A stretch of DNA of 64,000 nt, taken from the NCBI GenBank assembly GCA_021324445.1, contig JAJPJC010000050.1, positions 1 to 64,000 on the forward strand, given 5' to 3'. Under the pieces are notes generated by a model. It ran no database searches. It was not told the DNA's origin and saw nothing but the letters and a program-made list of their open reading frames with translations. The translations under genes and the position numbers were made by a program. Shown here in pieces: positions 1-64,000 of the stretch; within the stretch, counting starts at the first letter, position 1, and each line of letters begins with the position of its first letter. This DNA is from Isosphaeraceae bacterium. GTDB lineage: Bacteria > Planctomycetota > Planctomycetia > Isosphaerales > Isosphaeraceae.

Positions 1-494
1 CGGGAGCGGAGGTATTCGGCGGCGACCTTCTGGACCGTGTCGGTCTGGTCGGGCAGCAGCAGCTCGCGGAAGATCCGATCCCAGGTGGCGTTGGCGCCGA
101 CGGCCTTGACCAGGTAGTCGCGCAGGCTCCCTTTCTGCCCGGCCATGAGCAGGGTGTCCAGCTCGGCCGCCTGGTGCCGCACGAAGCCGGACGACGCCAG
201 CAAGCGATCGACGAGCCGGGTCCGCTTCTCGCAGTCGGTCGATTCGAAGTACGCACGGGCCTCGGCTGCCGTGGGAATCCGCCCGGCCAGGTCGAGCGTC
301 AGCCGGCGAACCAGGGTGGCCTCGTCGGCGAGCGGGGCCGGCTTGACCTTTTCTTTACCGAGGGTCACATCGATGTAATGATCGACGGCCTCGGCGATTG
401 GACGACCAGGTGGGAGCAGGTCGGCAGCGCTGGCTGCTGGTCGGCCGATCAGGAGTACGCTGGCGATCGCAAGGGCCGGGCGAAGCATCCGCAT
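1..494 (-). CDS. DUF1549 (PSCyt2) protein, N-terminal part
   Basis: Only the first 164 codons lie in the window; the gene runs off the left edge. Reading leftwards from ATG at 494, the protein has a hydrophobic signal-like start (MRMLRPALAIASVLLIG) and then the segment LVRRLTLDLAGRIPT, the usual opening of the planctomycete DUF1549 domain, followed by a conserved helical stretch (RLVDRLLASSGFVRHQAAEL). A GAGGAG ribosome site lies about 8 bases upstream. Family knowledge: these are secreted proteins, often paired with DUF1553 and cytochrome c modules and next to DUF1501 proteins; their biochemical role is not settled. The C-terminal DUF1553 half cannot be seen. Confidence 0.85.
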   Translation of the reverse strand, partial: MRMLRPALAIASVLLIGRPAASAADLLPPGRPIAEAVDHYIDVTLGKEKVKPAPLADEATLVRRLTLDLAGRIPTAAEARAYFESTDCEKRTRLVDRLLASSGFVRHQAAELDTLLMAGQKGSLRDYLVKAVGANATWDRIFRELLLPDQTDTVQKVAAEYLRS

Positions 495-673
495 CGGGGA
501 CTCCTCGGCTCATCATTCATCGGGCGGGCAGGGATGATTGGGCCGGGAGGGGAGTCCCGGCGGATGGTCTTTTGTAGTCCTATTCCATCGGCTCCGTGGA
601 CAACATTTGTTAAACTACCCGGCTCAGGGCTGCGATGCCACATCTTTTTTGAGTGAGTGACTCAGAATTCAGG

Positions 674-715
674 TTGAGCTTGGCAGGTAACTCGGGTATC
701 CTCTAGACTAGTCTA
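674..715 (+). promoter_or_regulatory. Candidate vapBC promoter and operator palindrome
   Basis: TTGAGC (674-679) and TATCCT (697-702) are 17 bases apart and match sigma-70 -35 and -10 boxes at four of six positions each. Directly after the -10 lies a perfect 12-base palindrome, TAGACTAGTCTA (704-715), 23 bases before the antitoxin ATG. Type II antitoxins commonly autorepress at such sites. The operator role is inferred from position and symmetry. Confidence 0.4.
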
Positions 716-738
716 AACCAGTTTGAAAGGGGGGGAGG

Positions 739-990
739 ATGGAAACGGTTGGGTCATTCGAAGCCAAGACCCATCTTCCTGAACTGCTCCGGCGAGTGGA
801 GCAGGGGGAGAGCATCATCATCACCAAGCACGGTAGGCCCGTTGCCCGGCTTGTACCTGTCACGCCGGCCAAACCCCAGCCCGACGTGAAGCAGGCGGTC
901 GAGGCCATGCTTGCGTTCCGCGACCGCGAAGGCCCGACCCTGGGAGAAGGTTTGACCATTCGGGAATTAATTGAGGAAGGCCGGCGGTAA
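739..990 (+). CDS. Phd/YefM-like (VapB-type) antitoxin
   Basis: An 83-residue protein opening METVGSFEAKTHLPELLRRV, then ESIIITKHGRPVARLVP, the standard Phd/YefM antitoxin fold: an N-terminal DNA-binding dimer followed by a flexible acidic tail (residues 55-83) that would wrap and neutralise the toxin. An AGGGGGGGAGG ribosome site precedes the ATG. It sits 35 bases upstream of a PIN-domain toxin, so the two form a type II toxin-antitoxin module. A perfect palindrome just upstream is the probable autoregulatory operator. Function is from family and pairing; the exact subfamily is not assigned. Confidence 0.88.
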   Translation: METVGSFEAKTHLPELLRRVEQGESIIITKHGRPVARLVPVTPAKPQPDVKQAVEAMLAFRDREGPTLGEGLTIRELIEEGRR

Positions 991-1025
991 CGCCGATCTT
1001 CCAGGACCGGCCGAAAGGATTCGAC

Positions 1026-1478
1026 ATGAGGAGCCAGCCAGGATTCGTTCTTGATGGTTCGGTTGCCCTCGCCTGGTATTTCGCCGATGAGGCCGATGCC
1101 TATGCCGATGAAGTCGGTCGGCAACTCCCCGCGGTGGAAGCCATCGTGCCGACGATCTGGCCGTTGGAGGTGGCCAACGCCGTCCGGATGGGCGAGCGTC
1201 GGAAGCGCTCGACTCCCGCACAGGCCGCGACCTGGATCAGCCACCTTCTGACTCTGCCGATCACGGTCGACAACGAGACGTCGGCTCACGCGTTCGGCGC
1301 CGTTCTCAACCTGGGCCGGATGCAAGGCCTGTCGGCTTACGATGCCGCTTACCTCGAACTGGCCATGCGTCGGGGCCTCCCACTCGCCACCCTCGATGAC
1401 CCGCTCAAAGCCGCTGCCGCCGCTGTCGGCGTACCGCTTTATGCGCCCCCAACCCCACCGACGACCGGCAAGCCATGA
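1026..1478 (+). CDS. VapC-type PIN-domain ribonuclease toxin
   Basis: A 150-residue PIN-domain protein. The acidic metal-binding residues of the family are all visible: D10 in FVLDGSVALAW, E48 in WPLEVANAV, D106 in SAYDAAYLELA and D124 in LATLDDPL. VapC toxins cleave tRNA or rRNA when released from their antitoxin. The gene follows the Phd-like antitoxin by 35 bases and has its own AAAGGA ribosome site. With a complete active site and normal length, the toxin looks intact. Its RNA target cannot be told from sequence. Confidence 0.88.
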   Translation: MRSQPGFVLDGSVALAWYFADEADAYADEVGRQLPAVEAIVPTIWPLEVANAVRMGERRKRSTPAQAATWISHLLTLPITVDNETSAHAFGAVLNLGRMQGLSAYDAAYLELAMRRGLPLATLDDPLKAAAAAVGVPLYAPPTPPTTGKP

Positions 1479-1601
1479 GCGCTGAAAAAGGGCGTCGAAC
1501 AGGGGAAGCCGGTCTCGCCGCTCCCACGAACTCCGGCAGGATGCCGAAGCCTCTGGTGTCCCAGGCGCGCTGAGCCAGGGATCGGCTCTCCGAGCGGGCA
1601 C

Positions 1602-4600
1602 CTATTGGACAATCATCTCCCCGTTCATGACCATCCAGTGGCCGGGGAACGTGCAGAGATAAGGATACCGTCCCGGCGTCGCGGGGGCGCGGAACGAGAT
1701 CGCGAACTGATCCTGCGGGCCGACGATGTCGGTGTAGAGGAGCACGTCGTCGGTGCGGGGGATGTAGTGGCGGGTAGCGGCGTCGGGCTCGGCGATGATC
1801 TTGTTCACGAGGTCGCCGACGCGCGACAGGGTCCCGGGCTTGATCAGCGCCCAGTTGTGCGGCACGACGTCCGGGTTGAGGAACGTCAGCTTGAGCGGCT
1901 CGCCGGCGCGGACGGTGAACGATCGGACCGTGAAGCTCAGGTTCTTGCCGGCCTCGATGGTGATGGCCCGGGCGCCGCGGAGGTCGCGACGCCAGGGGTT
2001 CGGCGCCGGCTTGTGCGCCAGCGCGGCCAGGTCGGCGAGGATCGGGTGGGCGGCGATCGTCTTGGAGGCCGGTCGATAGCCCGGGAATCCCGTGAACGGC
2101 GCCGCCAGCCGATGCACCGTGGCGAACAGGTCCTGCGGAGGGCCCTCGTCCGGGCGCAGGTGCAGGTGGAGCTGGTTGACCGGCTGGAGGTCGGGGATCT
2201 CGAGGAACAGCGTGCGGCCGTCGGCCAGGACATGGGCCGAGCGGATCGCCAGCGGATCATGACCGGGCTGTCCCGGGTGGCGCGGGGCGAACTCGGGCGA
2301 GCCGTAGCCCGGGCTGTATCGGTAGTTCCAGGCCTGGGCGAAGTGATGGTCCGGCCGCTCGGCAAGACCGCGGTCCAGCGGCTGGACGAACGTCACCAGT
2401 ACTCCGTTCTCATGCGCGTGGAATTCCCGGGGCAGTTGGACGGGATCCCCCGTGTAGCGCACGCGCTGGAAGCAACCATCCGCTGAAGTATACGTGCCCC
2501 ACCCGGCCATCCCCGAGACGTAGAGCCGTCCGTCTCGGGGATTGAAGCGGCCTCGGTGCACTCCGGAGAGGAACTCGCCGGGCATTGGCACGACCGCTCC
2601 CTGGGGCTGCTCGCCCACCTTCTCGCGCAGCAGGAGGAAATACGTCCCGGCGCCGAAGGAGAGGTGCAGCATCTGGCCCCGGAGCGGGCCGAACCGGTCG
2701 TCCGGGACCGTGACCTGGGCACTGCTGGAGTTGTCCAGCCCGCGCGGGAGGTAGACCAACGGCAGGTCGGGAGGCTGTGCGGCCCGCGGTCCGAGAGAGC
2801 CGTAGTGACCGCCCGGCCGCACTTCACAGACCATCGACGCGGGAGTCCACTCCCCTTCGGACGCCGGGACGGTGAGCGTGCCGTCGGGGGCCAGCCCCAG
2901 GCCATCCGGGTTGCGGAAGCCGGTCGCCACGACCTCGACCTGACGGCCGTCGGCTGCGATCCGCAGCAGGCCCTGCTTGCCCGAGGCCGTGTAGAATCGC
3001 CCGGACGCGTCGCGCTGGAGTCCGCTGATGAAGTCATGGCCGGCGGGTGAAGTCAAGAAGCCGTTGCAGAAACACTCGTGGAAGTCGGCCTCGCCGTCGC
3101 CGTTCAGGTCGTGGAGCCGTGTGACCTGGTCGCGGCCAAGGACATAGACTTTCCCCTCGGCGACGACCAGCCCCAGCGCCTGGTGCAGCCCTGATGCGTA
3201 CCGCCGCCAGCGGACCTGTTGCAGTGTCTCATCCAGCCCGTCGACGCGCCAGACATCGCCCTGGATCGTGCAGAGCATCGCCGTGCCGTCAGGGAAGAAG
3301 TCGTGGTCGCCGAAGAAGAGCAGGGCCCTCCACGGGTTCTCAAACGGCGGCTGGATGGTGTCGATGGCATAGGGTCCCTGGCGGCCGAGCGTCCCTCGGG
3401 TCGTGAGCACCTGGGGCCATCGCCGCGGCCCGCCACCGCGCGTCAGGTGGGCGAGCGGATGGGTGTCCGCCGGCGCGACGAGCCGGGTGAACCGACCGCC
3501 TTCGGCCCAGGGTGCGTCGAGCAGTTCGACCTCGCCGATGCGGTAGGCGAAGATGATCCGGTTGCCGTGCCGGTAGAAGCCGTGGTAGACGAAGGGTTGC
3601 TCCGGCCGCCGTCCTTCGGGGCGGGGCAGGGGAGTGCCATCGAGAATCACGCCGTCGAGCAACCCGTGGCGCGTGGCTGAGAAGCGGAGGAAGCCGCCGC
3701 TCCAGACCGCCTCGTAACACAGTGTCTCGGGGTTGAAGCAGGCCGCCAGCTCGCCCCGATCTCCCAGCCGGACGCAGACGCCCTTGGGGACCGTCACGCC
3801 CGCGCCGTGGAAGACACCGCAAAGGACGTTCCCGAGATCGGTCCGGTTCCAGCGGTCGTCGGACCAGGTCGCTTCGTTCTGATTTCCCCAATGGCCTTGC
3901 TTCCCGCCGTCGAGACCAGGGAACGCCGGCAGGAGCGCGGGCATGGCCGGCTGTTTCCTGAAGAACTCGGCCTCCTTCGCGTAGAAGTCGTAGACGCGAT
4001 CCCGGTTGACGGCGAGCCGCCAGTTCGGCCAATGTTCCGGATGCAGTGGGGCCCGGTCGTACGAGAATGCGGCCGGCACCTGGGAATGACCGCGCACGTG
4101 ATCAGCCGATGACAGCCCCGGTCGCCCGAGCTCGAGCAAGAAACGGATCAGGTCGCGGCGCTGCGTGGGACTCATCGCCGCGGCCAGCCCGTCGGGCATC
4201 AGGGTGCCCTCAGAGCGGTTCTCCACGATCTCCGTCTTCAGGATGCGGATCGTTTGGCCGGTAGCTGGGTCGCGGAGCAACCGCTCCAGGCCGGTCTCGC
4301 CCTGGTCGTACCCCTGGTGGACCGTGCCGTCGGCCGTGGCCACGGTGATCGCCGCATACCCCGGCTTGACCTGCCGCCGGGGCCAGAGGACCGATTCCAC
4401 GATCTCTTCGGGCTTGAGGCAGACCCCGACGGTCGTCAGGTCGGGACCGACCGACCCGCCCTGGTCGCCGATGCGGTGGCAGGAGAGGCAGGCGAACTTT
4501 GGTGAGGCGAAGACGGCAGCCCCGCGCTGAGGATCACCCTCCCTGCGCGCGCTGCCGAGCAACTCGACGACCAGCGCGGGATCGAACGGCGCAGTCGAGC

Positions 4601-5627
4601 TGGAAGGACCGGCAGGAACAGGAGGCACGGGCGTCCGCGGCCTGGGCCGCGGGCCGGGGGGCTTGCCGTCGAGCTGCGGCACCAGCCAGTCCAGGCCATC
4701 GAGATTGTCGCGCAGCCGAGCCTCGGCATCGTCCACCGTATGGCCCAGGATGCCGATCGGGCCGCGATAGCCGCTGTCCCGGATGATCCGCAGCAGCTTC
4801 AGGTCCAGCGCGCCCTGGCCCAGCGGCAGGATCTTCCTCCCGATCCGGTCGCCGGCCGGATCCATGCCGTTGAGGTTCAGCGCCACGAGATAGGGCTTCA
4901 TCTTGGCGAGCCGCGCGGCGAAGCCGTCGAGATGGTCGTGGCCGTGGTGAAGGTTGTAGACCATCCCGACGTTCGTCACGCCCCGCCGCTTCAATTGTTC
5001 GATGATTGCGATCTGGTTCTCCGGCTCGCCGAACCAGCCCCCGTGGTTGTACAGGGCCAGCGAGCAGCCGATCGTCGCGGCCGCCTCGGCCAGCGGGCGG
5101 AGCTTGGCCGCGGCCCGCTCGACCCGTCGCTGTTGCTCCTCCCCGCCCACGCGATCGGACCCCAGGTCGAGGAGCACCCAGAGCTGGGCCTTGACCCCGT
5201 GGCGCTTGAGCGTCTCGAGGATGAGGCGCGACTCGCGGTTCAGCTCGCCCGGCGCGACCCAGAAGGCATCCAGCGCGATGCCGTGCCGCTTCAGGGCCTC
5301 GAGCTCGGCGTCGAAGGTGGGGATGTGCTCGGCGCGCCAGTCGTAGGCAAAGTGGCGGAATCCCAGGCGCTGGAGCATCGTCGCGCGCTCTTCCGGCCCT
5401 CGTTTCTTGCTGTCAAAAGGGACAATGCACCAGGCTACCAGATTGTCGCGGGCGAAGAGCCGATCCGGCCCGGCCGGCGCGCCCGTCGTGCGGGGCGGTG
5501 GGTCCGCGTCCCGTCCCGGAGGCGCGGCATCGGCGCCGGCCAGGAGCGCGCCGCACAGGTACACGATGCCGAGCCTGCCAGCAGGAGCAATCAAATTGAG
5601 AATGCTTTGGATGTAAGAATCCATCAT
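1602..5627 (-). CDS. Giant secreted fusion: TIM barrel, cytochrome c, beta-propeller, cupredoxin
   Basis: A 1341-residue protein with four recognisable parts. After a signal-like segment (about 15-35) comes a xylose-isomerase-type sugar epimerase TIM barrel (about 57-330). Next is a cytochrome c domain with one haem site, CLSCH (about 350-505). A middle region around KQGHWGNQNEATWSDDRWNR resembles, from memory, DUF6797 and leads into a sorbosone-dehydrogenase-like six-bladed propeller (about 760-1090). The C-terminus is a type-1 copper cupredoxin, with ligands in VPHNW and YLCTFPGHWMVMNG (His, Cys, His, Met). It probably acts in the periplasm on sugars or polyols and passes electrons to haem or copper. 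GGAAG precedes the start. The substrate is unknown. Confidence 0.8.
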   Translation of the reverse strand: MMDSYIQSILNLIAPAGRLGIVYLCGALLAGADAAPPGRDADPPPRTTGAPAGPDRLFARDNLVAWCIVPFDSKKRGPEERATMLQRLGFRHFAYDWRAEHIPTFDAELEALKRHGIALDAFWVAPGELNRESRLILETLKRHGVKAQLWVLLDLGSDRVGGEEQQRRVERAAAKLRPLAEAAATIGCSLALYNHGGWFGEPENQIAIIEQLKRRGVTNVGMVYNLHHGHDHLDGFAARLAKMKPYLVALNLNGMDPAGDRIGRKILPLGQGALDLKLLRIIRDSGYRGPIGILGHTVDDAEARLRDNLDGLDWLVPQLDGKPPGPRPRPRTPVPPVPAGPSSSTAPFDPALVVELLGSARREGDPQRGAAVFASPKFACLSCHRIGDQGGSVGPDLTTVGVCLKPEEIVESVLWPRRQVKPGYAAITVATADGTVHQGYDQGETGLERLLRDPATGQTIRILKTEIVENRSEGTLMPDGLAAAMSPTQRRDLIRFLLELGRPGLSSADHVRGHSQVPAAFSYDRAPLHPEHWPNWRLAVNRDRVYDFYAKEAEFFRKQPAMPALLPAFPGLDGGKQGHWGNQNEATWSDDRWNRTDLGNVLCGVFHGAGVTVPKGVCVRLGDRGELAACFNPETLCYEAVWSGGFLRFSATRHGLLDGVILDGTPLPRPEGRRPEQPFVYHGFYRHGNRIIFAYRIGEVELLDAPWAEGGRFTRLVAPADTHPLAHLTRGGGPRRWPQVLTTRGTLGRQGPYAIDTIQPPFENPWRALLFFGDHDFFPDGTAMLCTIQGDVWRVDGLDETLQQVRWRRYASGLHQALGLVVAEGKVYVLGRDQVTRLHDLNGDGEADFHECFCNGFLTSPAGHDFISGLQRDASGRFYTASGKQGLLRIAADGRQVEVVATGFRNPDGLGLAPDGTLTVPASEGEWTPASMVCEVRPGGHYGSLGPRAAQPPDLPLVYLPRGLDNSSSAQVTVPDDRFGPLRGQMLHLSFGAGTYFLLLREKVGEQPQGAVVPMPGEFLSGVHRGRFNPRDGRLYVSGMAGWGTYTSADGCFQRVRYTGDPVQLPREFHAHENGVLVTFVQPLDRGLAERPDHHFAQAWNYRYSPGYGSPEFAPRHPGQPGHDPLAIRSAHVLADGRTLFLEIPDLQPVNQLHLHLRPDEGPPQDLFATVHRLAAPFTGFPGYRPASKTIAAHPILADLAALAHKPAPNPWRRDLRGARAITIEAGKNLSFTVRSFTVRAGEPLKLTFLNPDVVPHNWALIKPGTLSRVGDLVNKIIAEPDAATRHYIPRTDDVLLYTDIVGPQDQFAISFRAPATPGRYPYLCTFPGHWMVMNGEMIVQ

Positions 5628-5814
5628 GGATCATACTTCCGAGAATATCAGTAAATGGACTCGATCCGACCGGCTTGACAGTCGCGGCAACGAGCTCTAC
5701 ATTCGGACCTTTACGAGCGTAGGGCCTGCTGGGCCCCCCGTCAACCACCCGCGACGGGATGTGCGGATCGAGGCGCCATCCCGATCCTCACCTCAATTCG
5801 ATGAGGCTCCCGCC

Positions 5815-7116
5815 ATGAAGACCGCCCCAGGGGTGACGCTGATCGCCAACGGCCAGCTTGTGGACGGGACGGGGAGACCGGCCGTCGCCGATGCGGCGGT
5901 GGTGATCCGGGAGGGCACGATCGCCTACGCCGGGCCGGCCCGCGGTGCGCCTGAGGTCCCGCCGGAGGTGCGTCGCCTCGACGCCCGGGGCGGGACCATC
6001 TTGCCGGGCCTGGTCGAGGCGCACTTCCACCCGACGTATTTCGACGTCGCCGAGCTGGCCGACCTGGACATCAAGTATCCGGTCGAGTATGTCACCATCC
6101 TGGCGGCGTGCAACGCCCGGCTGGCGCTGGAATGCGGCTACACGGCGGCGCGCAGCGGCGGCAGCCTGCATAACATCGACGTCTGGCTCAAGAAGGCGAT
6201 CGAGGAGGACCTGATCCCCGGCCCGCGGCTGGCGGCCAGCGGCCGCGAGATCTGCGGCGCCGGCGGCCTGATGGACTGGAACCCCGACCATCTCAAGCTC
6301 GGCATGGAGGGCCTGATCCTGCTGATCAACGGGCCCGACGAGGCGCGCAAGGCGGTGCGGAAGCTGGTCAAGGACGGCGTGGAGTGGATCAAGACCTATC
6401 CGACCGGCGATGCCGCCGCACCCGACACGGCCGACCATCACACCCTCTGCATGACCTTCGAGGAAATGGCCGCCGTGGTCTCCGAGGCGCACAACTACCG
6501 CCGCAAGGTGACCGGCCATTGCCGCGCGACCCAGGGGATCAAGAACGCGCTTCGCGCCGGCTTCGACTGCCTGGAGCACGGCACCTTCATGGACGGGGAA
6601 GCGCTCGACCTGCTGCTGGAGCGGAATACGCCCGTCGTGCCGGCGCTGCAATTCGAGCGGGCGAGTATCGAGAAGGGTCCGGCATTCGGGATGCCGCAGG
6701 CCGTGGTGGACGGGCACAAGGAGACGCTCGAGGGGGGCGCCGAGAGTGCCCGGATGATCCTCAAGGCCGGCGGCCGGCTCGGCATGGGCGGCGATTACGG
6801 CTTCGCCTGGAATCCGCATGGCGACTACGCGAAGGAGCTGACCTTCTTCGTCCGCGACGTCGGGTTCTCGCCGCTGGAAACGATCACCTGCGCGACGAAG
6901 ACCGGCGGCGAGATCATGGGCCGCGGCCACGAAATCGGCACCGTCGAGCCGGGCAAGCTGGCCGACCTGCTGGTCGTCGACGGCGATGTCCTCGCCGAGA
7001 TCGCCCTGCTGGAGGACCGCGCGCGGTTCCTCGCGGTGATCCAGGGGGGCGCGATCAAGGCCGGCCAGCTCGCGGCCGGATCGCGATCGACCGCACGTCC
7101 GGAGGCCGGGCGTTAA
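5815..7116 (+). CDS. Metal-dependent amidohydrolase (imidazolonepropionase/prolidase-like)
   Basis: A 433-residue member of the amidohydrolase superfamily. Metal-site features visible in order: the HxH motif in LVEAHFHPT, a lysine likely to be carboxylated in [13 protein letters not shown], histidines in KVTGHCRAT and CLEHGTFMD, and the late aspartate in [10 protein letters not shown]. The C-terminus [17 protein letters not shown] is the usual closing beta-sandwich. The start at 5815 (MKTAPGV) is chosen because the composite-domain strand begins there and GAGG lies upstream; an open frame extends back to 5626 but looks untranslated. It is divergent from the giant fusion. The substrate is not predictable; cyclic amides or Xaa-Pro dipeptides are typical. 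Confidence 0.85.
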
Positions 7117-7168
7117 GACCGCCTGGGCTCCGCGGAGCGGGGAAGTCGACTTGGGGGAGGAGTCGGTT

Positions 7169-8068
7169 ATGCACCGGCAGACCGGGTCCGCGGGCTTCAC
7201 GGCGATCGAGCTCCTGGTGGTCGTGGCGATTATCGGTATCCTGGTGGCGCTTGTGCTGCCGGCTGTGCAGATGGCGCGCGAGGCGGCCCGGCGCACCTGG
7301 TGCGCCGGCAACCTGCATCAGCTCGGGGTCGCCCTCAACAACCACGCCACCCGTGCGCAAGCCTTGCCCCGCCGGCTCTCCGGCCTCTTGAGGGAGATCG
7401 AGCAAACCGCGCTGGCCGGGCTTTCGCTCGACACGACGACGGCGACACCCGCCGGACAGACCGCGCGGTCGACCACGATCGCTGTCTTCTTGTGCCCTTC
7501 GGATCAGGCACTCCCGGGGCTGGAGGGGGGTACCAATTACGCCGGCAACGCCGGTGTCGGGTTCACCCCGTCCGGACGAGTGAGGAACGGGGCGTTCGGC
7601 GCCGCGATTCGCGATTTCGCCGACGGCCTGAGCAACACGGCCGCCATCTCGGAGTGGCTCCGCGGCAACGGTAATCCCCAGGTTCGAGACCCCAAGCGGG
7701 CTGTCTTCGCGACCCCCGACCGCTTGATTGGTCAGGCGGACCTCGGGCCATTCAGCTCAGAGTGTCATGGCCTGGACCCCCTGCTCGCACAGCTCGAAAG
7801 CCTGGGCAAGGGTCTGGACTGGACGCGCGACGGGTTCGGCTACTCGCTGTACAACCACGTACTTGGAATCAACGATCACACCTGTACCAATGCCGGGCTC
7901 GTTCAGCAGGGCGCCTGGACCGCAGGGAGCGCACACTCCTCGGGGGCCAATACCCTCTTCGCCGACGGGCACGTGGCCTTCGTGAAAGACTCCATCTCCC
8001 TGCAAACCTGGCGGGCCCTGGGCACTCGAAACGGGGGAGAACCGATCTCGGAGGGCACGCCTTGGTGA
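7169..8068 (+). CDS. DUF1559 prepilin-like protein
   Basis: A 299-residue protein starting at ATG 7169, preceded by a strong GGGGGAGGAG ribosome site. The N-terminus [20 protein letters not shown] is a type IV prepilin-style cleavage site (G-F-T-x-I-E) and transmembrane helix. The DUF1559 body ends in the family's signature tail, [16 protein letters not shown] (H-x9-DG type), then [14 protein letters not shown]. These proteins are massively expanded in planctomycetes and are presumed to be surface or pseudopilus components. This copy is shorter than the second DUF1559 protein at 20069, mainly in the middle region. The exact role is unknown. Confidence 0.9.
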
Positions 8069-8082
8069 TGGGGAGAGATTCT

Positions 8083-8100
8083 CCCAGGGGAAAACCTGGG
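8083..8100. terminator. Weak bidirectional hairpin
   Basis: CCCAGG-GGAAAA-CCTGGG forms a 6-base-pair hairpin between the converging ends of the DUF1559 gene and the TPR kinase gene. No U-tract follows, so termination here is only suggested by position. Confidence 0.25.
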
Positions 8101-8130
8101 CCGGGAACGCGGCGATGACGGATACCACGG

Positions 8131-10533
8131 TCATCTCGACGGGTCTGAGCCGGTCGGGTGGTGCGGTGGAGGCGGGGAGGGATTCGGTGGGGGGAGGACG
8201 GCGCGGCCATCGGTCCGGGTGAGTTCGGCGGCGCGCTGGGCGTCGGCCTGGTAGCGTGCCAGATCGCCGAGCTTGAGGTAAACCCGCGCGCGGGCCGCGT
8301 AACTGCGGGCATTGCTGGGATCGAGTCGGATCGCCTCGGTGTAGTCGGCGATGGCCCGATCGAGCTGGTTCAGGAGCGCATAACCAACCCCCCGGTTGTG
8401 ATACAGGCTCGAGGATGCGCCCGATTCCATGGCCCGAGTGAGCGCCGCGATGGCCTCCGCGGGCCGGCCGCAGGCCAGCAGGGCGAAGCCCCGGTTCTCC
8501 AGCTCTCGCGGCGGTTGGGCGGACACCTGGAGCCGGATCGTGGCCTCGGCCTGCCGGGAGCCGGCCCGGGCGATCATCCTCAAGGGCACTGTGGCGGCGG
8601 TCGCGTCCGGCCGCGCCACGGCCCGGGTCTCAGCCCGGCTCCGGCCCGCGGGGATCGTCAGGTCCGGCAGAGTGACACCTGGAGGAAGGCCCTCGAAATG
8701 GAGGGTCACCGGCCCCGAGTAGCCGCCGCGGGTCAACTCGATCGGCACCGGCACGCTCCGGCCGGCAGCCAGGCGTAACGTCTCCGGCAGAGTGAGCCGG
8801 AGATCCCCAGCGGACTTGGTCGCGGCGACCTCGGACCGCGACGGAGGTCCGGGCAGCGCGGGCAGGCCCGATCCGGCCGCCGGCAACGACGGCCCCAGCT
8901 CCGAGCTGCGCGGCGGAGGCGGCGTTGCTGGGAGGGACGGCCGCCTCTGGGCCCTCGGGGCCAGGTTTCCCGCTCCGGGTTCCGGCGGGCGCCGCCGGGC
9001 GGACCCCTGGTGGGCGATCCAGTCGTAACCGACGGTCCAAGCTCGGCGGATCAGAGGCGTCCAGAGGGCGAGACACCGTTCCAACGACGAGAACCGGGTG
9101 GGGAATCGGTCGGAACTCCTCGGCTCGGCCGGCTTCGAAGGGCCCAACAGCGGCGGTGGCGTCGGCAGCGGGGGCCGGACGGTCGCGCCCGGGGCGGACG
9201 GAGCGATGAGCCCCCGGGAGGACCGGGCCGCCACGGCTGCGGGGGCCGGCCTGCCGGACGCCGGGTCGAGGCGGACCGGCTCCGGGACGCGGATCTCGGC
9301 CACCGGCTCGGCGCGCCGCGGCGCGACGGCCGCCCGGCTGGCCATCTTCCACGACCAGAGGGCCACGCCCGCCGCCAGGATCGAAATCGCCACCAGGATC
9401 AGGCGGGGCACGCGTCTCGTGGCGGGGACGACCGTGCTCGCGGGGACCACCAGGGTGGGTGTGCATGAGGACTCGCCCATGGCCTGGTCCGACGCTTCGG
9501 CGAGCCCGAGCACCGCATCCCGAGAGAAAACGCTCACCGCGTCGACGGACAGGGACTCGGCCGAGATCGGTGTGGACTCCGCGCCGGGCTCGGCCAGGGG
9601 TGGGACCAGGACCGAGCCCGAGTCGGATGCGTCGTCCAGGACGTCCGCCCACATGGCCGCGAGCGACTGGGGCGAACCCCGAGCGGCTTCGGCCAGAGCC
9701 TGGATGAATGCCTGGCAGCTCGGCCAGCGCTGGGAGGGCGTCTTGGCCAGGGCCCGCGCCACGATCGGCCGCTCGGCCTCCGGGAGCAAGGCGAGATTGG
9801 GCGCGCCGAAGAGGTGCCCGTGCATCACGGCTGCCGCGGACCCTACGAACGGCAGCCGGCCGGTCCGGAGCTGGCAGTACGTCACCGCCAGCGAGTATTG
9901 GTCCGACGCGGCCGAAGTCTGGCGGTGGAACACTTCGGGTGCGGCGTAGGCGAAGGTCAAGCCGGCCGTGGGCCGCGACGCGCCGGACTGATCGCTCAGG
10001 CACGACAGGCCGAAATCGGCCACCTTCACACCCTGGCCGATGAGCATGATGTTCTGCGGCTTGATGTCGCGATGGCGGATCGCGACCCCGGATCGCCCCT
10101 CGAGCTGGTGCCGCGGCTCGTTGACAAAGTCGATCACCTGGGCCGCCTCGCCCAGGACTTCGAGCAACTCGCCCAGGGGAATCCCCGCCAGACCCTGGCT
10201 GGTTGCCTCCACGTAGCGATCCCAGAGCGAGCGATCCGCCAGCTCCATGCCGATGATCAGCCGGTCGTCGGACTGCCAGGCGCCGAAGTACGCCAGCAGG
10301 TTGGGGTGGCGGATTGCGCGGAGGACCCGCAGGCTGTTCCGCTCGCGCTGACCCAGTCCCCCGACCAGCGGGACGAGCTTCAGCGCCACCCGCAGCCCGC
10401 CCGGCGCCTCGGCACTCCAGACCTCCCCGGCTCCGCCCAGCCCAATCCGCTCCAGCAGACGATATCCAGGCACCGGCTCCGAACCGGGTCGGTCGCGCAC
10501 GTGCCTCGGAGCCGACGCTGTACACGCTCTCAT
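8131..10533 (-). CDS. Ser/Thr protein kinase with TPR tail
   Basis: An 800-residue protein. The kinase domain is N-terminal (about 22-285): glycine loop ERIGLGGAGEVW, ATP-binding K52 in VALKLV, catalytic HRDIKPQN (154-161), DFG at 173-175 and APEVF. A single transmembrane helix follows near residues 375-395 (LILVAISILAAGVALWSW). Beyond it lie a proline-rich stretch, an Ig-like beta segment and at least two TPRs (ALTRAMESGASSSLYHNRGV onward). The kinase is therefore cytoplasmic with an exported sensor/TPR region. The start at 10533 (MRACTAS) is favoured by an AGAGG site; an upstream ATG at 10560 has none. The catalytic residues are intact. Confidence 0.88.
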   Translation of the reverse strand: MRACTASAPRHVRDRPGSEPVPGYRLLERIGLGGAGEVWSAEAPGGLRVALKLVPLVGGLGQRERNSLRVLRAIRHPNLLAYFGAWQSDDRLIIGMELADRSLWDRYVEATSQGLAGIPLGELLEVLGEAAQVIDFVNEPRHQLEGRSGVAIRHRDIKPQNIMLIGQGVKVADFGLSCLSDQSGASRPTAGLTFAYAAPEVFHRQTSAASDQYSLAVTYCQLRTGRLPFVGSAAAVMHGHLFGAPNLALLPEAERPIVARALAKTPSQRWPSCQAFIQALAEAARGSPQSLAAMWADVLDDASDSGSVLVPPLAEPGAESTPISAESLSVDAVSVFSRDAVLGLAEASDQAMGESSCTPTLVVPASTVVPATRRVPRLILVAISILAAGVALWSWKMASRAAVAPRRAEPVAEIRVPEPVRLDPASGRPAPAAVAARSSRGLIAPSAPGATVRPPLPTPPPLLGPSKPAEPRSSDRFPTRFSSLERCLALWTPLIRRAWTVGYDWIAHQGSARRRPPEPGAGNLAPRAQRRPSLPATPPPPRSSELGPSLPAAGSGLPALPGPPSRSEVAATKSAGDLRLTLPETLRLAAGRSVPVPIELTRGGYSGPVTLHFEGLPPGVTLPDLTIPAGRSRAETRAVARPDATAATVPLRMIARAGSRQAEATIRLQVSAQPPRELENRGFALLACGRPAEAIAALTRAMESGASSSLYHNRGVGYALLNQLDRAIADYTEAIRLDPSNARSYAARARVYLKLGDLARYQADAQRAAELTRTDGRAVLPPPNPSPPPPHHPTGSDPSR

Positions 10534-11014
10534 GGTCGACCTCTGCCTTGCAGCAGTCATGAGCCAGTGGTCGGTCGTCAGTGCCGATCACTGAAGGACC
10601 GACCAGAGGTCTGTGAGGAGGCTCCGGCCCGGGGCGCTCCGGCTCCTGGCAGCTCCTGGGTGCGGTCAGCGCCTTCAGTCTCCCTCCACCCCAAATCCCG
10701 GCGCGACCCCCGTGCTCTCCCGGCGTGTCTGGCTATTCCTGAATCTGGGGAGCCAATGCACATCTCGTACCGCCGGGATTCACCTCGTGGCGCGGCTGGT
10801 TCCGACCTGAGCGATCGCCTCCATCTCGGGACGAGATCAGGCGCCGCGTTTGCTCATCCTCCGCGGGTAATTATTATCTACGATCGAAGTGGGTGCCTGG
10901 GTGCGCAACGGCCGGACCGAACGATCCATGAGGAAGGGAGTCGGCTCTTGTAGGAATCCGGCTGTGATGCCATGATCGCAGGAGGGGCCGTGGGCGGAGC
11001 GCGGGGGTGTATCG
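10534..11014. other. Divergent intergenic region, nothing recognised
   Basis: About 480 bases separate the kinase start (minus) from the PAC2 gene (plus). I see no convincing gene, RNA or repeat. Both flanking promoters should lie here. TAATTATTATC around 10867-10877 is the most AT-rich stretch. Confidence 0.3.
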
Positions 11015-11965
11015 ATGGCAAGCGAGCTGAAGCTCAACAAACCATGGTTGGTCGCGGTCTGGCCCGGGATGGGGAACGTGGCCATCAGCGCCGGCTACTA
11101 CCTGGTGACGAAGCTCGAAATGCACATCCTGGCCGAGTTTTCGGCGCACGAGTTATTCGACGTGGAGCACGTCGAGGTCAAGGCGGGTCTGATCCGCACC
11201 GGCCGCTTGCCGCGCAGCCGGTTCTTCGTCTGGAAGGATCCCAAGGGGAAGCACGACCTGGTCGTGTTCATCGGCGAGGCCCAGCCGCCCAAGGGGCGGT
11301 ATCCGTTCTGCCACCGGCTGATCGAGTTCGCGCGGCAGCTCGGCATCGAGCGCGTCTACACGTTCGCGGCCATGGCGACTTCGATGCATCCACAGCACCC
11401 CGCGCGCGTCTTCGGCGCGGCGACCGACGAGGAGAGCCTCGCCGAGTTGAAGCGGCTGGAGCTGGAGATCCTCGAAGACGGTCAGATCGGCGGGCTCAAC
11501 GGCGTGCTCCTGGGCGTCGCGGCCGAGAGCGGCCTGCGCGGCGCCTGCCTGCTGGGAGAGATGCCCCACATCTTCACCCAGTTCCCGTTCCCCAAAGCCT
11601 CGATGGCCGTGCTGGAAGCGTTCGCGAGGATTGCGCATCTCGAGATCGACCTGGGCGAGCTGGCCGAGCAAGCCCAGGAGGTCGAGCACAAGCTGGGTGA
11701 GTTGCTGGAGAAGGTCGAGGAGGCCCTGGAACAGCAACAGTCGGCCTCTGAGGACGAGGCGACCCATGAAGACGAGGCGACCCAGCTCGAGGCGACCGAG
11801 GCGGAAGGCCCCAGTCCGGAGGATCAGCGTCGCATCGATCATCTCTTCGCCCAGGCCCGGCAGGACCGCTCCAAGGCCTACGAGCTGAAACGCGAACTCG
11901 ACCGCCTCAACCTGTACAAGGATTACGAGGATCGATTCCTCGACCTCTTCAAGAAGCCGGGATGA
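11015..11965 (+). CDS. PAC2 family protein (proteasome-assembly-chaperone fold)
   Basis: A 316-residue protein whose first 215 residues match the PAC2 family: KPWLVAVWPGMGNVAISAG, then AHELFDVEHVEVKAGLI, VVFIGEAQPPKG and RVYTFAAMATSMHP, with GLNGVLLGVAAESGLRGACL later. The C-terminal third (about 225-316) is charged, Glu-rich and likely coiled coil (LGELLEKVEEALEQQQ). PAC2 proteins resemble proteasome assembly chaperones and are conserved in bacteria with unclear function; many actinobacterial and planctomycete copies have this acidic tail. The stop overlaps the start of the next short reading frame (ATGA). Confidence 0.85.
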   Translation: MASELKLNKPWLVAVWPGMGNVAISAGYYLVTKLEMHILAEFSAHELFDVEHVEVKAGLIRTGRLPRSRFFVWKDPKGKHDLVVFIGEAQPPKGRYPFCHRLIEFARQLGIERVYTFAAMATSMHPQHPARVFGAATDEESLAELKRLELEILEDGQIGGLNGVLLGVAAESGLRGACLLGEMPHIFTQFPFPKASMAVLEAFARIAHLEIDLGELAEQAQEVEHKLGELLEKVEEALEQQQSASEDEATHEDEATQLEATEAEGPSPEDQRRIDHLFAQARQDRSKAYELKRELDRLNLYKDYEDRFLDLFKKPG

Positions 11966-12057
11966 AGCCTTGCCAACCTCGTCACTCCTGCGGATCAACC
12001 GCGACCGAAGCTGGTGATGCCCTGGAGACCGACTTCCGCAAGCCCAGCGGAGCGCTC

Positions 12058-12363
12058 ATGAGGGAGATTCACGTCCTCACCGGGCTGATCGTCGTCCTGG
12101 CCGTTCCCTTCCTCGCCGAGGCGATGCGCCGGGGACTCGGTCGCGCCCTGGCCGCGACGGCGGTCATGGCCACCTGGCTGGGGGTCACTCTCTCCGCGAT
12201 CCGGCGATCCGCCAACCCCTGGAGTGCCGGCGAGGGAGCCCGCGACTATGCCCTGGTCATGACCCTGGTGCTGGTCCTCTATTTCCAGGGCAGGACCTGG
12301 TTCGCCAGGCGCGATCGTCCCGTCGCCGCCCCCGAAGCGCGATCCCTCGTCCCGGATCGGTAA
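12058..12363 (+). CDS. Small predicted membrane protein
   Basis: A 101-residue frame starting MREIHVLTGLIVVLAVPFLA. It shows three hydrophobic segments (about 5-20, 28-43 and 62-76) with Arg-rich connections, consistent with a small inner-membrane protein. The same frame stays open back to 11962, overlapping the PAC2 stop, so translational coupling with PAC2 is possible. I do not recognise the family, and coding status rests only on hydrophobic pattern and position. Confidence 0.4.
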   Translation: MREIHVLTGLIVVLAVPFLAEAMRRGLGRALAATAVMATWLGVTLSAIRRSANPWSAGEGARDYALVMTLVLVLYFQGRTWFARRDRPVAAPEARSLVPDR

Positions 12364-12815
12364 TCCCTCCCGCTGTCGACCCCGAGCGATTCTCCGGTCT
12401 CCACCATCCGATCGAGCTTTCCCAAACACCGGGATCGATGCCAGCCCGGCGGCCGTGACCTGAGGTCATCAGGAATTTCCTGGTGCTTTAATAAGGATAA
12501 TACCACTTGAATGGCGGAGATATTGTCCTAACATGGCGAACAGACCTCGTTGCAATGGTGCAAGGGTCATGCGTTGGCGGCCTGTTGGAACCGCAGTGGG
12601 AACGAGCCGGGGCAGCGAGCGGGTCGGCCGTCCGAGGGATGGCCGGGGCTCTGTTCGGGAAACCGAAGATCGATCCGGACCTTGGAGACTCCACCCGGGA
12701 TCATCGGTGAGGACCGGGTCTCTGCTCGAATCCTCAGGCGACCGTCGACGGGCAGGATTGCCGCATCTCGTGAGGTTGAATCGTGGACTGATATCGTCGC
12801 TTGGGAGCTGACTCC
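12364..12815. other. Intergenic region upstream of the sigma factor
   Basis: About 450 bases with no supported gene; short open frames here look spurious. The stretch TTTAATAAGGATAATACC (about 12487-12504) is AT-rich and may hold a promoter, but no clear -35/-10 pair was found. Confidence 0.3.
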
Positions 12816-13850
12816 ATGATCCGTCTTATTGAGGCTGAAGCATCGCGGTTTGAGTGCGGGCTGAAGGCGACGGGAGACCTACCGCGTCGATCGGGGCTCT
12901 CCGGCGCGGAAGAGCGCGGGCTGGCGGCCCGGATCGCCACCGGCGATCGGGAGGCCCGCAACACATTGGTGCAGGCGAACCTGGGCCTGGTGCCCCTGGT
13001 GGCGCGCGGTTACTTGGGACTCGGTTTAATGTGGGAGGACCTGGTGGGGGAGGGGAACCTCGGCCTGATCCGAGCGGCCGAGGCGTTCGTACCCAGCTTC
13101 GGCACCCGCTTCAGCACCTATGCGACCTATTGGATCATGGATGCGATCCTGGCGGCCTTGCACAACACGACGTCGACGATCCGGGTGCCGGCCCACATGG
13201 TCCGGCTGCTGTCCAGGTGGCGGCGGGCGGAGCACGCGCTGAGCAGCGCGGCGGGGCGCCCACCGAGCTTCGACGAGGTCGCCGCGGCGCTGGGGCTCAG
13301 CGAGGAGCAGAAGAGCCTGGTCGCCAAGGCCCGCCATGCCGGTGGGGTCCGGCTGGAGAGTGGCCTGGCCGCGGGAGCGCACCCCGGATCGGCCGAGAAC
13401 GCGGTCGACGACCACGACGGGCCGGACGCCCTGCTCGAGGCGGTGGAGGAGCGCGAAGCGCTGCGGCGGCGGCTCGATCGCCTGGATAGCCGCGCCCGGA
13501 CGATCCTCACCTGGCGTTACGGCCTGGAGGGCGAGCCGCCGATGACCCTCAAGGAGATCGGGCGCCGGCTGGGGCTGACCAAGGAGTGGGTGCGCAAGAT
13601 CGCCCGCGACGCCCTCGACAAGCTCGTCCTGAGCACGGACCCCGGCGGCGCCGCGATCGCACCCCGAGGGCCCTGCCCGGCCCGCCACCGCACCGCAACG
13701 CCGACGCCGCCGGCTCCAACCGGTCCGTCCACGTTCCCTCGACCCGAGCTGCCGGGCGATCCAACCAGAGCGCTGCCGCACTCCACGGGTTGCCGCCGCG
13801 AGTCGGGCTCGATCCCGCCTCAGCCGGGCTACCTCGCCCGCTGCGGCTGA
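12816..13850 (+). CDS. Sigma-70 family RNA polymerase sigma factor
   Basis: A 344-residue group-2-like sigma factor. Region 2 is clear (about 49-115): NLGLVPLVARGY, WEDLVGEGNLGLIRAAE and RFSTYATYWIMDAI, which includes the core-binding and -10 recognition helices. Region 3 includes RPPSFDEVAAALGLS, and region 4 is RTILTWRYGL then MTLKEIGRRLGLTKEWVRKI, the -35 helix-turn-helix. The ATG at 12816 has GGGAG about 8 bases upstream. The last 75 residues are Pro/Arg-rich and low-complexity, unlike the family, and may be an unfolded tail or translation past an older end. The regulon is unknown. Confidence 0.88.
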   Translation: MIRLIEAEASRFECGLKATGDLPRRSGLSGAEERGLAARIATGDREARNTLVQANLGLVPLVARGYLGLGLMWEDLVGEGNLGLIRAAEAFVPSFGTRFSTYATYWIMDAILAALHNTTSTIRVPAHMVRLLSRWRRAEHALSSAAGRPPSFDEVAAALGLSEEQKSLVAKARHAGGVRLESGLAAGAHPGSAENAVDDHDGPDALLEAVEEREALRRRLDRLDSRARTILTWRYGLEGEPPMTLKEIGRRLGLTKEWVRKIARDALDKLVLSTDPGGAAIAPRGPCPARHRTATPTPPAPTGPSTFPRPELPGDPTRALPHSTGCRRESGSIPPQPGYLARCG

Positions 13851-14422
13851 TCGCCGGCCGGCGCGGGCGCCGCGCCCGCCTCGACTCTCCCGCCAGGGCC
13901 CACACCCCATCTCGGGGACGCGCACCGCCGCTCCAGGACAGCCCCCACATCCTGTGCGCGTCCCTCACATTCTCCCTCAGCCCGGGCCCGCCGCGCCGCC
14001 AGGCCGGCCCGGTGGCCACTCCCGGGTGGTCAGAGCCTGGCCCACCGTCGTGGGCCCGATTTGTAGCCTAATAAGGCCAAAATGCGAGGATCGAGGAGAA
14101 GGGGGCCCACCCCGTGCGGCACTGCGGTTATGCGCGCGCAACCCAGGGGCGTTGGACGAAATCCACCGGGTTTCCTCCGAAATCTCGACTTTCGAGAACC
14201 ACAGGATCCGCTCCTCGACGCCTGGCAACCAGCAGTCACCGTACGTTGCGTTGGCGGTTCCTCAAACGAACAAGGAAGCGCCGGGGGCATCTTGCTTTTA
14301 ATTGCATTATGGCTTAATCTAGTGCGATTCCCACTCCATCCCTCCCGCCCGGGAAGGCGGGTGCCGTTTTGAGCCCATCGTTGAAGAGATGGAGACCGGC
14401 TCGCGCAGGCGAGGTCCGCATC
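13851..14422. other. Intergenic region, no gene recognised
   Basis: About 570 bases between the sigma factor and the histidine kinase. Several short frames exist but none shows family features or a convincing ribosome site. The right part (about 14288-14325) is AT-rich and could hold the kinase promoter. Confidence 0.3.
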
Positions 14423-16633
14423 ATGGCGACGATCCTGGTGCTTGATGATCGGCGCTGCCACCGCGAGCGGCTCGCGGACGTGTTGGGGTCCGCCGGCCAC
14501 GCGCTGCACCAGGCCTGTGACGGCGCCGCGGCCCTGACGATGGCGCGGCGGGAGCGTCCCGACCTGGTGATTGCCGGTGTCCTGATGCCGACGAGGGATG
14601 GCACCGAGTTCGTGGGGCAATTGCGGAGCGATCCCGCGATCGCCGCGACGCCGGTGATCTTCTATACGGTCGCCGATGCGAACCGCGAGACCCGGGCGTG
14701 GGCCGGCCAGTGGGGCGTCCAGCATCTGCTGAGCTGGCCGGCCGAGCCGGCGGAGATCCTCCGGGCCGTCGAGGAGGTCCTGGGTCGGGGCCGGCTTCGG
14801 GCTCCCGTGGCGCCGCCGCCGGAGATGGACCCTGACCCGCTCCGTCTGGTGAGGGACACCCTGTCGGCGAGAGTGTGGCAGCTGGAGGAAGCCCAGCGGC
14901 GGCTCACGGCGCTGAGCGAGCTGGGCCGTTCGCTGGCGCTGGAGCGCGATCCCGTGCGCCTGCTCGACCGGTCTTGCCGGGCGGGCCGCGAGATGATCGG
15001 CGCGCGGCAGGCCGTCGTGGCGGTCCTGGAAGAGCCTGGGCCGGTCTTCCGCCACATCGTCACCGATGGTCTGGATGCCGGTCTCACAGGCCGGACGGCG
15101 CCGCCGGCGGCGGGCGCGGGACTGATCGGTCAGGTCCTGGCGGCTGGGGTGCCCCAGCGGATCGCCGCCGGCGCCGGACGACCGCCGCGGGAGATCCTGC
15201 CGGGCTACCAGGCGGCCGGCTCCCTCCTGGCTGTCCCCGTAGGCACCCCCGCGCACCGTTACGGCGTGCTGGCCTTCGTCGACAAGCTGGGCTTGGAGGA
15301 GTTCTCGGTCGAGGACGAGGGGCTGGCGGTGAGCCTGGCGGCGCTGCTGGCACTGGCCTACGAGGACGCCCAGCGGCAGGCGGAGATCGAGCAGCACGCC
15401 GCGCGGCTGGAGCGGTATGAGGAGCGGATGGCCGTGCTGCGGCGGATCGATCGGGCGATCCTGGCGGCCCACCGGCCGCGCGAGCTGGCCACGGCCGCCT
15501 TGCGGCACCTCCGCCAACTGATCGCCTACTGGTGTGGCGGGATCTGGGTGTTCGACTGGACGCGGCAGATCGCCGAGATGCTGGCTGCCGAAGGTGGCGG
15601 CCTGCCGTTCTTCCCCCCGGGCACGGAGGTGTCCCTGGAGGCGTTCGGCGCCCAGGATCTGGCGGCGATCCGCGCCGAGCAGGTCCAGACCGTGGACGAC
15701 GTGGCGCGGCTGGCCGAGCCATCGACCATCCTCCGAACCCTGCACGGGGCCGGCCTGCGCTCGTACCTCGGCTTGCCGCTGGCCTCTGAGGGTCAGGTCA
15801 TTGGTTGGCTCCTCCTTGGCTCGGACCGCGTGGGCGTCTTCCACGCCGAACAGGTGGAGATCGCCGGCCAGGTGGCCGATCAACTTGCGATCGCGATCCG
15901 GCATGCCTTGCTCTTCGATCAGGTTCGCGCGGGGCGCGAGCGGCTCCAGAGCTTGTCCCGACAGCTCCTCAAGGCGCAGGAGGAGGAACGCCGCCGGATC
16001 GCCCGCGAGCTGCATGACGAAATCGGCCAGTCGCTGACCGCGGTGCGGATCAACCTCCAGCGCGCCATGGCCAGTGCCGAGGCAGCGACGCTCCTGCCCT
16101 ACCTCAAGGAGAGCGACGGGCTGGTCGATCGCGTCCTCCAGCAGGTGCGCCATCTGTCGCTGGACCTGCGGCCGGCGGTGCTCGACGACCTGGGACTGGT
16201 GGCCGCCGTGCGGTGGTCGCACGATCGCACCTGCCGCCGCGCGGGATTCCTGGGCCAGGTCACGGCCGATCCGCCGGAGATCCTCCTGCCGTCGGAGCTT
16301 GCCACCACGTGCTTCCGGATCGTGCAGGAGGCGCTGACCAACGTGGTGCGCCACGCCGGAGCCCACCGGGTGGAGGTCTCCTTGTCGCAGTCCGGCGGCC
16401 ACCTGGAGCTGCTGGTGCGCGACGATGGAACGGGGTTCGACGTGGCCGCCGAGCGGCAGCGCGCCCTGCGCGGCGGCAGCCTCGGCCTGCTGGGGATGCA
16501 GGAGCGGGTCGCGCTCTTGGGCGGCCGGATCGCGATTGAATCCGCTCCCGCACAGGGGACCACGGTCTTGGTCCGGCTCCCCCTGACTTTGTCCGAATCC
16601 GTGCCGCCGCTGGAGTGCCGGGAGGAACCCTGA
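14423..16633 (+). CDS. Hybrid sensor kinase: receiver, GAF domains, NarL-type kinase
   Basis: A 736-residue cytoplasmic sensor. It has an N-terminal receiver (1-120), two GAF-like sensing regions (about 160-310 and 345-490) and a HisKA_3/HATPase core: phosphorylated His in RRRIARELHDEIGQSL, N-box in IVQEALTNVVRHAGA, G-box in VRDDGTGFDV. The receiver is degenerate: the phosphoacceptor position in PDLVIAGVLMP is Gly52 instead of Asp. The start ATG 14423 has GCGAGG upstream. Its stop overlaps the next gene's ATG by one base (TGATG), so kinase and regulator are translated together. No membrane segment is seen, so it senses a cytoplasmic signal, possibly redox or a small molecule through GAF. Confidence 0.88.
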   Translation: MATILVLDDRRCHRERLADVLGSAGHALHQACDGAAALTMARRERPDLVIAGVLMPTRDGTEFVGQLRSDPAIAATPVIFYTVADANRETRAWAGQWGVQHLLSWPAEPAEILRAVEEVLGRGRLRAPVAPPPEMDPDPLRLVRDTLSARVWQLEEAQRRLTALSELGRSLALERDPVRLLDRSCRAGREMIGARQAVVAVLEEPGPVFRHIVTDGLDAGLTGRTAPPAAGAGLIGQVLAAGVPQRIAAGAGRPPREILPGYQAAGSLLAVPVGTPAHRYGVLAFVDKLGLEEFSVEDEGLAVSLAALLALAYEDAQRQAEIEQHAARLERYEERMAVLRRIDRAILAAHRPRELATAALRHLRQLIAYWCGGIWVFDWTRQIAEMLAAEGGGLPFFPPGTEVSLEAFGAQDLAAIRAEQVQTVDDVARLAEPSTILRTLHGAGLRSYLGLPLASEGQVIGWLLLGSDRVGVFHAEQVEIAGQVADQLAIAIRHALLFDQVRAGRERLQSLSRQLLKAQEEERRRIARELHDEIGQSLTAVRINLQRAMASAEAATLLPYLKESDGLVDRVLQQVRHLSLDLRPAVLDDLGLVAAVRWSHDRTCRRAGFLGQVTADPPEILLPSELATTCFRIVQEALTNVVRHAGAHRVEVSLSQSGGHLELLVRDDGTGFDVAAERQRALRGGSLGLLGMQERVALLGGRIAIESAPAQGTTVLVRLPLTLSESVPPLECREEP

Positions 16634-17286
16634 TGGCCCTGACCCGCGTCTTGATTGCCGACGACCACACCCTGCTGCGGGCCGGCATCCGCGCCCTGCT
16701 GGAGGACCTCGCCGAGGTCGCCGTCGTCGCCGAGGCCGGCGATGGCCAGGCGGCCTTCGCCGCCATCCTGGCGACGCGCCCCGACGTGGTCCTGACCGAC
16801 ATCGCCATGCCGGGCATGAATGGCCTGGAGCTGGCCACCCGGATCAGTCGGGAGCTCCCCGAGATCAAGACGATCATCCTCTCGATGCATGCCGACGAGG
16901 AATACGTCTGCCAGGCCCTCCGGGCCGGCGCGGCCGGCTACCTGCTGAAGGACTCCGGCACGGCCGAGCTCCACCTGGCGATCCAGGCCGTGGTCCGCGG
17001 GGAGTCCTACCTCAGCCCGGCGGTTTCCAAGCAGGTGATCGCCGACTACCTGCGCCGCACCGGCAGCGAGGCCCGGACTCCCGAGCTGCTCACCCCCCGA
17101 CAGCGGGAGATCCTCCGCCTCATCGCCCTGGGGCGGACCACCAAGGCCATCGCGCACAGCTTGGGGATCAGCGCCAAGACGGTCGAGACCCACCGCGCCC
17201 AACTGATGGAGCGCCTCGACATCTACGACGTCGCGGGCCTGGTCCGCTACGCCATCCGCACCGGGCTGGCCCCGCTCGATGCCTGA
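16633..17286 (+). CDS. NarL/FixJ-type response regulator
   Basis: A 217-residue regulator. The receiver (1-120) has the acidic pair D10-D11 (LIADDH), phosphoacceptor D56 (VVLTDIAMPG) and the conserved Lys in YLLKDSG. A LuxR-type helix-turn-helix closes the protein (LTPRQREILRLIALGRTTKA, then LGISAKTVETHRAQL). It overlaps the sensor kinase gene by one base and is almost certainly its cognate partner and the transcriptional output. GGAGGA lies just upstream of the ATG. Unlike its two neighbouring receivers, this one is complete. Confidence 0.92.
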   Translation: MALTRVLIADDHTLLRAGIRALLEDLAEVAVVAEAGDGQAAFAAILATRPDVVLTDIAMPGMNGLELATRISRELPEIKTIILSMHADEEYVCQALRAGAAGYLLKDSGTAELHLAIQAVVRGESYLSPAVSKQVIADYLRRTGSEARTPELLTPRQREILRLIALGRTTKAIAHSLGISAKTVETHRAQLMERLDIYDVAGLVRYAIRTGLAPLDA

Positions 17287-17526
17287 CGGCCGCGGATCCG
17301 CTCCCCAGGTCGGGTCGCGAGATGAGGGATTTCCTGATGGGCCGCTCAGGAAGCTCCCCACGGCCAGCCGAGTCGTCCTGTACCAGAATCTTCCTGGGAG
17401 CGGGCGGTCCAGGCTCCGTCCGCCCGACGGATGCCACTGAGCAGCGCCTCAGGTCACGATGGCGCCTCCTCCCCTCGGTCGGGAGCAGCCGAGGTCCCTC
17501 GGTGCCATGACGAAAGTGATGATTCC

Positions 17527-17928
17527 ATGAATGATACTCCAGCGCGCAGGCCACGGCCTCGGGCTACGTTGCCGTTCCCCCAGCGATCGGTCCCGACCGC
17601 GCCGCGCGGGTTCTCGCGGCCCCGGCCTGGGCCGGAGGATTTCCAGGTCCACCCGGCCCGGGCGGGGCACTCTCCCGGATCGAGCCTGACCACCCGGGAG
17701 TCGCTGCTGCTGGAGCTCCACGCTCTGGCGCTGGACTGCGAACGGGCGCGAGCCTACCTCTCCCGACCTGGGTGCAACGTCCTGCTGGGACAGGCTCAAT
17801 TGTCGCGAACCATGGTCAAGCGGTCGCGGATTCTCCGGTTTCTCCGCGCGGCGGACCGCCCGGTCGATCCGTTCCGGCTCCCAGCCCGCGGAGCCCGGCG
17901 ATGGGCCACGCGCGGAAACCGATCATGA
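17527..17928 (+). CDS. Hypothetical protein, helical middle
   Basis: A 133-residue frame from ATG 17527. The first 55 residues are Pro/Arg-rich and low-complexity. Residues about 55-110 (SLLLELHALALDCERARAYL, then LLGQAQLSRTMVKRSRIL) look like an amphipathic helical hairpin. It lies between two regulator genes on the same strand and could belong to their unit. The ribosome site is weak, and I recognise no family; it may be a spurious frame in GC-rich DNA. Confidence 0.35.
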   Translation: MNDTPARRPRPRATLPFPQRSVPTAPRGFSRPRPGPEDFQVHPARAGHSPGSSLTTRESLLLELHALALDCERARAYLSRPGCNVLLGQAQLSRTMVKRSRILRFLRAADRPVDPFRLPARGARRWATRGNRS

Positions 17929-18037
17929 GCGTCCTGGGTACCGCTTGGCGTCGGGTCGCGACGACCGCTGTGGTCGGGCCGCCGTCCACGACCGTCGCCT
18001 CATGAGCCGCGCGGCCACCGCGCGAGAGGCGGATTGC

Positions 18038-18466
18038 ATGCACCACTGCCGGATTCTCCTGGCGGACGGCCATGCCTTGCTTCTGGGTGTCCTCGGCCGG
18101 TTCCTGTCCGAGGTCCCCGGGATTCAGGTGGTGGCGCGGGCGCGCACCGGGAGCCAGGCGATGTCGCTGGTGCACCGCCACCGGCCCGACCTCCTGCTGA
18201 TGAACCTGGTTCTGCCCGACGTGAGCGGCCTGGAGGTGACCCGCCGCCTGGCCGCGGCGCCGTGGGCACCGCGGATCGTCCTGATGTCCTTGCACGACGA
18301 GCCGGAGTACCGCCGCGCCGTCGCCGACGCCGGCGCCGATGGATTCATCCTCAAGCAGGAGCTGGGCACAACACTCCTCCCCCTGATCCGATCGCTGCTG
18401 GAGACGACCCACCCGACGCGCCCGCGCGGATCCGGTGCGCTTCCCCACGCGGGCGCTTCGGATTAG
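18038..18466 (+). CDS. Stand-alone receiver protein lacking the phospho-Asp
   Basis: A 142-residue single-domain receiver. The fold is clear: strand HCRILLADGH, switch Ser84 in RIVLMSLHDEP and Lys106 in GFILKQELG. Two active-site acids are missing: the acidic pair reads D10-G11 and the phosphoacceptor is Asn56 (DLLLMNLVLPD). It has no output domain. Such pseudo-receivers usually act by protein contact rather than phosphorylation. ATG 18038 is preferred (GAGAGG upstream); ATG 18002 in frame would add 12 residues. It lies downstream of the NarL-type pair on the same strand, so a role in modulating that pathway is plausible but inferred. Confidence 0.75.
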   Translation: MHHCRILLADGHALLLGVLGRFLSEVPGIQVVARARTGSQAMSLVHRHRPDLLLMNLVLPDVSGLEVTRRLAAAPWAPRIVLMSLHDEPEYRRAVADAGADGFILKQELGTTLLPLIRSLLETTHPTRPRGSGALPHAGASD

Positions 18467-18501
18467 GCGATCACTGGGCCTGGCAAGGGAACCTGCCCTG
18501 C

Positions 18502-18996
18502 TCAGTTGGACCCCCGATCCGTATCCGATGGGGGCCGGGACATGTCCATCTCCCAATGCGAAATCGCCTCATAATCCTCGAGGCGGAACACCCAGACGGG
18601 GTTGCGGCCCAGGACGTTGTAGCGGACGAGGCGGGGCTCGACCTCGTTTTCCAGGCGGAGGCGGACGGTGAATTGACGAGCGTTCTCGACCTCGGACCGG
18701 CCCAGGACCTCGAACGACAGGAGCCGCTGACCGGGCCGGCGCCGCCTGTCGACGAACGTCACCGCGGGCGAATCGAACGAGGCCGGCAGGGGGGAAGGTG
18801 CGTCCCGCCAGGCCGCCAGAGCCGATTCGAGGGCCTGCCGTGCCTCGGCCCATCCTGGCAGATAGCCCGGACTGGTTCCCTCGTCGTTCCGGCCATCACA
18901 GCCGGTCGGACCGGCGGCCAGCAGCAGTCCGTAGACCAGGATGTCGAGCCGGCTCCGCAGCCCACCCGGACGGCGTCGTCTCGCGATCGAGTTCAT
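18502..18996 (-). CDS. Predicted lipoprotein, paralogue of the one at 21149
   Basis: A 164-residue exported protein with an Arg-rich start, hydrophobic segment and a Cys at a lipobox-like site (LLLAAGPTGC). The body matches the lipoprotein at 21149: ALESALAAWRD here against ALEAALTAWRD there, and VRYNVLGRNPVWVFRLEDYE against VRYVVYGRDPVWVFSETDYQ. Both flank the DUF1559 gene at 20069, this one on the opposite strand. The family appears planctomycete-specific; I know no function. The context suggests an accessory to DUF1559 surface assemblies, which is inference. Confidence 0.7.
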   Translation of the reverse strand: MNSIARRRRPGGLRSRLDILVYGLLLAAGPTGCDGRNDEGTSPGYLPGWAEARQALESALAAWRDAPSPLPASFDSPAVTFVDRRRRPGQRLLSFEVLGRSEVENARQFTVRLRLENEVEPRLVRYNVLGRNPVWVFRLEDYEAISHWEMDMSRPPSDTDRGSN

Positions 18997-19032
18997 CCCG
19001 ATTCCTCAACGGAGCAGCCCCCGCCAGTCGTC

Positions 19033-19085
19033 GGTCAGGCTGTAGCCTGACAGAATCAAAGGTCAGGCTACAGCCTGACCTACGT
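19033..19085. repeat. Paired TCAGGCT/AGCCTGA palindromes
   Basis: Two adjacent palindromes, GTCAGGCT-GT-AGCCTGAC (19034-19051) and GGTCAGGCT-AC-AGCCTGACC (19061-19080), are followed by TACGT. They are reverse complements of each other, so they could form two small hairpins or one long one. A related pair occurs at 48439-48488, marking a dispersed intergenic repeat. Confidence 0.7.
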
Positions 19086-19325
19086 TCTGACCAGCGTCAT
19101 GCCTTCCTGCATACCGTCTCTTGAGGCAGCGTCAAGAGGGGTTCGGATCGGACCAACCCCTCGCGAACAAATTCCGCGCACCGGCTTGCGATTCTCCGCG
19201 AGCCAGGATAAATTTGAAAGATTGAGACGCCCAGCCAACTTCCGAACGAGATCGTACGTTTTTCCGTTTCTTGTCTGGGATCATCCCGGTTTACCGGGCC
19301 CGGATCGTCGAGACGATCGATCGCA

Positions 19326-19769
19326 ATGAGGCGCTTCTTCCGCTGGCGATGGGCAGAGTCCGGAGGCATGGCCTGGCTGGCCGTGGCGGTCACCGGCATG
19401 CTCGGGTGCGCGGAGGCTCGTGCCGGCTGTGACCATCCCTGGGTGCAACGCGCGGTTCACTCCGGGATCCGCATTCCTCCGCTGGTCCTCGAGCCGAGCC
19501 AACTGCTGGAGGCCCCCGATTCGGAGCTTCCTCAGCAGCCCCAACGCCGGTCCCCCTGCGCCCGGGGAGCATGCTCCCGAACGCCCGAGCTGCCCGGGAG
19601 CTCCACCGGCTCGACGACCCCTCGGGTCGAGCTCTGGGGCGCGCTGCCGGCTGGCGCCCCGCCCCTCGTTCCCGGCTCCGATCCACTCGCCCCCGACCCC
19701 GAGAGCCGACGGCCCGTTCGGCTCGGCATTCCCATCGAGCGTCCACCCCGCATCCCATCCACTGCCTGA
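19326..19769 (+). CDS. Hypothetical secreted protein upstream of DUF1559
   Basis: A 147-residue frame with a plausible signal peptide ([20 protein letters not shown], then cleavage near CAEARAG) and a Pro-rich mature part holding [15 protein letters not shown]. It lies 299 bases upstream of the DUF1559 start on the same strand. Short secreted proteins with an early Cys-His motif often precede DUF1559 genes in planctomycetes, as far as I recall; CDHPWVQR here would fit. No enzyme motif is present. Coding is likely but not certain. Confidence 0.5.
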
Positions 19770-20068
19770 TCGACACTGGTCGGGAGGGTCGGAGAGGGAC
19801 CGGCGTTCTTGCCTCGGAAACGTTGGCAAACCGAATGGTCCGCGCCGCCCTCGAGTCGTCCTCATGGTCAGCGCGGTTCTGCGCCGGGCATTACAGCGGC
19901 CGTCGCCGCTCCAGGAGCGGTCGCGCCGCCTCCAATCAGGCAGCGGTCGGACCAGGCTGCTTGTCCGCCGCACGTTTTCCCACGGAGCACCCGGTTCGTC
20001 GACCGGGGAAGCCGCCGGGCCAAGTCATCATCCCCATCGTAGGCGATTTCCAGCGAGGGAGGTCCGTA

Positions 20069-21112
20069 ATGAGGAACCAGCACAGGGGTTTCACGCTGAT
20101 TGAATTACTGGTTGTCATTGCCATCATCGCGGTCTTGATCGCTCTGTTGCTCCCGGCGGTCCAGTCCGCCCGCGAAGCGTCGCGGCGGGCGCAGTGCACC
20201 AACAACTTGAAGCAGATCGGACTGGCGATCGCCAACTATGAAGGTGGGTTCAAGCTCTATCCCTTCGGCAAGGGCCTGACCTACACGGGGTCCGTCCCCG
20301 GTGCGGCCGGCTACGCGCGCTGGTCGACGCACAGCCAGTTGCTGATGTTCATCGAGCAGGGGACGCTGTTCAACAGCATCAACTTCAACTTGCCGCCCGA
20401 GACGCCCGGCATGGCCGGCGCGGTGCCGTTCATGCCGGCCTATCAGAACCCCAACCGCGAGAACATGACGGCCTCCCAGACCCAGGTCGCGGTCTTTCTC
20501 TGCCCCTCGGATATTCCACCGATCACCGGCTGGCCGGGGGGGAACAACTACCTGGGCAATCAGCAGACCTGGGCCTGCGACCTGAGCGAGAATTTCCCCA
20601 GCGCGATCGCCCCCACCGAGGTGCCGCGCGGAATCTTCTATTACAACAGCTCGGTCAAGGTGGCGGCGGTGACCGACGGCCTGAGCAACACGGCCTATTT
20701 CAGCGAGAAGATCCGCGGCACCGGCGTGCCCAATCCCCAGACGGACATGTTCGTGTTTCCCAACCAGACGACGGTCGACGACACCTATCTGAACTGCCAG
20801 GCACTCAACACGATGACCGCTCCGCCCCTGACCAGCCGGGAAGGGATGAGCTGGGTCATGGGGGAAATGTGCTGCTCCACCTACAACCACGTGGCGCCGC
20901 CGAATCAGAACACCTGCGCCGCCCCCAACTTCACGGGCACCATGGCCAACATGGCGATGCAGGTCCCCCCTTCGAGCCGCCATCCCGGCGGGGCCAACCT
21001 GATGATGGGCGACGGCTCCGTTCGCTTCATCAAAAACAGCGTGAACCTTCAAACCTGGCGGGCCCTGGGGACGCGTAATGGCGGCGAGGTGATCTCCTCC
21101 GATTCCTATTAA
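20069..21112 (+). CDS. DUF1559 prepilin-like protein
   Basis: A 347-residue protein starting at ATG 20069 behind a strong GAGGGAGG site. The N-terminus [20 protein letters not shown] is a canonical prepilin cleavage motif and membrane helix, followed by [20 protein letters not shown] and [12 protein letters not shown]. The C-terminal signature [18 protein letters not shown] (H-x9-DG type) is present and the protein ends [20 protein letters not shown]. This is the standard full-length form. It is followed after 36 bases by a lipoprotein gene on the same strand. Likely exported by a type II/type IV pilus-like system; function otherwise unknown. Confidence 0.93.
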
Positions 21113-21148
21113 GCCCAGCCGCAAAGATCGGGGAAAGGCGAATCGATC

Positions 21149-21616
21149 ATGATGCGACAGTTGAGATCCCGGCGGTGGTGGCGGCTCGCCGCCGCGCCCG
21201 GTCTGTTCCTGCTCGCCGGCTGCGGCGCCACCGGCCAGACGCGGTTCAGCCCCGGCGAGGACCAGGCCCGTTCCGCGCTCGAGGCCGCCTTGACCGCCTG
21301 GCGGGATGGACAGCCCTACGGTCCCATCGAGGCGACTCCCCCGGTTCGGGTCGCCGACTCCCTCCGGCAAGGCGGCCAGGCCATCGAGGCGTTCCAGATC
21401 AGGGACGAGCAGTCCAGCGACGATGGGACCAAGCGATTTGCTGTCAAGCTAACGATCAAGAAGACAAAGGCGGTCCAGGATGTCCGCTATGTCGTCTATG
21501 GTCGCGACCCGGTCTGGGTCTTCAGCGAGACGGATTATCAGCGGATGATCGACATGGGCAACGGTCCCGAGACCTCCCACGGTCGGACCCCGAAAGGGCG
21601 GCCGTCGCGGCGGTAG
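21149..21616 (+). CDS. Predicted lipoprotein in the DUF1559 unit
   Basis: A 155-residue lipoprotein with lipobox LLAGC (FLLAGCGATGQ). The body carries ALEAALTAWRDGQPY and RYVVYGRDPVWVFSETDYQ, matching the paralogue at 18502-18996. It starts 36 bases after the DUF1559 stop, so the two are probably co-transcribed. The C-terminus is basic and low-complexity. No catalytic motif is seen. The conserved pairing suggests that this family processes, anchors or partners DUF1559 proteins at the cell surface, but that is inferred only from adjacency. Confidence 0.8.
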   Translation: MMRQLRSRRWWRLAAAPGLFLLAGCGATGQTRFSPGEDQARSALEAALTAWRDGQPYGPIEATPPVRVADSLRQGGQAIEAFQIRDEQSSDDGTKRFAVKLTIKKTKAVQDVRYVVYGRDPVWVFSETDYQRMIDMGNGPETSHGRTPKGRPSRR

Positions 21617-21675
21617 CGCCGCCGATGCCTGAGAATCAACCGACGTAGGAGCTCGGCGCCGGGCACAGATGTCAG

Positions 21676-21764
21676 GGATTCCAAATTCCAGATTTCCGAT
21701 TCCAGATGGGTGGTTCCCACGATCTGGGATTCTGGAATCTGGAATCCTGGAATCTGGGATTCCC
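21676..21764. repeat. ATTCCAGA-word inverted repeat block
   Basis: The left arm (21676-21707) repeats ATTCCA/AGAT words; the right arm (21722-21764) repeats the complement, TCTGGAATCTGGAAT, four times with small changes. Together they could form a long imperfect hairpin that almost fills the gap between the lipoprotein gene and the CusB-like gene. The same words recur at 60635-60828. Confidence 0.8.
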
Positions 21765-21820
21765 AATCCCTCTCGGCTGGAGACTGAAGGAAGCGCCCGG
21801 CAAGGGGAGCGAAACAGGGG

Positions 21821-23341
21821 GTGGGCATTCTCTTGGAAGTGGTCCGTCAGTGGGGGTCAGCCTGGGGCCGGGTGCGTTCGGCCGTCCGTTTGGCCGAGGT
21901 CCGGCTCCGCGTCCCGATCGTGCTGGTGATTGCCGCCGTGGTGGTGGGTCGCTGGGACGTGATCCGCAACTACTGGGATCGGCTGACGCATCGGGCACCG
22001 GTGGAGAGCGTCGCCGGGCGCGCCGTCTCCAGCAACACCGAGTATTTTTGTCCGATGGACCCGGGCGTCGTGTCGGAGTGGCCAGGGCGGTGCGGGGTCT
22101 GCAACATGGCGTTGGTCCGGCGCCGCCGCGGCGAGGCGATCCTGCTGCCCGACGGCGTCCTCGCGCGGATGCAGCTCTCGCCCTACCGCATCCAGCTTGC
22201 GGGGATCCAGACCGCACCGGTGGACTACCGGCCGCTCCAGAAAGAGTGGGCGGCCTCGGGCGTGCTCGTCCGCCAGGACGAGACTGCGACGATCCTGGTC
22301 GAGATCCCGACGCGCCAGGCGCCGTGGGTCGACCCGGGGCAAGTGGTGGACGTGGCGTGCCCGGACCTGCCGGGGCAGGACTGGATCCCCGGCCGCGTTC
22401 GATCGCTGGAGCGCCACCGGGAGGGCCCTTGGGAGTTCGCCCGCGCGACGATCGTGATCGAGGATCCCCCGCGCGCGCTGCGTGGCGGCATGATCGGCAC
22501 CGTCCGATTTCGAGTCGCCGTGGCCACACTCGAGCCGTTCCGCTCGATGCCTCGCGACCCGCCACCCGTGGTGCCGGGCGAGCCGAGGACTCAATATGTG
22601 TGCCCCGACCACCCCGCGGCGATCGCCCTCGAGCCGGAGCGGTGTCCGATCGACGGCAATGAGAAGGAGCCCCGTCCCCTGGCCGCGCGGGAGCGAATCC
22701 GGTGGTGGTGTCCGATGCATCCGTCGGTCACGGCCGAGAAGCGTGGGGCGGTCTGCCGGGCCTGTGGGGGGATGGCGTTGCAGCCCCGCGTGATTGGGTA
22801 TGCCCCCGCGGGCCAAGTCCTGGTCGTGCCCCAATCGGCCGTCGTCGACACCGGAGCGCGAACGACGGTCTTCGTCGAGAGCATGCCGGGGATGTTTGAC
22901 GGCGTGGAGGTCGTCCTGGGCCCGCGCTGCGGCGACGTTTACCCGGTCATCCGGGGCCTGGAGCCGGGCCGGCGGGTTGCGATCGCCGGAGCCTTCCTCC
23001 TGGACGCCGAGACCCGGCTGAATCCGAGCCTCGCGGCGGGGTACTTCGGCGCCGGCCGGGGCGATCGCCCGGCAGTGGCGGCGCAGCCCGGGGCCGCCGG
23101 TGAGGGCGGCGCCGGCCCCGCGGCCGCGAGCACCGAGGCACTTCGAGAGCTCGCACCCGAGGATCGCAGGCTCGCCGAAGATCAGAAGCGTTGCCCCGTG
23201 ACCGGAATGCCACTGGGCTCGATGGGTCTGCCCAAGCGTCTGGTCGTCTCCGGCCGAGTCGTCTTCCTGTGCTGCGGCGGCTGTGCGGCCCAGCTGCTGC
23301 GGGAGCCGGCCAAATACCTGGCCCAGCTGCCTCGGCCTTGA
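21821..23341 (+). CDS. CusB-like efflux adaptor with heavy-metal-binding modules
   Basis: A 506-residue periplasmic adaptor related to CusB/CzcB. A membrane helix (about 31-45) leads to a metal-binding module with C77, C91 and C94 (YFCPMDPGVV, CGVCNMAL). The adaptor core follows (LARMQLSPYRIQLAGIQTAP) but is interrupted by two further modules: C261/C275 (YVCPDHP) and C297/C312/C315 (WWCPMHP, CRACGGMAL). The C-terminus is a YHS-like module with CPVTGMP and FLCCGGCA (C458, C484, C485, C488). The start is GTG 21821 behind GGGGAG. Such adaptors normally partner an RND pump (CusA) and export copper, silver or zinc; none is within view. Confidence 0.8.
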   Translation: MGILLEVVRQWGSAWGRVRSAVRLAEVRLRVPIVLVIAAVVVGRWDVIRNYWDRLTHRAPVESVAGRAVSSNTEYFCPMDPGVVSEWPGRCGVCNMALVRRRRGEAILLPDGVLARMQLSPYRIQLAGIQTAPVDYRPLQKEWAASGVLVRQDETATILVEIPTRQAPWVDPGQVVDVACPDLPGQDWIPGRVRSLERHREGPWEFARATIVIEDPPRALRGGMIGTVRFRVAVATLEPFRSMPRDPPPVVPGEPRTQYVCPDHPAAIALEPERCPIDGNEKEPRPLAARERIRWWCPMHPSVTAEKRGAVCRACGGMALQPRVIGYAPAGQVLVVPQSAVVDTGARTTVFVESMPGMFDGVEVVLGPRCGDVYPVIRGLEPGRRVAIAGAFLLDAETRLNPSLAAGYFGAGRGDRPAVAAQPGAAGEGGAGPAAASTEALRELAPEDRRLAEDQKRCPVTGMPLGSMGLPKRLVVSGRVVFLCCGGCAAQLLREPAKYLAQLPRP

Positions 23342-23426
23342 CCTGAGGGCGGGACGTCTCGAACACCTCGAGCCGAGACGGGAGAGACGCACGCTCCTCC
23401 TCGGTTCTCGACTCCGGATGGAGGCA

Positions 23427-24713
23427 CTACGGGCCGGCGAGCCGGCTCCAGCCGTCGGCGGCACGGGACCAGCCGAGGGTCTGGCAGATCGAGGCCAGTC
23501 GCCTGATGGACGCCAGCAGCTCGGGGCTGTCATTGGGGAGGCTCTTCTGGGCCTCGAAGTACGCGCCGAAGGCCTGGCGCAGCGCACTGCGCGCCTCGTG
23601 CAGCTCCTGCCAGCGCTTGCGGTGCGCGGCGGCCTCGATCGAGTGGCCGAGGCGACCCTCGATGTTGGCCAGGCGGTAGTGGGCGTTGAGCAGGTTGGGG
23701 TTGAGCTCCAGGGCCCGGCGATAGTGCGCCGCGGCGGTGGTCCAGTCGCCGGCGCGTTCCCGCGCCTGAGCGCGGAAGATCCAGAGATCGGGCTCGGTCT
23801 CCGCAAGGGCCGGCACCCGGTCCAGGACCGCATTGAAGTCATCGACCTCGCCCAGGGACTGGAGCATGGTCAAGTAGTCGCGCCAGAGGCGGGGATCCTC
23901 GGGCCGGGCGTCGAGGCAGTCGCGGAGATCGCGAAGGGCCTCGGCGCGCTGGCCCAGCGCCAGCTCGGCGTTGGCCAGGGCGCGGCGTGCCTCCCAGTCG
24001 TCGGGATCCGCGGCCACGTAACGCCTCAGCAGCTTGGTCGACTCGGTCGGGGCGATCCGCTCCAGCTCGGACTGGATGCGCATCGCCAGCACGGTCGGCC
24101 GGTCCTCCGGCGGCGACCGATCGTAGACCTTCCACAGGATGACGTGCGCGTCGTCCCAGCGATCCTCGGTGGCATAGAGCGAGAGCAGCTCCTGGCTGGC
24201 GTCGTGGAAGATGGCCGGATCCGCCGGATGCAGCGGGTCGGCATCGATGACCGCCAGCAAGGCCGCTTCCGCATCCCTGGCCCGGTTCAACATGAGATAG
24301 GCCTGCCCCTGGCGGTAAAGCGCCTCGTCCTTCTTCGGCCACCAGGTCGGGACCTGTTGGAGCTCGCGGATACAACCGGTGAGGTTGCCGCGCGCCGCCA
24401 GCACCCGCGCCAGCATGATCCGGGCCGCGCCGTCGTGCGGAGCGCGCCTCAGGTGCTCCCCCAGCTCCTTCCTGGCATCGCCGTATTCCCGGTTGCCGAT
24501 CCAGATCTCGATCTTGCGGAGGTCGGCCAGGGGTCGCGTGTCCCGCCAGTACCACCAGGCGTTGTAGGCGAACCCGCCGAGGATCAGGCCGGTCATCAGG
24601 AACAGCCGCAGCGGGGCGGTGCGCCGTCGCGCGCCGGAATCCGGGGCGGGGCTCGCTCGGCCGGCCGGTCCGCCACGGTCAGGCGGCGCGGCCAGGACGG
24701 GATCGGGGATCAT
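23427..24713 (-). CDS. TPR-repeat membrane-anchored protein
   Basis: A 428-residue protein with one N-terminal membrane helix (about 35-52, PLRLFLMTGLILGGFAYNAW) after a Pro/Arg-rich cytoplasmic start, then a tetratricopeptide array through to the C-terminus. Clear repeats include WEARRALANAELALGQRAEA and DWTTAAAHYRRALELNPNLL. TPR arrays mediate protein contacts; no enzyme domain is present. It is followed 86 bases downstream in its own direction by nothing but the CusB-like gene's end, which converges on it. It is one of three TPR proteins side by side. Confidence 0.8.
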   Translation of the reverse strand: MIPDPVLAAPPDRGGPAGRASPAPDSGARRRTAPLRLFLMTGLILGGFAYNAWWYWRDTRPLADLRKIEIWIGNREYGDARKELGEHLRRAPHDGAARIMLARVLAARGNLTGCIRELQQVPTWWPKKDEALYRQGQAYLMLNRARDAEAALLAVIDADPLHPADPAIFHDASQELLSLYATEDRWDDAHVILWKVYDRSPPEDRPTVLAMRIQSELERIAPTESTKLLRRYVAADPDDWEARRALANAELALGQRAEALRDLRDCLDARPEDPRLWRDYLTMLQSLGEVDDFNAVLDRVPALAETEPDLWIFRAQARERAGDWTTAAAHYRRALELNPNLLNAHYRLANIEGRLGHSIEAAAHRKRWQELHEARSALRQAFGAYFEAQKSLPNDSPELLASIRRLASICQTLGWSRAADGWSRLAGP

Positions 24714-24799
24714 GGCAGATTGATGGCTGAGACCAGGGGCCGGCCGGCCCGGGACCGCGCCGGGTTCATCGGGCGGGCCGCGTGCGGCCTGGTTCCATG

Positions 24800-26110
24800 T
24801 TACTTGAGGCGTTCGAGGGCCGCCAGGCTGACCGAATCGCCCGGGACGTCGCGGAGCACCAGCCGATGCCAGGCGCGCGCCTCGTCGGTCCGGCCGAGCC
24901 GCTCTCGCAGGTCGGCCAGGCGCCGGTACAGATCGGGGTGGGGCTGGAGCCCGAGGGTCGGGATGGTGATGGCCTCATAGTAGACCCCGCGCCGTTTCCC
25001 CAGCTCGTCCGGGCGGGCCGCGGTCTGCCCGGCAGCCGGGTCCATCTCGAGGTAGGACCCGCGCAACTGGAGGTAGGCCTCCTTGTAGCGGGCGTAGACC
25101 CGGTCAATTCGCGCGAACTCGGCCGTCTCACCGGCCTGGCGGAGGACGAACCAGAAGCGGTAGAGGACGCCCTGATCGAACGGCTCCAACGCGTAGGCGC
25201 TGCGATAGGCCCGGACCGCTCGGGCCCAGTCCCGGGCGTTCTGCGCGATCCGCCCCTCGTGCTTGGCGAACCGCGGATCCGCGGCGATCGTCCTGGGCAA
25301 ATGGTCGAATTCCGCGGCCAGCCGGTCGAACTCCGACGCCTCGTACAGGCCGGTCAGCCAGGTATCCCAGATCTCCGGCGATTCGGGATGGCGGCGCAGG
25401 GTGTCGCGGAGGATTTCCAGGCCCGACTCACCGCGATTCGCGCGGATCAACGCCAGGCCGACGACCAGGGCCAGTGGGGCGTTCTCAGGATGCTGGCGGA
25501 CCAGTGGCTCGAACAACGGGAGCTGCGAACCCGGTGCGACCTTTTCGATGTCGAGCCGCGCGACTTCCAGGAGGATGCGGACCCGGTCGCGCGGATCCGG
25601 CTCGAGCTCATGCAGATGCATGCCCAGGCGATGGGCCTCCTCCACGCGCCCTTCCTTATCCAGGAGGTCGAGCAAGGCCCAGCCCGCTTCGGGGACGAGC
25701 GGATCCAACCGCAGCGCCTCCCGCCAGGAGACTTCCGCCAGGTCGTACCGGCCCTTTTGGTACTGGGCCTTGCCCTCGAAGAACCGCAGGCGTGCCGCTT
25801 CCTGGGTTGTCTCGGGCCGCAGGGCGCGAAGCTCCCCCAGAGCCAGCTCCGGCGCGGGATTCGGCGGTTCCGTGGCGAGCTGGGCCATCAGCAGGTGGCC
25901 ACGCCGGTCGCCGGGATGGGCCTGGAGGTAGCCCGCCAGCAGCGATCGAGCCTCGTCGAAGCGGCGTGCCCGCGCGCGGGCGCGGACCTCGTTGAGGCTG
26001 GCAATCGGCCCGCCGGGGCGCGTGCGCCGGTAGCCCAGCGCGGCGATCCCGCCGGCGAGCGCGACCAGGGTCAGAACGATCAAGATTCCGTGAACCAGGC
26101 GACGTTCCAT
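24800..26110 (-). CDS. TPR-repeat membrane-anchored protein
   Basis: A 436-residue protein with a short N-terminus, a membrane helix at about 8-24 (HGILIVLTLVALAGGIAALG) and then TPR repeats, for example ARSLLAGYLQAHPGDRRGHL and AVRAYRSAYALEPFDQGVLY. It lies directly upstream of the TPR gene ending at 23427 on the same strand with an 86-base gap, so the two probably form a unit. Its architecture (one helix, exported helical repeats) matches both neighbours, and the three may assemble with one another. No known pathway is evident. Confidence 0.8.
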   Translation of the reverse strand: MERRLVHGILIVLTLVALAGGIAALGYRRTRPGGPIASLNEVRARARARRFDEARSLLAGYLQAHPGDRRGHLLMAQLATEPPNPAPELALGELRALRPETTQEAARLRFFEGKAQYQKGRYDLAEVSWREALRLDPLVPEAGWALLDLLDKEGRVEEAHRLGMHLHELEPDPRDRVRILLEVARLDIEKVAPGSQLPLFEPLVRQHPENAPLALVVGLALIRANRGESGLEILRDTLRRHPESPEIWDTWLTGLYEASEFDRLAAEFDHLPRTIAADPRFAKHEGRIAQNARDWARAVRAYRSAYALEPFDQGVLYRFWFVLRQAGETAEFARIDRVYARYKEAYLQLRGSYLEMDPAAGQTAARPDELGKRRGVYYEAITIPTLGLQPHPDLYRRLADLRERLGRTDEARAWHRLVLRDVPGDSVSLAALERLK

Positions 26111-26402
26111 GCGGATTCGTCAACGTCTTGCGGGACCTTCACCTTGAGACCGGCGACTGGGCTATTGTCGCAAATCGCTCGGCCCGACGAGAATACCCTG
26201 AGAGAAACGCGCCGGCACACGGGTCGAACCGAACCCGCGCCCAGTGCGGAGATCCCTGCCGGCCGGGCTGTCGTCCCGCAACGACGTCGGCACCCGGACT
26301 CGCGTCGCGACACCAGCACCTGGGCCGATCTGCCAGCCAAGATGCCGTCCTGGTCGGATGACGTCCGCTCGACGGGGCCCCCGAGGAGGATCGATCGGAA
26401 TC

Positions 26403-27716
26403 ATGTCTTCAGCGAGGTCGTCCGTCGAGAGCCCTACTCGCCATCGGCCGAGGACCATCGCGGTCATCGTCGTGCTGGTCCTGACGATCGCCGCTGGATG
26501 GTTCTGGTTGCGGGGCCGCCTCGCCGTGGAGCGCGAGGCGCGGTTGGCCCGCGGCGCCCTGGCGGCCGGGCGGCTCGAGGAGGCCGCCGAGGCGCTGGAG
26601 CGCTGGCTCCGTTCGGCTCCCCAATCGGGCGAGGCGCACTATCGCAAGGCGCGACTGGCCTGGGCCCGCAACGACCTGGCCACGCTGGACCGGGAGCTGG
26701 CCCGCGCGCGGGCGCTGGGCTATCCCCGGGAGCCGTTGGCCCGGCTGCGGGGACTGGCCCTGGCCCGCACCAATCAGGCGTCCCAGGCCGAGCCGCTGCT
26801 GCGTCAGGCGTTCGAGGCGTCCCCCACGGCCGATCCCGAGGTCGCCGAGGCCCTGGCTCGCCTCTACCTGGGGACGTTCCGGCTGGCCGCGGCCGCCTCG
26901 GTCCTCGACCGCTGGATCCGCGACGCGCCCGACGACGCCCGACCGTACCTCTTGCGCACCGAGATCGACAGCCGCCGGGCGGTCGAGCCGGAGGTCCTCA
27001 TCGCCGGGTATCACGCCGCGCTCCAGCGCGATCCGAACCTGGACCAGGCGCGGCTGGGCCTGGCCGACCAGCTCCGGGCTGCCCACCGCAATGCCGAGGC
27101 GAGCACCGAGTATGCCGCTTACCTCGCGCGCAAGCCCGCGGATCCGATCGGCTACCTGGGCGCCGGGCAGAATGCCCTGGAGATGGGCGACGTGGCGGAG
27201 GCCGGCCGCCTGCTCGATCGTGCCCTGGCGCTGGCGCCGCGCGATGCCGTGGCGCTGGCCGCCCGCGCGACGATCGAGCTCAACCAGGGTCGTTATGAAG
27301 CCGCCCTCGACTATTTCGATCGGGCGGTCCAGTCCGACCCCTTCGACGCCGCCAACCGTTATCAGCGCATGCTGCTCTTTCTCCGGCTGGGAAAGAAGGC
27401 CCAGGCCGACGCCGAGCTCCAGGCCGTGGAGCGAATCCGCAAGGAGCAGGCGGAGTTCGGCCGGATCAGCCGCGAGCTGCACCGCTCCCCGGAGGACCCG
27501 AAGCTCCGCAGCGCCGCGGCGCGTTGGCTGATGGATCATGGTCATGAAGACGAGGCCGTCGAGTGGGCGAGCCTGGTCCTCCGCGCCGATCCCGCCCATC
27601 CGGGAATGAATCGCCTGCTCGCCGATCATTACCGCAAGAAAGGCCAGCTCGGCCTGGCCAACTTCTACCAAGCCCAGGCCGGCCCGCCCCCGGACCACCC
27701 CGCCACGGCTCCATGA
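26403..27716 (+). CDS. TPR-repeat membrane-anchored protein
   Basis: A 437-residue protein: membrane helix at about 18-34 (TIAVIVVLVLTIAAGWFW), then TPRs, including GALAAGRLEEAAEALERWLR, EMGDVAEAGRLLDRALALAP and NQGRYEAALDYFDRAVQSDP. It is divergent from the other two TPR genes, with a shared upstream region of about 290 bases. ATG 26403 is chosen because the hydrophobic segment sits at a normal distance and GAGGAGG lies upstream; the frame stays open to 26244. Helical-repeat scaffold; specific role unknown. Confidence 0.8.
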   Translation: MSSARSSVESPTRHRPRTIAVIVVLVLTIAAGWFWLRGRLAVEREARLARGALAAGRLEEAAEALERWLRSAPQSGEAHYRKARLAWARNDLATLDRELARARALGYPREPLARLRGLALARTNQASQAEPLLRQAFEASPTADPEVAEALARLYLGTFRLAAAASVLDRWIRDAPDDARPYLLRTEIDSRRAVEPEVLIAGYHAALQRDPNLDQARLGLADQLRAAHRNAEASTEYAAYLARKPADPIGYLGAGQNALEMGDVAEAGRLLDRALALAPRDAVALAARATIELNQGRYEAALDYFDRAVQSDPFDAANRYQRMLLFLRLGKKAQADAELQAVERIRKEQAEFGRISRELHRSPEDPKLRSAAARWLMDHGHEDEAVEWASLVLRADPAHPGMNRLLADHYRKKGQLGLANFYQAQAGPPPDHPATAP

Positions 27717-27950
27717 GGGTGGTCCGAGGAATCATCACCATGCCCAGCTTCCAAGCGGTTCGCACTCCGCCTGAACTGCGCGAACAACCCCCTTGCAACG
27801 GTGCTGAGGCGCGATCTAAGCTCCACATCGCGAGTCACCCGAGAGCCCTGCGAGGCCGGGCCAGAGGATCGTGTCGTGCGGCCTGATGGCGGCGCCGGCG
27901 GGCGCCACGCCCGCGATTGCGCGGCCCCGCGACGGCAGCGAGGTGTCGCG

Positions 27951-28337
27951 ATGAATTCGCCCCACCCGGATGAGACCACGACCGTCGTGGTCCTGCGGTT
28001 CGACCAGGGGCAAGTCGTCGAGATTCATGAGCTGGTCCGTCGCCATTGGGCACGGATGCTCGCCCTGGCAAAGGCGTTCCGCCGCCGGCACCGCGGCCGC
28101 GAGGTGGACTACGCGGACGACGATGCCGCCAACGATGCCGCCTTCGCGCTGGGCGAGCAAGCGAAAGCCGGGCGGCTCGCGTCGATCGGGGACGAGATCC
28201 GCTTGTGGCGGCGATCCGCATCGATCCTGGAACGGACGGTCCTGCTGGCGAAGCATCGCACGATGCGGCGCAGGCGTGGGGGCGCGGGTGTGCACCGGGC
28301 CGGTCTGAAAGCTCCCCTGGTCAAAGAGTGGCAGTAA
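27951..28337 (+). pseudogene. Truncated ECF-type sigma factor (region 2 only)
   Basis: A 128-codon frame from ATG 27951 (GCGAGG upstream). The part VHELVRRHWARMLALAKAF-like (the sequence reads IHELVRRHWARMLALAKA), DDDAANDAAFALGEQAKAGR and SIGDEIRLWRRSASILERTV resembles region 2 of the short ECF sigma factors abundant in planctomycetes. After MRRRRGGAG the resemblance ends. The region 4 helix-turn-helix is absent, and the last codons come from sequence that, read on the other strand, looks like the start of a transposase. It is therefore probably a 3'-truncated, non-functional sigma gene. Confidence 0.55.
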
Positions 28338-28403
28338 TTTGTCGAGGTACTTGAGTCCCTGGAGTTTATGTCCAGGAATCGGCTTGTCGGATGGCTCCGC
28401 CAC
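28318..28403 (-). mobile_element. Remnant of an IS transposase 5' end
   Basis: Read leftwards from GTG 28403 the sequence gives MAEPSDKPIPGHKLQGLKYL then DKLLPLFDQ, which resembles the N-terminus of IS4-like transposases that I recall from planctomycetes (GHKLQGxKYL...LLPLL). It stops at the border with the ECF sigma fragment. No terminal inverted repeats or remaining transposase were found. The identification is from memory of a short motif. Confidence 0.4.
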
Positions 28404-28559
28404 GAGACGTCTCCGCCAGAATGGCAGTCACTTTGTCTGGCAGAGCAAATCGCGCAAATCTTGTGCCGAACAGGCGTGCGATGTCCTCCTTTTTTCCATT
28501 CGGATCGACCGGCAGGTGAGGACGATGAGCGGCCGTGAAGGATCTCGACCAGTCGATTC

Positions 28560-29843
28560 TCATCCCATCACGGTCGGCAGGACGTAGGGTCCCTTGGGGA
28601 TGACGGCGACCTGGGCGCCGGGTCCATAGTCGGCGATCGACTCGGCCAGCGCCGACTCCACGCTCGAGGCCGGCTCGACGAAGCACGCGGAGAGGACATC
28701 CGCAGGCAGCCCGTCCGAGACGAGCTTGACTCGCGCCTTGCGCCGAACCTTGGCCAGCTCCTCGACCTGCCACTGGTCCATCACGAAGTAATCCTTCCCC
28801 AGGATCCGCTCCATGAACACTTCGAGCGAGGGATGGTCCCGCAGCGCCGACTGGAACTCGGGACTGCCCAATCCCTCCGTCAGGCTGGCGGCCAGGATGA
28901 TCGTCCCACCCTGCTTGACGATCGGCAGGCAGCCGGTCAGTCCCTTCACCGCCTGGTAGAACGTGGTGTCCAGGGGATATCCCGCCGAGCTGGTCACCAC
29001 GATCTCGACCGGCCGCCGGACCGCCGCGCGGCAGATCCCATCCATGAAGCGGACCCCCTCCAGGAAGGCCAGCTCCATGTCGCCGGCCACGACCGAGGTG
29101 ACCTGCCGGCGGCTGTCGAGCGTGACGTTGACGATGAAGTCGCAGCCGGCCATGCGGGCGATCTGGGTGTTCTCCTCGTGGACCGGGTTGCCTTCGAGAA
29201 TCCCACAGTCGGCGTTGGGGTGCTCCAGCAGTTCGGGCCCGTGCCAGCGCCGGACCGTTTCCAGCGCGGCGACCCCCGGGCAGATCAGCTTGCGGCCTCC
29301 GGAATAGCCGGCCATCAGGTGGGGCTCGATCAACCCGGTGGCGATCTTCAGGTCGGCCCGGACGTACCGGCTGTCGATCCAGCCCGGGATGCCGCGCGCC
29401 GTGGTCCCGACCAGCGTGTGCTCCTGCAAGCGGGTGCCATGGTGGTCCTCGACGCGATAGCCGGCGACGATCTCCGCGCCGAGCATCTCCTCCTTCTCGG
29501 CGGGCGTGCTGGGCCGGTGCAGCCCGGTGGCGATCAGGAGCAAGGTTCGCTCCCGGGGGACGCCCGCCTCGTGCAGGACCTTCAACAGGGGCCGGAGGAT
29601 CGTCCGATTGGGGACCGGCCGCGTGATATCGCAGATCAAGATGCAGGCGTCGCTCCGCCCCTGGGCGATCTGCCGCAGCGCGGGCGCGCCGATGGGCGAC
29701 TCGATCGCGGCCGCAACGGCCTGCTCGGGGTGCTCCAGCGCCGGCACGTCGCGGATCGCCAGCGGACCCACCACCCGATCCGCCGGCAGCTCCACGGTCA
29801 AGCCGGTCCGGCCGTAATCCAGCGTCACTGTCAAGGTCTTCAT
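28560..29843 (-). CDS. larA: LarA-family nickel-pincer racemase/epimerase
   Basis: A 427-residue LarA (DUF2088) protein. Lactate racemase LarA uses a nickel-pincer nucleotide; its key residues in Lactobacillus are H108, H174, K184 and H200. Here H109 (ATGLHRP), H175 ([12 protein letters not shown]), K185 (GGRKLICPG) and H201 ([11 protein letters not shown]) sit exactly one position later, so the active site is intact. Many LarA homologues act on other 2-hydroxy acids, so the substrate is open. The start overlaps the stop of the upstream DUF1080 gene by four bases (ATGA). LarB, LarC and LarE, needed for cofactor synthesis, are not in the window. Confidence 0.88.
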
Positions 29844-30721
29844 CGCGCGGTTGATCCTCTCGTGGTTTCCTGCAAAGGTCGGATCAGAAGGTTCCGGTAG
29901 GCCACCGGTCCATGGTCGCCCTGGAGGAGGATAGGGCCGGGGCGGTCGGGGCCATCGAGCCCGGAGCGCGTGCCCCCCTCGCCGAAGTAACCGAGGTAGC
30001 GGCCGTTCTCCTCCCGCAGTTTGACGCGCAAGGCTGCCGGCTTGTGCGCATTTTCATGGTTGAGCCGTTCGAACGCCTCGCGGTCGGTCTCGCCATGGCG
30101 GATGTCGTAATCCTGGTACACGGGCTTGCCATTCCAGACCAGGGTCAGCTTCTTCCCCTGGAACGTGATGTCGAACGACTGCCAATGCCCCGGCGGCTTG
30201 GCGAGGTTCTCGCGGGGGAAGGCCCGCTCGTAGAGGGCGCCACAGTCATGAACGCCGAGCTTCGGCTTGCCGTAACTGTCGAAGACCTGGATTTCGAACA
30301 GCCCGCGGTTGTAGACTCCGGAGTTGCTCCCCTTGGGGACGTTGAACTCGAGGTGGAGCTGGTAGTCGGAGAAGGTCTCGGTCGTCAGGAGGTCGGAGCC
30401 GCGTCCATCCTCGCCGCAGAGCAGGACGGCGCCCGGCGACCCACCCTGACCAATCGGCAGCAGCCGAGCAGGGTCCGCCGGGTCGAGCCGGACCTGGTCG
30501 CAAACCACCCAGACCTTCTTGGCGCGGGGATTGCGGTACGTCCAGCCGGACAAGTCCTTGCCGTTGAACAACGGCTTCCAGCCGTCTTCGGGCCGGAACC
30601 GTCCTGCGGACGCGTTCTCTTGCAGCGGTTCCCTCCCCGCCGCGGGCATGCTCACCAGCACCGTCCAGGCCAGAGTCACGATGATCAGGACGTGGATCGA
30701 AGGTCGAGCCGGAATCCTCAT
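29840..30721 (-). CDS. DUF1080 (3-keto-disaccharide hydrolase-like) secreted protein
   Basis: A 293-residue exported protein: signal peptide at about 5-28 ([20 protein letters not shown]), then the DUF1080 jelly-roll, recognised by [35 protein letters not shown] and [14 protein letters not shown]. The family is a concanavalin-like fold; some members hydrolyse 3-keto-glycosides. Start 30721 is preferred (GGAGCG upstream). The frame remains open further out but the signal peptide would then be internal. Its last four bases overlap the larA start, so the two are coupled, suggesting a shared sugar or hydroxy-acid pathway. Confidence 0.85.
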
Positions 30722-30934
30722 GGAAGGAACGCTCCAGGATGGCGCAGGGAATGCAGGCGAATCCGGGGAAGGGAATGGACCGCGCACAATCTCCCCGTTG
30801 TTTCAGAGTAGCAACTTCGCGTCGCATTGTCCCGAGGGTCCCGGTGACGAAGTCGGCCGGATCGTCGGCGGCTCCCAGCGTCGGAGGCCCCGAATGACCA
30901 AGGTTTGCGACCGGACCACCCAGGAGAGACGACC

Positions 30935-31225
30935 ATGACCAGCCCGAGTCCGAATCGCCGTGGATTCCTCCAGGCCACCGCCGCCGGGTTCGCGGCGGCC
31001 TCGATTCCCGAGTCGGCCGAGGCCCAGCGGCTCGGCCGCCAGCCGATCAACGCCGGCGGCATCCCGCTGCGCCCGCTGGGCAAGACCGGCCAGATGGTCA
31101 GCCTGCTCTGCCTCGGCGGCCACGCCAGCACCAACCCCCAGAAACTTTCCGAGAAGCAGAGCCTCCGGCTCATCCAGCGGGCCGTCGATGAGGGGATCAC
31201 CTTCCTGGACAACTGCTGGGACTAC
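30935..31225 (+). CDS. Tat-exported aldo/keto reductase, exon 1
   Basis: The first 97 codons of an aldo/keto reductase. A twin-arginine signal (NRRGFLQATAAGFAAAS) comes first, then the barrel start IPLRPLGKTGQMVSLLCLGG and the catalytic segment TFLDNCWDY, giving D92 and Y97 of the tetrad. The gene is cut right after the Tyr codon by a group II intron beginning GTGCG at 31226; without splicing the frame ends six codons later. Joined to exon 2 (33680-34426) it encodes a complete 345-residue enzyme. AGGAGA lies 8 bases before ATG 30935. It is probably a secreted or periplasmic NAD(P)H-dependent oxidoreductase. Confidence 0.85.
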
Positions 31226-31763
31226 GTGCGCCGCTTTGCGGCTTGAGTTGATCCCCGAGCAACTCGGGAAGGGTTGAGCGTGATACCCTTGGGCCACCGG
31301 ACCTACCTGAAGGCGAAAGCTAGAGGGGAAAGCAGCATGTTCGGAAAGGCTGGATACAGCGAAACCACCAAGCTGTATGCCGGTCGAGGCCCGGACGGTA
31401 TGGTGAATGCTACACTGCATGAACCCAAGTATCCACACTCGAAACAGCAGGGCTTGGACACGGTGGTTGACGTCCAAGAGCTTCCGAGACATCCAGCAGA
31501 GGATGAAGGCTGGCAAGGGGATGGCTTGGTAGTCGCCATTCCTAACACGCTCCGAGGAAGCTGGGTTGCAACAGGCAACCTCAAGGATACGAAATGGGCA
31601 CCTACAGCCGTCCTGAACGTCACTCAAGCACGAAATGCGGGATCGCCTACGGGGCGAGAGCCCTATGGCGACGGAGCCTCCGTAGTAGTCGGAGCCAGGG
31701 AAAGCCTGGTACATGGCGAAGGGAGGCAGGTGAGTCGGGTGGGAGCCTGTGGAGGTACGTGTG

Positions 31764-33641
31764 ATGCGTAACGCCGACACGGTGCTGACCATCCATCAGG
31801 ATCGAGGGTCCAGGGGTCTCCCCCTGGAGCGTGTCTACAAGCATCTGTTCGACCCGGAGTTCTTCCTTCGTGCCTACGGTAAGATTTACCGGAATGCCGG
31901 AGCGATGACGAAGGGGTCCACCTCCGAAACGGTGGATAGTATGAGCCTCCAGAAGATCCACGACATCATCGCCCTGCTCCGACAGGAACGGTATGTCTGG
32001 ACGCCGGTTCGCCGGACGGAAATTCCGAAAGCGAACGGGAAGATGCGACCGCTCGGAATTCCTACATGGAGCGACAAGCTCGTGCAGGAAGCCTTGCGGA
32101 CGCTCCTGGAACCCTACTACGAACAGCGGTTCAGCGACCACTCGCACGGCTTTCGACCAAACAGAGGACCACACACGGCCCTCCAGGAGGTCCGCAAGAC
32201 GTGGAAGGGGACGGCCTGGTTCATCGAAGGTGATATCAAAGGATGCTTCGACAATATCGACCATTCGGTCTTATTGGAGATTATCCAGCGAGACATCCAC
32301 GATGGCCGGCTCATTCGGCTGATCGACGGCCTGCTCAAGGCTGGGTACATGGAGGACTGGAAGCGGCGAGATACCTTCAGCGGAACTCCGCAGGGTGGTA
32401 TCATCAGCCCACTCCTGTCCAATATCTACCTGAACGACCTTGATCGGTTTGTCGAGGACACGCTCATCCCGGCGTATACGAAAGGGGCGTCACGACGGAC
32501 CAATCCGGCATACAATCGGATCAACAACGAGTTGCAACGGGCACGCAAGGCGAACGATGTCGAAGCCATCGGACGACTGAAGCGAGCCATGTACAACACG
32601 ATGTCCATGGACTCGATGGACCCGGATTACCGCCGCTTACGCTACGTTCGATACGCCGACGACTTTCTCTTGGGATTCGCTGGTCCAAAGAAGGAGGCTG
32701 AGGCCATTCGAGATCGACTCTCGGAGTTCTTGAACGAAAAGCTCAAGCTCCAGTTGTCGATCGAAAAGACCCTCATCACCCATGCGGTCGATGAGAAGGC
32801 CAAGTTCCTGGGCTACGAGATCACAGTGTCGAGGGCGAACACCCTCATCACCAAAGACGGGAGACGACGGTCAAACGGGTGCATCGCACTTCTGATGCCC
32901 CGACCGACCATCGCTAAAGTCCTCGGTCGTTACAGCAGTGGAGGCCAGATTCTCCATCGCCCGGAACTGGAACCAGATGATGATTACACGATCATCATGC
33001 GATACCAATCTGTGCTCCAGGGAATCTACAACTACCACTGCATGGCAACCAACGTTGCCAGACGTATGGCCCACATCAAGCACATCCTGGAAATCTCTCT
33101 GACTAAGACGCTTGCTCACAAGCATCGCATCAGCGTCACGGAGGTCTACAGGAAATACAGGTTTATCGATCGAGTCGATAACCGTATGTCGCTTAGGGTC
33201 ATCGTGCAACGACCGAACAAAGATCCGCTCCTGGCGATCTTTGGAGGATTCCCGCTTGAGAGAAAGCCGGACGGGTTGGGAGGCAAGGATTTCGACTTCG
33301 ACGCATCATGGTTCCAAGCAGGCAACAACCGCTCTGAGATCGTCCAAAGGATGCTAGCTGAAAAATGCGAGCTATGCGGTGCCGAAGGCCCTGTCCAGAT
33401 GCACCATGTTCGCAAGCTAGCTGATCTGGATCGAGCAGGACGGGCTACGAAAGCTACTTGGGCAAAGATCATGATCGCTCGAAAGCGAAAGTCCCTGGCG
33501 GTCTGTACGGATTGTCACAAAGACATCCATGCCGGTCGCTACGATAGACCATCACCTGCGAAGCTCACTGGAGAGCCGGGTGCGGTGAAAGTCGCAAGCC
33601 CGGTTCGGGGAGGGGCGATTGGAAAAGGAGCCGTAAGATGA
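31764..33641 (+). CDS. ltrA: Group II intron reverse transcriptase/maturase with HNH domain
   Basis: A 625-residue intron-encoded protein. Reverse transcriptase blocks are clear: NGKMRPLGIPTWSDKLVQEA, FIEGDIKGCFDNIDH, GTPQGGIISPLLSN and the catalytic YADD (297-300, RYVRYADDFLLGF). The maturase/X region follows, and the C-terminus has an HNH endonuclease (CELCGAEGPVQMHHVRKLAD, then CTDCHKDIHAG). It aids splicing and drives retrohoming. GGAGG lies upstream of ATG 31764. Unusually, the frame does not stop before domain V: codons run through it (TGEPGAVKVASPVRGGAI) and end inside domain VI at 33641. Confidence 0.93.
   Translation: MRNADTVLTIHQDRGSRGLPLERVYKHLFDPEFFLRAYGKIYRNAGAMTKGSTSETVDSMSLQKIHDIIALLRQERYVWTPVRRTEIPKANGKMRPLGIPTWSDKLVQEALRTLLEPYYEQRFSDHSHGFRPNRGPHTALQEVRKTWKGTAWFIEGDIKGCFDNIDHSVLLEIIQRDIHDGRLIRLIDGLLKAGYMEDWKRRDTFSGTPQGGIISPLLSNIYLNDLDRFVEDTLIPAYTKGASRRTNPAYNRINNELQRARKANDVEAIGRLKRAMYNTMSMDSMDPDYRRLRYVRYADDFLLGFAGPKKEAEAIRDRLSEFLNEKLKLQLSIEKTLITHAVDEKAKFLGYEITVSRANTLITKDGRRRSNGCIALLMPRPTIAKVLGRYSSGGQILHRPELEPDDDYTIIMRYQSVLQGIYNYHCMATNVARRMAHIKHILEISLTKTLAHKHRISVTEVYRKYRFIDRVDNRMSLRVIVQRPNKDPLLAIFGGFPLERKPDGLGGKDFDFDASWFQAGNNRSEIVQRMLAEKCELCGAEGPVQMHHVRKLADLDRAGRATKATWAKIMIARKRKSLAVCTDCHKDIHAGRYDRPSPAKLTGEPGAVKVASPVRGGAIGKGAVR
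33573..33606 (+). ncRNA. Group II intron domain V
   Basis: A 34-base hairpin with the conserved GAAA tetraloop (GCGGTGAAAGTCGC) and flanking GAGCCGGG/CCCGGTTC stem. It is the catalytic core of the intron ribozyme, and both stem halves are intact. Confidence 0.9.
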
Positions 33642-33679
33642 CAACCATCTACGGCCACCTCGCTGGTCGCCTACTCTAC

Positions 33680-34426
33680 CACAACGGCCTCGCCGAGGAG
33701 CGGATGGGGAAAGCCCTGGCCGAGGGCGGACGCCGCGACAAGGTCTTCCTCATGACCAAGGTCTGCGGCCGGACCGCCAAGGAGGCCCAGACCGACCTCG
33801 AGGACAGCCTCCGCAGGCTCAAGACCGATCGCATCGATCTGTGGCAATTTCACGAAATCGTTTACGATAATGACCCCGACTGGATCTTCGCCCCGGACGG
33901 AGCCTTCCAGACTGGGCTGAAGGCGCTGAGGGAGGGGAAGGTCCGCTACCTGGGCTTCACCGGGCACAAGGATCCGATCATCCATCTGAAGATGCTGAGC
34001 ATGCCCTACGAGTGGGCCAGCGTGCAGATGCCGCTCAACGTGATGGACGTCCACTACCGGAGCTTCCAGCGGAACGTCCTGCCGGTCTTGCTCCAGCGCA
34101 ACATCGGCGTCCTGGCGATGAAGAGCCTGGGGGGCACCGGCGTGATCGTGAAGGAGGCGGGAATCCCCGTCGCGGATGCGCTGCGCTACGTGCTCTCCTT
34201 GCCGATCTCGACCCTGGTCTCGGGCATCGATTCGGAGACGGTGCTCGAGCAGAACCTGAAGATCGTGCGCGAGTTCCGGCCGATGACTCCCCCGGAGCGG
34301 GCCGCCCTGGAGGGCCGGACGCTGGCGATGGCCGGCGATGGCCGGTACGAGCTGTTCAAGTCGTCGAAGCTGTTCGACGGCCCGGTCCATCGCCGGCAGC
34401 ACGGGTTCTCGACTCAAGTGGGGTGA
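33680..34426 (+). CDS. Aldo/keto reductase, exon 2
   Basis: The remaining 248 codons of the split reductase, resuming at CACAACGGC (His-Asn-Gly) after the intron. Counting from the spliced start, K124 (VFLMTKVCG) and H155 (DLWQFHE) complete the catalytic tetrad with D92 and Y97 of exon 1. The rest is normal: GKVRYLGFTGHKDP, VMDVHYRSF, NIGVLAMKSLGG and GIDSETVLEQNL. An ATG at 33638 opens the same frame but its first 14 codons are intron sequence. Because all catalytic residues and the frame are preserved across the junction, the gene should work if the intron splices. Confidence 0.87.
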   Translation, partial: HNGLAEERMGKALAEGGRRDKVFLMTKVCGRTAKEAQTDLEDSLRRLKTDRIDLWQFHEIVYDNDPDWIFAPDGAFQTGLKALREGKVRYLGFTGHKDPIIHLKMLSMPYEWASVQMPLNVMDVHYRSFQRNVLPVLLQRNIGVLAMKSLGGTGVIVKEAGIPVADALRYVLSLPISTLVSGIDSETVLEQNLKIVREFRPMTPPERAALEGRTLAMAGDGRYELFKSSKLFDGPVHRRQHGFSTQVG

Positions 34427-34460
34427 GCCGAGCGTGATCCGCACGCCGCGACGGTGATCC

Positions 34461-37292
34461 TCACCGGCCCCAGGGTCCGACCTGATCGGGGTCGGCGCCG
34501 ACGGCGGTTGAGGCCGAGCCCAGGTCGGCAATCGCGAAGTCGCGCGGCCGGAGCGGATCGGCCCGCGCGGCGGGGTCGGTGCGGTAGACCAGCGTGGTGC
34601 GGATGGGTTGGCTCTCGCGCGCGGCGACCTTGGACCAGCTCTCCAGATCGGTCACATCGGTCGGGGACGTGGCCGTGACGGGCCCCGATCCGGCCGCGGG
34701 GACGATCCAGGCTCGGCCGCGGATGTCGTACTGGTTGCCCTCGCCGAACCAACGGACCTGGCCGGTGGCCAGCGGGTTGCGCTTCCAGGCCACCAGCGCG
34801 GCGGTGCGGATGGCGCAGTGCTTGACTTCGACCTCCAGGTCGGGTGGGGAGGGTCCGCCGGCCAGGTCCAGCAGGCCCGCCGCTTCGACCGTGCAGTGAT
34901 CGAGGATCAGGCGCTGGGGCGTCCTGGTCCCCGCCCCCCCGCTGCCGAGGGCCTTGACTGTCACGCTCCAACCGCCCATCGTGAGCGGCCGCGCGGGAGC
35001 CGGGACAATCATCGTCTGGTGGATCCGTGCAAGGGCGCCGAGGTAGGCCGAGACCTCGATGGCCCGGTCGAACCCCTGCAACCAGCACCGATTGACGAGG
35101 AGCGATCCGCCGTCGGCCACGATCGCACAGGAATCGTGGCACCCGGCCCGGCCCGCCACCGCGAAGGCGCACCGCTCGATCTTGGTCCGCTTGCCGGCCG
35201 AGCGGATCACCGGCGGCGGGGCCGGGGCGGAGCCCGCCCCCGATCGGGGATAGCGGACCAGGATCGTCAAGCCGGACAGCTCCACGGACACATTGGATCC
35301 GGTCGTCACCAGGGGCCGGGAGCCATTCAGCTCGATGTCGAGAACCGGCGTGCATCCCCGGGCAGCGCGGATGATGAGGGACCCCGAGGCAGATTCGAAG
35401 TTGAGGGTTTGACCCGGGGGCAGGCGCAGCGGCTCGCGGTTCCGCAGTTCGACATAACGACCGCTGGAGATGGCCGTCCGAATGGCCTGGATGGGGTCCT
35501 CGGCGGGGATCCCCTCCTCGGCGGGGTCCTCCTCCCGACCCGGGGTGCGCAGGAGGATGGCCGGCGGGGCACCCCCGGACCGACTGGGGCGGTCGGCGGC
35601 AGCGGCCCGGGCCCGGTCCGATCCCGCCTCATGCCGAGTCCTCGACTCGGGGGCGACCGGCGCGGTCGGGCGCAGCGCTCCGGCCAGCCCGTAGAGGACG
35701 ATGACGACGGTGGCCAGCGCCGCCAGCACGATCAGCCCCCACAGCCATCCGGCCGCCGGCCACCACGCGGGTCCTTCGGCGGTCGAGGAGTTCGACCCCG
35801 GCTCGCCCGGCAGGAACACCGATCCGGTGCCCAGCGGGAACACACTGAGGAATCGCGGCTTGGATCGCGCCATCCCGGCGCTCAGCGAGGGCTCTGGGCC
35901 CAGGTCGACATTCAGGGGCACGTCCTGGCTCGTCGCGTCGGTCTCGTCGATCGGGGTGAGCAGGGGGACCGCCGGCTCATCGACCGGGGTCAGCAGGGGA
36001 ACCTCCGGCTGGTCGAGACCCGCACCGCCGGGGGACAGCGCCGCGCTGTGGGGCAGGTCGCCCCCCGAGCGTGGGAGGATCCCAGCCGCGGCCGCGATCC
36101 GAGGCGCGGCCCCGGCTTCGATTTCCTCCGAGCGCGGCGCCGGCGAGGCCGACGAGTGCACCGTCGGTGCGCCGGCAAGGGCCGCTCCGCTCGGATCGCC
36201 GGGCTCGGTCTCCGGCCGCGGCCCCGGCAGGGGCCGCCCGGCGTCGGCTCGACCACTGATCGCGGCATACTCGTCGGTGTAGGGCTCCAGCGCCTGCGCC
36301 AGGAGGGTCGGCGTCGCATACCGTTCGTCTGGCCCCTTCCGCATCATCCGGCGGACCACCTCGGCCAGACCCTCGGGCAAGCCCGGCACGAGCTGGTCCA
36401 GCGGCGTCGGCTCCAGGGCCTGATGCGCGAAGAGCTTCTCGGGCAGGCTGGGACTGGGGAACGGCACCTGACCGGCAAGCATATGATACAGCGTACAACC
36501 CAGCGAGTAGATGTCGCTGCGGATGTCGGCAGCGTGGGAATGCCGCGCCTGCTCGGGGGCGACGTAATCGAAGGTGCCGACCGTGGCCCCCTCGCGCGTG
36601 ACCCGATCCGATTCGGTCAAGTCGATCGCCAGTCCCAGGTCGGCCAGCTTGGCGATCCCATCGTGGGTGACCAGGATGTTGTACGGGTTGACGTCGCGAT
36701 GGATCAGCCCCTTGCGGTGGGCATGCCCCAACCCCAGCGCGACCTGCCGGACCAGCCGCGCCGCCGTGGCCGGCGGCATCGGCCCCTGCTCGGCGATCAA
36801 GGTCCCGATCGTCTTGCCCTCGATGTACTCCATCACCAGGTAGTAGCGGCCGTTGGACTCGCCGAAATCGTAGACCCGCACCAGGTTCTCGTGCTGAAGC
36901 TGCGCCCCGACCCGCGCCTCGCGCTGGAACCGGGCGATCGCCCGTGGATTGTTGATCCGCTCGGGGGAGAGGATCTTCAGCGCCACCCGGCGGTTCAGCC
37001 GGGTATCCCGCGCCAGGTACACCCGCCCCATCCCCCCTTGACCGATCAGGTCCAGCAGCAGGTACCGGTCGACCTTGAAGCCGCTGGTGCGCCCCGCCAG
37101 CAGTTGCTGCGCCTGCCAGAGGGTCAGCGCCTTGGACAGCACCGCCTGCCGCGCCAACCGACGATCGAGATGCTCGGGTGCTCGGCGCTTCGCCGGCGGG
37201 AGGGCATCCCAGCAGGCGGTCAGCCCCTCGACGTCCATCAGCCCGCTGAGGAGGGCCGCCTGCCAGAATCGCGACGCCTGGGGGTCAAGCAT
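34461..37292 (-). CDS. Large Ser/Thr kinase-like protein with altered catalytic loop
   Basis: A 943-residue protein. An N-terminal helical region (1-70) precedes the kinase domain (about 77-350): LIGQGGMGRVYLARD, K106 in VALKILS, then HRDVNPYN at 198-205, where the usual catalytic-loop Lys (HRDxKPxN) is Asn, and DLG at 218-220 in place of DFG; APEQARHSH follows. A Pro/Ser-rich linker leads to a membrane helix (WLWGLIVLAALATVVIVLYG) and an exported beta-rich C-terminus that looks like a right-handed beta-helix. The start at 37292 (MLDPQAS) is taken in preference to an upstream frame to 37340. It could be an active kinase with unusual chemistry or a pseudokinase. Confidence 0.85.
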   Translation of the reverse strand: MLDPQASRFWQAALLSGLMDVEGLTACWDALPPAKRRAPEHLDRRLARQAVLSKALTLWQAQQLLAGRTSGFKVDRYLLLDLIGQGGMGRVYLARDTRLNRRVALKILSPERINNPRAIARFQREARVGAQLQHENLVRVYDFGESNGRYYLVMEYIEGKTIGTLIAEQGPMPPATAARLVRQVALGLGHAHRKGLIHRDVNPYNILVTHDGIAKLADLGLAIDLTESDRVTREGATVGTFDYVAPEQARHSHAADIRSDIYSLGCTLYHMLAGQVPFPSPSLPEKLFAHQALEPTPLDQLVPGLPEGLAEVVRRMMRKGPDERYATPTLLAQALEPYTDEYAAISGRADAGRPLPGPRPETEPGDPSGAALAGAPTVHSSASPAPRSEEIEAGAAPRIAAAAGILPRSGGDLPHSAALSPGGAGLDQPEVPLLTPVDEPAVPLLTPIDETDATSQDVPLNVDLGPEPSLSAGMARSKPRFLSVFPLGTGSVFLPGEPGSNSSTAEGPAWWPAAGWLWGLIVLAALATVVIVLYGLAGALRPTAPVAPESRTRHEAGSDRARAAAADRPSRSGGAPPAILLRTPGREEDPAEEGIPAEDPIQAIRTAISSGRYVELRNREPLRLPPGQTLNFESASGSLIIRAARGCTPVLDIELNGSRPLVTTGSNVSVELSGLTILVRYPRSGAGSAPAPPPVIRSAGKRTKIERCAFAVAGRAGCHDSCAIVADGGSLLVNRCWLQGFDRAIEVSAYLGALARIHQTMIVPAPARPLTMGGWSVTVKALGSGGAGTRTPQRLILDHCTVEAAGLLDLAGGPSPPDLEVEVKHCAIRTAALVAWKRNPLATGQVRWFGEGNQYDIRGRAWIVPAAGSGPVTATSPTDVTDLESWSKVAARESQPIRTTLVYRTDPAARADPLRPRDFAIADLGSASTAVGADPDQVGPWGR

Positions 37293-37926
37293 GGAACATC
37301 CCGAAACGACGACACCCCGACCCATCATCCGCCACCGCACCGGGACCGACCACCGTCAGTCTACCATCTCCGCAAACGACCCTCAATCAGTCCATAACCA
37401 TTAGCGCGCCAATGACATCAGCAACCAACTCCCCTTCGCCGCGCCGCCGCAGCGACCCCGGCAGACTCCCATCTGGAGATCGCCGCTTCCCCAATTTCCC
37501 CCACCTCCCCAGGCCATACATGCACACACGCGAAACCGCGGCTCAGATTCCGCGTTCGTTGTCCCTCAGCGGTGGCGTTTCGAACCCGCGCTGCTTGGCG
37601 CGGTCCCGCCGAGCCGGGACAATCATGCCCGGGAACAGATCGTCCCACGACGTCTTCCCTTCGCAATCATGATCCCCTCTGATCTGGCGTCCGATAAATG
37701 GATCTTTGGACAGTTTCGATCAGCAAGAGACGAACGGGCTCGCCGCCGCCAGAAGCAGTGAGAGAGGTCGGCGAGGCACTCTAGCTGACGGCGGATCCCA
37801 CCGCGCTTGCCCCGGATGGCACGTTGTGCTAGCCTGCATGATGTCAATGAGGATTCTGAGCGTGATTGCAACCCCGCGTGAGTGATGGCGAAGGCATCCG
37901 TGTATCCTTCCAGGGGACTGATTTCG
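37293..37926. other. Divergent intergenic region, nothing recognised
   Basis: About 630 bases between the kinase (minus) and the spherulin-4 gene (plus). No supported gene or RNA. A TTCGAA-containing stretch near 37575 looks faintly tRNA-like but fails on stem pairing. Local G+C is lower than in the flanking genes. Confidence 0.3.
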
Positions 37927-39339
37927 ATGATCCGCGTGGTCTGCGCCTGCGGTCGGGTGTTCAAAGCGGAGGACCGTCACGCCGGGAAACGGACCAAGTG
38001 TCCGGTGTGTGGGGCGATGCTGACCATTGGCCGGACGCCGGTCTCCAGCTCCAGCGGAGGGGACGTGGACGAGGTCCCGTCGTGGTGGTATCCGAGTGAT
38101 CCCCAGGGTCCGGTCGACGGCTCAGGATTACCACCGCGCGGTGGCAGCGATCCGGAAGCGATCCCCACGGCGATCCTTCCTCCGGGAGGCGATGTGCAAC
38201 TGGCCGCCCAGCGCGCGCATCCGTCGCGGCGGCCGGCCTTGGCCTCGGGCGCCCGGCGGCCGGCCCCGGCGCGGCCCTTGTCGCGGGTGCGACGACTGTG
38301 GATCCTCTCGGTCGGTACCGCCGTGCTGGCGGTCTCGGCCCTGGGGTCTCTCGTCGTGATGCGGTCGGTGGCTCCTGAGCGCAGGACCGCACCCGCGGCG
38401 GCGAAGGACCTTGCCGCTCCGCCGGCCCAGTCGCGCCCTCCCGGTGGCGACGCGCCGGCACAGCCACCGCCGGAGCCGGGGCGCGGGGCCCAGCAGCCCT
38501 CGTCCTTGACTCCGACGGCCAACGCTCCCTCCAGGGCCGCGGCACCCTCCGGGCCTGCGCCTGAGCCCACGGGACCTGGCCGGCCCGGGGAGAAGGGAAG
38601 TGCCGCCCCGGAACCCTCGGCACGGATGGCCCGGAGGCTCCGACTCCTCGTGCCTGCCTATATTTACCCCAGTGGCGCGGGTCGCAAGCAGTGGCAGAAA
38701 CTGATCGAGGCCGCTGCCAAGGTCGAGGTCGTGGCCATCGCCAACCCCAGCACGGGACCCGGCCGGGAGCGCAATCCCGATTACGCCGGCATCTTCACCG
38801 AGGCGGCCAATCAAGGGGTCAAGCTGGTCGGTTATGTCAACACGCAGTATGCCGGACGATCGCGAGCGGAGGTCAAGCAGGACATCGATGCCTGGGTCCG
38901 GTATTATCCTCAGATTGCCGGCTTCTTCTTCGACCAGCAACCCCGCGAGGCCGAGTATCACCACCTGGACTACTATGCCGAGCTCCGCAGGTATGCCCAG
39001 GCGAAGCTCCGCGATCCCCTGGTGATCACCAATCCGGGAATCGCCTGCGATGCCGCTTTTCTCGCCCCGGCCGTCTCGGACGCGACCTGCGTCTTCGCCA
39101 ACTATGAGGGCTTTGCCGAGTTCGAACTCCCCGCGCCGCTTCGGTCTCATGACGCCTCGCGGTTCGCCGCGCTGGTGTACAACATCGCCGACGTCGACGC
39201 GATGCGCGCGGTGGTCACGGACGCGATTGTCAAGAAGATCGGCTACATCTATGTCTCCGACGAGAAGCCGCCCGTTCAGTGGGGCCGGCTGCCGCTCTAC
39301 TGGGAGACCGAGGTCGTGGCCGTCTCCCGCGTCCAGTAG
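37927..39339 (+). CDS. Zinc-ribbon, membrane helix and spherulin-4 domain protein
   Basis: A 470-residue protein. It starts with a zinc ribbon (VCACGRVFKAEDRHAGKRTK, then CPVCGA). A membrane helix sits near residues 128-147 (LWILSVGTAVLAVSALGSLV), followed by a Pro/Ala-rich linker of about 90 residues. The C-terminal 230 residues match spherulation-specific family 4: LLVPAYIYPSG, AIANPSTGPG, GVKLVGYVNTQYAGRS and GFFFDQQ. The spherulin-4 domain is a TIM-barrel-like presumed glycosidase; here it would face the periplasm. ATG 37927 has AGGGG upstream. The combination of a cytoplasmic zinc ribbon with this domain is unusual. Confidence 0.8.
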   Translation: MIRVVCACGRVFKAEDRHAGKRTKCPVCGAMLTIGRTPVSSSSGGDVDEVPSWWYPSDPQGPVDGSGLPPRGGSDPEAIPTAILPPGGDVQLAAQRAHPSRRPALASGARRPAPARPLSRVRRLWILSVGTAVLAVSALGSLVVMRSVAPERRTAPAAAKDLAAPPAQSRPPGGDAPAQPPPEPGRGAQQPSSLTPTANAPSRAAAPSGPAPEPTGPGRPGEKGSAAPEPSARMARRLRLLVPAYIYPSGAGRKQWQKLIEAAAKVEVVAIANPSTGPGRERNPDYAGIFTEAANQGVKLVGYVNTQYAGRSRAEVKQDIDAWVRYYPQIAGFFFDQQPREAEYHHLDYYAELRRYAQAKLRDPLVITNPGIACDAAFLAPAVSDATCVFANYEGFAEFELPAPLRSHDASRFAALVYNIADVDAMRAVVTDAIVKKIGYIYVSDEKPPVQWGRLPLYWETEVVAVSRVQ

Positions 39340-39649
39340 CGTCGCCCAGCCTGACCCGGTCGTGGATCCCGGCCGGAACGCGGTCCCGGCCCGCCCGCCT
39401 GCCGGTCGGCACCCGCGCTGCTTCCGAGCGACGCGCGGGGCTTTTGCGCGCCGGTGCCGTCACCGCGGAAGCGTCGCCGCGTTAGACGAATGACGGAACC
39501 GCGGCCCGCTCGGGTCGCGAGAGCCACCACTTCTCTGCTGGCGGATGAACCACGACGATGATGTTGTCCTTCGACGCCGACCGTCCGCTCGAGGCGGTCC
39601 TCCTGGATCGTCCCCAACTCCTGTCCCCAAGGCGGGAGGGCTGATCCCG
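39340..39649. other. Intergenic region, nothing recognised
   Basis: About 310 GC-rich bases between the spherulin-4 protein and the small zinc-finger protein. No gene, hairpin or repeat stands out. Confidence 0.3.
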
Positions 39650-39958
39650 ATGACGCGACCTCGATTGATCCTCCCGCGCGCCGATTCGGCCTGCGGCAAG
39701 ACGTTCTACAGCGACCGCCGCACCGCGGAGGCGCATCGCATCGGGCTGGAATTCTGGAACCAGGCCACCGGTCGAACCCGCGAGGGCTATCGCCTGGCCG
39801 TCTTCCGCTGCAAGCGCTGCGGCGGGTTCCACATCGGCCAGAGACCGATCGACCGCCTGCCGGCTCGCACCGAGCCGCGCACCGAGGACCCACCCGACCC
39901 GGAGGCCGACTCCCACTTCGAGCCGCGCGTGCGGCGAGTCTGCTGGTTCGGTGATTGA
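39650..39958 (+). CDS. Small CxxC zinc-binding-like protein
   Basis: A 102-residue frame from ATG 39650 with a strong GGGAGGG site. It reads ACGKTFYSDRRTAEAHRIGL, then FRCKRCGGFHIGQRP. Paired cysteines (CKRC) with a nearby His and an earlier Cys suggest a treble-clef or zinc-ribbon finger, like small phage or plasmid-type zinc proteins. The C-terminal 30 residues are acidic and disordered. No family name is recognised. Isolated on its strand; its neighbour converges on it. Confidence 0.55.
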   Translation: MTRPRLILPRADSACGKTFYSDRRTAEAHRIGLEFWNQATGRTREGYRLAVFRCKRCGGFHIGQRPIDRLPARTEPRTEDPPDPEADSHFEPRVRRVCWFGD

Positions 39959-40053
39959 CGTTGGCGATGGCTTTGTCCGCCGGTCGCGTGGTCCGCGGCC
40001 GCTGGGAGGCGGACGGTGAATCGCTGAAGCTGTCCGCCCCTGGTGTCATCGCT

Positions 40054-40614
40054 TCAGGAGGCATCCGAGCCCTCCGCGGTGACGATGGCCACTTCGTCCA
40101 TCCTCTTTAGGAAACGAGTCAAGCGGTCGTAGGCCTTTTCGGGTGTGACGGAGTCAGGTTCTGGGCCGCGCCGCCCGTGAGCCACCCGGTTCCGATATCG
40201 GCGTACCTGATTTACTTCCTCGACCAGGTTCGGATCGATCCCGCGAAAAGCTCGGGTTACCTTGCCGAAACTACCGACTCCAATGTCCTTCTTCAGCACC
40301 TCGACCGCATGCTCCACGGCGGGATGCAGTCGGGTCGGTAAGGAATTCTCAACATCGATCCGGGCCTGGTCGCGGACCATGGCCTCCAATACCGAAAGCA
40401 GCAGGAGCACGGCGAGGTCATCCAGATCATCCGAGATCGTCTTGGCACTGTCTTGGAGATCGATCGCCCTGACGGACCGAAAGCGGTTGTCGCGACCCAA
40501 GGCTTCCGCCCATTCTTGGCGGTTCCAGAATCGCTCACCGAGCCGATCCATGTCCCGAGCGAGCGTACGCACGCATTGGTACCATGCCCAAGCGTCATCC
40601 AGAGATGAAATCAT
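40054..40614 (-). CDS. HEPN-like protein with RNRVAH motif
   Basis: A 186-residue, mostly helical protein. Near the C-terminus the segment VNQVRRYRNRVAHGRR carries R141-x4-H146, the catalytic motif of HEPN ribonucleases, in the usual place at the start of a helix. Overall it resembles the RiboL-PSP/MAE_28990-type HEPN group. HEPN proteins often act as toxins or abortive-infection RNases. The gene overlaps the upstream gene by four bases (ATGA), so the two are translated together and probably form a pair. The partner is not the usual MNT nucleotidyltransferase. RNase activity is inferred from the motif only. Confidence 0.6.
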   Translation of the reverse strand: MISSLDDAWAWYQCVRTLARDMDRLGERFWNRQEWAEALGRDNRFRSVRAIDLQDSAKTISDDLDDLAVLLLLSVLEAMVRDQARIDVENSLPTRLHPAVEHAVEVLKKDIGVGSFGKVTRAFRGIDPNLVEEVNQVRRYRNRVAHGRRGPEPDSVTPEKAYDRLTRFLKRMDEVAIVTAEGSDAS

Positions 40615-41093
40615 GACATGAGATCCATCAGGATCTCCTGCAAGCGTTCCTTGGTGAACGGAGTGACCCCATACCGCTCATCATCGACCGCGTACCAGAC
40701 GTCCTGACCGTCCTGGATGGTTCGATAGAGGACGTATTTCCGTACGCCGCATTTGAGATCGACGCGCCCCGCCGCTCGAAACTCGCCACCGCTCGGGGGA
40801 GTAACGGATCCCACGACGTTGCGGCCCATCGGCACGACGTGGACGGAGGAATCACCGATCTCGATCCGAAGACCTTCGATATCGTACGTCCCCAATCCGC
40901 GCTCGTTCCGCTGGACCCACTCGCTATGAATCGGGATCCGCTCCGGGTCATCCTCCTCACGAAGCCAGGAGCGGATCTTTTCCTTGAGTCCCTCATAAGC
41001 CCGGAGCCAGTCCGCACGCCGCCGTCCTCTCTGGCTGTCCCGGGCCTCCTCCATCTTCCTGTCTACCCATTCCTTGAAGCTCAATTCAGGCAT
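40611..41093 (-). CDS. Unknown partner of the HEPN gene
   Basis: A 160-residue protein with a charged helical N-terminus (FKEWVDRKMEEARDSQRGRR) and a beta-rich C-terminal half: GTYDIEGLRIEIGDSSVHVV, GRVDLKCGVRKYVLYRTIQ and VWYAVDDERYGVTPFTKERL. I recall similar proteins in cyanobacteria and planctomycetes but no functional name. It overlaps the HEPN gene start by four bases and itself starts 14 bases after the polyferredoxin stop, behind AAGGGG. As the upstream gene of a coupled pair it would be the antitoxin or regulator in a toxin-antitoxin reading; that is inference. Confidence 0.6.
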   Translation of the reverse strand: MPELSFKEWVDRKMEEARDSQRGRRRADWLRAYEGLKEKIRSWLREEDDPERIPIHSEWVQRNERGLGTYDIEGLRIEIGDSSVHVVPMGRNVVGSVTPPSGGEFRAAGRVDLKCGVRKYVLYRTIQDGQDVWYAVDDERYGVTPFTKERLQEILMDLMS

Positions 41094-41107
41094 GGCCTAT
41101 CCCCTTG

Positions 41108-42790
41108 TCAAACCGACACCCAGTCTCGGCCCTGGCCTTCGACCAAAGAGAGCAGGAGCGAGCGGTCCTTGCTGCGGGATTCGCCGATGGCGGTGACATA
41201 CACGGCCGGGTCGTCCTTGACGGGGCACTCGTGCTCGCAGATGCCGCAGCCGATGCACTTGACGGGATCGATGTACGGCCGCTTGAGCTGGATGGTCGCG
41301 CCCCAGCGGTCGGTGACCTCGACGTTGCGGGTGAAGATGGCCTTGGGGCTGACCGGGCAGACCTCCTCGCAGACCACGCAACTGGTGTCCATCGCCCAGG
41401 GGAGGCACCGGCCCTGGTTGTAGAAGGCCGTGCCGGTCTTGACCGGCCCCTTCCCCTCGAACGGCCCGATGCCCAGCTTCTCGGCGATCGAGATCTCGCG
41501 GATGGCACCGGTGGGACAGACCTGGCTGCACAAGGTGCAATTCAGCTCGCACCAGCCCATCTTCGAGATCATGATCGGCGTCCAGAGCCCCTCGACGCCG
41601 GCTTCAAAGAGCGCCGGCTGCAAGACGTTGGTCGGGCAGACGCGGATGCACTGGTCGCACTTGATGCAACGCCTGAGGAACTCGTCCTCGGCGACCGAGC
41701 CGGGCGGCCGGATCACGCCCCGCTGGAAGTTCTTGCGCACCCCGCCCGAGAGCCGGGCCATCGGGAAGAAGAACAAGCCGAAGAGGCCCGCCAGCACCAG
41801 CTCGCGACGGCCCACCGCCGGGTTGGTCACCTCGCTGGCCTTGCGGGGGAGGAACCGGAACGACAAGGCGTCGTGCGGGCAGTCCTCGATGCAGTTCAGA
41901 CAGACGAAGCACTCGCTCTTGCGCAGGTCGGCCTGCGGGTCGGAGGCCCCCTCGCAGCTCTTGAGGCACAGGTCGCAGTCGGTGCAGCGCACCGGGTCGC
42001 GGTCGATCCGCCAGATCGCGAACCGGCTGAAAACCCCCAGCAACGCGCCCAGCGGGCAGATCGCCCGGCAGAAGAACCGGGGAATCCACCAGTTGGCCAC
42101 CAGGAAGCCGATGAAGATCAAGCCCACGATCCAGGCCTGCCAGTACTCGCGGGGTTCGGTGTAGATGCTCTCGGTCGCGTTGTGCACCGTCGGCAGCACG
42201 CTCGTGGTCATCGAGCGCACCGTCAGCGCGATCGGGTCCAGCAGACCGATCTGGAGCGAGCTGTTGCCCCGCTTGTGCTCCTCGGCCGCCCGGGCGATGC
42301 CCGTCTCGATCGCGGCGAAGACCCGGGAGACCCCGGCCTGCCGCAGCTCAGCCCCGCGGTAGGCATGCCAGATCTGGCCCGGGGCCGAGAAGGCCGTCGG
42401 GATGATCCAGAGCGCCGCCATCGCGAGCATGACCGCCAGGATGTAGTACTTCAGCGCGTAGATCTTGCGATAGCGGTTGACCTCGATCATCTGCTTGGTA
42501 TTGCGCCGGTTGCCGATCCAGCCGAAGAAATGGTGCAGGATGCCGAAGGGGCACATCCAGTTGCACCAGACCCGGCCCAGCATCATGGTGATGGCGATGA
42601 TCACCAGGCCCCAGACCAGGTTGCGGTAGATCGTATGGGTCGTCAGCGCCGTGGCCACGGCCACCAGCGGCGTGGCTTCCAGGAACAGCGACACCGGCCA
42701 CCCTTTGAGATAGCGCAGGTCGGTGATCACCAGGAAGAAGAGGAAGAGTCCCAGGAACAGGACTTCATAGGCGCGTCGGATCTTAACCAT
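41108..42790 (-). CDS. NapH/NosR-like membrane polyferredoxin
   Basis: A 560-residue membrane iron-sulfur protein. Early helices (YEVLFLGLFLFFLVITDLRY and others) carry cytoplasmic CNWMCP and, after a periplasmic loop, CRAICP, as in NapH/NosR/CcoG. Ferredoxin-type cysteine clusters follow: CTDCDLCLKSC, CFVCLNCIEDCP, CIKCDQCIRVCP, CELNCTLCSQVCP, CVVCEEVCP and CIGCGICEHECP, enough for several [4Fe-4S] centres. A further membrane helix (VLAGLFGLFFFPMARLSGG) lies between clusters. It would move electrons between the quinone pool and a soluble or periplasmic acceptor. It overlaps the Uma2 gene by eight bases and lies downstream of DUF362 and DUF6599. Confidence 0.87.
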   Translation of the reverse strand: MVKIRRAYEVLFLGLFLFFLVITDLRYLKGWPVSLFLEATPLVAVATALTTHTIYRNLVWGLVIIAITMMLGRVWCNWMCPFGILHHFFGWIGNRRNTKQMIEVNRYRKIYALKYYILAVMLAMAALWIIPTAFSAPGQIWHAYRGAELRQAGVSRVFAAIETGIARAAEEHKRGNSSLQIGLLDPIALTVRSMTTSVLPTVHNATESIYTEPREYWQAWIVGLIFIGFLVANWWIPRFFCRAICPLGALLGVFSRFAIWRIDRDPVRCTDCDLCLKSCEGASDPQADLRKSECFVCLNCIEDCPHDALSFRFLPRKASEVTNPAVGRRELVLAGLFGLFFFPMARLSGGVRKNFQRGVIRPPGSVAEDEFLRRCIKCDQCIRVCPTNVLQPALFEAGVEGLWTPIMISKMGWCELNCTLCSQVCPTGAIREISIAEKLGIGPFEGKGPVKTGTAFYNQGRCLPWAMDTSCVVCEEVCPVSPKAIFTRNVEVTDRWGATIQLKRPYIDPVKCIGCGICEHECPVKDDPAVYVTAIGESRSKDRSLLLSLVEGQGRDWVSV

Positions 42791-43457
42791 TGGTCCCTCC
42801 GGCGGGGGGCGTGTGAGGTCGCTTCGGGCGGCCCTTTTTTCGTTCCCACTGATCGGCTAGGGCAAGAAGTCTGGAGAGCGGCAGGACGAACCCAGGGAGG
42901 AGGTCGGTCTGATACGGCTGGTCTTCGGTCACGATCTCGAAGGTTGGCCCGGCGATCCCTTTGCGGTAGACCGTCATGATCCGGCGGAAACGGTCGATGA
43001 CCCAGTATTGCTGCACGCCGGCGTCGCGGTACTCATCGCGCTTGACCTCGTAGTCGCGGAGCACGTCACGGCGCCGTTTCGAGACGAATTCGATGACGAT
43101 CGAAGGGATATCCTTTTCCTCGTCCGGGACCCGGCCGAGTCCCGTCCAGACCACGCGGGCGGCACAGCGACGGTTCGTTGTCGGGACAATCTGTTGCGGC
43201 GCGGTCTCATCGACGACAGTGCCATTCGGATGGGTATTGCGATAGAGCCGGATGAGGTATCCCAGTTCATCGTTCGGGTTACGCTCGCCGATCCCAGGAC
43301 GTGGAGACACGACCAGCACTCCGTTGATAATCTGGTAACGATAGCCCCGCTCGAACGGCTCCGGCTGCCGCGCGTCGAACTGCTCCGGAGTCATCAATTG
43401 GCCCGTCGAGCCGGGGCCGAGCGTGACAAGGCGTTTCTTGGTCGCGATCTGGCTCAT
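42783..43457 (-). CDS. Uma2-family PD-(D/E)XK nuclease-like protein
   Basis: A 224-residue Uma2 (DUF820) protein. Recognisable parts: MTPEQFDARQPEPFERGYRY, VVSPRPGIGERNPNDELGYL, PSIVIEFVSKRRRDVLRDYE and YRDAGVQQYWVIDRFRRIMT, including the conserved Glu and the Tyr-Trp-Val-Asp end of the core. Uma2 proteins have a restriction-endonuclease fold, are highly expanded in cyanobacteria and planctomycetes, and have no agreed function. This copy sits inside an iron-sulfur operon and overlaps the polyferredoxin start by eight bases. The start at 43457 is chosen by family alignment; the ribosome site is weak. Confidence 0.82.
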   Translation of the reverse strand: MSQIATKKRLVTLGPGSTGQLMTPEQFDARQPEPFERGYRYQIINGVLVVSPRPGIGERNPNDELGYLIRLYRNTHPNGTVVDETAPQQIVPTTNRRCAARVVWTGLGRVPDEEKDIPSIVIEFVSKRRRDVLRDYEVKRDEYRDAGVQQYWVIDRFRRIMTVYRKGIAGPTFEIVTEDQPYQTDLLPGFVLPLSRLLALADQWERKKGRPKRPHTPPAGGTNG

Positions 43458-43534
43458 GATCGTGATCTCGCGTGCTGAATGACGGCCGCGGCGCGTGGTT
43501 CGACCATTCCTCTCCCGATCGAAAGACCTCAAGC

Positions 43535-44638
43535 TCAGACCGTGATCTCCCGCGTCCACTGGGGCCGCCAGTCCTGGCCGAGCCCGCGCGCGATCACCTT
43601 GTCGAGGTAAATGATCTGGTCGCGGGGCTTCTCCAGCAGCTTGGTGACGCACCAGCTATCGACCGAGGTGTGGTCGGTGCCGATGACCATGGTGTCGCCC
43701 CGCTTGACATCGTTGAGACTCCCGCCGGTCGGGCCGTTGCGCATCAAGAGCTTGCGGCCGTCGGCGATCACCAGGGTGGGCTTCATCATCAAGGCGAAGT
43801 CGGAGATGATCCCGTGGATGTTCTGGTGGAACTGGTTGCGGGGGTTGCCCAGAAGGCCGTACCAGTTCTTCATCGTGACGGTGGCCTTGCAGAGGTTGTG
43901 GTCCTTCACCGGCGAGATGCCGATGACCTTGGTCGCCTCGCGGAAGGGGCGGTAGAACATCCGCCAGGTGTTGGTGATCGTCTCGCCGCCGACGTAGAGC
44001 GTCTCGAAATAGCTGTCCTTGGGCAGCATCAGCTCGGCCCCGGCGCGGATGGCGGCCTCGCCGACCTTGGTCTTGTAGAAGCAGCTCTCGGGGTTGTTGA
44101 TCGGGTTGTCGGCGACGATGACCTTGCGCGCGCCGGCGCCCAGGCAGAGCCGGGTCACGGCCGCGACCGTGTCGGGCTGGGTGGTGGCGGCCAGGTCGGG
44201 GTTCTTGTCGAAGGCCACATTCGGCTTGATGACGACGACGTCCCCCTTCTGGATGAAATGGCCGACGCCTCCCATGGTCTCGAGCGCGGCCTTGACCATG
44301 GCGAGGGCTTGCTCCTCCCGGGCCTTCAGTTCATCCTCCCGGGAGGCATGGTCGTCGGCGCGGACCGGACGCGAGCGCACCACCACGACGTTGGGCTTGC
44401 CCGCCGCGAGCGCGACTGCGTAGTTCTTCAGCCGCACCGGCGGCGGCGGCTTGACGCCTTCCATCCCCCAACGGTCGCGGAGCAGCAAGCCGCCGGCGAC
44501 CGACCCGCCGGCCACCAGGGCGTAGCCGCCAACCTGGGCGGCGAACTGCCGCCGCGAGAACGGCTGGTCCGCCGGGTTCACACCGCCGAACTTCTCCAGG
44601 TTCTTCTGCTGGGTCCGGGTCAGTTTTTCGCCGCTCAT
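43535..44638 (-). CDS. DUF362 iron-sulfur-associated protein
   Basis: A 367-residue DUF362 protein with a twin-arginine-like export signal (FSRRQFAAQVGGYALVAGG). Family segments: GDVVVIKPNVAFDKNPDLAA, AGARKVIVADNPINNPESCF, ATVTMKNWYGLLGNPRNQFH and TLVIADGRKLLMRNGPTGGS. DUF362 proteins are often next to ferredoxin-type proteins and may bind or deliver iron-sulfur or a reduced substrate; the function is unsettled. It lies 46 bases after the DUF6599 gene and upstream of Uma2 and the polyferredoxin on the same strand. Start 44638 is certain from the signal; the open frame beyond it is antisense-like read-through. Confidence 0.85.
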   Translation of the reverse strand: MSGEKLTRTQQKNLEKFGGVNPADQPFSRRQFAAQVGGYALVAGGSVAGGLLLRDRWGMEGVKPPPPVRLKNYAVALAAGKPNVVVVRSRPVRADDHASREDELKAREEQALAMVKAALETMGGVGHFIQKGDVVVIKPNVAFDKNPDLAATTQPDTVAAVTRLCLGAGARKVIVADNPINNPESCFYKTKVGEAAIRAGAELMLPKDSYFETLYVGGETITNTWRMFYRPFREATKVIGISPVKDHNLCKATVTMKNWYGLLGNPRNQFHQNIHGIISDFALMMKPTLVIADGRKLLMRNGPTGGSLNDVKRGDTMVIGTDHTSVDSWCVTKLLEKPRDQIIYLDKVIARGLGQDWRPQWTREITV

Positions 44639-44684
44639 GGTGAACCTCGGTTGAGGGTTTGGGAGTCGACGCCGGTGTGCTGAG

Positions 44685-46427
44685 TTAGTGGCCGGCACCG
44701 AGCGCGGGCACATTCGCCGGCAGGCTTTTGGCCAGCGCACGGGCGAAGGCCTCCGCCTGCGCGGGCTGGGTGGCGCCGTTGGCCCCAGCCAGGGTGTTCC
44801 CCTTCCGGAAGACCACGTCGACCAGCCCGATGTTGTTGCTGAGGATCGTCTCATCGGCGCCGTCGACGGCGAGGGACTTGACCTCGGCACCGTCCTTCTT
44901 GACGCCGGCGATGTACTTCTCGAACATCGCCTTGGCCTCCTGGGCATCGCGGTAGGGCCGCAGGAAGCCCTGCCAGGCCACGGCTCCGTCTTTATAGTCG
45001 GCCATGAAGACGTCGGAGAGGAAGCTGTAGCCGAAGACATCCTGGGCGACGTACTTGGGATCTCCCTGCCGGTGGGCCGCCGGCAGGAAGGCGAAGAGCG
45101 TCGCGGGCGAGACGTCGGCGGCCGCCGGCGGGTTCGCCGCGGGCGCTGGAGCTTTTGCCGGCTGGGTCTCGGCGGTCTCGGGCGTGGGCGTGCCGGCAGC
45201 GGGATGGGGCGAGGCCGCAAGAGCCGGCGGCGCGGGTGGCGATGCCGGGGCACCGCCCGGCTTCTGGCGGGCGGCCACGCGCCGGGCCAGCTCCAGCGCC
45301 AGGGCGGCGAACTTGGGATCGTCCTGGGTCGAGACGATCTGAGTGTAATACCGCCCCGCGTAGAAGAGGGTGCTGCCGGCACTGGTGTAGCCCTGGTCGC
45401 CGATGGTGACCGGCTGGGCCTCCTCGGGCTTCTCCGAGCCGTACTTGCCCAGCGCCTTGAGCGGATCGGCCATCTCGAAGATGTAGAGCTGCAGCTCGTT
45501 GGACGGGTCGCCGGCCGGGTGGTAGAAGGCGTAGGCCATCCCCTTGACGCCGTACTGGAGGAAGCTCTCGGCGCGGCCGTCGATCTTCTCGTAGAGGTTC
45601 TCGGCGTTGAAGGTCTCGAGATGGCGCTCGCCTGACTTGCCCACGGTCCAGCCCGGCGGCAGATCCGACAGCGGCAGCATGGCGGCAAGGGCGCGCTGGG
45701 GCTCGGGAACACTGGCTAGCTCGGACGCCACCTCGGCCGGACTCAACCCCTGGCCGGCCGGCGCCGGAGTGGGGGCGGCTGCGGGTGCGGCGGCGATCGC
45801 CGGACTGGCGACCGTGCTGGACCCGGTCGGGGCCGTGGCCATCGCCCGCAGGTCGACCGGCGGCGCGGTGAAGTCCATCAACTGCTGCGGGCCATCCAGC
45901 CCGATGCTCTTGCGCACGCCGGCCAGCGACTGCAACACGCCGGGGAAGCGCTGCGCCACCATGGGCGAGGTGCCGGCCACGCCCCGCAGGGCCAGCATCG
46001 CCTCATCCAGCTTCTTGACGTTGTCGACCAGGTTCTTCCGCTCCAGCGCCAGCCGCTCCATTTCCTGCTTGACGGCGGCATCGGCCTCCTTGAGGCTCTG
46101 GTATCCCCGGCCTTGCTCCAGCACCGACCAGGTCCGGTTCGGGTCGAATTCGTAGCGGTTCTTATCGAACGAGCGGCTCTTGAGCACCAGCGCCGCGAAG
46201 ATGGCCGGAATCCCCATCACCAGGAGCATCCCCACCACGATCGACGAGAACGCGGGCCGCTGCAACACGCGCCCCCGCCGGGCCTGGAACCAATCCAGCC
46301 GGCCCAGGACCGCGAAGGCAATCGGCGTCGTCGCCAGGGCGACCAAGGCCGCCGACAGCCCCAGGACCAGCAGCGGGTCGCTGGCCAGCTCGTCACGATA
46401 CTGGGCCCAAAGATTCGCCAGGCTCAT
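44685..46427 (-). CDS. Membrane protein with paired DUF6599-like domains
   Basis: A 580-residue protein. Two N-terminal membrane helices (about 18-40 and 63-85) are followed by a coiled coil (EADAAVKQEMERLALERKNL) and an Ala/Pro linker. Residues about 265-395 (GWTVGKSGERHLETFNAENL, then YEKIDGRAESFLQYGVKG) fit DUF6599, and a second, weaker copy occupies about 445-560 (DVFGYSFLSDVFMADYKDGA). It is the first gene of the DUF6599/DUF362/Uma2/polyferredoxin run. DUF6599 is, as far as I recall, found beside DUF362 elsewhere. The extracytoplasmic domain may bind a substrate for the redox proteins; this is inferred. Confidence 0.75.
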   Translation of the reverse strand: MSLANLWAQYRDELASDPLLVLGLSAALVALATTPIAFAVLGRLDWFQARRGRVLQRPAFSSIVVGMLLVMGIPAIFAALVLKSRSFDKNRYEFDPNRTWSVLEQGRGYQSLKEADAAVKQEMERLALERKNLVDNVKKLDEAMLALRGVAGTSPMVAQRFPGVLQSLAGVRKSIGLDGPQQLMDFTAPPVDLRAMATAPTGSSTVASPAIAAAPAAAPTPAPAGQGLSPAEVASELASVPEPQRALAAMLPLSDLPPGWTVGKSGERHLETFNAENLYEKIDGRAESFLQYGVKGMAYAFYHPAGDPSNELQLYIFEMADPLKALGKYGSEKPEEAQPVTIGDQGYTSAGSTLFYAGRYYTQIVSTQDDPKFAALALELARRVAARQKPGGAPASPPAPPALAASPHPAAGTPTPETAETQPAKAPAPAANPPAAADVSPATLFAFLPAAHRQGDPKYVAQDVFGYSFLSDVFMADYKDGAVAWQGFLRPYRDAQEAKAMFEKYIAGVKKDGAEVKSLAVDGADETILSNNIGLVDVVFRKGNTLAGANGATQPAQAEAFARALAKSLPANVPALGAGH

Positions 46428-46639
46428 CGTGCCCCCGTCGTTGGTCCGGGAAGAAGGAAGGCGTCACGCTCGGGCGCAAAGGTCGCAAGGGAGGGAAGGA
46501 AAACAAGATCCGATCTTCGACCATCGTGGGAGCGCCCGCTGGAAATTATAACGGCGCGGGGGAGTCACCGGCAACGCGTTCGAGGCGCCGACGGTGCTTT
46601 CTGACCACCAGCATGCAATCAATTGCCCCGGGCGGGGAA

Positions 46640-46716
46640 CCGCCTCCGTCGAAGAGCGAGTCGTCAAGGATATCGGCGTCAAAGGGTGGGAGGTCGTCCA
46701 GGGCCTCGCCAGCGCC
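46640..46716 (-). repeat. Remnant copy B of the ftsY 3' end
   Basis: Read on the minus strand, this segment encodes GAGEALDDLPPFDADILDDS then LFDGG, matching the end of the intact FtsY (GVGEALDDLQPFDAETFVES, LFG). Upstream sequence is unrelated to ftsY. It lies just downstream of the HNH remnant in the minus direction. Confidence 0.75.
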
Positions 46717-46719
46717 CAG

Positions 46720-47167
46720 TCAGCTTGAGGCCTCACTGGGCGATGGGCCCTCGGGTCGGGGCGGGAACAATCCGAAGAGTTCTTCCGCCTGGCGGATCAG
46801 CAACCGGCGTGAATGGTTCAAGTCCAAGGCGGATGCTGTTGCCCGTCCCACGGGCGTCTTGCCGATGAGCAAATAGCCCTCCCACCGAAAATGCTCAGAC
46901 CAGCGGTCTGAGCGGGGATGGAAGAGCGGGACGATGTCCCCTGAGTCAGGGTCACGCACCTCGATCCGGTCGGATTTCCTCAGGTTGCAGCCCGGGCAGG
47001 ACCAGGCCAGGTTCTCCAAGGTGGAAGGCCCGCCCCGGGAGCTCGGTATGATGTGCTCGACGTGGAATGTACCGCCCTGAAGTGTCTGGTGCATGCGACA
47101 GTATTCATTCGCAACGGTCTCCCGGGCGGACTTGCACTTGGCCGACGATGTCGGACCAAGAGCTCAT
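46720..47167 (-). pseudogene. HNH endonuclease broken by a 4-base duplication
   Basis: The gene begins MSSWSDIVGQVQVRPGDRCE at ATG 47167 and continues, in another frame, as YCRMHQTLQGGTFHVEHIIP, then LENLAWSCPGCNLRKSD. Together these give a normal HNH nuclease (CxxC, EHIIP, CPGCN). The two halves are separated by a tandem ATTC/ATTC duplication at 47103-47110; removing one copy restores RCEYCRMHQ in frame. The start overlaps the stop of the 74-codon gene (ATGA). Translation from an internal ATG at 47094 would lack the first zinc-binding Cys pair, so the protein is probably inactive. Confidence 0.75.
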
Positions 47168-47388
47168 TGGGGCGTCCGCCCAAGGACATGGAGCGCCTGG
47201 GCCCGCACGATGGCGATCGTCTCGCTCAGCTCCACCAGGGCCTCCAGGTCCTCCCGTTCCTCCGGGGTCAAGCTGCCGTCGTTGTTGCGATCCATCAGAT
47301 CCTGCAAGCGCCGGTCGGTTTTCGGCGGCAGGTGGAGCTGAGCCACGGTCTCCACCATTTCCCGCGGTGTCTCGATCACGGCCGACAT
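47164..47388 (-). CDS. 74-aa protein coupled to HNH nuclease, copy 1
   Basis: A 74-residue protein, MSAVIETPREMVETVAQLHL, then RLQDLMDRNNDGSLTPEERE and DLEALVELSETIAIVRAQAL. DRNNDGSLTPEE looks like a lone EF-hand-type loop, and the rest is helical. GGAGG precedes the ATG, and its stop overlaps the HNH start by four bases. I recall the same pair in other planctomycetes and cyanobacteria, so it may be the HNH nuclease's regulator or antitoxin. A close second copy is at 49490-49714. Confidence 0.75.
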   Translation of the reverse strand: MSAVIETPREMVETVAQLHLPPKTDRRLQDLMDRNNDGSLTPEEREDLEALVELSETIAIVRAQALHVLGRTPQ

Positions 47389-47414
47389 GAGCCAAGCCTC
47401 CCCTGATCCTCACG

Positions 47415-47530
47415 GAGCCAGTTCTCGAAGCGGGCGGAACTCGCGCTCATCCCGATCATGACTCCCCGAAGGTAACGGCGTCAACGGGTTGGAGATCGTC
47501 CGAACTCCCGCGCCGGAGAGCTTGACTGGC
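47415..47530 (-). repeat. Remnant copy A of the ftsY 3' end plus spacer
   Basis: The minus strand reads SSDDLQPVDAVTFGES, close to FtsY's LDDLQPFDAETFVES. The similarity continues into the spacer: GATGAGCGCGAGT and GGGAGGCTTGGCT occur in both, running up to the 74-aa gene in each copy. The coding part is decayed and has no FtsY upstream of it. Confidence 0.75.
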
Positions 47531-47576
47531 GAGTTTCCAATTCTCTCGAAGAACACCTCTGGCCGGGGTCGACTGG

Positions 47577-48428
47577 GTGCTCGTCGAACTGCTGGGCATC
47601 GGCGGCTTCGGCGAGGTCTGGAAGGCCCGCAACGCCCACGTCGACTCGTTTGATCCGGTCGCCTTGAAGTTCTGCACGGATCCCCTGGCTCGACAACGGC
47701 TGCTGCGTCATGAGGCCAAGGTGCTGGATCGAGTCCGGCGGCAGGGCCAGCATCGGGGAATCGTCCAGTTGCGAGCCACGTACCTCAGCGCCGATCCGCC
47801 CTGCCTGGAGTATGAATACGTCGAGGGGGGCGACCTCGGTGGACTGATCCAGGACTGGTATCGACAGGCCGAGAAGCCTTTAAGTGGGTTCAGTTCCCAA
47901 AGATTACCTGGTGATCGCCGGGTTTCGACCAGACCGATGATCATCCGGTGGTGAACGTGAGCTGGAATGATGCTCCGGCGTTCAGCGACTGGCTCAGCCG
48001 GCAAGAGGGCCAGAAGTACCGGCCTCCGACCGAGGCGGAATGGGAGTATGCCTGCCGGGCGGGGACCACGCCGCGGTTTTCGTTCGGCGACGATGAGAGC
48101 GCATGGGGCCGATATGCCTGGTATGCCGCGAACTCGAACCGCCAGACGCACCCGGTCGGGGGGAAGAAGGCGAACGGCTTCGGCCTCTACTGATATGCAT
48201 GGGAACGTCTGGGAGTGGTGTTCGGACGCGTTCGATGCCGATTATTCCAAGCAGTCGCCGGCGGACGATCCGCAGGGGTCCCGGGCGGCCGCGCCCCGGG
48301 TGCTCCGGGGCGGGAGCTGGATCAACGACCCGCAGCGCGCGCGGTCGGCGTCCCGGGGCAGGGCCACGCCGGAGGACCGGGGCAGCGACCTGGGCTTCCG
48401 TCTGGCCCGAGGGCAATCCGACCATTGA
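47577..48428 (+). pseudogene. Collapsed Ser/Thr kinase and formylglycine-enzyme fusion
   Basis: The start is a kinase N-lobe (VELLGIGGFGEVWKARNAHV, VALKFC, LEYEYVEGGDLGGLIQDWYR). Near 47878 it jumps to a formylglycine-generating-enzyme (SUMF1-like) domain: [60 protein letters not shown] and VLRGGSWINDPQRARS. Most of the kinase is deleted, an in-frame TGA stands where TGG-CGA would be expected (about 47909), and an extra T at 48191 shifts the frame between GFGLY and DMHGNVWEW. Kinase-SUMF1 fusions are common in planctomycetes; this one is dead. Confidence 0.8.
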
Positions 48429-48438
48429 GCTGAGTGGC

Positions 48439-48488
48439 TCAGGCTTTCAGCCTGACGCGGAAAAGAGTCAGGCTGAGACTGACCTACG
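48439..48488. repeat. TCAGGCT/AGCCTGA palindromes, second locus
   Basis: TCAGGCT-TTC-AGCCTGA (48439-48455) is followed by GTCAGGCTGAGACTGACC and TACGT. It shares the word and the terminal CTGACCTACGT with the repeat at 19033-19085, so the two belong to one dispersed family. Both lie just beyond a gene end. Confidence 0.65.
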
Positions 48489-48671
48489 TGGACGCTCGGC
48501 CTGTCGAATTGGCGGTTGCGAGCGGGCGCGGTAGAATCAATGCTGGTGGGCGATCCCGACCGGCCGCGCACCGGGTGATCCGGGTGAGAACGTTCCCGAG
48601 CGGACTGCGTGCTTCGCTCCCAGATCCCCGCCGGGTTCCTGCGTGGCGCCGCAACCGATCAGGAGGGCGTG

Positions 48672-49061
48672 ATGTCAACCGACTCTCAGCGAGGCGTCGC
48701 TGCGATCGGAGAGGCCGTCTCCAATTCCGCAATGTCCTCGACAGAAGTTGAGTATGATCCCGAGATGGCTCGCCTGCTCCGAGAACGCGAGGCAGAGGTC
48801 CAGCGGATCGTGGCTCAACGGAAGCCCGAGCTCATCCAGCAAGGCCTCGAAGCCTACTTGCGCGATCTGCCGCGGCTCCTCGCGGAGAAACGATCCGGGC
48901 AGCTGGTTGCCTACCGGGGGAATGAGCTGGTCGTCTTCGGGGCCTCGTACCGGCAGCTTCGAAGACGGCTCGCCAAGAAGGGCCTCACGGACTGGGGTGA
49001 GCTGTACGTCAACTGCATCGCGCCCCTGGAGATCGATGAAGATGATGAACCCGATCGCTAA
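48672..49061 (+). CDS. DUF5678-like protein
   Basis: A 129-residue protein from ATG 48672 (GGAGGG upstream). The core LLAEKRSGQLVAYRGNELVV then FGASYRQLRRRLAKKGL resembles DUF5678, a short domain usually encoded directly upstream of a retropepsin-like aspartic protease. Here such a gene starts 24 bases downstream in the same frame. The N-terminal half is a charged helix. Function unknown; the pairing supports the assignment. Confidence 0.6.
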   Translation: MSTDSQRGVAAIGEAVSNSAMSSTEVEYDPEMARLLREREAEVQRIVAQRKPELIQQGLEAYLRDLPRLLAEKRSGQLVAYRGNELVVFGASYRQLRRRLAKKGLTDWGELYVNCIAPLEIDEDDEPDR

Positions 49062-49085
49062 CTCTCTTACCTCAACCTTCCCGTC

Positions 49086-49415
49086 GTGATCACAATCCTC
49101 CGCGGTTCATTCTGCCACAGTCCAGAGATCGAAGTCCCATCGGGCCGCCTCGATCTCCGTCCGCCCAAGATCATCGTTGGGATCAGCCTGACGCTCGTCG
49201 GAGAGGGAGATTCCCTTTCCCAAGGCGTGATCACGCTGCCCGCGATCCTTGATACGGGCTTCAATCGAACCCTGGAGATCGACGAGCGGCACCTGATCCG
49301 CTGGGCGGGCCTCCACAAGGAGCACCTGGCACCGGTCCCGAAGGAGAAGTCCCATGAGGGGCGGAAGTACGATCTCTGCGAGGCCAATCTCGTTTTCGAA
49401 TCTACAAATCTCTAA
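49086..49415 (+). CDS. Retropepsin-like aspartic protease, 3'-truncated
   Basis: A 109-codon frame starting GTG 49086. It carries the catalytic DTG in LPAILDTGFNRTLEIDERHL, then IRWAGLHKEHLAPV and RKYDLCEANLVFE. Related clan-AA proteases continue for a further 50 or so residues (a Pro-rich loop and an LLGLRAL-type strand), but here the frame ends at NLVFESTNL, so the fold is probably incomplete. The upstream DUF5678-like gene is its usual partner. Beyond the end lies the second 74-aa copy, suggesting that rearrangement removed the 3' part. Confidence 0.6.
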   Translation: MITILRGSFCHSPEIEVPSGRLDLRPPKIIVGISLTLVGEGDSLSQGVITLPAILDTGFNRTLEIDERHLIRWAGLHKEHLAPVPKEKSHEGRKYDLCEANLVFESTNL

Positions 49416-49489
49416 GATCGACTATATCTGACCTGTATGGGGAGTTCCTGATCTAGCCGCGAAGGACTCCCGACCGGCGGACCAGGTAC

Positions 49490-49714
49490 TCATTGGGGCG
49501 TCCGCCCAAGGACCTGGAGTGCCTGGGCCCGCACGATGGCGATCGTCTCGCTCAGTTCCACCAGCGCCTCCAGGTCATCCCGTTCCTGCGCGGTGAGGCT
49601 GCCGTTATGGTTGCGATCCATCAAATCCTGCAAGCGCCGGTCGGTTTTCGGCGGCAGGCGAAGCCGCGCCACCGTCTCCACCATTTCCCGCGGTGTCTCG
49701 ATCACGGCCGAGAT
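49490..49714 (-). pseudogene. 74-aa protein, copy 2, start codon lost
   Basis: It matches copy 1 (47164-47388) over its full length, for example RLPPKTDRRLQDLMDRNHNG and DDLEALVELSETIAIVRAQA. The ATG of copy 1 corresponds to ATC here, leaving only a GTG five codons in or an upstream start read from the ftsY spacer. Its stop overlaps an ATG opening MSTWSAGRES, which resembles only the first residues of the HNH partner and then ends. So the cassette is present in decayed form just downstream of ftsY. Confidence 0.7.
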
Positions 49715-49772
49715 CAGCCAAGCCTCCCTTGTTCCTCGCGGAGCCACACCCCGAGGCGGGCGGGACTCGCGC

Positions 49773-50669
49773 TCATCCAAATAAGGACTCGACGAAGGTC
49801 TCGGCGTCAAAGGGCTGGAGGTCGTCCAGGGCCTCGCCGACGCCGATGAACTTGACCGGGAGGTTCATGGTCTGGCGGACGGCGACGACGACGCCCCCCT
49901 TGGCGGTGCCGTCGAGCTTGGTGAGGATCACCCCGGTGCAGCCGATGCTCTTGGTGAAGACCTCGGCCTGGCGGATGGCGTTCTGGCCGTTGGTGGCGTC
50001 GATGACGAGGAGAACCTCATGGGGAGCGCCGGGGATCACGCGCTGGACCACGCCGCGGATCTTCTCGAGCTCGCGCATCAGATGGGTCTGGGTGTGCAGG
50101 CGGCCGGCGGTGTCGACGATCAGGACGTCGACATGCCGGGCCAGGGCCCGCTGGCAGGCGTCGTGGGCCACGCTGGCCGGATCGGCGCCCGGCGCCCCCC
50201 GGACGAGCTCGCAGCCGGCGCGACCCGCCCAGATCGCGAGCTGGTCGGCCGCCGCGGCGCGGAACGTGTCGCAGGCAGCCAGGAGGATCGTCTTGCCCTG
50301 GTCTTTGAGCCGCTGCGCCAGCTTGGCGATCGAGGTCGTCTTCCCCGAGCCGTTGACCCCGGCGATCAAGTAGACGCTCGGCGGCTTGGGGGCGACCACC
50401 AGCGTTCCCGGCCGGGGATCCTCCAGCAAGCTCCTCAGCTCGCCCTTGACGACGGTGAGCAGGCCCTCGTCGGCCGTCTGGTCGGCGTACGACGCGCGGA
50501 CCCGCTCGATGATCCGGCCCGTCGCCGCGACCCCCACGTCCGCCTGGATGAGCTGGGCCTCCAGGTCGTCGAGGAACGACTGGTTGACCTTGCGGCCGAA
50601 CCAGGAGCGGACGTTGAAGAGCTGGGCCGTCTTGGCCAGGCCTTTCTTGAACTTCGCCAGCAAGCCCAT
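49773..50669 (-). CDS. ftsY: FtsY, signal recognition particle receptor GTPase
   Basis: A 298-residue FtsY without a long acidic A domain. The N domain starts MGLLAKFKKGLAKTAQLFNV. GTPase motifs: G1 GVNGSGKTTSIAKLA (104-118), TFRAAAADQL, G3 DTAGR, G4 TKLDGTAKGG and the closing FIGVGEALDDLQPFD. FtsY receives ribosome-SRP complexes at the membrane. The start at 50669 (MGLLAKF) is chosen by family alignment; upstream in-frame codons are translated repeat. It is downstream of nusB on the same strand with a repeat-filled gap of 157 bases. Its 3' end is duplicated twice to the left. Confidence 0.95.
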   Translation of the reverse strand: MGLLAKFKKGLAKTAQLFNVRSWFGRKVNQSFLDDLEAQLIQADVGVAATGRIIERVRASYADQTADEGLLTVVKGELRSLLEDPRPGTLVVAPKPPSVYLIAGVNGSGKTTSIAKLAQRLKDQGKTILLAACDTFRAAAADQLAIWAGRAGCELVRGAPGADPASVAHDACQRALARHVDVLIVDTAGRLHTQTHLMRELEKIRGVVQRVIPGAPHEVLLVIDATNGQNAIRQAEVFTKSIGCTGVILTKLDGTAKGGVVVAVRQTMNLPVKFIGVGEALDDLQPFDAETFVESLFG

Positions 50670-50684
50670 TGGTCGGTGGTCCTC

Positions 50685-50825
50685 TTGTCCGTGGTCCGTG
50701 GTCCGTGGTTCGTGGTTCGCTTCGCGGGCTGACGAGCCTGGTCCGGGAGAGACAAGGCACTCGCAGAGAGCGGAGAAGGCGCACCGGAGCGGTAGCTCCC
50801 ACAACGGACCACGGACCACGGACCA
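50685..50825. repeat. GTCCGTGG-word inverted repeat block
   Basis: The left arm (50685-50720) repeats GTCCGTGG/TTCGTGG words; the right arm (50801-50825) is CGGACCACGGACCACGGACC. They bracket about 80 bases of unrelated sequence and together fill the whole nusB-ftsY gap. The arms could form a stem in the transcript. Confidence 0.8.
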
Positions 50826-50826
50826 A

Positions 50827-51285
50827 TTACAGGGTTTCTTCCGGTGCAGGCTCCGACGGCGGCCGGGGAGCCGGAGCCGGCACCTGTCCTTGGAGCACGC
50901 GGTCGAGGATGCCGTTGACGAACCGGCTCGACTGGGCGGTGCTGTACCGCTTGGCCAGCTCCAGCGCCTCGTTGAGGGCGACCCGGGCCGGCACCTCCGG
51001 GCAGTACAGCATCTCGTAGGCTCCCAGCCGCAAGATGTTGCGGTCGATGGCCGCCATGCGATCGAGCCGCCAGTTCTCGGCGACCTCGGAGATCACCGCA
51101 TCGATCCGCGGCTGATGCTCCTTGACCCCGGCGATCAGTCCCTCGGTGAACTCGCTGAGCTTGCGATCGCCCAGCAGCCGGCGCTGGATGAACCGGCGGA
51201 CTTCCTCGGGAGGAACTCCGGGGTTTTGCTCGACCTGGTACAGGACCTGAAGGGCGACTTCACGGCCTCGGGATCGTCGCGTCAT
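50827..51285 (-). CDS. nusB: Transcription antitermination protein NusB
   Basis: A 152-residue NusB: MTRRSRGREVALQVLYQVEQ, FTEGLIAGVKEHQPRIDAVI, WRLDRMAAIDRNILRLGAYE and PARVALNEALELAKRYSTAQ, then SSRFVNGILDRVL, which cover the whole family. NusB with NusE binds boxA RNA and supports rRNA antitermination. The last 20 residues are a Pro-rich tail. It precedes ftsY on the same strand, an order common in planctomycetes as far as I recall. Length and motifs are normal. Confidence 0.95.
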   Translation of the reverse strand: MTRRSRGREVALQVLYQVEQNPGVPPEEVRRFIQRRLLGDRKLSEFTEGLIAGVKEHQPRIDAVISEVAENWRLDRMAAIDRNILRLGAYEMLYCPEVPARVALNEALELAKRYSTAQSSRFVNGILDRVLQGQVPAPAPRPPSEPAPEETL

Positions 51286-51615
51286 GGTGGGTTGGTCTCA
51301 CGGCTGGGGCTTGCGGCGCCGGCGCCGGCTCGGCTCGCGCCGCCCAACGCGATCGGACAGCCTCGGCCGGCCAAGATGAAGTCGTCCGCGCGGTCCTGTC
51401 CTGCGCTCGGTTCCGTTCGATTCGGTCGGGGCCGGATGGGACCGTGATGCCCACTCCAATTACATTTCCCGCGATGGTCTCCCTTTGCCGAATCATACGC
51501 AAAGCCAGGGCGAGCCGGAAAGAGGGCGCAGGCCAAGTGGTTCGGGGCCGGCCTCAGGATTTCCTCCAGGGCCGAGCCCTCGATGGCCACAGCCGGACCA
51601 CTCCGGGTATCGTGT

Positions 51616-51741
51616 CGGAAGGCGGAAGGCTTCGGAAGGCGGAGGGCGGAAGAATGAGGGCTTCAAGAAAGGCGGAAGGCGGAAGGGTGCGGGCGGAACA
51701 GGGATTCCGGATTCCGCCTTCCGCCTTCGGCCTTCCGCCTT
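51616..51741. repeat. GGCGGAAGGC-word inverted repeat block
   Basis: The left part (51616-51690) has several GGAAGGCGGAAGGC words; the right part (51703-51741) is the complement, TTCCGCCTTCCGCCTTCGGC and more. It overlaps the 5' end of the SGNH gene's open frame and is partly translated if the ATG at 51654 is used. Confidence 0.8.
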
Positions 51742-53477
51742 ACCTGGCTGCCCGCCACTGCCTCGCGGCTGCGCTGCTGGTGGTCCTCGGCGGCGCGCTG
51801 CTGGTGGCCTGGGACTGGCTCGTCGCGTGGGACCCGCTGGCCCTGCTGCGGCGGGCGACCATCGGCGTCCTGGGCACCCTCTTGCCGGCCTACCCGGCCG
51901 TCCTGTCAGCGGCCGTCGTGGGGGTGGTGATCTCGGGATGGATGACCTGGCGAGCCGGTCGGGCCGTCGCCTCCAGTCCCGCCGGGCGAATCCCGCGGCC
52001 GTCGCGCGCGACCGCCGCGCGGGGCCTGCTCCTGTGCGTCTCAACCATCCTGGGGCTGGGCCTGGCCGAGGCGGGCGCCGCCGCCTGGCTGGGTTGGATC
52101 CATCGCCTGCCGGACTGGACGACCCGATTCGCCACCACGGCCGGCCCGGGAGAGGAAATCTTGCTCGTGGTCATCGGCGGCTCGAGCGCCCTGGGAGTCC
52201 CTTACGAGGGGTGGCTCTCCATCGGCACCATCGTCGGCAGAGAGCTGGGCCGGGCGGTCCCAGCGCGTCGGGTCCGCGTCGAGGTCCTGGCCGAGAAAGG
52301 GGCGACCCTGGAAGCCATGCACCAGAAGCTCGCCGGGCTGTCCCGCCGGCCCGACGTGCTGATCGTCTACTCCGGGCACAACGAGTTCGTCACGCGGTTC
52401 TCCTGGCTGCACCGGGCGGCCTATTACCCCGATGAGCCTTCGCCCAGCCGCCATTGGGACACGCTCCAGCGCCTGGCCCGCGCCTCACCCTTGTTCCGGC
52501 TGGTCCAGGAGAACCTGGAGAAGCAGCGGGTGGGGCTGATCCCGACGCGGTTGTTGGGTCCCCGGGAGACGCTCGTCGGCCGCCCGGTCTGCACGGTCGA
52601 GGAGTCGGCGGCCATCGTGGCCGACTTCCACCGCCGGCTGGCCGCGATCGTCGCCGACTGCCAGCGGATCGGCTGCCTGCCCATCCTGATCATCCCCCCG
52701 GGAAATGACACCTGGGACCCAAACCAATCCTACGCGGCGGCCACGACCCGGCGCGAGGAGCGCGAGGCCCTGTTCCGGCGCCTGACGGCGGCGCGCGCCC
52801 GCGCGGCCAGCGACGCGGCCGGCGCCGTCGCGGCCTACCAGCAGATCCTCGCCGAGCAGCCGACCCTGGCCGAGGCCCATCATCGTCTGGCGCGGCTGCT
52901 CGAGGCCGCCGGATCGTTCGCCGAGGCCCGCCGCCACTACCTCCTGGCCCGCGATCACGACGGCCTGCCGATGCGGTGCATCACGCCGCTGGAAGCCGCC
53001 TACCGCGCCGTGGCGCGGCAGGCCCCGCAGGCGGTGCTGGTCGATGGCCCGGCGATCCTGAGCGACCGGTCGCGGCATGGGATCCTCGACGAGCGCTTCT
53101 TCCACGACAACGTCCACCCAACCCTGGCCGCCCAGGTCGCCCTGGCCGAAGCCGTGCTGGGCCAGCTCAAGGCCCGCGGGGCCTTCGGCTGGCCGGAGTC
53201 GACCCCCGCGCCGACGCTTGACCCGCACCGCCTCGCCGACGAGTTCGGCATCGATGCCACCGCCTGGGCCACTGTCTGCCAGCGTACCGGTGACCAGCTC
53301 AACCTGATCGCGTACGTCCCGTACGATCCCGCCGCGCGAATCCGGCTCCGCGATCGTTACACCATCGCCGCCCAGCGGATTCGCGCCGGCGCTCGACCGC
53401 AAGACGTCGGCATCCCCGGAGTCGGACCCGATCCGCCGGAGTCCGGCATGGTTTCTGCAAAAGCGCATTCCGAGTAA
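51654..53477 (+). CDS. Membrane-anchored SGNH hydrolase with TPR insert
   Basis: A 607-residue protein with hydrophobic helices at about 35-58, 68-97 and 123-145, then an SGNH/GDSL domain. Block I is VVIGGSSALG (Ser177), block III VIVYSGHNEFVTRFS, and the closing Asp-His is in FFHDNVHPTLAAQVAL. TPR-like helices are inserted in the middle (ARAASDAAGAVAAYQQILAE). SGNH enzymes are esterases, lipases or polysaccharide deacetylases; the substrate is unknown. A paralogue lies at 61233-63149. The true start is uncertain: the frame is open to 51444, and the ATG at 51654 lies within a repeat. Confidence 0.78.
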   Translation: MRASRKAEGGRVRAEQGFRIPPSAFGLPPYLAARHCLAAALLVVLGGALLVAWDWLVAWDPLALLRRATIGVLGTLLPAYPAVLSAAVVGVVISGWMTWRAGRAVASSPAGRIPRPSRATAARGLLLCVSTILGLGLAEAGAAAWLGWIHRLPDWTTRFATTAGPGEEILLVVIGGSSALGVPYEGWLSIGTIVGRELGRAVPARRVRVEVLAEKGATLEAMHQKLAGLSRRPDVLIVYSGHNEFVTRFSWLHRAAYYPDEPSPSRHWDTLQRLARASPLFRLVQENLEKQRVGLIPTRLLGPRETLVGRPVCTVEESAAIVADFHRRLAAIVADCQRIGCLPILIIPPGNDTWDPNQSYAAATTRREEREALFRRLTAARARAASDAAGAVAAYQQILAEQPTLAEAHHRLARLLEAAGSFAEARRHYLLARDHDGLPMRCITPLEAAYRAVARQAPQAVLVDGPAILSDRSRHGILDERFFHDNVHPTLAAQVALAEAVLGQLKARGAFGWPESTPAPTLDPHRLADEFGIDATAWATVCQRTGDQLNLIAYVPYDPAARIRLRDRYTIAAQRIRAGARPQDVGIPGVGPDPPESGMVSAKAHSE

Positions 53478-53523
53478 AATTGGGTAAGGTAGGATCAGAA
53501 CTCGAAGCGTAGGAGTCACTCCG

Positions 53524-54672
53524 ATGAAGGTTCGGGATCGACGGAAGCTCGCCGGGTGCCTGCTGGTTGTGGGGCTTGGGGTGGGACTGGGGGATGTCGG
53601 GTCTCGGGCCCAATCGCCCGCGACGCCGCAACCACCGGAACCGCAGGCGCCCCCGCCCCTGAATGGTCCGCTCACCGAGCTCGAGGCCCTGCCTTCGACC
53701 GAGGTGCCTCAGGCCGGGGCGAGCGAGCGGGAGTCCGCGCCGCAGGCGCGGCCCGGCGCGGCGGAGGCGTTGCCGGGGGGGACTGGCCGCGTGCATGTAC
53801 CGCAGGCACCGCCGGCCCCGCTGGTCGAGCGGCCGAGCGGCGCGCGACCCGACCCGAAGGCGCAATGGATCCCGGGAAACTGGGACTGGGATCCGTCGCG
53901 GCGCGAGTTCGTCTGGGTGGCCGGGAGCTGGCAGGTCCCGCCCGCGGGGATGGTCTGGGTCGCCGGCCGCTGGCTGCGCGACGCCGACGGCTGGTACTTC
54001 GTCCCCGGTTCGTGGAGCCGCCCGGACCGCCTGGCCGGCGGCGCCAACCGCAACCGGCCCGCCTGGCGGACGACCGGCCCCCCCGCCGACCATCCCGATG
54101 ACACGCCGGGAGCGGCCCCCAGCCCGGACTCCTTCTTCGTGCCGGGCCACTATGCGCCTTCGGGCGATCATCGGGTCTGGGTCCCGGGGGTGTGGGCGCG
54201 GTTGCAACCGGGCTGGGATTGGGTCCCCGCGCGCTGGGTCCGCCGCCCGGACGGCTGGGAGTTCCGCGAGGGCTCCTGGGTCCGCGACCCGGCCACCGCC
54301 GTCGTGACGACCCGGCCGCGGCGGCGCTTCGCAGCCCGTCCCGGGGCGTACAGCCGGCCCTCGGTGATCATCGAGTCGGAGACCCGCGTCGCCGGTCGCG
54401 ACCTCGACGCCGATCGCCCACCGCCGCCCCCGTATCCGATCACGCCCCGCGATCCCATCGCCGAAGCCGAGGCCGCCGGTCGGCCCGCCGGCTCGCGCTC
54501 GAGCACCACGGTCGTGACCGAAGTCCCGGCGGTGGTCTTCGGGCCGGTCACGGGCATGCCCTATTACGTCATTCGCCCTCCGGGCGCGTATCCGTATGGT
54601 CCCAATGGCGTGGTCGTTCCCGGTGCGGTCCCGCCGTTCGTCCGGCGCATGCTGGACCGGATCCTCCCGTGA
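53524..54672 (+). CDS. YXWGXW-repeat secreted protein
   Basis: A 382-residue protein with a signal peptide (about 8-30, KLAGCLLVVGLGVGLGDVGS). After a Pro-rich part come repeats of the WxPGxW type: AQWIPGNWDWDPSRREFVWV, AGSWQVPPAGMVWVAGRWLR, WYFVPGSW, FFVPGHYAPSGDHRVWVPGV and REGSWVRDP. Such YXWGXW repeats occur in secreted or outer-membrane-associated proteins of unknown role. The C-terminal third is Pro/Arg-rich and ends AVPPFVRRMLDRILP. It follows the SGNH gene by 46 bases on the same strand. Confidence 0.82.
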   Translation: MKVRDRRKLAGCLLVVGLGVGLGDVGSRAQSPATPQPPEPQAPPPLNGPLTELEALPSTEVPQAGASERESAPQARPGAAEALPGGTGRVHVPQAPPAPLVERPSGARPDPKAQWIPGNWDWDPSRREFVWVAGSWQVPPAGMVWVAGRWLRDADGWYFVPGSWSRPDRLAGGANRNRPAWRTTGPPADHPDDTPGAAPSPDSFFVPGHYAPSGDHRVWVPGVWARLQPGWDWVPARWVRRPDGWEFREGSWVRDPATAVVTTRPRRRFAARPGAYSRPSVIIESETRVAGRDLDADRPPPPPYPITPRDPIAEAEAAGRPAGSRSSTTVVTEVPAVVFGPVTGMPYYVIRPPGAYPYGPNGVVVPGAVPPFVRRMLDRILP

Positions 54673-54741
54673 CGGCAGCGGCTGGCTGAGCGTGGACTGA
54701 CCGACCGCCAGGAGCCGGGACACCCCAAGGGGCCTGCCTGC

Positions 54742-55167
54742 TCACGAATCGATCGCCTCGGACCGGGAGAGCAACGCCAGCAACTCACCAGGGGAAATCG
54801 GTTTGACCAGATGACCGGCGAACCCGGCCTCACGAGACCGCGTCCGGTCGGCCTCGGTGCCATAGGCGGTGACGGCAATGAGCGTGGTCGACTCCAAACC
54901 CGCTTCGGCCCGCAGCCGCCGCGCAACCTCATAGCCGTCCCAGGTCGGAAGCCCGAGATCCAGCAGTGCGAATTCCGGGCGGAACTGCGCCGCGATCTCC
55001 AGGGCAGTGCGGCCCTCGCACGCGGTCATCACCTCGAAACCGCACATCTGGAGCATGCGGGATAAGGTCAGGACGTTATCGGGATCATCGTCCACGACGA
55101 GGAGCCGGGTCCGCTGGCGGGAGTGCTGGCGGTCCTGGCTTCGCTGAGGATCACGCTCGCGGCGCAT
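54742..55167 (-). CDS. Single-domain response regulator (receiver)
   Basis: A 141-residue receiver after a short Arg-rich N-terminus. All active-site residues are present: acidic residues in RLLVVDDDPDN, phosphoacceptor D70 in FALLDLGLPTWDG, Thr in LIAVTAYGTEA and Lys in GHLVKPISPGEL. There is no output domain, so it works by phosphotransfer or protein contact, as in CheY-like or hybrid systems. Start 55167 has AAGGGG upstream. No kinase is adjacent, so its partner is unknown. Confidence 0.85.
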   Translation of the reverse strand: MRRERDPQRSQDRQHSRQRTRLLVVDDDPDNVLTLSRMLQMCGFEVMTACEGRTALEIAAQFRPEFALLDLGLPTWDGYEVARRLRAEAGLESTTLIAVTAYGTEADRTRSREAGFAGHLVKPISPGELLALLSRSEAIDS

Positions 55168-55345
55168 GCGCGGACCCCTTATCTCTCCGTTTGAACACTC
55201 TCCCTGGCCACCTGCCCGGTATTCTGCCATGACGGACAATCGTGGGAAAGGGTGTCGGGAATTTCCCGGACGCGACCTGGAATCTCGGGGCGCCCCGGCG
55301 GGCTTCCCTCATCCAGCTTCTCCCCGACTTCGGTCGTGGCGCCGT

Positions 55346-56494
55346 TCAAGCCTTCAACCACCGTTCGAACCAGGCGAAGGCCTCGGCCTGCATGGGCCGG
55401 TCGAACTTATGCGGGCCGGGATAGAACGAGCAGCGGTATCGATCGCTGGCCCCGGCCTTGGCGTAAACGTCTGCGAGCATGCGGTCAGCGCGGTGCATCT
55501 CCGGGGGCGTGAAGAGCTGATCCTCGTGATCGTTGAGGACCATCGTCGGCAGCGGGACCCGCAAACCGAGAATCTCCGGGTAATCCAGGTCGGGCGGCAG
55601 GCCCGGGATGTAGATCATCCAGGTGTGGGTATGGCACTTGTTGAGCAGGTAGTCGCGCCAGGTGGTCATCATGCCGACGCAGCAGGCGCATCGGATGCGC
55701 TGGTCCAGCCCGCCGAGATAGCACGTGCGCAGCCCGCCGCCGGAAAGGCCGGCGCAACCGACGCGGGCCGGGTCGACATCGTCACGCGCGCAGAGGTAGT
55801 CGAGCGCCCGCTGGTCCTCGGCCGTGAAGACGCCCGGCCAGGTGGTGCCGGCGCAGAAGAGGCTCTTGGCCATCTCGTCCTCGTGCTCGGAGGCGAACTT
55901 ATGGTACGCCGTGATCTCGGCTTCCGACTCGGGGTTGACTTCCTTCAGGTTCTTGCGGAGGACCGGTGGCACATCGCCGACGCGGACCCGGCGGCTGGCG
56001 AACGCGAAGGCGTCGTGCACCAGCACGGCGAAGCCCCGCTTGGCCAGCTCGTTGGCCCAGCTCACCCCGCCATAATAGCGCTGGTGGTGCTCCTTCATCA
56101 TCGGATGGAGCTGGTCGCTGATCTGCGCGATCTTCCGCCAGCCGAAATACTTCCTCCCGCCATGGTCATGGAGACCCAGCACCGCGGGGAGTCGCCCGCG
56201 CGCATCGGCCGGCTTGAGGAAGACGGCTTCCGTCGGCGGCCCATACGGGAGCTGCCAGCTCAGATGCTCGACATGCAGCCCGTCGTAGATGAGCTGATGC
56301 TGGACCTGGGCCCGGGGCACCCCGCCGGTCTCCGGCTGCATCAGGCAGTCCCGGAGCCGCTGTCGCGCCTGGCGGCGCCAGGCCTCGAGGTCGCCGGCCG
56401 CGAACCGCGCCTGGCGAAACGACAACCGTGCGGGTCCTTCGCCCAGAATCCCAGCCGCCCAGGGGCCATAGGCCCCGATCATGTTGGGCTCCAT
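55346..56494 (-). CDS. Alpha/beta-hydrolase (acetyl-xylan-esterase/dienelactone-like)
   Basis: A 382-residue hydrolase. The nucleophile elbow is GLSGGG (Ser251), with the acid near D325 (LNDHEDQLFTPPEM) and His362 (YPGPHKFDRP). Oxyanion-region segments include PAVLGLHDHGGRKYFGW. An insert between strand and helix (VNPESEAEITAYHKFASEHE) is typical of planctomycete acetyl-xylan-esterase-like proteins. No signal peptide is evident. The ATG at 56494 is preferred (GGGGGAGG upstream); GTG 56509 in frame is possible. It probably cleaves esters on plant or algal glycans; inferred from family only. Confidence 0.82.
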   Translation of the reverse strand: MEPNMIGAYGPWAAGILGEGPARLSFRQARFAAGDLEAWRRQARQRLRDCLMQPETGGVPRAQVQHQLIYDGLHVEHLSWQLPYGPPTEAVFLKPADARGRLPAVLGLHDHGGRKYFGWRKIAQISDQLHPMMKEHHQRYYGGVSWANELAKRGFAVLVHDAFAFASRRVRVGDVPPVLRKNLKEVNPESEAEITAYHKFASEHEDEMAKSLFCAGTTWPGVFTAEDQRALDYLCARDDVDPARVGCAGLSGGGLRTCYLGGLDQRIRCACCVGMMTTWRDYLLNKCHTHTWMIYIPGLPPDLDYPEILGLRVPLPTMVLNDHEDQLFTPPEMHRADRMLADVYAKAGASDRYRCSFYPGPHKFDRPMQAEAFAWFERWLKA

Positions 56495-56663
56495 CCGGCC
56501 TCCCCCCACTCATGGAGATCCCGTCGATCCCGGCCGCTTCCCACGACCCGATTCTCGGGCGTGGAATCGTCACTCGCAACCGGGAAGCCGGCCCAATCCC
56601 AGGACACCGGTCCTGACTCATCGCGTCCGCTGGAGATCCCTCGCACCCGGATCGATGAATTCC

Positions 56664-56691
56664 GACTAATTCAGTCGATTTAGTCTGAATT
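56664..56691. promoter_or_regulatory. AT-rich inverted repeat upstream of the sulfatase
   Basis: Two nested inverted repeats: GACTAA (56664-56669) with TTAGTC (56680-56685), and AATTCAG (56668-56674) with CTGAATT (56685-56691). They lie in the 338-base gap between the divergent esterase and sulfatase genes, which otherwise holds nothing recognisable. The arrangement could be an operator; this is position-based inference. Confidence 0.3.
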
Positions 56692-56832
56692 GATTGAATT
56701 GGGGGACTTGCTTGAACCGATGAACCAAGCGGAGGAAGCTGGCGGGAAGGGCGGCGGGGGCTGCGGCGGCGAGTGAGGGATCTCCGCGGCCTCAGGCGCT
56801 AGCCCGTGATTCGCGCAGACGAGGTCGGGATC

Positions 56833-58182
56833 ATGGTGACGGTGCGGGATCGAGCGATGGTGTGGGCCCTGGCGATACTCGCTGGGCTGGCGATGGTTGT
56901 GGGAGTTAGCCCGGCGCTGGCCGGGGGGAGCCCGCGGCCGCCCAACATCATCCTGATCGTGGCCGACGACCTGGGCTGGGGTGATGTGGGTTTCAACGGT
57001 CGGAGGGAGTGGGCGACCCCGAACCTCGATCGCCTGGCGCGGCAGGGGACGGTCTTGCGGCGTTGTTACGCGGCGGCGGCGGTGTGTGCGCCGAGCCGGG
57101 CGGCCTTCTTGACGGGGAGGTGCCCGATCCATACCGGGGTGCGCCGCAACGACCAGGATCTCCCGGCCGAGGAGGTGACGATCGCCGAGGTGCTCCAGTT
57201 GAAGGGCTACACCACGGCCCTCTTCGGCAAGTGGCATCATGGCAAGCCGCGCGCGGGGCGTCGGGATTATGTCCACCCCATGGATCAGGGCTTCGACGCG
57301 TTCTTCGGCTACGCCGACGCGGCCGACGCCTGGGAGAAATTCCCCGAGGCGCTCTGGGACGGGCGCCGCCGGGTGGCGGTCTCGGGATACTTCGACGACC
57401 TGATCACCGATCGCGCCGTCGAGTTCCTGGGTGCGCGCCAGGATCGCCCGTTCTTCTTGTACCTGGCTCCCACCGCCACGCACTTCCACATCGATGCGCC
57501 GGCCGACGAAGTGGCGCGGCACCGGGGGAAGGTCCCCGAAACCAACCCCGCCCAACCGCTCAACGCGACCTACGCGGCGATGGTGACTCGCCTGGATCGC
57601 AACGTCGGCCGCGTCGTGGAGGCGCTGGAGCGGCTCCATCGGACCGGCGAGACGCTGATCGTCTTCACGAGCGACAACGGGGCGACCTTCGAGAGCGGCA
57701 ACCAGGGGACCAGCGCCGCGCTGGACAGCAATCGGCCGTTCCGAGGTCAAAAGCGCACCCTCTGGGAGGGGGGCATCCGCGTGCCGGCCCTGGCCTGCTG
57801 GCCGGGGACGATCCCGGCCGGCGTCATCTCGGACGAGGCTGTGCAGTTAACCGACTTGCTCCCAACCTTCGCGGCCGCCGCGGGCGCAAAGCTGGATCCG
57901 TCGCGGCACCTGGACGGCGTCAACCAGCTCCCCCACTGGACCGGCCTGGCATCGGCCGTGGAACGCACCCTGTTCTGGGAGTGGGACAGCGAGGGGACTC
58001 GGCAGCTTGCCGCGATGCGCGGCCGGCATAAGCTGGTCATCACCGCAGGCGGCAAGCCCGAGCTCTACGACATCGTGGGCGACCCCGCCGAGCGCCGCGA
58101 CCTCTCCGCCCAGTATCCGGACTTGACCCGGCAGTTGCGCACCGAACTCCACGCCTGGTTCCAGTCCGCAACCCCCCGGTGA
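56833..58182 (+). CDS. Secreted sulfatase with CxPSR motif
   Basis: A 449-residue exported sulfatase. Signal peptide at about 8-30; then NIILIVADDLGWGDVGFNGR with metal-binding Asp45-Asp46, and the formylglycine motif CAPSR (Cys85) in VCAPSRAAFLTGRCPIHTGV. Later metal or substrate residues are in GKWHHGKP, PTATHFHIDAP and VFTSDNGATFE. Planctomycetes carry many such enzymes for desulfating algal polysaccharides; the CxPSR type needs a formylglycine-generating enzyme. ATG 56833 with GAGG upstream is preferred over the GTG at 56806. It is divergent from the esterase, with which it could share a glycan substrate. Confidence 0.92.
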   Translation: MVTVRDRAMVWALAILAGLAMVVGVSPALAGGSPRPPNIILIVADDLGWGDVGFNGRREWATPNLDRLARQGTVLRRCYAAAAVCAPSRAAFLTGRCPIHTGVRRNDQDLPAEEVTIAEVLQLKGYTTALFGKWHHGKPRAGRRDYVHPMDQGFDAFFGYADAADAWEKFPEALWDGRRRVAVSGYFDDLITDRAVEFLGARQDRPFFLYLAPTATHFHIDAPADEVARHRGKVPETNPAQPLNATYAAMVTRLDRNVGRVVEALERLHRTGETLIVFTSDNGATFESGNQGTSAALDSNRPFRGQKRTLWEGGIRVPALACWPGTIPAGVISDEAVQLTDLLPTFAAAAGAKLDPSRHLDGVNQLPHWTGLASAVERTLFWEWDSEGTRQLAAMRGRHKLVITAGGKPELYDIVGDPAERRDLSAQYPDLTRQLRTELHAWFQSATPR

Positions 58183-58267
58183 GGCAAGATTTCCGCCGTC
58201 GGTTGACTTTCGCGACAAATGAGTGCATGATGAATTCCCTGCATCCCCTATTTCGAGGAACTCGAGG

Positions 58268-58783
58268 ATGAGCGGCAGAATTCTCCCCGGTTGGGCCTGG
58301 GCTGGATTGCTCCTGAGCGTCGCGGCGGCGTCGGCCCGCGCCGGCAACGAGACGGTTCCCGCCGGTAGCGACCTGGGCCGGCTCCAGGGCAGGTGGACGG
58401 CCCAGGCCGGCCCGCGTCATGGGATCCGGGTGATCCTCGAATTTCATGGCCGGCAAGTCGATGCCGTGATCACGACGCCGAAGGGCCTCAACGTGCGAGC
58501 CCAGGGCGAGGTCCGGATCGATGAGACCACCTCTCCGCGCAGCCTCGACTGGGTCAAGTTTACCGGACCGGACCAGCAAGAATTTCCCACGATCCTCGGC
58601 ATCTACAAGCTCGACCACGACGCGTTCACCGTCTGCAACGGTGGTCTGCACGGCGAGCGTCCCACGGAATTCAAGTCGGGTGAGGGCGTCTTCGCCGAGG
58701 TCGTGACCTTCCACCGATCCCAAGGCGATCGCCGCCCGAACGCTAAACTCTCCAATTCCCTTCCCCCTCCAACTGGCGAGTAA
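58268..58783 (+). CDS. TIGR03067-type secreted protein
   Basis: A 171-residue protein with a signal peptide (about 5-25, LPGWAWAGLLLSVAAASARA) and a small beta domain: LGRLQGRWTAQAGPRHGIRV, then TTSPRSLDWVKFTGPDQQEF, TILGIYKLDHDAFTVCNGG and ERPTEFKSGEGVF. The pattern (RLQGxW ... GIYxLDxDxxxVC ... RPTEF) fits the planctomycete TIGR03067 domain, whose function is unknown. Start 58268 has GAGGAA upstream. It follows the sulfatase by 85 bases on the same strand and could be co-transcribed. Confidence 0.8.
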   Translation: MSGRILPGWAWAGLLLSVAAASARAGNETVPAGSDLGRLQGRWTAQAGPRHGIRVILEFHGRQVDAVITTPKGLNVRAQGEVRIDETTSPRSLDWVKFTGPDQQEFPTILGIYKLDHDAFTVCNGGLHGERPTEFKSGEGVFAEVVTFHRSQGDRRPNAKLSNSLPPPTGE

Positions 58784-58897
58784 CGCCATGCAGGCCCGAA
58801 CGGACAGGCGCCGAACGTGAGGCAGCCGAGGGCGCCTGCTCCACCGAAGTCAGCTTGTATCCCTCCATGCCTGCATGTCGCCTTTCAGCAACAAACT

Positions 58898-58959
58898 GCA
58901 TTATTTCGGTCGAGATAATGCTCAATAATCTTGACATCTCCGGTCGAATTGAGAAACAT
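58898..58959 (+). promoter_or_regulatory. Candidate promoter with upstream palindrome
   Basis: GCATTAT (58898-58904) and ATAATGC (58915-58921) form an inverted repeat. It is followed by TTGACA (58931-58936), a perfect -35, 17 bases from a poor -10 (AAACAT, 58954-58959). It lies just upstream of the small lipoprotein gene and the cysA-like gene. Regulatory role inferred. Confidence 0.35.
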
Positions 58960-59000
58960 CGATCGGGTTCTTTGTGGGGGGGAAGGCAGCGTTGGGTTGG

Positions 59001-59183
59001 ATGGAAGACTTCGACCAATCCGACCAGGGGAGCTGGAAGCGACTGCCGGGTTGCGTGAGAGGGCGGTATTGGCTGGGGATCGCCGTGGTGGTCGGGCTGG
59101 CGACCGGCTGCCGCTCGGCGCGTGATCCCAACACCGACGTGCTGCGGATCGGTATGGACCTGGTTCGTAAACGCACGGTCTAG
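59001..59183 (+). CDS. Very short predicted lipoprotein
   Basis: A 60-codon frame from ATG 59001 with a hydrophobic segment ending in a lipobox-like Cys (YWLGIAVVVGLATGCRSA), then only about 23 residues (DPNTDVLRIGMDLVRKRTV). The pattern looks like the front of a substrate-binding lipoprotein that has been cut off by the repeat block beginning at 59182. It precedes a sulfate-type ABC ATPase, where a binding protein might be expected. Coding is uncertain. Confidence 0.4.
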   Translation: MEDFDQSDQGSWKRLPGCVRGRYWLGIAVVVGLATGCRSARDPNTDVLRIGMDLVRKRTV

Positions 59184-59262
59184 TTTTCAGTGTTCCGTGT
59201 CCAGGGTTCAGGAAATAGCCACGGATGCGAGCCGATTCACTGAACACTGAAAACTGGACACG
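59182..59262. repeat. CAGTGTTC-word inverted repeat block
   Basis: The left arm AGTTTTCAGTGTTCCGTGTC (from 59182) and the right arm GAACACTGAAAACTGGACAC (59242-59261) are inverted copies around about 40 bases. The right arm also repeats CACTGAACACTGAA. It adjoins a second, different block at 59328. Confidence 0.75.
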
Positions 59263-59327
59263 TCCCGGCGATCCCCACCGTGGTCCCACGGGCCTGACCG
59301 CAGCGACCGTCGTGATGGCGACCCGAG

Positions 59328-59462
59328 GTTCACCGCGGAGATCGCCGAGACCGCGGAGATGGGGCCAGAGCCAGGAGGGCGGGTCGGGAGGGTCCGGGGG
59401 ACTGGAGCCCGATGCGCTCTCGGTCTTTTCCTCGGCGGTCTCTGCGGTCTCTGCGGTGAATC
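59328..59462. repeat. CCGCGGAGA-word inverted repeat block
   Basis: The left arm (59328-59361) reads TTCACCGCGGAGATCGCCGA then GACCGCGGAGAT; the right arm (59431-59462) is GCGGTCTCTGCGGTCTCTGC then GGTGAAT. The arms are inverted copies separated by about 70 bases. It lies 80 bases upstream of the cysA-like gene. Confidence 0.75.
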
Positions 59463-59543
59463 CGACCCCTCCCCCTGGGCGGTGCGACGGGTGGTCCAAA
59501 AGGTGGTGATCGCCGAGGAGTGTCCAATACTGAGGATCCAATC

Positions 59544-60600
59544 ATGGGCATCGCGGTACGCCATCTCTCGAAGCGCTACGGGACGTTCCAGGCGGTCGAC
59601 GACGTCTCGTTCGAGGTGCCGACGGGCCAGCTTGTGGCCTTGCTGGGTCCTTCCGGTTCGGGCAAGAGCACGATCTTGCGGATCATCGCCGGGCTGGAGA
59701 CGCCGGAGTTGGGCACGGTCGAGCTTGACGGGTGAGGACGCCACGGCGGTGCCGATCCAGCGCCGGGGCGTGGGGTTCGTGTTCCAGCATTACGCCTTGT
59801 TCCGCCACATGACGGTCCGGGACAACATCGCCTTCGGCTTGAAGGTGCGGAAGCTGCCCCGGGCCGAGGTCCGCGCGCGGGTGGACGAGCTGCTGGACCT
59901 GGTGCAGCTCCGGGGCTACGCGGCGCGGTATCCCGCGCAGCTCTCGGGGGGCCAGCGCCAGCGGGTGGCGCTGGCCCGGGCGCTGGCGCCGCGGCCGAAG
60001 GTCCTGCTGCTGGACGAGCCGTTCGGGGCGCTCGACACCCAGGTCCGCGACGAGCTGCGCACCTGGCTCCGCCGCCTCCACGACGAGGTCCACGTGACCA
60101 GCCTGTTCGTCACCCACGATCAGCAGGAAGCCTTCGAGGTCGCCGACCAGGTCGTCGTGCTCAACCACGGGCGCGTCGAGCAGATGAGGCCGCCCCAGGA
60201 GTTATACGAGCACCCGGCCTCGCCGTTTGTCACCGGGTTCCTCAGCGCCGTCAACGTGCTGCGCGGCCGCAGCGCCTCCGGCCAGGCGGTGCTGGGGGCC
60301 GGCATCCACGTCCCGACCGACATCGACGAGCACGGTGTGCCGGTCGCCGTCTACGTGCGCCCTCATGACCTCGACTTGACCTACGAGCGCAACGGGACGC
60401 CCGCCTGGCCGGGCCGGGTGGTGCGCGTCCTCCCCCTGGGCGCCCTGGTCCGGCTCGACGTCGAGCTCAGCGACGGCACCGATCTGCGCGTCGAGCTCAG
60501 CCGCGACCGCTATGCCGAGCTCGAGCCGCGGATCGGCGCATCGCTCTATGTCGCGCCCAGGGACCTCAAGGTCTTTCGCGATCAACCCCGGCCGGCGTGA
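59544..60600 (+). pseudogene. cysA: CysA-like sulfate ABC transporter ATPase, frameshifted
   Basis: ATG 59544 (GAGG upstream) opens [20 protein letters not shown] with Walker [10 protein letters not shown]. The frame ends at LDG-stop (59735), but the next frame continues at once with [20 protein letters not shown], signature LSGGQRQR, Walker B VLLLDEP, the H-loop FVTHDQQEA and a C-terminal TOBE-like region ([12 protein letters not shown]). Dropping one G from GGG at 59730-59732 rejoins them into a full-length protein of about 352 residues. CysA powers sulfate/thiosulfate uptake; the permeases CysT/CysW are not in the window. Real mutation or sequence error cannot be told apart here. Confidence 0.82.
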
Positions 60601-60634
60601 CCGGCCGTTGCGAGGGAATCCTCCCAAATTGCAA

Positions 60635-60828
60635 ATTCCAGATTCCAGATTCCACATTCCAAATACAAAATCGAAAATGTAAAATTGTCTTATTCCAGAT
60701 TCCAGATTCCACATTCCAAATACAAAATCAAAAATGTAAAATTGTCTTATAATATATAAATTTAAATATATAATTAATATAATTTTATATCTGGAATCTG
60801 GAATTTGGAATCTGGAATCCAGGATTCC
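60635..60828. repeat. 57-base tandem duplication in an ATTCCAGA inverted repeat block
   Basis: Two 57-base units (60635-60691, 60692-60748) differ by one base. Each begins with ATTCCAGATTCCAGATTCCA and ends AAAATGTAAAATTGTCTT. After an AT-only stretch (60749-60787), the right arm (60788-60828) repeats TCTGGAATCTGGAATTTGGA and similar. The block is strikingly AT-rich against the genome and uses the same words as 21676-21764. Confidence 0.85.
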
Positions 60829-60870
60829 AACCCCGGTAGGGGCATGGGTCGCGTGAGGAGGATCGAGGTG

Positions 60871-61254
60871 ATGAGCGTCAAGACGAGTGGACTGGCCCGG
60901 TTGGCCCTCCGGCAGCAGGTCGAGTTCCTGGGTGACGGTCAGGTGAGTCTCGACAGTCTCTGGAGGGCCTGGGGAAGCCCGGCCGGCCACGACCCGCGCA
61001 GCTGGTCCGAGCTGGCCGCCCCCCTGCTCGCCGGCTTCGCCGCGTATCGGGGCAACCTCGGCGGGACGGACCGGTCCGTCGCGATGGCCCGGATCGTAAG
61101 GATCTGGGAGGAGGAATCGAAAGATCCCTGGCGGTCCGGCGACCTGATGAGCCACGAGTTCATCGCCTGGGCCTATGCCACGTACCTGGACACCCAGCTC
61201 GGGCGGGCCGCCAGCACGCCGACGCATCCCCTTCAGTTGCCGGTACGCTCCTGA
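60871..61254 (+). CDS. KilA-N-like small protein
   Basis: A 127-residue frame from ATG 60871 (GAGG upstream). The stretch SLDSLWRAWGSPAGHDPRSW, then IVRIWEEESKDPWRSGDLMS and HEFIAWAYATYLD, resembles the KilA-N fold seen in phage and virus DNA-binding proteins (W..AGSP..dP..W...w.h..lA..YA.YL). It lies directly after a repeat block, and its end overlaps the converging SGNH gene by 22 bases. Its function is unknown; a phage or defence origin is possible. The assignment is from pattern memory only. Confidence 0.5.
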   Translation: MSVKTSGLARLALRQQVEFLGDGQVSLDSLWRAWGSPAGHDPRSWSELAAPLLAGFAAYRGNLGGTDRSVAMARIVRIWEEESKDPWRSGDLMSHEFIAWAYATYLDTQLGRAASTPTHPLQLPVRS

Positions 61255-63149
61255 TTTCCCGAGTCCACGCGGTCGCCCGCGCTTCCCGTTGGCCTCGTGG
61301 TTGACCGGAGACCGATCGAAGACGACTCGTGCTCACTCTCCACGCGATCGGGAGGGTCGGATCCCCCGCGCCGGAGCCGGTCGGAACGCATCGGAACCTG
61401 TCCGGTCCTGACCGGTTGGGCTGCGGCGCGGGTGCGGTGGAGGATGTCGATCGGCAGGGCCAGGCTGGGCGGCCTCGCGGTGGGGAGCGGGCCACCGGCA
61501 TCGAGCGCGCGGGCGGCCTGTTCATACTGGTGCGCGACGTCCAGGCGCTCCGTCGGGTCGTAGCGCACAAAGGCCGTACGCACGTAGAAGCCCGCGCTCC
61601 GGCGGCAGACCTCGGCCCATCGCGCGGCGTCGAGCGCGAAGTGCCGGGCGCAGTCCTCCAGTTCGATCCGGGGAACCGGCGTCGACTCGGGCCAACCGAA
61701 CGCCCGGCGGCGGCCCAGCTGGTCGAGGATCTCCTGGGCCAGGGCCACGGTGCCGGCCAGGTTCAGATGATGGGCGTCGTGGTAGAGATGATCGTCGAGG
61801 ATGCCGTCGGGGCTCCGATCCGCCAGCAGCGCCGGCCCATCGATCAGGAGGGCATCATGCCGGCGCGCGGCGGCTGCGAAGGCCGTCCGGAAATCGGAAG
61901 GACAGCGCAAGGGGAAGCCGTCGCGGTCTCGGGCCAGGAGGAAGTGGCGGCGGGCCGCCTCCTTGTCCCCGTTCCGGACCAGGAGCCGGGCGAGGCGATA
62001 ATGGGCTTCGGCGAACTCGGGGTGTCGATCCAGCAGCCGCCGATAGGCCGCGATCGCTCGCTGGGGCTCGTTCTCGGCCGCGCGGGCCGCGCGGAACTCG
62101 CGCGCGAAGACGGCCCGCTCGGTGGCCGGCGTGGCGCCGGCCAGGACGGAGCGGTTGGGTTCGAACGCCCCGTCGTTCGAGCCCGGCACGATCAGGATCG
62201 GCAGGGCCCCGATCCGCCGGCAATAGCCGGCCAGCGCGTCGACCCGGCGGTGGAAATCCTCGCGGAGGTAGGCGTACTCCTTGGGCGCACAGATCGGGTG
62301 GTCGACCAGCTCGCGGGTGGCGCGCTTCGGCGCCGGGGTCTCGCCGTAGTAGCGATCGAGCGTCGCCAGGATCAGATGGGTCGTCGCGGAGCACGCGCGC
62401 GCCAGCTCGAGCAGGGCCAGCGGGCTCTCCGGCCCCTCCTCGACGTAATGACGCACGTTGCGCGACCACCCGTAGCGCGCCTGGAATTCGTTGTGGCCGG
62501 CGAAGACGATCAGCGCATCCGGGCGGCGTTCCAGCTTCTCGAGCCGGAGCACCGCCTGCTCCAGGCACAAGCCGCCGTCGGCCTGGATGTCCACCCGGAC
62601 CTCCCGGCCGGGGAAGACGCGCTGGAGCTGCCAGCCGACGACCTGGCCGACCGACAGCCAGGGATGGTAGGGTTCCCCCAGGGCGCTCGATTCCCCGACA
62701 ACCACGAGGTCAATCCCCGCGACGGCCGGCGCGCGTGAGCCGGCAGGGCCGGATCCCGTCGAGCGCCGGTCCGGCGACGGCGCGAACCGAGTGGGCAGCG
62801 CGGGGATGCGCTCCGACCAGCCCCGCTTGATCTCCGAGCTGACCTCCATCACGATCAAGCCCGCCACACAACTCGACGCCAGGAGCACTCCCCGAACGGC
62901 CCGCACCAGCCCGGCACGATCCTGCCGCTGGCGGGCCCGGACGGCGGCCCGGTACGACCAGACCCCACCGATCAACACGGCCGGCACCGCCAGAACGTAC
63001 CCGGCCAGCAACGTCCAGAGGAAGTCGATCGCCGCCGCCCGGATCAGCCAGCGGGGAGTGATCACCGCCAGCCAGGGCAGACCCACGGCCAGCGCCGCCA
63101 GGCCCAAGGTCATTGTCACCGCCAGGACAACCAGCCGAACCAGCCGCAT
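61233..63149 (-). CDS. Membrane-anchored SGNH hydrolase with TPR insert (paralogue)
   Basis: A 638-residue paralogue of the protein at 51654. Hydrophobic helices occur at about 3-28, 38-62 and 83-100; the SGNH domain follows with VVVGESSALGEPYHPWLSVG (block I Ser), VIFAGHNEF-type block III (the sequence is LIVFAGHNEFQARYG) and DHLYHDAHHLNLAGTVAL. A TPR insert includes ENEPQRAIAAYRRLLDRHPE. Shared segments such as RRAFGWPESTPVPRIE and RAFGWPESTP-like text in the other copy leave no doubt of common origin. Start 63149 has GAGAG upstream. The extra C-terminal 100 residues are Pro/Arg-rich and unique. Substrate unknown. Confidence 0.82.
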   Translation of the reverse strand: MRLVRLVVLAVTMTLGLAALAVGLPWLAVITPRWLIRAAAIDFLWTLLAGYVLAVPAVLIGGVWSYRAAVRARQRQDRAGLVRAVRGVLLASSCVAGLIVMEVSSEIKRGWSERIPALPTRFAPSPDRRSTGSGPAGSRAPAVAGIDLVVVGESSALGEPYHPWLSVGQVVGWQLQRVFPGREVRVDIQADGGLCLEQAVLRLEKLERRPDALIVFAGHNEFQARYGWSRNVRHYVEEGPESPLALLELARACSATTHLILATLDRYYGETPAPKRATRELVDHPICAPKEYAYLREDFHRRVDALAGYCRRIGALPILIVPGSNDGAFEPNRSVLAGATPATERAVFAREFRAARAAENEPQRAIAAYRRLLDRHPEFAEAHYRLARLLVRNGDKEAARRHFLLARDRDGFPLRCPSDFRTAFAAAARRHDALLIDGPALLADRSPDGILDDHLYHDAHHLNLAGTVALAQEILDQLGRRRAFGWPESTPVPRIELEDCARHFALDAARWAEVCRRSAGFYVRTAFVRYDPTERLDVAHQYEQAARALDAGGPLPTARPPSLALPIDILHRTRAAAQPVRTGQVPMRSDRLRRGGSDPPDRVESEHESSSIGLRSTTRPTGSAGDRVDSGNQERTGN

Positions 63150-63277
63150 CGATCTCTCACGAAGACGCCGTGGTGGAGCAGCCATTCATTCCGACCATCG
63201 ATCCCCAGCAGCCGGAACATCGGCCCCGGGTCTCTGTACCCATTATCCCGGCGCGTCCACTCGGCGACCAGCGATCC

Positions 63278-64000
63278 TCAGGGCACCCCGGCGGATCGAG
63301 ATCGAGCGGGCTTCTTGCGCGGGCAATCCGCCCCGATCCACTGGACGCGATCCGGCGACAGCCCGTGGGTCTGCTCCCAATCGCGGAGGACATCCTCCAC
63401 CTCGATCTCGGGATCGAAGTCCGCCGCGAAGAAGCCCTCCCATTCGCGGGGAGCGTATCCGGAATAGCCGTTGATGGTCGGCACCCCGCTGGCCATCGAC
63501 GCCCACATCGCGTCCAGGTGGTAGTGATAAAATGGCTGTTCGTCGCAAGGATGATAGTAGAAGGCGACCCGGCCGCGGTCGATCCCGCGCGCGAGGCCGG
63601 CGATCGTCGCCCGGTTCGCGACCGCATCGAAGGTCTCGGTCGTGATGCCTTGCTCGGCCAGGCAGACCACGGCCAGGATCCCGCCGGCACCGGCCCACCG
63701 CCTCCGCTGGAGGGACTGCACCAGGCACGCCAGGCCCAGCGCCATCGGGATCAGCACCAGCAGGACGACACGCCCGACCGCCCGGATCGCAATCGCCCCC
63801 GGGATCAACTCGGAATAGCCGAGCCAGAGGGAATCCCGATGGAAGAACAGCCTCTGCAACGGCAACGCGATCAGCACGGCGCGCAGCAAGAGCCAGGCCG
63901 GCGGCCGCAACCGGCGCGGAGCGCTCAGGGCCAGCGACACCGGGACGGCCACCAGCCCGCCGACCAGCACGCTGGGTTGATCGAGCCAGGTGATCACGAC
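63278..64000 (-). CDS. C-terminal part of a polytopic membrane protein
   Basis: This is the end of a gene that enters from the right edge. At least three hydrophobic helices are visible (VLVGGLVAVPVSLALS, LLLRAVLIALPLQRLFF, VVLLVLIPMALGLACLV), then a soluble C-terminus with YHYHLDAMWASMASGVPTIN and GYSGYAPREWEGFFA. That last motif recalls the periplasmic tail of bacterial glycosyltransferase or mannosyltransferase-like membrane proteins. The true start lies outside the window; the first in-frame Met seen is near 63997. It ends 128 bases before the SGNH paralogue on the same strand. Confidence 0.6.
   Translation of the reverse strand, partial: VVITWLDQPSVLVGGLVAVPVSLALSAPRRLRPPAWLLLRAVLIALPLQRLFFHRDSLWLGYSELIPGAIAIRAVGRVVLLVLIPMALGLACLVQSLQRRRWAGAGGILAVVCLAEQGITTETFDAVANRATIAGLARGIDRGRVAFYYHPCDEQPFYHYHLDAMWASMASGVPTINGYSGYAPREWEGFFAADFDPEIEVEDVLRDWEQTHGLSPDRVQWIGADCPRKKPARSRSAGVP

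Follow-up and report, generated by a model that had tools for sequence, protein, structure and literature searches.

The locus considered here raises the question of why a xylose-isomerase-like barrel should share a single polypeptide chain with a haem and a copper domain, and which part of that chain would act on a sugar. The initial annotation of the window, i.e. of the whole stretch of 64,000 nucleotides analysed, had proposed a four-part fusion in which a barrel-type enzyme oxidizes a sugar directly, with internal electron transfer. The single 1341-residue protein that it described stands, while its parts number five rather than four, because a DUF6797 region overlooked at first sits between the haem domain and the propeller. 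The reading favoured here, quite possible if still short of probable in our estimate, is that of an exported redox enzyme, in which the propeller would oxidize a sugar, delivering the electrons to haem and copper, and enolization of the keto product would fall to the barrel.

Architecture of the Fusion Protein

The open reading frame lies on the minus strand (Table 1), the plus-strand reading of the same frame being interrupted by stops, and encodes, from the N- to the C-terminus, a xylose-isomerase-like barrel, a TIGR02603 haem c domain, the DUF6797 region, a six-bladed propeller, and an azurin/auracyanin-type cupredoxin. The domain search recommended by the initial annotation placed the barrel, the haem domain, and the cupredoxin above cut-off, but left the propeller below that of Pfam. 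A chance frame or assembly artefact was rejected, because the same domain order recurs in the host's family at 66-81% barrel identity: of the 36 family genomes that bear the barrel, 22 have it, the host's own among them (a count that leaves out the domain order in G016 and G043, two family members whose frames are long), as do 6 of 18 retrieved regions outside the family. Related fusions recur across several phyla.

The chain opens with an export-like leader, and the protein is apparently exported and would reside in the periplasm or at the surface. A hydrophobic run of 12 residues stands ahead of the barrel in 78 of 80 homologous loci (the best 80 of 573), compared with none of 80 for control stretches of 75 residues starting within the barrel, a crude count that differs from a signal-peptide predictor.

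Table 1. Positions in the window of the fusion gene, its domains, and the neighbouring gene
Feature	Residues	Position	Strand	Basis or remark
Whole fusion gene	1-1341	1602..5627	-	1341 aa; stop codon 1602-1604
N-terminal hydrophobic export segment, signal-peptide-like	1-50	5478..5627	-	Sequence itself
Xylose-isomerase-like (AP_endonuc_2) TIM barrel, non-canonical pocket	55-325	4653..5465	-	Pfam, model, alignments
TIGR02603 haem c domain	364-497	4137..4538	-	Profile match above cut-off
Conserved region with DUF6797	520-720	3468..4070	-	Pfam match aa 629-704, E 4e-13
Six-bladed beta-propeller, putative quinoprotein-type dehydrogenase	~750-1062	2442..3380	-	Predicted model
Azurin/auracyanin-type cupredoxin	1222-1341	1605..1964	-	Copper-bind, E 8e-9
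Divergent amidohydrolase gene, Xaa-Pro/Xaa-Arg dipeptidase-like		5626..7116	+	Recurrent barrel-gene neighbour

Recurrence and Possible Exchange of Redox Partners

The named loci are the 80 best among 573 that match AWC[IV]VPFD or V[YC]N[LFQ]HH[GA]H. The barrel shares one chain with a PQQ-alcohol-dehydrogenase domain and a cytochrome c in 11 of these 80 (best 80 of 573), the dehydrogenase domain being Pfam-confirmed in each at E 2e-117 or better, and it is joined to the DUF6797-propeller unit, with varying carriers, in 35 of the 80 (best 80 of 573). The 11 fusions lend support to the annotated theme of sugar oxidation, as does the resemblance of the window's propeller to PQQ sugar dehydrogenases, a resemblance that extends to other propellers too. 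Each of three inspected chains of ~2000 residues carries five CxxCH motifs, a LamG-type lectin-like domain lies beside the barrel in many relatives, and one barrel is fused to an aldo/keto reductase.

Split versions also occur, with the barrel gene and the redox gene as overlapping neighbours at L080 and L141, and these, together with stand-alone barrels, agree with the earlier statement that separate versions exist in planctomycetes. One stand-alone barrel, on a Spirosoma plasmid, is clustered with genes annotated as SusC/D-type, GH5, Gfo/Idh/MocA, and GH140. Large frames of 1285, 934, and 807 residues (L068, L069, and L131) were not counted as new fusions, in the case of L068 and L069 because their non-barrel parts have no Pfam match and GC-rich frames stay open.

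On a barrel tree built by a quick method (25 of 77 forks open, 8 rows unlabelled, and L173 hand-assigned to the propeller group although its parts occupy different frames), 17 changes account for the four partner labels, compared with 31.5 in shuffles. The PQQ-dehydrogenase label alone takes 9 changes, a value as low being reached in 55 of 500 shuffles, and the starred branches force at least 5. This label is not clearly clustered, which fits either repeated exchange or a poorly resolved tree.

Haem and Copper Domains

The CxxCH cytochrome of the initial annotation is confirmed by a TIGR02603 score of 81.1 bits against a cut-off of 68.15 and by the motif C380-x-x-C383-H384 (nucleotides 4476-4490); TIGR02604, the profile of PVC-type haem-binding CxxCH proteins, gives 26.8 bits, far below its cut-off of 122.2. 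All three motif residues, as well as M477, are present in 27 of 27 sequences (the window protein and 26 sequences with at least 60 bits to the haem HMM, weaker matches being left out), and Met477 is the probable sixth haem ligand. The His-Cys-His-Met cupredoxin likewise proved correct, the type 1 copper ligands H1257, C1325, H1330, and M1334 showing azurin-like spacing; H1257 occurs in 26 of 26 cupredoxins and the other three in 25 of 26, the remaining row being gapped. The alignments of cupredoxin, haem domain, and propeller may include open reading frames besides the fusions, and a 38% identity filter in the analysis of a 42-barrel set (see below) removed weak haem matches, such as L070 and L104. 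Two electron-carrier domains are thus present on one chain, as had been claimed, and we infer that electrons are transferred within it.

The DUF6797 Region and the Propeller

The propeller is evident in the predicted model, but no Pfam propeller family exceeds its cut-off, DUF7133 reaching 21.3 bits of the required 27. Its Z scores to the PQQ sugar dehydrogenases 2ism, 3a9g, and 3das are 19.2, 19.0, and 17.9, while rival folds score alike (PknD 19.8, Pizza 19.7, SMP30 17.2), and protein families missing from these fold-match lists are not excluded thereby. Among 38 aligned propellers, H864 and R905-N906 are present in all and R1055 and R1057 in 36, the other two being gapped; E924 is a further conserved residue. 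The GFRNP stretch that contains R905-N906 aligns with a protein matching GSDH (PF07995), and is the sole putative PQQ-contact stretch so aligned. Within the wider family its Asn can be replaced: a paralogue from the same genome has GFRAP. The window protein has no match to PF07995 at E 0.1, and a propeller profile run against the PDB sequences found no PQQ enzyme. The pqqE gene is above cut-off in none of 45 genomes of the host's family and in one of 13 further genomes, that of Chthoniobacter; PQQ supply from outside is possible, and PQQ use by the propeller is putative.

A rather unlikely alternative, which nonetheless has to be weighed, is that the propeller is a lactonase or binding module and not a quinoprotein, that barrel and propeller bind or transform a pre-oxidized sugar, and that haem and copper shuttle electrons for some other enzyme. 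The NHL propeller PknD does outscore the PQQ enzymes (SMP30/gluconolactonases lie about 2 Z below), the family's genomes have no pqqE above cut-off, alpha/beta hydrolase genes lie beside some barrel genes, two of them matching enol-lactonase models below cut-off, and an SGL (gluconolactonase-type) gene is found near one stand-alone barrel. What speaks for a dehydrogenase, however, is that clear PQQ alcohol dehydrogenase domains replace the unit in the 11 relatives described above (best 80 of 573), and that the conserved H864, R905-N906, and R1055/R1057 resemble the His, Arg-Asn, and Arg contacts of PQQ given for AA12 in passages of PMC6881789, with just the Arg-Asn pair aligned to GSDH.

The Pocket of the Barrel

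The assignment of the barrel, in agreement with the initial annotation, rests on a PF01261 match at residues 158-310 (E 4e-11; 43.4 bits against a cut-off of 31.1) and on a TIM-barrel model with a pLDDT of 93.9, which has a Foldseek probability of 1.00 to superfamily members and Z scores of 19-21; the top Foldseek match is YcjR, a 3-keto-D-glucoside 4-epimerase (E 2e-11). Canonical members of this superfamily hold a divalent metal by a Glu-Asp-His-Glu quartet at the ends of strands 5-8, which the aligned canonical barrels show. The quartet is lost from the fusion barrel, where alignment with MJ1311 and with a canonical barrel of the same genome places Tyr, Asn, Asn, and Leu at its positions (Y193, N225, N251 or N253, and L294). 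These replacements are themselves conserved among 81 aligned barrels (Tyr193 in 81, Asn225 in 79, Asn251 and Asn253 in 80 each, and Leu294 in 77).

Across the 81 sequences, no fewer than 16 polar or aromatic positions show no variation, a part of them selected by the search patterns: conservation within W66-D72 and N225-H230 is partly chosen, because the loci were picked by those peptides. In a 42-barrel set free of pattern selection (genome search matches, the window protein, and one plasmid barrel), W66, D72, Y193, H195, N225, H227, and H228 are nonetheless present in 42 of 42. According to model strands and alignment columns, the conserved residues lie at or just past the C-terminal strand ends. 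Since a different residue set is near-invariant, the pocket seems to be a distinct active site rather than that of a dead barrel. The initial annotation had named the absence of metal and catalytic residues from all homologues as evidence against itself; the canonical metal ligands are indeed replaced in nearly all homologues examined, but a corresponding loss of catalytic residues was not found. Its proposal that the barrel is the sugar-oxidizing site finds no support: the Foldseek and alignment evidence places the barrel in an isomerase/epimerase superfamily, on which ground a redox site was rejected, its four metal ligands are replaced, and oxidation by this domain is not likely. A Spirosoma isomerase compared with the barrel gave a match too weak for use.

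A non-catalytic barrel, one that binds sugar or serves for docking and so directs the redox part to a glycan, would suit the loss of the canonical ligands and the frequent adjacency of LamG-type domains; it appears distinctly improbable given the invariant positions clustered at strand ends (partly pattern-chosen), the existence of stand-alone barrels, one within a sugar-utilization gene cluster, and the fusion to an aldo/keto reductase. Poorer still are the prospects of a metal-dependent 3-keto-glycoside eliminase or epimerase using new ligands (e.g. H195, H228, H230, D96, and H296), as the Asn and Tyr that occupy the former site are poor metal ligands. H227, H228, and H230 are invariant among the 81 barrels, within the pattern-selected stretch, and so is H195, two residues past the lost first ligand, which would recall the catalytic His134 of AtOGE after its ligand His132 (passages of PMC10628242), a likeness that is positional, AtOGE itself being unaligned.

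The Neighbouring Amidohydrolase

Genes for a related amidohydrolase are found upstream in 12 of 80 loci (best 80 of 573) from two phyla, as well as in the window, where its true start is probably near 5815; identity is 69-80% among the matches listed (n=8). The nearest solved chains are the L-Arg carboxypeptidase Cc2672 and Xaa-Pro dipeptidase, and this recurrent neighbour is not an obvious match for a substrate that is simply a sugar. A compound containing an amide, peptide, or lactone as the substrate in place of a sugar is nevertheless the least credible alternative, as five of the 12 loci, being close relatives from the Verrucomicrobiota, are not independent, and of the 13 genomes of the host's family that have the gene at E 1e-80 just 3 have it next to the barrel gene.

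Proposed Mechanism and Its Implications

In the oxidation-enolization reading preferred here, the propeller, together with the DUF6797 region, would oxidize a sugar or glycoside in the manner of a quinoprotein dehydrogenase. Haem c and type 1 copper, whose intact motifs are directly visible, would then receive the electrons by transfer inside the chain, in either order, and the copper would hand them to the respiratory chain. The barrel would contribute proton chemistry, i.e. epimerization, isomerization, or beta-elimination, on the substrate or the keto product, as with YcjR and the 3-keto-glycoside eliminases; since it has no usual metal site, chemistry of the YcjR or eliminase type may not hold for it.

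A bolder version, which we consider unlikely, is that Planctomycetota and Verrucomicrobiota possess an undescribed exported machine that oxidizes and then reshapes or cleaves sugars, in which a quinoprotein-type dehydrogenase shares its chain with haem and copper carriers and a metal-free barrel enolizes the keto-sugar. "Undescribed" here means absent from the open-access literature searched, the consulted portions of which contained no account of this fusion; nor was a paper on DUF6797 found in it. Such a machine would cleave extracytoplasmic glycosides by the logic of oxidation followed by elimination that passages of PMC10628242 and PMC7676230 describe for separate dehydrogenases and eliminases. 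A metal-free enolizing barrel would establish a new catalytic class within a well-studied superfamily and change the picture of it, and a quinoprotein propeller in hosts without pqqE would point to PQQ as a shared vitamin. That the barrel is fused time and again to dissimilar redox partners is a strong and inexpensive hint at an extracytoplasmic coupling, in carbohydrate-using phyla, between the oxidation of sugars and a reaction of the isomerase fold. It also provides a well-delimited set for testing, in which one barrel, its pocket altered yet near-invariant, is combined with several different sets of electron carriers.

Comparison with Known Systems

The PQQ-dependent soluble glucose/aldose sugar dehydrogenases (GSDH, PF07995) resemble the fusion in their six-bladed propeller (Z 17.9-19.2), a fit that other propellers equal, and the Arg-Asn stretch of the fusion aligns with a protein matching GSDH. 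The fusion propeller falls outside that family's profile, is embedded with DUF6797, barrel, haem, and copper domains, and has a putative PQQ use. The fungal CcPDH (AA8-AA12-CBM1), a quinohaemoprotein pyranose dehydrogenase for whose host PQQ synthesis is unreported in passages of PMC6881789, likewise combines, under the proposed scheme, a sugar-oxidizing propeller with a haem domain on one chain. CcPDH carries haem b in place of haem c and, as described in those passages, has neither barrel nor cupredoxin; the likeness is one of working scheme, and homology is not claimed.

For the barrel, YcjR (6wn6) has the same fold. AtOGE, also a TIM barrel, acts on a keto-sugar supplied by a dehydrogenase, and LgdB1 and LgdB2, which carry the annotation of sugar phosphate isomerase, work on from a 3-dehydrogenase step (passages of PMC10628242 and PMC7676230). 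The 3-keto-glycoside beta-eliminases AtOGE and PuCGE need Mn2+ according to parts of PMC10628242, in contrast to the fusion barrel, in which the canonical metal ligands are replaced and which belongs to a protein that looks exported.

The haem domain resembles the PVC-type haem-binding CxxCH proteins (TIGR02603/TIGR02604), being above the TIGR02603 cut-off, and Kustd1711 (7zs0; Z 16.8), but is unlike them in its low TIGR02604 score and in the added barrel and cupredoxin. Nitrous oxide reductase, with a propeller followed by a cupredoxin, fills most top Foldseek rows for the C-terminal model. A CuA cupredoxin site has two Cys ligands, whereas the fusion has a type 1 His-Cys-His-Met set with one; with TM values of just 0.11-0.17 on the query, a relationship to that enzyme was rejected. 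The cupredoxin resembles auracyanin A (Z 18.5, 30% identity); like auracyanin A/B and azurin it keeps all four copper ligands, but unlike them it sits in a multidomain, enzyme-like chain.

Domain Architecture

The initial annotation had described a fusion of a sugar-epimerase barrel with haem, propeller and copper domains, and a domain search on the protein called the barrel, the haem domain and the cupredoxin, the propeller signals all falling below cut-off. A c-type haem implies export, and an export-like hydrophobic stretch lies ahead of the barrel in the window protein; by a crude test, such a stretch precedes the barrel in 78 of 80 relatives versus 0 of 80 stretches starting inside the barrel.

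Features of the fusion protein (aa) and of the window (nt)
Feature	Position	Source or remark
Fusion ORF, 1341 aa	1602-5627 (-)	
AP_endonuc_2 (barrel)	aa 158-310	Pfam
TIGR02603 haem domain	aa 364-497	NCBIfam
DUF6797	aa 629-704	Pfam
DUF7133, weak propeller signal	aa 810-897	below cut-off
TIGR02604, weak propeller signal	aa 813-894	below cut-off
Copper-bind (cupredoxin)	aa 1222-1341	Pfam
Dipeptidase-like amidohydrolase gene	5626-7116 (+)	divergent from fusion gene
Group II intron-type reverse transcriptase/maturase with HNH domain	31734-33638 (+)	within 32001-34000 (GC 0.568), the 2-kb bin of lowest GC in the window
57-bp tandem repeat, near-perfect	60635-60750	two copies, 98%

Barrel Fold and Pocket

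The best Foldseek chain for the barrel model (pLDDT 93.9) is YcjR (E 2.4e-11, TM 0.67-0.71, 17% identity), and numerous further isomerases and epimerases follow closely; because the 50 entries listed in the fold comparison all fall within Z 19.2-21.0, YcjR is the best label for the barrel and not a unique one. Barrels of this fold carry their active site at the C-terminal strand ends, at or near which the secondary structure of the model places W66, Y95, W123, W150, Y193, N225, N251 and L294, one for each of the eight strands. In alignments to MJ1311 and to one canonical barrel of the same genome, the canonical metal ligands Glu, Asp, His and Glu are replaced by Y193, N225, N251 or N253 (on which the alignments differ) and L294. 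Invariant in 81/81 sequences are D72, R76, R81, Y95, D96, R98, E108, W123, W150, Y193, N194, H195, W198, H227, H228 and H230, the search patterns having partly preselected conservation within W66-D72 and N225-H230; a 42-sequence set agrees except at H230 (40/42) and N194 (41/42). The proposal of sugar oxidation on one chain had been staked on metal and catalytic residues in the barrel: the canonical ligands are replaced in almost all of the homologues compared, while other pocket residues are near-invariant. With conserved residues at the strand ends and the ligands replaced, the site is, as judged from the alignments, conserved but different from the canonical one.

Recurrence and Apparent Exchange of Partners

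Within the family Isosphaeraceae, the barrel is matched in 41/45 genomes at E 1e-5 and in 36/45 at E 1e-20. The full five-part order, sought in the same 45 genomes, was verified in 22 of the 36 (own + 14 + 7), a count that includes one locus whose contig ends inside the cupredoxin (L101) and leaves out the long frames of G016 and G043. Contig ends cut the loci of G018, G020, G024 and G044; G010 (L102) has barrel and LamG only, and six genomes (G004, G005, G039, G040, G041, G042) have, as far as seen, the barrel alone. At L099 (G031), the barrel (8705-10015) and the remainder of the fusion (9433-12852) lie in different overlapping frames, which may reflect a frameshift, a sequencing error or a split gene. 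In a phylum sample, 28/392 genomes, two of them from the family, carry the barrel at E 1e-20; among 18 non-family regions fetched, six have the five-part order, eight the barrel alone and two lack the haem domain, with L070 joining the barrel to LamG and a terminal haem domain and the barrel gene of L080 overlapping a haem-DUF6797-propeller-cupredoxin gene truncated where the contig stops.

A scan of GTDB genomes gave 573 encoding stretches, the best 80 of which were kept and classed with HMMs built in this analysis; their record titles name Planctomycetota, Verrucomicrobiota and Hydrogenedentota, including Singulisphaera acidiphila DSM 18658 and Chthoniobacter flavus Ellin428.

Partners of the barrel in the best 80 of 573 scan matches
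Partner class	Loci	Remark
Barrel alone	25	
DUF6797-propeller, all types	35	
Haem-DUF6797-propeller-cupredoxin	15 of the 35	
The same + LamG	2 of the 35	
LamG-DUF6797-propeller with cupredoxin	5 of the 35	
LamG-DUF6797-propeller with cytochrome c	7 of the 35	
LamG-DUF6797-propeller, no carrier called	2 of the 35	L136, L150
Other DUF6797-propeller types	4 of the 35	L169; L146, L143, L184 (last three truncated by contig ends)
PQQ alcohol dehydrogenase + cytochrome c	6	
PQQ alcohol dehydrogenase + cytochrome c + LamG	5	
LamG-haem	5	
LamG only	3	all reaching contig ends; L128 also matches DUF7133
Barrel-haem	1	cut

Pfam confirmed 11/11 of the PQQ alcohol dehydrogenase fusions (among them L170:7923-10898 from Chthoniobacter flavus, L123, L144 and L187). 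Five CxxCH occur per chain in the barrel-LamG-DUF6797-propeller proteins of about 2000 aa at L129:7866-13862, L136:4173-10145 and L150:7818-13595, so that haem motifs are present at both loci with no carrier called; the LamG-DUF6797-propeller-cupredoxin chain of L168 contains no CxxCH. Two loci classed as barrel alone have an aldo/keto reductase fused to the barrel (L161) or a redox gene overlapping the barrel gene (L141). A paralogue in the own genome (L191:1224-4424, 1066 aa) has two CxxCH motifs and a propeller region with GFRAP where the fusion has GFRNP, no barrel or cupredoxin being seen in it.

On the barrel tree, four partner labels required 17 changes versus a shuffled mean of 31.5 (0/200 shuffles as low), and the PQQ-dehydrogenase label 9, matched by 55/500 shuffles, with at least five forced by starred branches. 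From these counts, partners seem to have been exchanged repeatedly, on a weakly resolved tree in which gain and loss are not separable.

Neighboring Genes and Sugar Context

Twelve of the best 80 of 573 loci, across two phyla (seven in Planctomycetota, all divergent; five in Verrucomicrobiota, close relatives and co-directional), have a relative of the amidohydrolase upstream of the barrel gene; the eight matches listed are 69-80% identical to the window protein. The nearest solved chains of the amidohydrolase are the L-Arg carboxypeptidase Cc2672 and Xaa-Pro dipeptidase. Its gene is found at E 1e-80 in 13/45 family genomes and by coordinates adjoins the barrel gene in three of the 13 (own, G026, G010). 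Pfam-confirmed alpha/beta-hydrolase genes stand between the two at L128, L130, L148 and L184. An ORF directly 3' of the fusion gene occurs at L176:9059-10450, where it is DUF1501 by Pfam, and at L179:6466-7977, and members of this ORF cluster are present in the flanks of 10 of the best 80 of 573 loci. The stand-alone barrel of Spirosoma is annotated in a cluster with SusC/D-type, GH5, Gfo/Idh/MocA, PhyH, GH140 and ThuA genes. A 3-keto-sugar economy, not tied to the fusion gene, is plausible for the host genomes because PF06439 (DUF1080, 3-keto-disaccharide hydrolase) has 24-40 matches in each of 7/7 genomes tried; it was over cut-off in 3/14 control genomes.

PQQ Supply

No pqqE was over cut-off in the 45 family genomes or in the 14 control genomes, which leaves no positive control within that search. 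The model itself works, since Chthoniobacter scored 494 bits among 13 further genomes; the other 12 were below cut-off, and six of these, all MAGs by title, carry a PQQ-dehydrogenase fusion. On this basis, the lack of pqqE counts as weak evidence.

Proposed Function and Relation to Known Systems

The most economical account is that the fusion chain would be an exported dehydrogenase that has its electron carriers built in, and that the barrel would act in the same sugar pathway. The best evidence for such coupling is the recurrence of the barrel with unlike redox enzymes.

In the model of aa 355-1341 (pLDDT 88.0, pTM 0.81), the cupredoxin resembles auracyanin A, with 30% identity and an rmsd of 1.5 across 118 residues (Z 18.5), and the haem domain resembles Kustd1711, with an rmsd of 3.9 across 144 (Z 16.8). 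The propeller resembles the PQQ sugar dehydrogenases 2ism (275 aligned, 22%, rmsd 3.0, Z 19.2), 3a9g (Z 19.0) and 3das (Z 17.9), with PknD (Z 19.8) and designed Pizza propellers (Z up to 19.7) scoring as high. It keeps H864 and R905-N906 in 38/38 sequences and R1055 and R1057 in 36/38 (2 gaps), and its GFRNP stretch aligns, in a comparison covering the Arg-Asn pair, with a GSDH-matching protein from L153. For AA12, the PQQ contacts are described as the catalytic His, paired Arg and Asn, and further Arg residues, two of the contact Arg being also present in bacterial enzymes (PMC6881789). The fusion brings known parts into a new combination and has an altered barrel.

Follow-up and report, generated by a model that had tools for sequence, protein, structure and literature searches.

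The window, by which we mean the whole 64,000-nucleotide stretch analysed, carries on its forward strand an aldo/keto reductase (AKR) gene whose two exons flank a group II intron. Exon 1 (positions 30935 to 31225) comprises 97 codons, including a Tat-type signal (NRRGFLQ) and Asp92. It ends in GACTAC (Asp96-Tyr97), with the insertion in phase 0 following the codon for the catalytic Tyr97. Exon 2 (33680 to 34426, stop codon at 34424-34426) begins in frame with CACAACGGC (HNG) and contributes Lys124 and His155. The intervening 2454 nucleotides (31226 to 33679; GTGCGCC...CTACTCTAC) were assigned to a IIA-like, ML-type intron from the sequence ends, an Rfam match, similarity to LtrA and the guide sequences. 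Genes for a LarA-like lactate racemase and a 3-keto-disaccharide hydrolase (28560 to 30787) adjoin the AKR gene on the opposite strand. The genome (G000) is a MAG-like assembly of 10.8 Mb in 567 contigs, with contamination of 8.5%.

The intron RNA and its encoded protein

The intron begins with GTGCG and ends with CTAC, as in the group II pattern of 5' GUGYG and 3' AY. An Rfam scan of the window returned one group II match (RF00029, 33571 to 33679, full model, 64.6 bits against a gathering score of 40, E 2e-10), the end of which coincides with the predicted 3' splice site. Domain V (33573 to 33606) is defined by this match and by its fold. Domain VI (33609 to 33677) folds with a z of -4.0 and a single bulged A at 33673, the branch point, seven bases from the 3' end. 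At gathering score, no Rfam regulatory family was found in the window; domains V and VI were the only elements detected.

The exon-binding guides were located using an alignment of 36 related introns with known 5' exons, each of which was scanned for complementarity to its own exon. In one column, taken as EBS1, half of the introns (18 of 36) pair perfectly with their own positions -6 to -2, compared with at most four in any other column. A second column pairs with IBS2 in 12 of the 36 aligned introns, and an adjacent column does so in seven more. In the window intron, EBS1 (GTAGTC, 31529 to 31534) pairs at six of six bases with IBS1 (GACTAC, 31220 to 31225, the Asp96-Tyr97 codons), with a G facing both third codon positions, and EBS2 (CAGCA, 31445 to 31449) pairs at five of five with IBS2 (TGCTG, 31214 to 31218). 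The guides were placed independently by family-wide covariation and complement the exon exactly (11 of 11 bases), which excludes a chance match. A putative delta dinucleotide (TG, 31527 to 31528) pairs with exon 2 positions +1 and +2 (CA), as is also seen in most of the related introns. The motif GTAGTAGTC near 31685 was considered as EBS1 and rejected, as it is conserved in introns with different exons.

The intron encodes a protein of 625 amino acids from an ATG (31764 to 33641), in a frame that is open from a GTG at 31749, with a reverse transcriptase domain (YADD), maturase domain X and an AI2M-like HNH domain (RVT_1, Intron_maturas2 and HNH in the profile search). It scores 285 bits against TIGR04416, slightly below that model's cut-off of 300. 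Among proteins of solved structure, LtrA is the nearest, with 375 bits along the full length (the next solved reverse transcriptase scores 159). The intron is complete, probably still mobile, and looks IIA-like, its protein being of the ML type and similar to LtrA. Judging from sequence, everything required for splicing and mobility looks intact, including the ribozyme ends, branch point, guides and maturase. An ATG that overlaps the stop codon of the intron-encoded protein (ATGA) opens a frame (33638 to 33679) running through domain VI into exon 2 (MTTIYGHLAGRLLY, then HNG). Unspliced RNA could thereby yield a truncated AKR of 262 residues; the overlap is probably due to chance.

The host gene and the need for splicing

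The joined exons encode an AKR of 345 residues with a twin-arginine signal, which matches Aldo_ket_red (PF00248) with 109.6 bits over profile positions 2-195; taken separately, exon 2 scores 77.7 bits and exon 1 has no match. Asp92, Tyr97, Lys124 and His155 align to the tetrad columns of solved AKRs, and the junction (DNCWDY/HNG, the slash marking the insertion) is free of gaps in alignments with 21-29 uninterrupted orthologues. A sequence-only reading of this DNA had placed a group II intron exactly after the catalytic tyrosine of a Tat-type AKR, and the boundaries, the RF00029 match, the domain VI fold and the tetrad alignment all agree with it. Its details were correct throughout (exon 1 ending in DNCWDY, the GTGCGCC start, domains V and VI, the bulged A, resumption at HNG, Lys124 and His155). 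The interval it gave, 31220 to 33688, covers the intron but takes in a few exon bases.

The AKR gene is uninterrupted in the 26 other genomes of a first set. In a draw of 298 genomes of the class, 93 have an AKR match (E 1e-70 or better), and the break at residue 97 occurs in G000 alone. The nearest genus (g17) has uninterrupted copies that are 79-83% identical. Within G000, a search for a second close AKR copy found none, the next best being 40%. The earlier reading had proposed this comparison, naming a shared insertion with decay of exon 2 as evidence against itself; the relatives share no insertion and exon 2 shows no decay. The empty target is identical at all 14 bases in three orthologues, and others have GAT or TAT in place of GAC or TAC, or Ala in place of Cys94. 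EBS1 pairs at six of six positions, by Watson-Crick or G-U pairs, with the AKR site in each of the 21 orthologues tested, because its target encodes the invariant Asp-Tyr and the G facing two third codon positions accepts C or U there. EBS2 discriminates TGC from GCC among the orthologue sites. The presence of empty, fully matched targets in relatives makes homing directly testable.

At the 108 positions that are invariant in all other copies, the AKR exons have no change of their own, and neither stops nor frameshifts were found in them. Their dN/dS values (0.07-0.24) are like those between uninterrupted genes and indicate purifying selection. Without splicing, the reading frame of exon 1 meets a stop seven codons into the intron. 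As the intron interrupts the gene in phase 0 at the active site, the full enzyme can be obtained only from spliced RNA, in line with the earlier statement that enzyme activity depends on splicing. Splicing is needed, and it probably takes place. A very recent insertion would likewise leave the exons undamaged, so that their integrity is no proof of splicing; the data fit a young insertion that is tolerated because the intron splices. The locus would then clearly exemplify an enzyme, encoded on a bacterial chromosome, whose active site is put together by RNA splicing.

Related introns in this and other genomes

At least four further related introns are present in G000, at least three of which lie within two other protein-coding genes. 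One Rad52-like gene (L009, C85:80000-95000) holds two of them, which split it after TVMNR and in GFADA and leave an exon of 177 bases between them. These are different introns, whose proteins are about 49-55% identical to that of the window intron. They lie at approximately 86825-89242 and 84225-86650 of C85, on the minus strand, giving a bacterial gene with three exons. Another intron splits a CAP-domain gene at W/LNSTR. Also present is an ORF-less member of the window intron's family (L011, 4965-5640, on G000:C133), of about 680 bases and with domain V. We considered whether the four introns are recent local copies and rejected this, as their proteins show 49-55% likeness to that of the window intron and they do not form one clade.

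In the relative G025, an AAA+ gene is split just past Walker A (GTGKSAFAR/S) and a paralogue is split by another intron right after Walker B (VFVDE/); these introns lie at about 4958-7413 of L066 and from about 5244 of L070. The two Rad52-gene introns, the CAP intron and the AAA+ introns are in frame. Across 80 loci with related proteins from many phyla, host genes were read by in-silico splicing. Helicase genes are split at DEVHE/ (L107), near GTIFNG (L152, and L110 as judged by its 3' exon) and at Walker A (L125). The DUF1016 nuclease genes of an acidobacterium and a cyanobacterium (L108, L124) are interrupted at one and the same position, group II reverse transcriptase genes after YADD/ (L149, L167, L169, L171), and a large SNF2-type gene at L109, L112 and other loci. 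About 20 relatives are nested in another group II intron, where they occupy the terminal loop of its domain V; L119, L126, L127, L134, L151, L154, L157, L160 and L178 are among these. In Streptomyces (L164, L165, about 3500-7900), two related introns occur in tandem or nested within a few kb.

Of the loci whose joined frames stay open for 100 codons or more to both sides, 13 are in the sense orientation and two are antisense, a bias towards sense. Introns of one clade of the intron tree share their targets, as do those in domain V, those at YADD, L106-L132 and L110-L152. The tree contains relatives only and is a quick version with SH-aLRT support only, in which deep forks are weak. The second Rad52 intron of G000 and the AAA+ intron of G025 form a sister pair, which points to movement between unrelated genes. 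Insertion of group II introns into host genes is generally rare (PMC4424553, PMC6003770), as the earlier reading had stated, but in this lineage many introns lie in coding motifs. ML and CL introns have been noted in housekeeping genes (reviewed in PMC4424553). Among the papers returned by our literature search, none described host genes of planctomycetes interrupted by group II introns.

Origin of the insertion and choice of target

We consider it highly likely that a complete, probably mobile intron entered an intact AKR gene by guided reverse splicing, a process for which a regulatory role is unneeded. The intron would have reverse spliced into the sense strand of the chromosomal gene, with EBS2, EBS1 and delta guiding insertion against the N-C-W-D-Y/H codons. 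The intron may have found this site because an invariant active-site motif is encoded there. Such sites would persist where codons cannot drift, and the G residues of EBS1 at third positions would tolerate synonymous change. The intron's own maturase would assist constitutive splicing, so that AKR is presumably still made. The amount is probably reduced, since LtrB-type introns, once spliced, re-target their own mRNA and lower the host mRNA (PMC6003770).

The same lowering of host mRNA (PMC6003770) would suit an intron that splices too poorly, leaving the AKR effectively knocked out with decay not yet visible. The insertion is confined to G000 and may be young, and undamaged exons give no date. 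We regard such inactivation as unlikely, given that the ends of the ribozyme, its branch point, the guides and the maturase are all intact and that the exons have no unusual substitutions, stops or frameshifts. Less probable still is a regulatory switch, in which the intron would have been co-opted to control the exported AKR through regulated splicing; the sequence-only reading had named on/off control as a possibility. All enzyme activity does hinge on splicing, the insertion is at the catalytic tyrosine and unspliced RNA stops early, but no sensor or regulatory element was found in the Rfam scan, and the intron supplies a maturase of its own, is missing in every relative that has the AKR gene and matches its site perfectly, as in homing. 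Introns in equivalent positions interrupt unrelated genes and also other introns, where a switch is implausible. The MAG-like assembly and its contamination could suggest an intron from another strain or a chimeric contig. This is scarcely credible for one intron flanked in frame by both exons, with guides that match the exon exactly, contrary to what is expected of a chimera, and with other introns of the same genome behaving alike.

The window intron can be compared with known systems. Ll.LtrB, the IIA intron of the Lactococcus lactis ltrB relaxase gene with the ML-type protein LtrA, resembles the window intron in its GUGCG start, apparent delta beside EBS1, full-length RT-X-HNH protein, protein encoded in domain IV, and sense insertion in a protein-coding host. 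Unlike this conjugative relaxase host, the host here is a chromosomal exported oxidoreductase; the proteins are distant and the guides are different. The introns of a heat-shock operon and of Geobacillus recA (cited in PMC4424553) likewise interrupt a host gene that needs splicing, but the gene here is a different one, with insertion at the codon of a catalytic residue. Twintrons (PMC4424553, PMC4649490) are matched by the approximately 20 nested relatives, whereas the window intron is not nested but interrupts a host gene. Inteins and group I introns occupy conserved sites (PMC2814812), much as the window intron lies in a conserved active-site motif, but the mechanism here would be RNA-guided reverse splicing rather than an endonuclease alone.

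Whether group II introns exploit conserved motifs as inteins do is a question that the survey allows to be tested. The window intron is of a known kind, and the lineage-level homing pattern is the part that seems worth pursuing. Bacterial ML-type introns as a lineage may home to the codons of conserved catalytic motifs (the AKR Asp-Tyr, Walker A, Walker B, DExH, YADD, and domain V of other introns), with guides that tolerate synonymous drift via third-position G-U pairs. We put this forward tentatively and think it rather less probable than its converse. If true, group II introns would have an intein-like life strategy that they were said to lack: Swithers et al., working on other group II introns, found no preference for conserved sites (p 0.49; PMC2814812).

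At nine sites with alignments, we ranked the guide-read residues by conservation among all the windows of the respective protein. Homologues of four host genes were sought in viral contigs and almost none were found, so that no conservation percentile is given for the helicase, DUF932-like and TnpB sites. Insertion into conserved motifs of mobile-element genes may already have been described by Waldern in 2020 (hiding and hijacking, doi 10.1093/molbev/msaa055).

The guide-read stretches rank at percentiles of 0.015 (YADD), 0.08 (AKR), 0.14 and 0.18 (Rad52), 0.15 (DUF1016) and 0.25 (SNF2), with Walker A at 0.37, Walker B at 0.42 and CAP at 0.47; neither the CAP site nor the AAA+ sites stand out in conservation. 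The combined preference gives a Fisher p of 0.019 over the nine sites, a set assembled after the fact. With five residues on each side, the AKR junction ranks 120 of 296 and is not unusually conserved; the 0.08 percentile applies to the guide-read stretch only, and the claim of conservation thus depends on the window of residues chosen. The preference for conserved sites is a moderate, window-dependent tendency, and the logic of homing to motif codons seems to be partly valid for the lineage as a whole.
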